IMG/VR virus record: IMGVR_UViG_3300033388_005621 | Coordinates: 1-23,785 of that record | DNA from: a virus | Direction: 5' to 3' (one strand) | Length of the DNA: 23,785 nucleotides | Part shown: piece after piece, positions 1 to 23,785 of the stretch | How the letters are laid out: the number at the start of each line of letters is the position of its first letter | Numbering within the stretch: the stretch's first letter is position 1 | The notes under the pieces: generated by a model | What the model was told of the DNA's origin: nothing | Seen by the model: the letters and a program-made list of their open reading frames with translations, nothing else | Database searches by the model: none | Position numbers and translations under genes: made by a program

Positions 1-72
1 AAAGGCATTGATATGCAAATGCGTTCAGATGCTAAAGGAGGTAAAAAAGGTTCGAATCCAGAAAAGTACTAA
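1..72 (+). CDS. C-terminal end of an upstream structural gene (probably portal protein), partial
   Basis: An open frame enters from the left edge and ends at TAA 70-72, giving the last 23 residues of a protein. The tail is hydrophilic and rich in Lys and Gly, ending in GSNPEKY. I see no domain in so short a piece. The guess of a portal rests only on position: in short-tailed phages the portal usually precedes the scaffold and capsid genes that follow here. Its stop codon overlaps the start of the next gene (TAATG), which suggests translational coupling. Confidence 0.55.
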   Translation, partial: KGIDMQMRSDAKGGKKGSNPEKY

Positions 73-218
73 TGCCATCGATGCCTCGGCCTAAAGGTAA
101 GGCTTCGCAGATAGCTTATGAACTACTTGGTGTTGGTGAAAAACCGAAACGCAAGAGCGTTAAACGCCGAGCTAAACAGCAAGATATCGTTGAAGGTCCC
201 TTTTTGCCAGAGAACTAA
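72..218 (+). CDS. Small basic protein of unknown function, 48 aa
   Basis: ATG at 72 shares bases with the stop codon of the upstream gene (TAATG). This coupling is the main reason to accept so short a gene and to prefer this start over the in-frame ATG at 81. The N-terminal half carries ASQIAYELLGVGEK. The middle is strongly basic (KPKRKSVKRRAK), followed by a short acidic end. That composition fits a nucleic-acid-binding or virion-packaging accessory protein, but no family is recognised. It lies between the probable portal and scaffold genes, so a minor head-assembly role is an inference from position only. Confidence 0.5.
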   Translation: MPSMPRPKGKASQIAYELLGVGEKPKRKSVKRRAKQQDIVEGPFLPEN

Positions 219-225
219 CAAATGC

Positions 226-269
226 ATCGGGAAGGGTTCGTATTGTGTACGTGTCAGGCCCGTCCCGAT
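226..269 (+). other. Intergenic hairpin
   Basis: ATCGGGAAGGG at 226-236 pairs with CCCGTCCCGAT at 259-269 (7 + 3 bp around one mismatch, 22-nt loop). No T-tract follows; instead the Shine-Dalgarno of the next gene (AAAGGA) starts a few bases downstream. It could be an mRNA processing or stabilising element, or a weak attenuator. Confidence 0.35.
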
Positions 270-281
270 TAAAAGGAACCA

Positions 282-764
282 ATGGAACAAAAAAAAGAGA
301 CAATAGGTAAAATTTCAAGAGATCTACAACTTAAGACGCCTGATTCAACAGATCCGATAGAAATTGAGAGAGAATTACATCAAGATTATGAAAAAAACGT
401 ATTTGAATGCGTAAATCGTTCTAAGAAAGACTTTATGGGCTCTTTTTATGTTGTTGTTGATACTAAAAAAGAACCATTAATGCATAATGTTCTACGTAAG
501 TATTTTCTTGGAAGATCAACTTGTCCAACACCAAACTATGATCAAACAGTGTATAGATATGACCGAGGGTTAGATAAATTGGACTTCTTATGGGTTATCC
601 CTGACAGAGGCACATCCTTTTATTTAAGAGATCATGCATTAGAAGTAGTAGCAGAAGAAAAAGATCTTTTAAACTTTGTTCTATCGTTTGATGATGGTGA
701 ACTTCTTAGAATATGCAAAAAGCTTAACGGTGAATCTATAGACTCTCCATTAATAATCTCCTAA
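282..764 (+). CDS. Conserved-looking phage protein of unknown function, 160 aa
   Basis: The start is supported by AAAGGA about 5 nt upstream of the ATG. The protein is soluble, with no signal peptide or membrane segment. It has a charged N-terminal stretch (residues 1-40) followed by a compact mixed region containing SFYVVVDTKKEPLMHNVLRK, a Cys-Pro motif (STCPTPNYDQTVYRY), LDFLWVIPDRGTSFYLRD and a C-terminal helical part ending KKLNGE. It resembles, from memory, a hypothetical protein found beside head genes in environmental podoviruses, but I can assign no biochemical role. It sits directly before the scaffold gene with a 13-nt gap, so it is probably co-transcribed with the head genes. Confidence 0.75.
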   Translation: MEQKKETIGKISRDLQLKTPDSTDPIEIERELHQDYEKNVFECVNRSKKDFMGSFYVVVDTKKEPLMHNVLRKYFLGRSTCPTPNYDQTVYRYDRGLDKLDFLWVIPDRGTSFYLRDHALEVVAEEKDLLNFVLSFDDGELLRICKKLNGESIDSPLIIS

Positions 765-777
765 CCAAAGGAAACTT

Positions 778-1518
778 ATGATTGATGAAAGAAAAGAAAT
801 TGAAATGCCGCCTTTACCAGCAGAAGAACAACCTGTAGTTGAAGAAACACCAGCTGCAGAACCAGAAGTAGCCGTTGAAACTCCTGCAGCAGAAGCTGAA
901 GCAACAGGTCTAGAAACTAATATGAAGAATCTTCGTTTAGCTCGTGAAAAGGCTGAGCGTGAACGTGACGATCTATTAGTTCGCATGAGAGAAATAGAGC
1001 AAGCACAACAAAAGCCAGAACCTCCTAAGGCTGAAGAAAACTTACATGTTGCTGCTGATGATTTCGTTGAAGGAAGACATCTAGCTGCATATGAAAAAAA
1101 GATACAAGCTCTTGAGAATAGACTTAAACAGAATGAGCAAAAGAACACTGCTTCTAACGCAGAAACAAGACTAAAAAGTCAGTATCAAGATTTTGATAAA
1201 GTTGTTAATGCTGGGAACATTGAAGCACTACGACTTGCTTACCCTGAGATAGCACAAACAATTAATTCAACAGATGACCTTTATACTAAGGCAGTCTCTG
1301 CTTATACTCTTATAAAGAAGCTTGGAATACATAAAGAAGATACTTTTGCAGCAGACAGAGCTAAAGCTCAAACAAATGCAGCTAAACCAAGACCACTTAC
1401 AAGTGTAAAACCACAAGAAGGCGAAGGCCCTCTTTCTAAAGCAAATGCGTTCGCTCAAGGTCTTACAGAAGATCTTAAGAAACAGCTTTATAAAGAAATG
1501 ATGGAAGCACGTAGATAA
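778..1518 (+). CDS. Probable capsid scaffold protein, 246 aa
   Basis: Scaffold proteins guide capsid assembly and leave or are degraded before DNA packaging. This protein fits by composition and place. Residues 1-45 are an acidic, Pro/Ala/Glu-rich disordered region with AAEPEVAVETPAAEAEA. Residues about 48-80 and 100-125 are highly charged helical, probably coiled-coil (NLRLAREKAERERDDLLVRM and a second stretch around ENRLKQNEQ). A helical domain follows at about 125-185, and the C-terminus is basic (DLKKQLYKEMMEARR), as in scaffolds that contact the shell. It immediately precedes the major capsid gene and is followed by a terminator. AAAGGA lies 7 nt upstream of the ATG. No sequence family is claimed; scaffolds diverge fast. 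Confidence 0.75.
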   Translation: MIDERKEIEMPPLPAEEQPVVEETPAAEPEVAVETPAAEAEATGLETNMKNLRLAREKAERERDDLLVRMREIEQAQQKPEPPKAEENLHVAADDFVEGRHLAAYEKKIQALENRLKQNEQKNTASNAETRLKSQYQDFDKVVNAGNIEALRLAYPEIAQTINSTDDLYTKAVSAYTLIKKLGIHKEDTFAADRAKAQTNAAKPRPLTSVKPQEGEGPLSKANAFAQGLTEDLKKQLYKEMMEARR

Positions 1519-1536
1519 AGAAATTCCTTTTTTGTT

Positions 1537-1580
1537 ACCCCGCAGTTTTTTGTTCCTATTTGACTGTGGGGTTTTTCTTT
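1537..1580 (+). terminator. Rho-independent terminator after the scaffold gene
   Basis: ACCCCGCAGT (1537-1546) pairs with ACTGTGGGGT (1563-1572) over 10 bp with one G-U pair, followed by TTTTTCTTT. It separates the portal-scaffold transcript from the capsid transcript. Confidence 0.85.
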
Positions 1581-1668
1581 GCCCTATTTTAAAAATATAT
1601 TAAAGTTGTTTGTGCGTATTGGAGCGTCGCGGCTCTGTCGGCGTATAGAACCTCGCCAGTTCAGGACG

Positions 1669-1674
1669 TATAAT
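1669..1674 (+). promoter_or_regulatory. Possible -10 element of the capsid gene promoter
   Basis: A perfect TATAAT occurs 51 nt upstream of the capsid start, directly after a terminator, where a fresh promoter for a highly expressed gene is expected. No convincing TTGACA-like -35 is seen 16-18 nt upstream, so an activator or an alternative polymerase would be needed. The surrounding leader (about 1615-1665) is noticeably more GC-rich than its neighbours. Confidence 0.35.
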
Positions 1675-1696
1675 AAGTCTCGTCAACTTAGATTGG

Positions 1697-1716
1697 TTAA
1701 ATTTTTATCAATTTAA
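1697..1716 (+). other. Leader hairpin touching the capsid ribosome binding site
   Basis: TTAAATT (1697-1703) and AATTTAA (1710-1716) form a perfect 7-bp stem with a 6-nt loop. The last two bases belong to the AAGGA Shine-Dalgarno (1715-1719) of the capsid gene. All pairs are A-T, so it is weak; it may modulate initiation or stabilise the 5' end. Confidence 0.4.
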
Positions 1717-1725
1717 GGATGTCTT

Positions 1726-2673
1726 ATGGCAATCACAACAACGAGTACGCTTCCTGCTCCAGTGCAACAAAGCTTTTCTTATAAGCTATTAAGCGTGCCA
1801 ACCCCAAACATGATCCATAAAATACCTGCTATGAAGAAGAAAATGCCTCGTAATGGTGGTACAACTCTTCGTATGCGTAGGTATAACCCTCTTTCAACCG
1901 CTAAGGTTCCATTGGGTAATACAGGTGTTACTCCACCTGCACAACAACTCACAGCTATCGAAATCGATGCAAAAATGTCGTTTTACGGTACATATGTGAT
2001 CTTGAATGAACAAGTTACTCTTCAATCACAAGATCCTGTTTTAAATGAAGCAGCTGCACGTCTTGGTGTTTCACTTCGTCAAACCGAAGATGAACTCACA
2101 AGAGATATGCTTGCATCAACCGCTTCATTTATTAACTGTACAGGCGGTGTAAACGGAGATAACCCAACAGAAATCACACGTTCAGACGTTGATGAAGTTG
2201 TAAGAACTCTTCTCAATAATGATGCTTATACCATTATGGATAACATCGCTGGTGAAGATAAGTTCGGTACAGCTCCAGTTCGTGATGCTTACTTTGCTCT
2301 TGCTTCAACTCAGTTGACAGGAGACTTAGATAACGTTGGTGGATTTATCCATAAAAACCAATATCCATCACCTATGAACGCTTTACGTTCAGAATGGGGA
2401 TCAATTGGAAACCTTCGTTTCTTAGTTTCTTCAATCGGTTCAACCACACCTACTTCTTCCAATCTCGGCGCAGACGTTTACAACGTTTTCTGTGTTGGTA
2501 TGGAATCTTATGCTTGCATAGAGCAAGATGGATATTCTGCACAGTTTATCTATCGACCACCTATATATGATGGCCCTCTTGCATTGAACTGTTCAGTTGG
2601 TTATAAGTTTGCAGAAGTGCCTCGCATTACTAATGACTTATGGGTTATGAATCTACGTTGCACTAAATCTTAA
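1726..2673 (+). CDS. Major capsid protein, N4-gp56 type, 315 aa
   Basis: This should be the HK97-fold subunit of the icosahedral shell. The pattern matches the N4-gp56-like capsid family: an N-terminal arm, then a strand pair with GGTTLRMRRYNPL, a VPLGNTGVTP loop, FYGTYVILNEQV, a helix containing DPVLNEAAARLGVSLRQTEDELTRDMLAS (about residues 105-135), and later AYFALASTQL and an EWGSIGNLRFLVSS strand. A glycine-rich loop and a final beta region (GYKFAEVPRITNDLWVMNLRC) close the protein. The length is somewhat shorter than many family members but typical for small podoviruses. AAGGA precedes the ATG by about 6 nt. It has its own leader after a terminator, consistent with high expression. Confidence 0.85.
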   Translation: MAITTTSTLPAPVQQSFSYKLLSVPTPNMIHKIPAMKKKMPRNGGTTLRMRRYNPLSTAKVPLGNTGVTPPAQQLTAIEIDAKMSFYGTYVILNEQVTLQSQDPVLNEAAARLGVSLRQTEDELTRDMLASTASFINCTGGVNGDNPTEITRSDVDEVVRTLLNNDAYTIMDNIAGEDKFGTAPVRDAYFALASTQLTGDLDNVGGFIHKNQYPSPMNALRSEWGSIGNLRFLVSSIGSTTPTSSNLGADVYNVFCVGMESYACIEQDGYSAQFIYRPPIYDGPLALNCSVGYKFAEVPRITNDLWVMNLRCTKS

Positions 2674-2683
2674 AGGGATAATT

Positions 2684-3637
2684 ATGGCTGATAATACAAT
2701 TATCCAACAAGGTAGATTCACATCTGCAGCTGTTGCAAAAGTTATTCAACTACGTTCAGACATTGACTGGATGGAAGTTTGGAACTCAACAACTCGCGCA
2801 GCTGGTGGTGCTGGAACCGGTGTTGGATTTTACTGGCAAAAAGGTATGGCTGTTGACACAGGGTTCGAAGATCAAAAGATTGCTGCTGATGAATCTCTCG
2901 TTCCTGTAGTGTTAGCATCTGGTGGATTTACTTATATAGATACATCAGTAAACAACAAACTTGGCGCTATTAACGCAACAGTAACTGCAATATCTGCAGC
3001 TGGAATACCTATTGTATCTGCAACATCTACAGCTACTTTGGTTGCTGGTGATATTGTTCGTTTTGTTGATGTTACTTTGGCACAACAATTTGGTGGTGTT
3101 GATTTCCAAATCGATACTGTTAATGCAAACACTAACTTCAGACTTGTGAATGCTCCTCAAATTGTTGCTGGTACAACTGGTTCTTTCTATCCAGTAAATA
3201 TACCACCTGCTTTCTATCCTAAACGTCGCTTTATTTCCAAAATAACTAAAGCTGCTTCAGCTGTTGTAACAACTACAGTTGATCATGGATATACAGTTGG
3301 GCAATTAGTTCGTTTCCAAGTTCCTTCCGTATACGGAATGACTCAAATGAACGGTTTAACAGGAAAAGTAACTGCAATTGCTGCAGCAACTATTACTGTT
3401 GATATTGCTTCAACAGCATTTACAACATTTGCATGGCCACTAACAGCAGCGGTTCCATTCACTCACGCACAGGTTGTACCTGTAGGTGAAGATGGAGACG
3501 ATACTCTTGCTGGCGCAACAGTTGATAATGGATACATTGCAATGTCACTAGCTGCAGGCACTGATAGCCCAGCCGGCGATACAGCAGATGTCATCTATTG
3601 GAGAGCTGGAAAAGCATTTAGCGTAACTAACGAATAA
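2684..3637 (+). CDS. Accessory capsid/structural protein with FCCH-like beta domains, 317 aa
   Basis: The gene starts 10 nt after the capsid gene with AAAGGGA upstream, so it is in the same transcript. The N-terminal 90 residues contain IDWMEVWNSTT and a GFYWQKGMA motif. Two tandem beta modules follow: residues about 95-160 (SAAGIPIVSATSTATLVAGD) and 181-252 (ITKAASAVVTTTVDHGYTVG, then VRFQVPSVYGM and NGLTGKVTAI). The second module is the type annotated in phage proteins as ubiquitin-activating enzyme E1 FCCH-like, a small beta barrel used here as a structural part, not an enzyme. The place next to the capsid suggests a decoration or head-completion protein. No membrane segments or signal peptide are visible. 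Confidence 0.7.
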   Translation: MADNTIIQQGRFTSAAVAKVIQLRSDIDWMEVWNSTTRAAGGAGTGVGFYWQKGMAVDTGFEDQKIAADESLVPVVLASGGFTYIDTSVNNKLGAINATVTAISAAGIPIVSATSTATLVAGDIVRFVDVTLAQQFGGVDFQIDTVNANTNFRLVNAPQIVAGTTGSFYPVNIPPAFYPKRRFISKITKAASAVVTTTVDHGYTVGQLVRFQVPSVYGMTQMNGLTGKVTAIAAATITVDIASTAFTTFAWPLTAAVPFTHAQVVPVGEDGDDTLAGATVDNGYIAMSLAAGTDSPAGDTADVIYWRAGKAFSVTNE

Positions 3638-3644
3638 TGCTATT

Positions 3645-3669
3645 GGAGGGGGTTATTCCCCTCCTCTTT
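3645..3669 (+). terminator. Strong hairpin, possible partial terminator
   Basis: GGAGGGG (3645-3651) pairs with CCCCTCC (3658-3664) around a 6-nt loop, followed by only TCTTT. The stem is strong but the T-tract poor, so it may attenuate transcription between the abundant capsid genes and the tail genes, or protect the 3' end of the capsid mRNA. Confidence 0.55.
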
Positions 3670-3686
3670 AACCAAAGGAAAAAATT

Positions 3687-4009
3687 ATGGAAATGGCAAA
3701 GAAGAGAATTAATAAAAAATCTTATAAATATAAATACGACAAAGCTCACGAAATGGTTGAAGGTAAGTTTCATTATTATGAAGTTGCTGGAGGCTCAATG
3801 AGTTTCTCTGTAAAAGCTTGGAAAGAAGATCAAGTAGTTCCTACATGCAAACTGAATCTGGTACTCCTAAAATGCATCTAAAAAGAAAAGTTCAAAGATT
3901 TGGATTTGTACCTCTTGGATTTGCAAGTGCGGTAAATGAAAAAAGTATTTATACCTTGGACAATAAAATTGAAGAAGTTGTTACAATGCAACAGACATCA
4001 CTAAAATAA
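3687..4009 (+). pseudogene. Small structural-region gene split between two frames
   Basis: A good start (AAAGGA before ATG 3687) opens a 64-aa frame beginning MEMAKKRINKKSYKYKYDK and ending at 3881. A second frame, open from 3782 to 4009 and lying -1 relative to the first, carries YMQTESGTPKMHLKRKVQRF followed by GFVPLGFASAVNEK. It has no Shine-Dalgarno of its own and only a TTG near its left end. The two pieces look like the N- and C-terminal parts of one small basic protein: the first part stays coherent to about WKEDQVV (near 3840), and the second becomes coherent at YMQTESG (about 3841). An internal deletion that destroyed the frame is the simplest reading. A programmed -1 slip at the AAAAG around 3812-3816 is a weaker alternative, because the residues it would add (ERRSSSS) look unlike a protein core. 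Confidence 0.55.
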
Positions 4010-4029
4010 AGTAAAAAAGGGGAAGTCAT

Positions 4030-4992
4030 ATGGCAGATTCTACACTTGCAGCAATAAGAACTAAAGTCAGAAGGCTGACAAGAAGCCCATCAGAAGCTCA
4101 GATCACTACAGATGAGATTGATGAGTATATAAATACATTTGTCCTCTATGACTTTCCAGAACATCTTAGATTATTCTCTCTTAGAACTACTCTTGAGTTT
4201 TATACAGAGCCAAATATTGATACTTATCTTGAGTCTACAACTCCTGAGTTAGCTGGATTTAAAGACGAATATATTACTATTCATGATCCTGTGTATATAG
4301 CAGGAAGACAGGTCTTTCTTTCGCAATCACGTGACCAGTTTTACGGTCTATATCCATTAACAAACTCATTGTTAAATGTAGGAACTGGAGATGGCGCGAC
4401 TGTATTGTTTTCTGGAACACTTAGCGCGTTTCCTGTTCTTTCTAATAATGTGGTATTTAGTGCTGTCGATGTAAATGGACAAGGCCTTGCTGCATATGAT
4501 GTAGGAGGTGGAGTTTTTGCAGGAGACGGTGTTGGAACAATAGATTATACAACTGGTGTTTGGACCATGACCTTCAACAATGCACCTGAAGCAGGAGGAA
4601 TAATACAAGCTCAAGTAATTCCTTATAAAGCTTCTATTCCAACAGCAATGTTGTTCTTTGAAAATAAGTTTACTCTTCGTCCTGTTCCAGATAGACCATA
4701 TAAAGTAAGCGTTGAAGTTAATAGAAGACCTACTGATCTTTTACTAGCTGGAGATGAACCATTAATGGAACAATGGTGGCAATATATTGCTTATGGCGCT
4801 GCAAAAAAGGTGTTTGAAGACAGAACTGATATTGATAGCATCCAAATGATTATGCCTGAGTTTAAACAACAGGAACTTCTCGTTCTTAGAAAAACTATTG
4901 TTATGCAAACAAAAGAACGAGTTAAGACAATATATACAGACGGCCTAGGTGGTAATGATAATAATGATCGCTTTGGAAATAATAACTTTTAG
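4030..4992 (+). CDS. Head-tail adaptor / connector-type protein, 320 aa
   Basis: Residues 1-50 form a helical start typical of phage adaptor proteins (STLAAIRTKVRRLTRSPSEA, then TTDEIDEYIN). This ring would sit below the portal and join the tail. Residues about 50-115 contain FSLRTTLEFYTEPNIDTY and QSRDQFYGLYP. Residues about 116-200 are an inserted beta domain of the kind common in phage tail parts (GDGATVLFSGTL, later GDGVGTIDYTTGVWTMTF and APEAGG). The C-terminus returns to the core (KVSVEVNRRPTDLL, EQWWQYIAYGAAKKVFEDR) and ends in an Asn/Gly-rich flexible tail. Upstream is AAAAGGGGAAG. The family call is from pattern and position; a T7 gp11-like or P22 gp4-like role is an inference. Confidence 0.65.
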   Translation: MADSTLAAIRTKVRRLTRSPSEAQITTDEIDEYINTFVLYDFPEHLRLFSLRTTLEFYTEPNIDTYLESTTPELAGFKDEYITIHDPVYIAGRQVFLSQSRDQFYGLYPLTNSLLNVGTGDGATVLFSGTLSAFPVLSNNVVFSAVDVNGQGLAAYDVGGGVFAGDGVGTIDYTTGVWTMTFNNAPEAGGIIQAQVIPYKASIPTAMLFFENKFTLRPVPDRPYKVSVEVNRRPTDLLLAGDEPLMEQWWQYIAYGAAKKVFEDRTDIDSIQMIMPEFKQQELLVLRKTIVMQTKERVKTIYTDGLGGNDNNDRFGNNNF

Positions 4993-5001
4993 GAGGTAGT
5001 T

Positions 5002-5625
5002 TTGGCTTATACACCAAATATTCCGCAGGCTACAGATAGACCTAGCGACTCACAATCTTTGATGCTCGCTAACTTTACTGCAATAGATACTGTTAATTCA
5101 ATTAACCATGTTGCATTTGATGATGCTTCTGGAGATCAAGGAAAACATAAATATATTTCTTTTCCAGTGCAGGCTACTTCACCTTTAACCCCACCATTTG
5201 TTTCTGGTGAAGTTGGAATGTACTCATTTCTAAATGCAGCTACAAATAAAAATGAACTGTATATAAGTAAACTAAATCAAGCAACAGATACACAAATACC
5301 ATTTACAGCCTCTAGTTTAAGTCTTGTATCTGCTCCTGCGGCTAATACATCTGGGTGGTCTTATTTACCTTCAGGATTATTGATAAAATGGGGAATGGTG
5401 ACTGGAAGTGGAATTGTTAACGCAGTTTATGATGCAACGGTACCATTTGGTGCTGTATTTAGTGTAAATGTATCCCCAACGAGTGGAACTGGATCTTCAA
5501 ACATAAAAGTTAATGTACACTCCTCTTTGAATTCAAAAGTTGAAGTTAAATGTACACTTCACTCAAACTACACTGTTAACGCTAATGTGACTTTTTATTA
5601 TTTTGCAGTAGGTAGACCAGCTTAG
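5002..5625 (+). CDS. Small tail fibre / tip protein with gp53-like C-terminus, 207 aa
   Basis: The best start is TTG at 5002, because a full AGGAGGT at 4991-4997 sits at ideal distance and the reading MAYTPNIPQATDRPSDSQSL resembles phage fibre N-termini. Residues about 40-100 hold a conserved-looking section (GDQGKHKYISFPVQATSP, SGEVGMYSF, NELYISKLN). From about residue 117 comes GWSYLPSGLLIKWGMVTGSG and a run of beta strands ending FYYFAVGRPA. This resembles the C-terminal receptor-binding domain of gp53-like fibre proteins, where a Pro-x-Gly-Leu-x-Ile-x-Trp-Gly motif opens the domain. It lies between adaptor and nozzle, so it may be a fibre or cap attached at the tail tip. Confidence 0.6.
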   Translation: MAYTPNIPQATDRPSDSQSLMLANFTAIDTVNSINHVAFDDASGDQGKHKYISFPVQATSPLTPPFVSGEVGMYSFLNAATNKNELYISKLNQATDTQIPFTASSLSLVSAPAANTSGWSYLPSGLLIKWGMVTGSGIVNAVYDATVPFGAVFSVNVSPTSGTGSSNIKVNVHSSLNSKVEVKCTLHSNYTVNANVTFYYFAVGRPA

Positions 5626-5633
5626 GAGTTGTT

Positions 5634-7811
5634 ATGGCTTTAGATCAATTTATGATAGCTCCGTTTAATTCAGGTCTACAAGATAATGTGAAGCCATTCC
5701 TAATTCCTGAGGATGCGTTTGCTGAACTTAAGAATGCATATATCTTTCGTGGAAGAGTTAGAAAAAGATTCGGCTCTAGACTTATAAGTCCTGGAACTCC
5801 TCCAACTGTTGGATTTGAACAACTTTCTTCTCGTTTAAGGGTTAAATTAGGAGCTAGAAACGGAACTGTTCCTGGATATACAGGTGCAATGATTGGTACA
5901 ACTGGACAGATGTTTTCCATAGATGAAGAACTGTTCACTGTGTATCAAACAGGTGTAGCTGCAGACATGCTAAAAACAGGTCCTGCGACAACTTTCACCT
6001 TTGATACAACCAACGGCGCATATGTAATTGTTTCTGCTACTGTTGGAGATCTTTATTACTATCCAGCTCAGCCTGTTATGGGATTTGTTCAGTTTGAAGA
6101 TGCACCTATAAATGAAGAACCAACATATGCCTTTGATACTAGAATGGCATATAGATACGCTACAACTGGATGGGAACGATTAGCAACTGGTGCTGACTTA
6201 TGGACACAAGATGATTCTCATTTCTTCTGGTCAGTAAACTATAGAGGTATTGATTCAGAAGATACTGTTCTATTTGTTACAAATAATAGCGCCACAGACC
6301 ATGTAAGATACTGGGATGGAGCTACATGGGTTTCTTTTACACCTAAATTTAATGTAGCTGGAACTAATACAGTTGAAGGCTGTAGATTAATTCTTCCATT
6401 TAAGAACAGACTTTTGTTTTTCAACACTTATGAGAAAAGAGCCGCAGCATCGTCTCATCATCCAAACAGAGTTAGATTCTCTCAAAACGGCTCTCCAATA
6501 CCTGCTGCTGGTGATGCTTGGCTAGAACCTAGCGAGACTGTTGGTAAAGGTGGATGGATAGATGCTGATACCAAAGAAGAGATTATTTCAGTAAAACTTT
6601 TAAGAGATAGAGTAATAGTTTTTTTTGAGCAAAGCACTTGGGAGCTTGTATATACAGGAAACAAGATCCTTCCTTTTGTTTTTCAAAGAATTAACTCTGA
6701 ACTTGGGGTAGAATCTACATTCTCTACAGTTCTATTTGATAAAGACATTCTTGGAGTGGGTAACGTAGGTATTCATGCATGTAATGGTGCAAATGTTACA
6801 CGTATAGACAATAAGATTCCGGACAAAGTCTTTCAGTTCCACAATGAGAATGATGGAGTTGAGCGTGTAGCTGGAATACGGGATTATTATGCTGAAATGG
6901 TCTATTGGACTATTCCTAGCATGCATGAGAATCCAAAGTTTCCAAACCAGGTGCTTGTATATAACTATAAAAATAGAACATGGGGTATTAACGATGACTC
7001 TATTACCGCTTTTGGATATATTCAGAATCTTTCTGATGAACGTTGGCAGGATATTAATTGGACATGGGCAGAATGGAATGAGCCATGGAACAGTGCAGAT
7101 ACACAGTCGCAGTTTAGACAAGTTTTAGCGGGGAACCAAAGTGGGTATACGTTTATTATTGATTCTGATTTGCCAAGGAATAGTAAATCCCTTCAAATAA
7201 CAAATCTAACTAATGCAGCAGGAGTTATAACTGTAACTTCTATCGCACATAACCTTGAAGTTAATAGCTTTATTAATATTGCTGATGTGCTTGGCTCAAC
7301 ATTTGTTGATGGAATATATCAGATTACATCTGTACCTTCTGATGATACTTTTACAATCAATGAACCTGCATTTGCAACTGCTTATACAGGTGGTGGAACC
7401 ATAGCTCGTGTTAGCAAGATAGATATTCTTACAAAACAGTTCAACTTCTACTTTAAGGGTGGAAAGAATTGTTATATTCCTAAGATAGAGTTCCATGTAG
7501 ACAGAACAGCAGCAGGAAAGATATCAGTTGACTTCTTTACATCAACATCTATTAGATCTTTAACTCTTGATGGAATTAACTCAGGTGCTCTATTGGGTAC
7601 AAATGTTCTTGAGACATTCCCATATCCATCTGTTGGGTCAGAGTTTTATCAAGATAGACTATGGCATCCATTGTTTCCTCAGGCTGATGGTGAGTTCATA
7701 CAGATACGATTGTATTTAGATGGAAGTCAGATGATTGATAACGAAGTTGCATTTTCAGATTTTCAGTTGCATGCAATGTCAATATATGCGAAACAATTAG
7801 AAAGATTTTAG
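5634..7811 (+). CDS. Tail nozzle / stabilisation protein, 725 aa
   Basis: The start MALDQFMIAPFNSGLQDNVK with KNAYIFRGRVRKRFGSR is the typical opening of large beta-propeller tail-nozzle or stabilisation proteins of short-tailed phages (the role of T7 gp12 or P22 gp10). Residues about 84-150 are an inserted beta domain (GTTGQMFSIDEELFTVYQTG, ending YYYPAQPVMG). Repeated beta blades follow (VRYWDGATWVSF, LILPFKNRLLFFNTYE, LLRDRVIVFFEQSTWELVYT, VLVYNYKNRTWGINDDS). Residues about 520-592 form an FCCH-like beta domain (TNAAGVITVTSIAHN) related in style to that in the accessory capsid protein. The C-terminal region (from about 600) is another beta sheet domain. AGGAG precedes the ATG by 6 nt, and the gene starts 8 nt after the previous stop. 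Confidence 0.7.
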   Translation: MALDQFMIAPFNSGLQDNVKPFLIPEDAFAELKNAYIFRGRVRKRFGSRLISPGTPPTVGFEQLSSRLRVKLGARNGTVPGYTGAMIGTTGQMFSIDEELFTVYQTGVAADMLKTGPATTFTFDTTNGAYVIVSATVGDLYYYPAQPVMGFVQFEDAPINEEPTYAFDTRMAYRYATTGWERLATGADLWTQDDSHFFWSVNYRGIDSEDTVLFVTNNSATDHVRYWDGATWVSFTPKFNVAGTNTVEGCRLILPFKNRLLFFNTYEKRAAASSHHPNRVRFSQNGSPIPAAGDAWLEPSETVGKGGWIDADTKEEIISVKLLRDRVIVFFEQSTWELVYTGNKILPFVFQRINSELGVESTFSTVLFDKDILGVGNVGIHACNGANVTRIDNKIPDKVFQFHNENDGVERVAGIRDYYAEMVYWTIPSMHENPKFPNQVLVYNYKNRTWGINDDSITAFGYIQNLSDERWQDINWTWAEWNEPWNSADTQSQFRQVLAGNQSGYTFIIDSDLPRNSKSLQITNLTNAAGVITVTSIAHNLEVNSFINIADVLGSTFVDGIYQITSVPSDDTFTINEPAFATAYTGGGTIARVSKIDILTKQFNFYFKGGKNCYIPKIEFHVDRTAAGKISVDFFTSTSIRSLTLDGINSGALLGTNVLETFPYPSVGSEFYQDRLWHPLFPQADGEFIQIRLYLDGSQMIDNEVAFSDFQLHAMSIYAKQLERF

Positions 7812-7820
7812 GTTGCTTCA

Positions 7821-7860
7821 TCGTGTCGGCATCTCCTCGTGCCGGCACGAATTTATTCTT
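7821..7860 (+). terminator. Hairpin between convergent genes
   Basis: TCGTGTCGGCA (7821-7831) pairs with TGCCGGCACGA (7840-7850): an 11-bp stem with one G-U pair and an 8-nt loop, followed by ATTTATTCTT on the plus strand. It lies between the plus-strand nozzle gene and the end of a minus-strand gene. T-richness is better for plus-strand transcripts. Confidence 0.6.
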
Positions 7861-8398
7861 GAATATATTCTAATACTATGTAGCAAGTATCGTATGCCGT
7901 TCTATCAACAGCCCCAGTATTTATGATTACATTAGTACCATCAACTGACAGTTCTATTCCATTATTTGCTGCAGTAATACTTGAATACGGTAGTGGTATA
8001 TAAGTGTGACCTGTTGTATCAGATGCAGTTCCATATATTCGTGTGAATGTTAATTGATCATTAACTGTTAACCCATGAGCTGAAGTTTTTGATGCTGCAT
8101 TTGGAAGAGCTCCAAAGTTAATTACTTTTCTAGACACTTGTCTGTGCTCGGGAGTTTGAGCGGAAGAAGAATCTAGTCCCTCTTTCTCGAACCAAAGTTG
8201 TCCATTTAAGAACTCTTGTTCTACATAATATCCCGCGTCTCTTAAGTTTACTCCTATGCGTATATTGTTTGTTGCTTGAGCTAGCCTAATAAGAAGGTCT
8301 TTAAGGTTTGGATCTATATTCTCCATATTATCTATTGTTGAGGTGTCAAAAATATCTGTTGTAGGTATAAATGCACCAAATTCAGACTGATTTGCCAT
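7853..8398 (-). CDS. Fibre-like structural protein on the minus strand, 181 aa
   Basis: The frame could be read further upstream, but AAAGGAGAAGAA directly before the ATG at 8396-8398 fixes the start at MANQSEFGAFIPTTDIFDTS. Residues about 20-80 are helical (NMENIDPNLKDLLIRLAQAT, then IRIGVNLRDAGYYVEQEFLN). The C-terminal half is a beta domain with VINFGALPNAASKTSAHGLT, FTRIYGTASDTTGHTYIPLP and a closing TAYDTCYIVLEYIQE. That pattern (FGxLPN, AHG, TRIYG, VVLEY-like end) recurs in environmental phage virion proteins and is probably an attachment or fibre domain. It is the only structural-looking gene on the minus strand here, ends against a hairpin, and is divergent from the next gene, which has nearly the same ribosome binding site. 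Confidence 0.7.
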   Translation of the reverse strand: MANQSEFGAFIPTTDIFDTSTIDNMENIDPNLKDLLIRLAQATNNIRIGVNLRDAGYYVEQEFLNGQLWFEKEGLDSSSAQTPEHRQVSRKVINFGALPNAASKTSAHGLTVNDQLTFTRIYGTASDTTGHTYIPLPYSSITAANNGIELSVDGTNVIINTGAVDRTAYDTCYIVLEYIQE

Positions 8399-8513
8399 TT
8401 CTTCTCCTTTTATGATTTTGATATCGTATGCTAGGGAAAATATTAAGAGATGTTTATCATTATTGCGAGACTCTTGATGTGTAAATTTATGTTCTATAAG
8501 GAGAAGAGATGGC
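8394..8513. repeat. Inverted repeat formed by two divergent start regions
   Basis: GCCATTTCTTCTCCTTTTA (8394-8412) and the reverse complement of TATAAGGAGAAGAGATGGC (8495-8513) match at 17 of 19 positions. Each arm holds the start codon and Shine-Dalgarno of one of two divergent genes, and the 82 nt between them must hold both promoters. Within it ATTAAGAG (8442-8449) and CTCTTGAT (8471-8478) form a smaller dyad with one G-T pair. No clear -35/-10 pair was found. Confidence 0.55.
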
Positions 8514-9114
8514 ACAAGGTAGTTTTTGGACAGGAAGAGAAGGCGGCATTGAGCGTGCTCCAATCGGTAGTCAACAACAAATGGGCGCTCAAAATCAAAT
8601 GTTACAAACGGCTTTGTCGGGATTGCAAGGTTCTCAACCTAGCTTTGCTCCTATAGAAGCACATGCAAGAAAACAATTTAAACAACAAACTCTTCCTGGA
8701 ATAATGGAAAGACTTACAAGTATGGGTGGACAGCGATCTAGCGCTCTTGGAGAATCACTTTCCGGAGGAGCACAAGATCTTGAGTCAAGTTTAGCTGCAA
8801 TGGGCAGTCAATTTGGAATGCAAAATAGAGGCCAATTGATGCAGATGCTTGGGATGGGTTTACAGCCTCAAGAGCAAATGTTCTATCGTCCTGGAACACA
8901 AGGATTTCTTGGAACTCTTGGCGGAGGATTAGCTCAAGGACTGGGTGCTCTTGGAGGAACATTAGGTGGATCTCTTTTTGGTGGCGGTGGTGGTCAAAAC
9001 CAGATTCTTCAGTTGTTAACTCAACTACTAGGTCAGCAACAAGGACAAGGTCAACAAGGCGGTGGTTCCATACAATCAAATCCTTCATTGAGCGGACAAA
9101 AATTTAGCTTTTAA
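8509..9114 (+). CDS. Gly/Gln-rich internal virion (ejection-type) protein, 201 aa
   Basis: AAGGAGAAG precedes the ATG by 3-4 nt. The N-terminal half is helical and Gln-rich (GSQQQMGAQNQMLQTAL, EAHARKQFKQQTLPGIMERL). Residues about 95-165 are hydrophobic and glycine-rich with spaced Leu (FLGTLGGGLAQGLGALGG, then SLFGGGGG), a possible membrane-interacting segment. The C-terminus is a low-complexity Gln/Gly tail. Short-tailed phages usually place small, membrane-active ejection proteins at this point (T7 gp14 or P22 gp7 role), followed by larger internal proteins, and that is the arrangement here. The function is inferred from composition and order, not from a recognised family. Confidence 0.6.
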   Translation: MAQGSFWTGREGGIERAPIGSQQQMGAQNQMLQTALSGLQGSQPSFAPIEAHARKQFKQQTLPGIMERLTSMGGQRSSALGESLSGGAQDLESSLAAMGSQFGMQNRGQLMQMLGMGLQPQEQMFYRPGTQGFLGTLGGGLAQGLGALGGTLGGSLFGGGGGQNQILQLLTQLLGQQQGQGQQGGGSIQSNPSLSGQKFSF

Positions 9115-9129
9115 TTAAAGGAAATTATT

Positions 9130-10260
9130 ATGGCTATACAAATTCTTCCTAGGGAGACTGGTCTTGGCGAGATTCTTGGAACAGGACTTGGTTCAGGTTT
9201 AAGTACCGGATTAGAACAACTCGCACAACAAAAAATGCAACAACTGCAAAGCAGGCAACAAAAAGCGGCTATGATTCCAGGAATCAAGAGTTCTTTAGGC
9301 GTCACGGATGAAGTAGCAAATCAATTAGTTAATTTGCCAACCTCAATGCTACAAGAAGTGTTTAAATCACAAGGGCGCGCAGGCAAAGAGGCAGGATTTC
9401 AACAAGCACTAGAAAGGCTTGGTCTTGGGACAGGCGATCAACAGCCGGGGCAACCTACTGTAGATCAAGTAGCACCGCAAGACGGCGGTATAATTGGTAG
9501 ACCACAACTTTCTGAAAAAGGTGCTACAGAAATAGCTAAGATTAAACAAGAACAGTTAAAAGAAGCTCGTAAAGATGTTAAACAGAAATGGGCGTTTAAT
9601 AAGGATTTTATAAGCGAATCTGTTAAAAAATCTTCTACAGCAAGAAAGGCAATTTCACGCTATAAGCAACTTAGAGCTTTAAGTGAAAAAGGAAATCTTA
9701 AAGCTGGCTTATATCATTCGCTCTTGAAAAAAACTGGATTAGATATTCCAGCTCTTATGAATGCAGATGAAGAAACATACCGAAAAATTCAAAATGAGTT
9801 TGTTACAGATATTAAGGATGTGTTTGGAGCTCGTATTACCGAAAAAATGATTGAAGTTTATCTAAAAATAATTCCAACACTTCAAAACACAGACGCTGGT
9901 AAAAAAATAATAATTGATATTCAAGAGCTTAAAGCAGAAGCTGAATTATCTAGAAGCAAATCAATAGAAGATGTAATTAGTGAAAATGGCGGAACTCCAC
10001 CATATGATCTAAATATTCAAGTAGATAGACGAATGAATGATATATATGACAACCTTGCTGAGAAGAGTGTTCAAAAAATTCAAGAAGGTCAGCAACATAT
10101 TAAGCAACAAAAAAGTGGAACTGCTTATGTTGGAAAAAAATATAAATCTTCTGAAGTAGATAGACTTCCTGTTGGCGTTATAAGTAAAGCAGACGCTAGT
10201 GGTAATAAATGGAAAGTAGGTCTTAATGCTGAAGGGAAAAAAGAATGGCAACTCGTTTAA
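9130..10260 (+). CDS. Probable internal virion / DNA ejection protein, 376 aa
   Basis: The gene begins 15 nt after the previous one with AAAGGA upstream. The N-terminus is Gly/Leu periodic (ETGLGEILGTGLGSGLSTGL) followed by a Gln-rich helix (LEQLAQQKMQQLQSRQQ). A flexible Gln/Pro/Gly region lies at about 90-125. The rest is almost entirely helical and basic. A section around residues 205-265 (NEFVTDIKDVFGARITEKMI, then IPTLQNTDAGKK) resembles a conserved stretch I recall from similar environmental phage proteins. The C-terminal 40 residues read as a small beta element (SSEVDRLPVGVISKADASGN). The stop overlaps the next gene by 16 nt, so the two are translationally coupled. Pilot or ejection protein is an inference from order and composition. 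Confidence 0.6.
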   Translation: MAIQILPRETGLGEILGTGLGSGLSTGLEQLAQQKMQQLQSRQQKAAMIPGIKSSLGVTDEVANQLVNLPTSMLQEVFKSQGRAGKEAGFQQALERLGLGTGDQQPGQPTVDQVAPQDGGIIGRPQLSEKGATEIAKIKQEQLKEARKDVKQKWAFNKDFISESVKKSSTARKAISRYKQLRALSEKGNLKAGLYHSLLKKTGLDIPALMNADEETYRKIQNEFVTDIKDVFGARITEKMIEVYLKIIPTLQNTDAGKKIIIDIQELKAEAELSRSKSIEDVISENGGTPPYDLNIQVDRRMNDIYDNLAEKSVQKIQEGQQHIKQQKSGTAYVGKKYKSSEVDRLPVGVISKADASGNKWKVGLNAEGKKEWQLV

Positions 10261-11714
10261 ATAATTCTTCTCCCAAAATTCCTGATTTTTTAGAAATAGA
10301 AGAAAATCAGGAAGAAACTGCCCTTCAAGAGCCACAAATGCAATCACAACAAGAACTTCTTCCTCAGCAACAGTTCCAACAACCGCAAGCTCCAATGGAA
10401 CTTGAAGTGGAAAGTGAACCAGCTGAAACATGGTCTCAATGGGGATTAAGAAATCTTGTTAATATTGTTAAGGGTGGAGCAGAAAAGGCCTTTGGGGTAT
10501 TGACAGGTGGAAACCTTATTGAGGGATATAAGGGATTTAAAAAAGCTGCCCAAAAGAAATGGGGCCCAGATTGGGATGGCCTATATAAAAAAATAGAACA
10601 AGAACAAGGACCAGAGGCAGCAAAAGGTGTTAAAAATCTACATGAAGTGCTTGGATTATCTTATGATCAACCATCTGCATTAGATTTTGTTACTTCAGGA
10701 GCTCCACCAACTAGTGAACATGCTAAAAGAGCAACTGAAGCAATAGCAGGATTAACTCTTGGTGTACCAGAAGAATATTGGGAGCCAAGAAATGATAATG
10801 AGAAAATATCTAGAGACTATGTTAACAGGGTAACTGGATATATGATGTCTCCGCAAGGAGGGGTTAGCTCGTTCATTCTACCAATTATAGGTATCGGTGG
10901 AAAAAACGCAGCTAAAGCGTTAGGTGCTAATGAATTTTGGCAGGAGGCTATTGGCACAGGAGCTGAGATAACCGCTAATATCTTTAATCCATATAATGCT
11001 GAAAAAAAATTAGCCGAGAACTTTAAGAATATTGATAAAAGAATTAGTTCTGTTGGTGATGGAAACGCAATAAAACTTAAAAAGGTAATGCAAGACGTTC
11101 AAGAGAAAGCATATGGATTTGGAGATCCAACAAAAGCAGACGAATGGATACTTAAAAGATCCGATAAAGTTTTAGATTTTATTAGGAATAAAAAAGTAAA
11201 TTTAAAAGATCTTTGGGACTATAAAACCGATAAATTCCCATCTCATATTGGAGAATTTAAAGGAGATAAATCAAAAATTTTTAATTTCTCTAAAAAACTT
11301 AATGATGTTATAGATGAAACAATTATATCTGCAACAAAAAAAGTTGATCCATCATTTGCAACTCTATATACAGATTCTAATAAGGTTTATTCATCAATGA
11401 TGAAAGGTGCGAATGTAGCCAATACTATGGATAATCTTAAAAATACTTTTGGAATAGCAAAAATTTTATCCGGAGGACTAAGAGGTGTAAAATGGATGCT
11501 ACAAGGAATAGCAAAAATAACCGGACTTAAGCACGTAGGACAAGCAGCTAATGTATTTGCCACTAGTAAGGCAGGAGTAAAGTTTTATGGAAAGATTCTT
11601 GCTGATGCTGCGCGAAATAATATACAATCAACATCAAGAAATATGAAAAAGATGCAGGCTGTTCTAGAAAAAGAATTTCCTGGAATAACAGAGCATATGG
11701 AAAATTATGAATAA
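10245..11714 (+). CDS. Probable internal virion / DNA ejection protein, 489 aa
   Basis: The ATG lies inside the end of the upstream gene (16-nt overlap) with GAAGGGA before it, indicating coupled translation. Residues 1-65 are acidic, Gln/Pro-rich and probably disordered. Around 66-95 is WSQWGLRNLVNIVKGGAEKA, an amphipathic helix. Residues about 205-235 are hydrophobic and glycine-rich (SSFILPIIGIGGKNAAKALG). The remainder is helical and lysine-rich, with a further apolar region at about 405-440 (IAKILSGGLRGVKWMLQGIA). No lytic transglycosylase motif or other enzyme signature is visible. With the two genes before it, this forms the third member of a likely ejection-protein set, increasing in size as in podoviruses. 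A strong terminator follows. Confidence 0.6.
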   Translation: MATRLNNSSPKIPDFLEIEENQEETALQEPQMQSQQELLPQQQFQQPQAPMELEVESEPAETWSQWGLRNLVNIVKGGAEKAFGVLTGGNLIEGYKGFKKAAQKKWGPDWDGLYKKIEQEQGPEAAKGVKNLHEVLGLSYDQPSALDFVTSGAPPTSEHAKRATEAIAGLTLGVPEEYWEPRNDNEKISRDYVNRVTGYMMSPQGGVSSFILPIIGIGGKNAAKALGANEFWQEAIGTGAEITANIFNPYNAEKKLAENFKNIDKRISSVGDGNAIKLKKVMQDVQEKAYGFGDPTKADEWILKRSDKVLDFIRNKKVNLKDLWDYKTDKFPSHIGEFKGDKSKIFNFSKKLNDVIDETIISATKKVDPSFATLYTDSNKVYSSMMKGANVANTMDNLKNTFGIAKILSGGLRGVKWMLQGIAKITGLKHVGQAANVFATSKAGVKFYGKILADAARNNIQSTSRNMKKMQAVLEKEFPGITEHMENYE

Positions 11715-11744
11715 AAAACCCTAATCTCTCTTTTTCTTTCATGT

Positions 11745-11783
11745 CCGGCGCTCGAGTTTATACTCAGGCGCCGGTTTTATTTT
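11745..11783 (+). terminator. Rho-independent terminator after the ejection genes
   Basis: CCGGCGC (11745-11751) pairs with GCGCCGG (11768-11774), with a further GAGT/ACTC pairing inside after a 2-nt mismatch, and TTTTATTTT follows. It ends the plus-strand structural transcript just before the minus-strand cassette. Confidence 0.8.
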
Positions 11784-11784
11784 C

Positions 11785-11812
11785 ACGGGTGTGCAGCTTA
11801 TTCACTACCCGT
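11785..11812. other. Second intergenic hairpin next to the minus-strand cassette
   Basis: ACGGGTGTG (11785-11793) pairs with CAC (11803-11805) and ACCCGT (11807-11812) with one bulged base. It lacks a T-tract on either strand, so it is not a classical terminator. It sits 16 nt beyond the stop of the minus-strand cassette and may protect that transcript's 3' end. Confidence 0.4.
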
Positions 11813-11827
11813 CAATACTAGAATTGC

Positions 11828-12238
11828 TTATGGTGTTTGTGGTGGCCAATTGTTTGATCTGATCTCCTGGCCGTTGTTATCATAATCAATTGGCTCATAG
11901 AAAGAAAGTCTTACTTTTCTTCCATTCCAATAAGAACCATTTACTATCTCATGGATGCTCTGACGTCGCACATTGGCATTACCATTAAGGCTAGAAACAA
12001 TAGGAACATGAATATTAGGTATATTTTTCCTACGAAACCTAATTGTGCTATTAGCACCATCCTTTGTTTTTTGGATTTTTCTCTTCTGTCCCTTATTCTT
12101 TCTGATCTTCTTTGTTGTTTTTTTATTATCTTCTCCCATATCTATTGCAGGAGATACTGCTAATGCATTTAATCCAAACAAAAGAAACACAACAATGCTA
12201 CATTTTTTTATACTTGCTCTCACACTTATATTTTGCAT
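11828..12238 (-). CDS. Secreted basic protein of unknown function, 136 aa
   Basis: AAAGGTAG stands about 7 nt before the ATG at 12236-12238. The N-terminus is a clear Sec-type signal peptide: basic n-region (MQNISVRASIKK), apolar core (CSIVVFLLFGLNAL) and Ala-containing c-region, with cleavage likely after about residue 27 or 31. The mature part opens with a very basic, probably disordered stretch (residues 38-60: KKTTKKIRKNKGQKRKIQK). A more ordered part follows, with IRFRRKNIPNIHVPIVSSL and a C-terminus rich in Asn, Asp and aromatic residues (LSFYEPIDYDNNGQEI). No Cys in the mature chain, no lipobox and no enzyme motif are visible. The start overlaps the end of the upstream membrane-protein gene by 41 nt, so the two are expressed together. 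Envelope-acting accessory protein (exclusion, lysis or host modification) is an inference. Confidence 0.65.
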   Translation of the reverse strand: MQNISVRASIKKCSIVVFLLFGLNALAVSPAIDMGEDNKKTTKKIRKNKGQKRKIQKTKDGANSTIRFRRKNIPNIHVPIVSSLNGNANVRRQSIHEIVNGSYWNGRKVRLSFYEPIDYDNNGQEIRSNNWPPQTP

Positions 12239-12491
12239 TTATAACTACCTTTACGATAAACGCGGTTAACAATAATATCCACACATACTGCGATGTAATA
12301 ACATCAATAAACATAATTAGAATAGCTAAAGGGATAAGTGTTACTACGTGCCATCCAGTTGGTGCATCGTAAGCAAGAACTCCACATAGAACACCAAAAC
12401 CGAATGATATAATAGTCAATAAACCTAACATTATTGACAATCTAACGGTCAATATCGTAAAAATCTTTTTTATCTCGTTTAAGTTTTTCAA
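12198..12491 (-). CDS. Small membrane protein (holin-like topology), 97 aa
   Basis: Three hydrophobic segments are visible: about residues 17-40 (RLSIMLGLLTIISFGFGVLC), 49-66 (VVTLIPLAILIMFIDVIT) and 68-84 (YVWILLLTAFIVKVVI). A short basic tail follows (KYKCESKYKKM). This size and topology fit a holin, an exclusion protein or another small inner-membrane protein; sequence alone does not choose. The start is uncertain: TTG at 12489-12491 has GAGGG at suitable distance but makes a 50-nt overlap with the regulator gene; an ATG at 12429-12431 gives a shorter protein without a visible Shine-Dalgarno. The 3' end overlaps the secreted-protein gene by 41 nt, suggesting coupled translation of a membrane/periplasm pair. 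Confidence 0.6.
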   Translation of the reverse strand: MKNLNEIKKIFTILTVRLSIMLGLLTIISFGFGVLCGVLAYDAPTGWHVVTLIPLAILIMFIDVITSQYVWILLLTAFIVKVVINAKYKCESKYKKM

Positions 12492-12621
12492 TTATAGCCC
12501 TCGTTATCCATTTAGTTATTGTACAATTACGATCAATACATTCTTTTTTAGCATCTTTAAAAATATCTTCTTGTATATCTACAGAGAGCCTTAATCGACC
12601 CGTTCTTCTTGTTTTTTCCAT
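12442..12621 (-). CDS. Ribbon-helix-helix DNA-binding protein, 59 aa
   Basis: AAGAAGGA about 8 nt before the ATG at 12619-12621 fixes the start, rather than longer in-frame starts. The fold is readable directly: a basic strand with alternating residues (GRLRLSVDI, residues 8-16), helix A (QEDIFKDAKKECIDRN), a turn with Thr, and helix B (TKWITRAIIEKLKRDKKD). This is the Arc/MetJ-type ribbon-helix-helix fold, whose dimers insert the paired strands in the DNA major groove. It is the first gene of the three-gene minus-strand cassette and probably autoregulates it. A palindrome GTGTACAC lies 28 nt upstream of its start. Antitoxins also use this fold, but the neighbour is a membrane protein and not a recognised toxin. 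Confidence 0.75.
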   Translation of the reverse strand: MEKTRRTGRLRLSVDIQEDIFKDAKKECIDRNCTITKWITRAIIEKLKRDKKDFYDIDR

Positions 12622-12635
12622 AATGAAATCCTTCT

Positions 12636-12656
12636 TTTTATACTCTAAGTGTACAC
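12636..12656 (-). promoter_or_regulatory. Candidate promoter/operator of the minus-strand cassette
   Basis: Read on the minus strand, GTGTACAC (12649-12656, a perfect 8-bp palindrome) lies 6 nt upstream of a TATAAA box (12637-12642), which is 15 nt before the regulator's start codon. A repressor bound there would block the promoter, as expected for autoregulation by the ribbon-helix-helix protein. The -35 is weak. Confidence 0.35.
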
Positions 12657-12703
12657 ATTTCCACACAAAAATAAAGTTATTTGTACCATTAGGACATAGT
12701 GTG

Positions 12704-12733
12704 TTGTTTGCTAGCTGAAGAAAAAGTTACAAT
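12704..12733 (+). promoter_or_regulatory. Candidate promoter for the fibre region
   Basis: TTGTTT (12704-12709) and TACAAT (12728-12733) are separated by 18 nt, directly upstream of the first fibre gene and divergent from the minus-strand cassette. The -10 matches consensus at five of six positions, the -35 at three. Confidence 0.35.
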
Positions 12734-12751
12734 TTTACAAAGGAGTTCAGA

Positions 12752-13975
12752 ATGTCAGTTTCAAAGCAAAGAAGAAATCTTGCTTATGGTGTTTCGAATC
12801 CTCTGCAAACCTTAAGTCCAGAGCCAATTGTTTCTTCACGGGCTCCTAAGACATCAGATAAGGCAGAGGTAGGAACAATTTGGGTATATAAAGCAACAAA
12901 TCAATCATATGTTCTTGCAAGCATAGTAGCTAACTCAGCTACATGGACACCACTTACAGTTAATGCAGGCGCTACAATTACAACTGGAGATCTCACTGTT
13001 GTAGCCTGTAATATTATTGTAACTGCAGGTGACATTAATCTTGCAGTCGGTGATGTTAATTTAACTTTTGGAGATTTATTAGCTCCTGCAGGGGATATTA
13101 CAGCAGGGAAAAAAGTTACAGGAGGAACAGGTCTTGTTGCCTCTATAGGAGGTGTTACATCAGGAAATGGAGATATTACAGCTACACTTGGAAATATTGT
13201 TACAAGTGCTGGAAGTATAATCTCACAAACAGATATTACTGCAGTTACTGGGGATATTAATGTTACAGCCGGTGATATCTACTGTGACGTTGGTCTTATA
13301 CAATCAACAGCTGGTGGAATGGCTGCTTTTACAACAATAGTTGCAGGACAAGGATTGCATTCAACAACAGGCGGGGTAACAGCTTTACTGGATGATATAA
13401 CAGCTAGTGCAGGTAACATTGTTGCAACACTAGGTGGCATTACAGCTGATGCAGGAGATATAACGGCAGTTCTTGGATCTGTCGAAGCTGGCACAACAGT
13501 TACAGCAGGCACAGGCATTATAGCAACTACTGGTGGAGTTTTAGCTAGTGCAGGTAACATTGTTGCAACACTAGGTGGCATTACAGCTGATGCAGGAGAT
13601 ATAACAGCAACTCTTGGTGCTGTCGAAGCTGGCACAACAGTTACAGCAGGCACAGGAGTCATTGCAACTACAGGCGGAGTCCTCGCAAGCGCAGGCAACA
13701 TTGTTGCAACTCTAGGTGGAATCACAGCTGACGCTGGAGATATAATAGCAACACTTGGTGATGTCTCAGCTGTTCAGTTAAGAGCTGGTGGGGATACAGG
13801 AGGTACCGCTACAGAAACAACTATTACTAATGGTGACGAAGGTACTGTTAGTTCAGGTGCTGGATCAATTAAGATGACGACAACCAACGCCTCAGATTCG
13901 ACGGGATTCATTAAAATTTACGTAGGAACTGACATAAAATATATTCCATATTTTGATACTCACGGCACACCGTAA
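12752..13975 (+). CDS. Repeat-rich beta-helix tail fibre, 407 aa
   Basis: AAAGGAG precedes the ATG by about 8 nt. Residues about 20-70 carry a docking-like motif: RAP at 30-32, GTIWVYKATNQSYVL and a Trp at 65. The same motif begins two later fibres, so it probably anchors the protein to the virion. Residues about 75-365 are a continuous series of 11-13-residue units of the type AGDITATLG, the signature of a beta-helix or trimeric beta-solenoid stalk. Part of this is a 47-residue tandem repeat (units at nt 13403, 13544 and 13685). The last 60 residues lose the repeat (NASDSTGFIKIYVGTDIKYI) and probably form a cap. No peptidase or depolymerase motif is seen. A hairpin follows the gene. Confidence 0.7.
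   Translation: MSVSKQRRNLAYGVSNPLQTLSPEPIVSSRAPKTSDKAEVGTIWVYKATNQSYVLASIVANSATWTPLTVNAGATITTGDLTVVACNIIVTAGDINLAVGDVNLTFGDLLAPAGDITAGKKVTGGTGLVASIGGVTSGNGDITATLGNIVTSAGSIISQTDITAVTGDINVTAGDIYCDVGLIQSTAGGMAAFTTIVAGQGLHSTTGGVTALLDDITASAGNIVATLGGITADAGDITAVLGSVEAGTTVTAGTGIIATTGGVLASAGNIVATLGGITADAGDITATLGAVEAGTTVTAGTGVIATTGGVLASAGNIVATLGGITADAGDIIATLGDVSAVQLRAGGDTGGTATETTITNGDEGTVSSGAGSIKMTTTNASDSTGFIKIYVGTDIKYIPYFDTHGTP
13403..13770 (+). repeat. Tandem 141-bp repeat in the beta-helix fibre
   Basis: Units begin at 13403, 13544 and 13685, exactly 141 bp apart; the third is partial. The first 62 bases of units 1 and 2 are identical, including third codon positions. Unit 3 keeps the protein (ASAGNIVATLGGITADAGDI) while differing at many synonymous sites. 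Confidence 0.85.
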
Positions 13976-13989
13976 AGTTCTTTGGTTCT

Positions 13990-14027
13990 TTGGTCGCTAC
14001 TGCGATTTATTTTGTAGTAGCGGCCAA
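13990..14027 (+). terminator. Hairpin after the beta-helix fibre gene
   Basis: TTGGTCGCTACT (13990-14001) pairs with AGTAGCGGCCAA (14016-14027), a 12-bp stem with one G-T pair and a 14-nt loop. The following TGTGATTGTT is only moderately T-rich, so termination may be partial. Confidence 0.6.
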
Positions 14028-14032
14028 TGTGA

Positions 14033-14060
14033 TTGTTCGTTAGAATTCTACTGATATATT
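14033..14060 (+). promoter_or_regulatory. Candidate extended -10 promoter
   Basis: TTGTTC (14033-14038), 16 nt, then TATATT (14055-14060) preceded by TGA, which makes an extended -10 (TGnTATATT). It follows a hairpin and lies 28 nt before the next start codon. Confidence 0.4.
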
Positions 14061-14088
14061 TTTAACACATTTTTATGAGGTAATTGTC

Positions 14089-14298
14089 ATGGACCAAAGA
14101 GCAATGTTCAATTTAGAAGTTAAAAAAGGCGAACGTACATTTATTTTTAGCATGCCTGTTGGCTCTCCATTTGGAGAAGCTTATGATGCAGCTTTTGAAG
14201 TTCTAGCTGAAATTCAGAAGATGTCAGCTAAGGCAGTAGAAAGTTCTAAGACGCCTGAAGTTAAAAAAGAAGAAGAAGTTGCTACTGAAAAAGAGTAA
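14089..14298 (+). CDS. Small protein of unknown function, 69 aa
   Basis: GAGGT precedes the ATG. The protein has a short beta-rich start (MFNLEVKKGERTFIFSMPVG), then SPFGEAYDAAFEVLAEIQKM, an amphipathic helix, and a disordered charged tail (PEVKKEEEVATEKE). No family is named. It opens a group of small genes between two large fibre genes, so a role as chaperone or small virion part for fibre assembly is possible but unproven. Confidence 0.65.
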   Translation: MDQRAMFNLEVKKGERTFIFSMPVGSPFGEAYDAAFEVLAEIQKMSAKAVESSKTPEVKKEEEVATEKE

Positions 14299-14337
14299 TT
14301 AGTCGGTGCCAACAATTTGTATAATAAAGGAAAGTTT

Positions 14338-14673
14338 ATGAGTATTTCTAAATTAAAATTTGAGACACTGAGAACGCTTGCGTTCGGCAGTATTGCTGCA
14401 GGATATACAGCTGTTGGCACCGGGTTTACACATCCAATCAGTAAACTTCATATCGTAAATGACACTGACGTTGGAGTTTACTTCTCTGACGATGGAACAA
14501 ATAACAAACTTTATATTGCTAATGGAATGGACCGTTTATTTGATGTAACTGTTGAGTCTTCCAATCCAGATTTTATCGAAAAAGGTACTACTTTTTATGT
14601 AAAACAAGGACCTGAAGGCGCTGCAGCTTCTGGGCTAGTAACAATAGCGGCACTTTACGGCGACAAAAAATAA
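14338..14673 (+). CDS. Small beta-rich structural-type protein A, 111 aa
   Basis: The ATG at 14338 is chosen over an upstream TTG because AAAGGA lies 7-8 nt before it. The sequence has LRTLAFGSIAAGYTAVGTGF followed by THPISKLHIVNDTDVGVYFS, DDGTNNKLYIANG and a C-terminal strand YVKQGPEG. The next gene encodes a clear paralogue: ELRT(I)AFG, HPISKL, N-(S/D)-TDVG and YVKQ are all shared. The pattern of short strands with an N-x-TD motif suits a small beta sandwich on the virion surface or a fibre-associated protein. I recall similar proteins in environmental phages without a known role. Confidence 0.65.
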   Translation: MSISKLKFETLRTLAFGSIAAGYTAVGTGFTHPISKLHIVNDTDVGVYFSDDGTNNKLYIANGMDRLFDVTVESSNPDFIEKGTTFYVKQGPEGAAASGLVTIAALYGDKK

Positions 14674-14685
14674 GGGGGGCTAGTA

Positions 14686-15015
14686 ATGAGTAAATCACGA
14701 AGAATTAGAGCGGAAGAACTAAGAACAATTGCTTTTGGTGCAATTGGAGCTGGATTCGCAAAAATAGGAGCTAATTATGCTCATCCTATTTCTAAATTAG
14801 TAATAACTAACTCTACTGATGTTGGTCTGACATTCTCACATGATGGCGTAACAAGTCATATAGATATTCCAACAGAAGGTACTTTTGTTTTAGATATTGA
14901 TTATAACTCTGATACATCTGTTTCATTGCCTCAAGGAGATGCCTTGTATGTAAAACAGGATGGAGTTCCGTCAGTAGGAAAAGTTAGTTTTTCTACATAT
15001 TACATAGAAGACTAG
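14686..15015 (+). CDS. Small beta-rich structural-type protein B, paralogue of the previous gene, 109 aa
   Basis: The gene starts 12 nt after its paralogue with AAGGGGGG upstream. Shared landmarks in the same order are LRTIAFGAIGAGFAKIG, AHPISKLVITNSTDVGLTFS, HDG and YVKQDG. It differs in the middle, where it has IDIPTEGTFVLDIDYNSDTS. The two therefore come from an old tandem duplication and have had time to specialise, for instance as partners in one hetero-oligomer. It is followed 7 nt later by the large fibre gene, so it is probably co-expressed with it. Confidence 0.65.
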   Translation: MSKSRRIRAEELRTIAFGAIGAGFAKIGANYAHPISKLVITNSTDVGLTFSHDGVTSHIDIPTEGTFVLDIDYNSDTSVSLPQGDALYVKQDGVPSVGKVSFSTYYIED

Positions 15016-15022
15016 GAACAAT

Positions 15023-18000
15023 ATGAGTTATTTAACATATAATCAAAGCGCTGTAGTAGGTGTAATGAATACACTTACAGGAAATGTCGGCGGTGCAGTA
15101 GGACCTGATGCTGCGCATAATATAAATTTTGTTGGTGGTGGTGGCATTACTGTTACTGGTACTCCTGTAACTAACACTTTAACTATTACTGTTGCTGGCT
15201 TAACTGTTCCTGAAGGTGGAACTGGTCTTACAACAATTACAGATCATTCACTTGTTGTTGGATCTGGTGTTGCTGCGATGACTGAACTTGGTGTGGCCAC
15301 CGATGGTCAACTTGTAATCGGATCAACAGGTGCAGATCCTGTACTTGCCGCACTTACATCTGTTGGCGGAACAATTTCTGTTACAAATGCAGCTGGTTCA
15401 ATAAATTTAGATGTAATAGCTGCTGGTGGAGCTATTACACAACTTGATGGGGATAGTGGCTCAGCTACTCCTACATTGGGTGTTGTAGATGTTCTTGGTG
15501 GAACAAATATAACAACAGTTGGAAATTTAAGTGACCTCACAGTTAATCTAGATACCATCTTAGATGGAATAGATGATATTACATTTATAGCTGGTGGAAC
15601 AATTAGAACAGGCTTAATAGCAGCTGATAATCTTCTTATACAAGCTTATGATGTTGACGGCGCTTCTTATACAACATTTGCAACTTTGACATCAAATAAC
15701 ACTCCAACCATGGATTTAAGTGATGATGTTACCAAAGCTAGTGGATATATATATCGGGGTGGTGGCACTGATGTTCCTGTTGCTGATGGTGGCACTGGTT
15801 CATCGACACTTACAGATCACGGAATTTTGCTTGGATCTGGTACTTCTGCAATAACACCATTGGGCGTCGCAACTAACGGACAAATTCCAATTGGATCAAC
15901 AGGCGCAGATCCTGTTCTTGCAAACATAACTTCAACAGGTGCAACTCTTACCGTAACTAACGGTGCTGGAACAATAAATATTGAAACTGGCGGCGCTGTA
16001 ATGACAGGCCTTGATGCTGACTCAGGTTCCGCTGTGCCAACAGCAGGAGTTATTATAATTGAAGGTGGCGACAATATAACTACATCAGCAATTGGAACAA
16101 ATGTTCTTACTGTTGATCTTGATGCAGCTATATCTGGAACTTCATCACTTACAATGGCAACTGGTGGAGCAATAAGAACTAATACTGGAGCAGGAAATAC
16201 TCTTTTATTCCAAGCTTACGATGTTGATGGAGCCGCATATTCTACTTTCGCAACAATGACTGCAGCTAACGATCCATCAATGAATCTTGCTGATAATGTT
16301 ACGAAGGGAGGCGGTTATATTTATCGTGCCGGAGGTACTGACGTGCCAGTTACCGATGGTGGTACTGGTGTCTCTACTCTCACTGATCATGGTGTTGTTG
16401 TTGGTTCTGGTACATCGCCAGTAACTTCATTAGCAGCAGCTACAAATGGTCAATTAATAATTGGTTCTACAGGCGCAGATCCATCTTTAGCTGCTATTAC
16501 ATCAGCAATGGATTTAACAATTACCAATGGTGCTGGAACAATAAACATAGACCTTACAGATAATACACATAATACCGCTGTTGATGGTTGGGCCGGGTCT
16601 ATAATTGAAACGAATAGTGTTACCGTAACATCTGATGGCGGAACAATAACATTAGCTGTTGAAAAGTCAGGAGGAGGTAATCTTACAGTTGTATTCTCTA
16701 GTGATTTTTATGATTGGGTAACTGCCCCAGCTACAGTGACTCTAACAGCTGGTTCTGATACAGCCCCTCAAATTAACTATGTTTATCTTCTAGAATCAAC
16801 AAAAGTATTAACTGCTAGTACAGTATCGTTTCCATCATCAGCAACTGAGTTTGCTCCTATAGCAACTGTTTTATGTCAAAGTGCGGCTTCTCTTGTGGCA
16901 GAAGGTGCATATAAGGTTCACGCATGGACAGATCATATTTCAAATGGAAATGGTCATGTTCAGCATTTAAACAGTTGGATAAGAAACCAGAATGCTACAT
17001 GGATATCAGGAGTTGGACAAACTCTTACTATAACTCCTAATGGTGGCGCACCAGACAATGTTATATTTACAACAGCAGCAGGAGTTGTTTTGCAACTTCA
17101 TGATCATACATTCCCTGCATTTTCTGGAACGCCAGATGTTTATGTTGTAAATGACTCTGTGACGCCTTATGACCTTGTTACAGATTTAAACACACAGCTT
17201 ACCGATTCAACTGGCGCTTCAATGTCAGCCAGTTACTTCTCTCTTGTTATTTGGGGTGTAGTAAGTGAAGACACCGGCGACTGTAAGTTGATGTTAAATC
17301 TTCCAGCAGGAAGTTATGGTACAGCTGCAACATTAGCAACAGACCTTAATAAATACGCAGACTATATAATACCTGCAGATTTTAAAGGTACAGGATTCTT
17401 AATATCTCAGCTTAATTTAAGACATCAAACATCTGCGTCTGGAACATGGACATCTATAGAGGAAATTGATCTTAGGGGGTTGGTTCCATCTATTTCTGCT
17501 GGTGGAACAACAGCATTCCCAACTGAATTCCCAGATAATACATTTAGAATTAATGACAACGCAGATCCAACGAAACTGATTGCCTTTGAAGCTTCAGCAA
17601 TAACAACAGCTACAACAAGAACAATAACAGCTGCTGACCGAAATGTTGATCTAGACGCTGTTTCGGACAGTTTCGTAACTGGCTCGGGCACAGCAACTCC
17701 ATCAGGAGGTGTGATCAATATCACTGGTGGAACTAATGTTACTACTACTGGCTCAGGAAATACGGTTGTAATAAATGCAACAGGTTCTGGTGGGGGAATT
17801 ACATTTTCTGAGATTACGGGAACTAGCCAAGCAATGCTCTCAAACAATGGATACATAACAAATAATGTGGCTCAAGTTGTTTGTACTTTGCCGGACACAG
17901 CAGCACTTGGTTCAATTGTTCGTGTAACAGGTAAAGGTGCCGGTGGCTGGCGTATTTCTCAGAATGCTGGTGAGACAATTACATGGGATGAAAGCTTATC

Positions 18001-18127
18001 GACCACTACAGGAACTGGTGGATACCTAGCATCTACAGATGACTTTGATTCTGTTGAACTTATTTGTTTGACGGCCGATACTCTCTGGGGAATTTTGAGC
18101 TCAAAAGGTAACATAACTCTTGTATAG
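15023..18127 (+). CDS. Large modular tail fibre with three repeats, 1034 aa
   Basis: AGGA precedes the ATG. The N-terminal 60 residues lead into a module opening at residue 62 (VPEGGTGLTTITDH), repeated at 251 (VPVADGGTGSSTLTDHG) and 441 (VPVTDGGTGVSTLTDHG), a period of about 190 residues. Each module contains NGQ(L/I)xIGSTGADPxLA and TNxAGxIN; the first two also contain LLxQAYDVDGAxYxTFAT. Residues about 510-870 are a non-repeated section with PQINYVYLLESTKVL and HAWTDHISNGNGHVQHLNSW, probably the functional head or a hinge domain. The C-terminus (from about 920) is a distinct domain with GKGAGGWRISQNAGETITWD and a final TLWGILSSKGNITLV. This is a tip type seen in several phage fibres and some bacterial genomes, to my recollection. 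No catalytic motif is recognised. Confidence 0.75.
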   Translation: MSYLTYNQSAVVGVMNTLTGNVGGAVGPDAAHNINFVGGGGITVTGTPVTNTLTITVAGLTVPEGGTGLTTITDHSLVVGSGVAAMTELGVATDGQLVIGSTGADPVLAALTSVGGTISVTNAAGSINLDVIAAGGAITQLDGDSGSATPTLGVVDVLGGTNITTVGNLSDLTVNLDTILDGIDDITFIAGGTIRTGLIAADNLLIQAYDVDGASYTTFATLTSNNTPTMDLSDDVTKASGYIYRGGGTDVPVADGGTGSSTLTDHGILLGSGTSAITPLGVATNGQIPIGSTGADPVLANITSTGATLTVTNGAGTINIETGGAVMTGLDADSGSAVPTAGVIIIEGGDNITTSAIGTNVLTVDLDAAISGTSSLTMATGGAIRTNTGAGNTLLFQAYDVDGAAYSTFATMTAANDPSMNLADNVTKGGGYIYRAGGTDVPVTDGGTGVSTLTDHGVVVGSGTSPVTSLAAATNGQLIIGSTGADPSLAAITSAMDLTITNGAGTINIDLTDNTHNTAVDGWAGSIIETNSVTVTSDGGTITLAVEKSGGGNLTVVFSSDFYDWVTAPATVTLTAGSDTAPQINYVYLLESTKVLTASTVSFPSSATEFAPIATVLCQSAASLVAEGAYKVHAWTDHISNGNGHVQHLNSWIRNQNATWISGVGQTLTITPNGGAPDNVIFTTAAGVVLQLHDHTFPAFSGTPDVYVVNDSVTPYDLVTDLNTQLTDSTGASMSASYFSLVIWGVVSEDTGDCKLMLNLPAGSYGTAATLATDLNKYADYIIPADFKGTGFLISQLNLRHQTSASGTWTSIEEIDLRGLVPSISAGGTTAFPTEFPDNTFRINDNADPTKLIAFEASAITTATTRTITAADRNVDLDAVSDSFVTGSGTATPSGGVINITGGTNVTTTGSGNTVVINATGSGGGITFSEITGTSQAMLSNNGYITNNVAQVVCTLPDTAALGSIVRVTGKGAGGWRISQNAGETITWDESLSTTTGTGGYLASTDDFDSVELICLTADTLWGILSSKGNITLV

Positions 18128-18187
18128 GAAGCGTAGGTAATGGTACAGTCTTTATTATATTTACATCTAAATACAATAGAGGATGAC

Positions 18188-18823
18188 ATGAAAATTTGCA
18201 TAGACTGTGCCATTGAGAAAGAACTAAATGAATTCCCTAAAAATGGCAAATACTACAGAAGAAGATGTAAAATGTGCCATACACATAAATTTAAACCTAA
18301 AACAGGAAAGATAAACACTGGAAGATTTAAAAAGGGACATGTTCCATGGATAAAAGGAAAAAAAGGATTTATTCCATGGAACAAAGGATTAATTATAGGT
18401 GGAAATTCTAGAGATTGTAAAGCATATTTTATATGGAAAAGTTCGGTATTTGAAAGAGACAATAATAAGTGTCAGCATTGTTTTTCTAAAGAGAAACTTA
18501 TAGCTCATCATATTAAACCATGGAAAGACTTTCCTGAATTTAGATTTGATGTTGATAACGGGCTAACTTTATGTGCTTCATGTCATACAAAAATTCATTT
18601 AAAAGAAAAAAGCGCTTTTCAAAAAGGCGCAACTCCATGGATTAAAGGCAAAAAACATAGCGAAGAAAGCAAAAGAAAAATGAGTGATTCGCTTAAAGGT
18701 AAAATCTCATGGATGAAGGGCAGAAAACATAGCGAAGAAAGCATAAAAAAGATGTCTGAGTGTCATAAAGGCCAAATCCCATGGAATAAAGGTTTAAAAA
18801 AGGAGATAAATAATGGCGACTAA
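18188..18823 (+). CDS. Freestanding HNH homing endonuclease with NUMOD3 motifs, 211 aa
   Basis: GAGG about 6 nt before the ATG at 18188 supports this start over an upstream one. The N-terminus holds a zinc ribbon (C4, C7, C27, C30). The HNH core spans about 82-138: CQHC (95-98), HH at 107-108, N124 and CASCH (129-133) with H137, so the metal-binding and catalytic positions are intact. NUMOD3 DNA-binding units are at about 156-172 (KHSEESKRKMSDSLKGK) and 180-195. PW(I/N)KG motifs at 53, 63, 150 and 198 flank the core. The stop overlaps the next fibre gene by 11 nt. Such enzymes nick or cut related phage DNA and spread themselves with flanking genes; position between fibre genes suggests they are its target or passenger. 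Confidence 0.85.
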   Translation: MKICIDCAIEKELNEFPKNGKYYRRRCKMCHTHKFKPKTGKINTGRFKKGHVPWIKGKKGFIPWNKGLIIGGNSRDCKAYFIWKSSVFERDNNKCQHCFSKEKLIAHHIKPWKDFPEFRFDVDNGLTLCASCHTKIHLKEKSAFQKGATPWIKGKKHSEESKRKMSDSLKGKISWMKGRKHSEESIKKMSECHKGQIPWNKGLKKEINNGD

Positions 18824-19712
18824 AAATGCTATAGGGAGCGGCGATCCGATAGAAGTGGCTGCTGGAGGTACTGGAAATTCTACTTTAACAGACGGAGGTG
18901 TCTTGGTCGGATCGGGCGTCGGAGCCGTCACATCGCTATCTGTTGGTGCTACTGGAACACTTTTAACTGGAATTACTGCCTCAGACCCGATCTTCGCTAC
19001 TTCATCAAATGGTGATTTTACTTTTACTTCTTCTAGTGCGGGGTCTACAAGAACATTAAAGTCTGAAAATACAGATAATACTAACAGCTCATCTTCTGGT
19101 CGTGTTGACATCTCGGTAGGAGGAAGCTCAGCTGGAGACCCCAAAATAAATTATATTATTTCGGGTCAACAAACATGGTCAACAGGTATAGATAACAGTG
19201 ACTCTGACAAGTTTAAGATCTCTGCTAGCGCGGCTTTAGAGACCGCGACTGCTTTATCTTGCACAACTGCTGGTGAAATTACAATGCCTCTTCAGCCAGC
19301 GTTTAACGCTGCGTGTGCAACACAAAGTAATGTGACTGGAGATGCAACTGTTTACACAGTTACTTTTACTACAGCAGAATATTTTGATCAGAATAATGAC
19401 TTCGATGGAACAAGTACTTTCACTGCCCCAGTAACAGGAAAATATCAGTTTAATTGTCAGCTAAACATGGATGATCTAACAACCTCTCATACATCTGGAA
19501 CGATCACACTTTCAACCTCAAACAGAGACTATCTGACCGGATATATAAACAGTGGAGCTATAAAGTCGTCTGGTGATAACTCCGATCTTGGATTTACATT
19601 CCTTGTTGATATGGATTCAGCTGATACTGCAATTGTAAAAATAACTATTTCAAACGGAACAAAAGTTGTCGATGTAGTTAGTGGGTGGTTTAACGGCTTT
19701 CTAGCATGTTAG
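18813..19712 (+). CDS. Short fibre with C1q/TNF-like tip, 299 aa
   Basis: AAGGAG precedes the ATG, which overlaps the end of the endonuclease gene by 11 nt. Residues 15-60 hold one copy of the GGTG-NSTLTD-LVGSG module also found in the large fibre. Residues about 65-160 are an Asn/Ser-rich conserved middle region (SSAGDPKINYII, TGIDNSDSDKFKIS, TTAGEITMPLQPAF) seen in many phage fibres. Residues about 163-299 read as a C1q/TNF-like jelly roll: EYFDQNNDFDGTSTFTAPVT, GKYQF and a final WFNGFLAC, with the FxAPxxGxYxF core typical of that superfamily. C1q-like tips act as trimers that bind receptors. The next gene is a close paralogue. Confidence 0.7.
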   Translation: MATKNAIGSGDPIEVAAGGTGNSTLTDGGVLVGSGVGAVTSLSVGATGTLLTGITASDPIFATSSNGDFTFTSSSAGSTRTLKSENTDNTNSSSSGRVDISVGGSSAGDPKINYIISGQQTWSTGIDNSDSDKFKISASAALETATALSCTTAGEITMPLQPAFNAACATQSNVTGDATVYTVTFTTAEYFDQNNDFDGTSTFTAPVTGKYQFNCQLNMDDLTTSHTSGTITLSTSNRDYLTGYINSGAIKSSGDNSDLGFTFLVDMDSADTAIVKITISNGTKVVDVVSGWFNGFLAC

Positions 19713-19721
19713 GAGTTTTAT

Positions 19722-20630
19722 ATGGCTACGAAAAACGCAATTAACTCTAGCTTTCCAATTGAGCCAGCCGCTGGAGGAACGTCGGCATCAACATTAACTG
19801 ATCATGGTGTTCTTGTTGGTGCGGGAACATCTGCTGTTAACGGAATAACTGTTGGATCAACTGGTGAATTGATATCTGGTGATACAGGATCAGCTCCATC
19901 TTTTGGTGTAAATGCCTCTGGAGATTTTAATTTCACTTCTTCTACTGCTGGTGGGACAAGAATTTTAAAAGTAGAGAATACTAACAATTCAAATTCTGCT
20001 TCGTCGGCTGTTTTGTCTGTATCTTCTGGTGGGTCAAGTGCTGGAGATGCGAGTATTGGTCACATTGTTGATAGTGTTACAACCTTTTCTCAAGGTGTTG
20101 ATAACAGCGATAGTGACAACTTTGTAATATCTGCTAATGCGGCTCTAGGAACATCTAATATTTTTAGTGCAACTACAGCAGGTGAAGTTATAAAACCGCT
20201 AACTTCAGCATTTGGAGCTGTTGCAGCAGACCAAGCAAATGTAACAGGATCAGGAACAGTTTATACGGTTACATTCACGTCTTCAGAATATTTTGACCAA
20301 AATGGTGACTTTGACGGAACAAGTACATTTACAGCACCTATTACCGGTAAATATGTTTTTAATGCAACAATCACATACGCTGGAATTGATTCAAATAAGC
20401 CGCATGTTCAAACAAGGCTTGTAACAACCGCTAGGCTTTATAATCCTGGAATATCTAGCGCTTCTGCTCAAAGAGATGCTAATGATAGATTTTGTGGTCG
20501 TTACTCTTTTATTGTTGATATGGACGCAGCTGATACAGCAACTGTTGCTGCATATATTTGGAGTACTGGATCTGATGATGTTGATATACTAGGTTCAGGA
20601 ACATTCTTTAATGGATATTTAGCTTGTTAA
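19722..20630 (+). CDS. Short fibre with C1q/TNF-like tip, paralogue, 302 aa
   Basis: AGGAG lies 8 nt before the ATG, 9 nt after the previous stop. The architecture repeats that of the upstream gene: MATKNAI start, STLTDHGVLVGAGTS module at 24-38, GGSSAGDASIGHIV and QGVDNSDSDNFVIS in the middle, and a C1q-like end (EYFDQNGDFDGTSTFTAPIT, GKYVF, FFNGYLAC). Similarity is highest in the stalk and the first strands of the tip. The later loops (residues about 225-265) differ, which is where a jelly roll would contact a receptor. The pair looks like a duplicated receptor-binding protein in the process of changing specificity. Confidence 0.7.
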   Translation: MATKNAINSSFPIEPAAGGTSASTLTDHGVLVGAGTSAVNGITVGSTGELISGDTGSAPSFGVNASGDFNFTSSTAGGTRILKVENTNNSNSASSAVLSVSSGGSSAGDASIGHIVDSVTTFSQGVDNSDSDNFVISANAALGTSNIFSATTAGEVIKPLTSAFGAVAADQANVTGSGTVYTVTFTSSEYFDQNGDFDGTSTFTAPITGKYVFNATITYAGIDSNKPHVQTRLVTTARLYNPGISSASAQRDANDRFCGRYSFIVDMDAADTATVAAYIWSTGSDDVDILGSGTFFNGYLAC

Positions 20631-20640
20631 AAGGAGTAGT

Positions 20641-22323
20641 ATGGGAATAAGACGATCTAATCGAGGAGGAGAAAATCCTCTTTCATATATTGGTGTTGCT
20701 CCAGATTCTACACCAGCTTTTTTTGAGGTAGATCGTGCTCCAACAACTCGTGACTATTCTGGCTATAATCTTGGTGATTTTTGGTTAGATCGAAAAACAG
20801 ACGACGTTTGGGTTTTGGTCTCTCTTGAAAAGAATGTAGGTACTGGAGCAAAAGAGGCGGCATGGGTTAAATTTGCTACTGGAGCAACTACGTTACGTAA
20901 GTTTATTACAGATGTAGGAACAGTTGTTCCATCTGTAGGAGGCGTGAACGTTTTTGGATTTGGTGGAATAACAACTTCAGGTGCAGGAAATACGGTAACG
21001 ATCGAACTTGGAGAGTCTGCTCTTGATGGACAACTATTTATAGGTGGTGGAATTGCTCCAACATTGGGATATATAACATCAACTGGCGGAACACTTCTTA
21101 TTACCAATGCATCAAACTCAATTACAATTGCTTCTGCTCCTGGCGGAGACATGCTAACTATTGGAACTGATGGTGGAATTGCTGTACCTGGTTCTGGAGG
21201 AACAGTTAATTTAACCGGAACGACAAATATAAATACATCTGGTGCTGGCGCTATTGCAACTGTAAGTTTAAAAAATGATGTAACTTTATCTACAGGTCTT
21301 ACACTTTCTGCTCTTGGTGCTGGAGTAATGCAGACTGATGGAGCTGGAGTAGTAACATCAACTAATGGCACAGATGGACAATTGTTGATTGATTCAACAG
21401 CTGGTGCTCCTGCATGGGCAAATATAACATCAACTGGTGTAACTGTTTCAGTTAATAATCTTCCAAATAGCATTGAACTTGAAATTGCAGCAACTGGAAC
21501 GCTTCAAAGATTAGGTGCCGACATTGGTCCTGGGGCTGTAACAGTTACAGGAACTGTTAATGTTTTGGGTTCTACAAATATTAATACGGTTGGTGCAGGA
21601 AGTACTACAACTATAAATCTCGATAACTCTATTGACCTTGGTAGCGGACTTACATTGTCTGCTTCAGGAGCAGGAGTGTTACAAAATTCAGGTGCTGGCG
21701 TTGTAAGCTCAAGCAATGGAACAAATGGACAGGTATTAATATCTTCAAGCTCTGGTGCTCCAGCGTGGGCAAATATTACATCAACAACTCTCACAGTTAC
21801 AGATGGTCCAGGAACTATAAATATTGAAAAAGATTCATCTTCTTCTCCATGTCCTCCTTTTTTGTATGTTTTATCTGTTGCTGGCGGAGCAGGAGTTCTT
21901 GGTGGTGCGGGATATTATTATTTAGGTGATGATATTATCTTAACTAAGAGATTTGATGATGGAAGCAATGTTTATCCAGGTGACGGCGCTGGTGCACATG
22001 CTTATTTTGAGGCTCCTGTAACGGGAAAATATTTAATAAATTTAAATGTGATATTAAGTGGCACTCCTGGATCTACAACTCCTGATATAAGGTTTGAAAT
22101 AGAAACGACTGCAAGATTATATAGTCATTTACTTAATGCTGTTGTTCCTTCATCTGCTTTCATACCGGTTTTTTCTTTTAGCAGATCTTTTTCTGTTGTG
22201 TGTGATATGGCAATAACTGATAAAGCATATTTTAAAATTTTAGCCAATACTGGATCTGCAATAACTGCCTCAGGTGGTGTTGCTGTTTCAACATGTATTA
22301 GTGGGTTTTTAGTAGAAACTTAA
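20641..22323 (+). CDS. Tail fibre with docking motif, repeats and C1q-like tip, 560 aa
   Basis: AAAGGAG precedes the ATG. Residues 1-80 carry the docking motif shared with the beta-helix fibre and the next gene: VDRAP (30-34), LGDFWLDRKTDDVWVL and a Trp at 75. The stalk contains repeats at about 214-274 and 331-396 (period 117 residues), with SGLTLSALGAGVMQ, NGTDGQLLI and GAPAWANITST. A Ser-rich linker with SPCPP (402-406) leads to the tip. Residues about 425-560 form a C1q-like domain: YYYLGDDIILTKRFDDGSN, GDGAGAHAYFEAPVTGKYLI, VVCDM and a final SGFLVET. This is the same overall plan as the next gene and a longer version of the two upstream fibres. Confidence 0.7.
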   Translation: MGIRRSNRGGENPLSYIGVAPDSTPAFFEVDRAPTTRDYSGYNLGDFWLDRKTDDVWVLVSLEKNVGTGAKEAAWVKFATGATTLRKFITDVGTVVPSVGGVNVFGFGGITTSGAGNTVTIELGESALDGQLFIGGGIAPTLGYITSTGGTLLITNASNSITIASAPGGDMLTIGTDGGIAVPGSGGTVNLTGTTNINTSGAGAIATVSLKNDVTLSTGLTLSALGAGVMQTDGAGVVTSTNGTDGQLLIDSTAGAPAWANITSTGVTVSVNNLPNSIELEIAATGTLQRLGADIGPGAVTVTGTVNVLGSTNINTVGAGSTTTINLDNSIDLGSGLTLSASGAGVLQNSGAGVVSSSNGTNGQVLISSSSGAPAWANITSTTLTVTDGPGTINIEKDSSSSPCPPFLYVLSVAGGAGVLGGAGYYYLGDDIILTKRFDDGSNVYPGDGAGAHAYFEAPVTGKYLINLNVILSGTPGSTTPDIRFEIETTARLYSHLLNAVVPSSAFIPVFSFSRSFSVVCDMAITDKAYFKILANTGSAITASGGVAVSTCISGFLVET

Positions 22324-22334
22324 GGGGAGAAGTA

Positions 22335-23785
22335 ATGTCAGTAAGATATTCTAAAAAAGGTGGTCAAAATTCCTTAAGCTATACTGGTGTGAGCTCTATT
22401 GCTCCTCCCGCCTATCTATCAGTAGACAGAGCCCCAAGAAACACAACTCTTCTGGGTCCTGTTGATGATGAACATTTAATTGGAACTCTTTGGCTTGATA
22501 CATCTGTTGATGACATGTGGATTCTTGCTTCAAAGTTGAAAAATATTCCTACTTGGGTTCGCCTTAGCGAAGCATTTGACAATGTATTACAGATAGATGG
22601 AGCAATTATAGTTTCAAGTGGAACTGTGATTTCAACAAGCGGTATTGGCAATACACTATCTGTAACTTTAGATAATGGCGCTAATGGAGAGCTCTTAATG
22701 GGAGCAACAGCTTTTGACACTGATTGGGCTACTATTACTTCAACTCCAACAGTAACTGTAACTAATGGTGCAAATACAATTAATATTGAATCAACTTTGC
22801 CTGTTGCAATGGATACTTTTACGGGTGATTCTGGAACAGCTACACCTGTTGTAGGGAAAGCAGATATTCTCGGTGGAACAAATATTGTTACGTCTGCCGT
22901 TGGCGATACTATTGAAGTTAATCTTTTTGGACATCCTGATATTCCAGGAGTTCTAACTTTATCAATGTTGGCATCTGCTGGAGTGTTAAGTACTAATAGT
23001 TCTGGTGTTTTCAGTACAAGTTCTGGCACTGATGGACAGATATTAATTAGTGGAGGAGCCAATCCTATATGGGCAAATCTCACATCAAGTGATGCTTCAA
23101 TAACTATTACAAATGGTGCAAATACAATCAATTTAGAAACTGCTTCTGTTGCTGGATTAAGTACTCTTACAGCAGACGATGCAAATACAGCTACACCAAC
23201 CTTAGGCAAGATAGATATTCTTGGGAATTTAACAAATATTAATACATTTGCGACCGGCGATACTCATGAGATTGCTCTTGATGATAATCCAGAGATTACA
23301 GGATCATTAACTTTGTCTCCATTGACTACTGCTGGTGTTCTCGAAGCTAATGGAACAGGTGTAGTTACATCTTCAAAAGGTACCAATGGTCAGGTATTAA
23401 TTGGCGGTGGTACGTCTCCTACCTGGGCCAATAATACTGCAGGTACAAATATAACTGTTACAAATGGTTCCAATACTATAGCAATTGATACTACTGAACC
23501 TCCTCCTAGCGGGTCACATTCATTTTTAGCGTATCAACCATCAACTCATCGTGTTGGAAAAGCGATTACATATTATTTAGGTGATGCTGTTATTTTGACA
23601 GAAGCATACGATATTGGTGGTAATTTTTATCCTGGTGATGGAGCTGGAGCAGAAGCATTTTATACGGCTCCAGTAGACGGGGTATATTATTTACAATATA
23701 ACAATATAGCTATTTATGATCCTCCACCATTGCCACCTCCACCACCAGTTCCTGTTGATCCTCCTGTATATGCAACAGTAGAAAC
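22335..23785 (+). CDS. Tail fibre with docking motif and C1q-like tip, truncated by the window edge (at least 483 aa)
   Basis: AAGGGGAGAAG precedes the ATG, and the frame stays open to the last base. Residues 30-34 are VDRAP, followed by GTLWLDTSVDDMWILAS and a Trp at 74, matching the docking motif of the previous fibre. Stalk repeats again contain SAGVLSTNSSGVFS, GTDGQILI and IWANLTS-like units. The C1q-like tip begins near nt 23520 (ITYYLGDAVILTEAYDIGGN, then GDGAGAEAFYTAPVDGVYYL). Where the neighbour has a short loop after the second strand, this protein has a proline-rich stretch (nt 23718-23771, PPPLPPPPPVPVDPP). The gene is a paralogue of the preceding one and the fourth C1q-type fibre in a row. 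Confidence 0.7.
   Translation, partial: MSVRYSKKGGQNSLSYTGVSSIAPPAYLSVDRAPRNTTLLGPVDDEHLIGTLWLDTSVDDMWILASKLKNIPTWVRLSEAFDNVLQIDGAIIVSSGTVISTSGIGNTLSVTLDNGANGELLMGATAFDTDWATITSTPTVTVTNGANTINIESTLPVAMDTFTGDSGTATPVVGKADILGGTNIVTSAVGDTIEVNLFGHPDIPGVLTLSMLASAGVLSTNSSGVFSTSSGTDGQILISGGANPIWANLTSSDASITITNGANTINLETASVAGLSTLTADDANTATPTLGKIDILGNLTNINTFATGDTHEIALDDNPEITGSLTLSPLTTAGVLEANGTGVVTSSKGTNGQVLIGGGTSPTWANNTAGTNITVTNGSNTIAIDTTEPPPSGSHSFLAYQPSTHRVGKAITYYLGDAVILTEAYDIGGNFYPGDGAGAEAFYTAPVDGVYYLQYNNIAIYDPPPLPPPPPVPVDPPVYATVE

Follow-up and report, generated by a model that had tools for sequence, protein, structure and literature searches.

The closest known arrangement to the locus described here is the immI region of phage P22. 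There, gene 16, which encodes an ejection protein, is followed by the minus-strand genes sieA, orf59a and mnt, then by arc and ant, and finally by gene 9, which encodes the tailspike. PMC10883804 describes SieA, a superinfection exclusion protein, as fast-diverging, reports that mutations allowing escape from SieA map to ejection proteins, and places sieA-like genes at the same position in P22-like prophages. We analysed a stretch of 23,785 nt from an uncultivated virus (IMG/VR virus record IMGVR_UViG_3300033388_005621, positions 1 to 23,785; hereafter the window), in which a gene for a ribbon-helix-helix (RHH) protein and two further small genes lie on the minus strand at an equivalent place. 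In literature searches, we did not find a description of the present island.

Three overlapping minus-strand genes in a late region

The window has the content of a tailed-phage late region, with a scaffold-like gene, a major head protein (match to phrog_1357, E 9e-31), a large head/tail structural protein (match to phrog_3287) and several fibre-like genes. An HNH endonuclease gene with NUMOD3 motifs is located amid the fibre genes at 18140-18823. The features at the locus are as follows.

10245-11714, plus strand: left boundary gene of the slot, large and variable, ejection/tape-measure-like by position and by the match of its counterpart in locus L022
11745-11774, plus strand: hairpin with a U-rich tail on the plus strand only (-21.7 kcal/mol, z -6.2)
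11828-12238, minus strand: secreted protein gene, 136 aa, ATG start, variable cargo
12198-12491, minus strand: gene for a 97-aa membrane protein, starting at a TTG preceded by GAGG, variable cargo
12442-12621, minus strand: RHH (Arc/CopG-type) regulator gene, 59 aa, ATG start, first gene of the cassette and core gene lineage-wide
12622-12751, no strand assigned: divergent region of 130 bases between the RHH gene and the first fibre gene, putatively regulatory
12649-12656, no strand assigned: GTGTACAC palindrome in the divergent region, putative RHH operator box
12752-13975, plus strand: first fibre-like gene, which bounds the slot on the right

A previous sequence-only reading had proposed that three overlapping genes occupy 11828-12621 on the minus strand, encoding an RHH protein, a membrane protein of three segments and a basic protein with a Sec signal peptide. 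All three open reading frames are present and overlap one another. When the region was dinucleotide-shuffled 1000 times, no minus-strand open frames of such length arose, and for each gene the best codon score among the six frames was that of the annotated one, in agreement with that proposal. A later ATG at 12431 is a possible alternative start for the membrane protein gene. The cassette has a GC content of 32.9%, compared with 38.6% outside it, and a poorer codon match. The same reading had the cassette running against all its neighbours, which holds locally but not across the window, where the gene at 7853-8398 also lies on the minus strand. The latter is a conserved late gene with a constant place but an orientation that apparently switches within the lineage, as 36 loci have it on the minus strand and 64 on the plus.

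The proposed identities of the three proteins are borne out by profile matches, an AlphaFold model and hydrophobic segments. The window RHH by itself gave only a weak match (phrog_582, E 0.02), and the profile of its family matched RHH structures with a best E of 3.4e-4. The AlphaFold model (pLDDT 86.6) has two helices and structural matches to CopG and Arc proteins; Foldseek assigned it a probability of 0.99 to CopG, with E-values above 0.1 for so short a chain. The strand-helix-helix fold and the length, within the range of about 45-60 residues, place the protein among the MetJ/Arc/CopG RHH proteins. The model terminates at helix 2 without a long toxin-binding tail. Some members of the family touch HicB/ParD models, and the match of the family profile to Mnt is weak (15 bits). 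Three hydrophobic segments were detected in the membrane protein, and a single N-terminal one in the secreted protein. By reading, the N terminus of the secreted protein is a Sec-type signal peptide followed by a Lys/Arg-rich stretch, and the whole protein has a net charge of +16; its structure predicted from the single sequence was uninformative (pLDDT 49).

The cassette had also been described as enclosed by a terminator hairpin on one side and a promoter-like divergent region on the other. The hairpin is strong, but since its U-rich tail is found on the plus strand only, it most likely serves as terminator for the plus-strand gene upstream and not for the cassette. On the other side, the sigma-70 promoter signal in the divergent region of the window was not above chance. 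Promoters were detected in the divergent regions of the relatives L007, L018 and L039 at p < 0.03, and L072 and L097, the RHHs of which are 57% identical, have by reading kept TTGAC(A/T)-N16-TACAAT alongside GTGTAC-type boxes.

The RHH gene is the conserved core

IMG/VR contains at least 574 relatives of the neighbouring structural gene. We assembled 61 IMG/VR loci, including the window, that extend from this gene as far as the first fibre gene, and found an RHH gene in the slot between the ejection/tape-measure-like gene and the first fibre gene in 58 of them (about 95%). All 61 RHH matches were on the minus strand, one alone lying outside the slot, and no plus-strand match was found in any locus. 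Where dS could be estimated, RHH pairs had dN/dS of about 0.04-0.27; the RHH family is under purifying selection and not decaying. The RHH gene usually starts near the start of the fibre gene. In three pairs of loci (L003/L004, L112/L121 and L016/L022), nucleotide similarity is lost across the upstream gene and the cargo, where present, and returns at or inside the 3' end of the RHH gene, so that the RHH gene travels with the fibre-side block in these pairs.

Conservation of the three genes as a unit, as the sequence-only reading had envisaged, was ruled out. Searches of Pfam, PHROGs, PADLOC, phage records and the fetched loci gave no convincing relatives of the membrane and secreted proteins, and it is the RHH gene in its slot that is conserved. 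That reading had named absence of the trio from all related phages, with signs of decay, as an outcome speaking against it; the trio is indeed absent from the relatives, but the genes are open and the RHH is under purifying selection. A candidate second locus for the secreted protein, L005, was rejected as a 17-residue match inside an unrelated gene. Since there are loci with the RHH alone, the RHH rather than the cargo is the core of the island.

We found no tyrosine integrase in 21 records of the lineage, many of them partial, so that prophage-type exclusion as in P22 is not indicated. Among cultured distant relatives, the late-region stretches that were read (a Bruynoghevirus, Bacillus phage Page and Pseudoalteromonas phage Y3) contain no such minus-strand island. 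A search for the host among bacterial genomes returned nothing with the first protein query, and the capsid query matched only four MAG contigs (Thermotoga, Saccharibacteria, Parachlamydiaceae and Lokiarchaeota), which looks like binning noise.

The cargo is variable and rich in membrane proteins

No cargo of at least 30 aa was found downstream of the RHH gene in 17 of 60 RHH loci; some of these loci encode a membrane peptide below that length or have a gene on the upstream side of the RHH gene. The RHH must therefore serve some use without cargo. In the other RHH loci, about three quarters, the cargo is of many unrelated kinds, among them HNH nucleases, HTH proteins and zinc-ribbon proteins. 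Size- and RBS-matched cargo genes far more often encoded a membrane-like segment than did small genes elsewhere in the same loci (43 of 60 versus 38 of 404, p = 1.4e-24), also after removal of duplicates and of the window (40 of 57 versus 36 of 375) and against minus-strand genes elsewhere (43 of 60 versus 9 of 33, p = 6e-5). Segments were detected here with a Kyte-Doolittle average on genes called by a simple script, neither of which is a trained predictor. Sec-type N-termini were recognised by reading in several cargo proteins, for example in L060, L094, L103 and L125. An apparent cluster of eight hydrophobic cargo proteins was discarded as compositional, having appeared without composition correction. 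More minus-strand genes for small proteins lie outside the slot on the L006 contig (G001; L042/L043), at 6766-7095, 15157-15411 and 34917-35411; these proteins have signal-peptide-like N-termini and several have Lys/Arg-rich mature parts.

One recurrent type of cargo (L034, L070, L092, L115 and L119) consists of a zinc ribbon followed by a membrane segment. The ribbon resembles that of HNH nucleases, and such cargo is possibly derived from homing endonucleases. In the related slots of L107 and L126, an HNH-like gene is present between the RHH gene and the membrane gene in L126 and absent from L107, which suggests that homing nucleases visit the slot. None of the cargo proteins scanned matched a known defence or exclusion family, and blastp of SieA against all cargo detected no homology (best E 0.34).

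The RHH contact strand covaries with upstream boxes

The GTGTACAC palindrome at 12649-12656 is the sole such site in the window. An association between the RLSVD contact strand of the RHH and TGTACA upstream was noted as an idea before a second set of loci was fetched. For counting, the contact-strand class was widened from RLSVD to admit S or A, giving [RK]-hydrophobic-[SA]-hydrophobic-[DE], and GTAC was sought in the 100 bases upstream. In the later-fetched loci, GTAC was found upstream of 7 of 9 RHHs of this class and of 3 of 29 others (p = 2.9e-4), and in all loci together upstream of 10 of 12 and 10 of 43, respectively (p = 2.6e-4), among RHHs that are related to one another. Palindromes in general were weakly enriched upstream of RHH genes (Fisher p = 0.012). 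In the window, G016 and G001, intergenic TGTACA was seen only by the RHH gene; G016 has a second TGTACA inside an overlapping small ORF call. Covariation of a DNA-contacting strand with the upstream boxes supports, without proving, self-regulation by the RHH. Together with the RHH locked in its slot and the membrane-rich cargo, it lends support to the earlier description of the cassette as a self-regulated, oppositely oriented envelope module.

Possible roles of the island

The reading that we prefer, tentatively and at nearly an even chance, is that the cassette represents one allele of a self-regulated accessory island with an RHH core, locked in position and strand among the late genes of a large lineage of uncultivated phages, with cargo that most likely acts in SieA-like exclusion. 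The RHH would bind boxes in its own divergent upstream region (TGTAC in the type found in the window) and thereby regulate its own operon, whose expression could be separate from that of the rightward late genes, with the RHH setting its level. The two cargo proteins of the window are predicted to go to the inner membrane and across it, where cargo would most likely block DNA entry of related phages. If so, turnover of the cargo might stem from an arms race against the ejection machinery, the genes for which adjoin the island. Superinfection exclusion by the cargo is plausible by analogy with P22 immI and sieA, and it is the likeliest part of the earlier suggestion of exclusion, lysis or toxin-like activity; a lysis role is unlikely in general and a toxin role found no support. 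In a more specific form, which we consider unlikely, the slot would be an RHH-anchored exchange site: the RHH would keep its place next to the fibre genes, and exclusion proteins acting at the envelope would be replaced along with the adjacent ejection gene, providing modular superinfection exclusion for lytic infection in phages without a detected integrase.

The main point that the preferred reading leaves unexplained is the retention of the RHH in loci without cargo. An alternative is that the RHH is chiefly a phage regulator, acting for example on the divergent fibre promoter or on another phage or host gene, and that the cargo is passenger DNA tolerated by virtue of its separate transcription. 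A near-universal RHH (58/61) beside cargo missing in 17/60 fits this explanation, as do the start of the RHH gene close by that of the fibre gene and the tracking of the fibre-side block in three pairs. We nevertheless regard it as rather unlikely, as the cargo is far from random in its strong enrichment in membrane proteins, and intergenic TGTACA in the window, G016 and G001 was seen only beside the RHH gene.

It is improbable that the slot is a general accessory (moron) hotspot without a single role, where different cargo would serve different ends, for instance counter-defence, envelope stress or receptor change. A fixed RHH and strand and the common membrane bias suggest a shared theme, despite the many unrelated cargo types, including HNH nucleases, HTH and zinc-ribbon proteins, and the lower GC and poorer codon match in the window. 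A module for lysis or its timing, with a holin-like membrane protein, a spanin-like secreted protein and the RHH as timer, is compatible with the size and topology of the window proteins, but is very unlikely given that these proteins match no lysis family and have no adjoining endolysin gene, that the endolysin of the relative G015 lies elsewhere and that many loci have no cargo. A toxin-antitoxin-like pair of an RHH antitoxin and a small hydrophobic toxin is highly improbable: RHH folds are common among antitoxins and some family members touch HicB/ParD models, but the RHH here stops at helix 2 without the C-terminal tail of an antitoxin, the cargo is unrelated between loci and often absent, no partner of a known toxin family was found and the window proteins match no defence system.

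If the preferred reading is true, an RHH gene in backward orientation ahead of the first fibre gene would serve as a simple genomic marker for phage envelope proteins, and it would reveal dozens of unrelated small membrane and secreted proteins acting at the host envelope. The layout of P22 immI and sieA would also extend to an abundant uncultivated lineage without a detected integrase. It raises the question of why the regulator is retained even where the cargo is gone.

Comparison with known systems

The combination of genes had not been recognised in the sequence-only reading, yet it has a precedent in part, since a similar island is found at the equivalent place in P22. In the immI region of P22 (Lederbergvirus) as in the window, an island set among the late genes, with an ejection gene on one side and a tailspike or fibre gene on the other, carries a minus-strand membrane-protein gene and a minus-strand RHH gene, the ejection role of the upstream gene here being assigned from its position and one tape-measure match of a counterpart. 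The RHH operators of P22 lie in the divergent region, where the putative box is found here. Unlike in P22, where sieA has its own promoter, the RHH and cargo genes overlap here as one operon; arc and ant, located on the plus strand in P22, are absent, with the fibre gene directly next in the window; and no counterpart of the P22 integrase was found in 21 records of the present lineage.

SieA and the window protein are both small multi-segment membrane proteins at an equivalent genomic place, but SieA has 164 aa and four segments, compared with 97 aa and three, and their sequences do not match. With the Arc, Mnt, CopG and omega repressors, the RHH shares the fold, the size, the short C terminus and probable autoregulation through upstream boxes, whereas identity in the structural matches shown is low (6-24%), the operator boxes differ and DNA binding here is putative. 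The island is similar to phage morons in its opposite orientation, lower GC, poorer codon match and variably present cargo, and differs from them in having one core gene in about 95% of the spanning loci, so that it is not sporadic. The layout therefore resembles that of immI, no descent of the cargo from SieA is detectable, and a role in exclusion is suggested by analogy with the P22 island.
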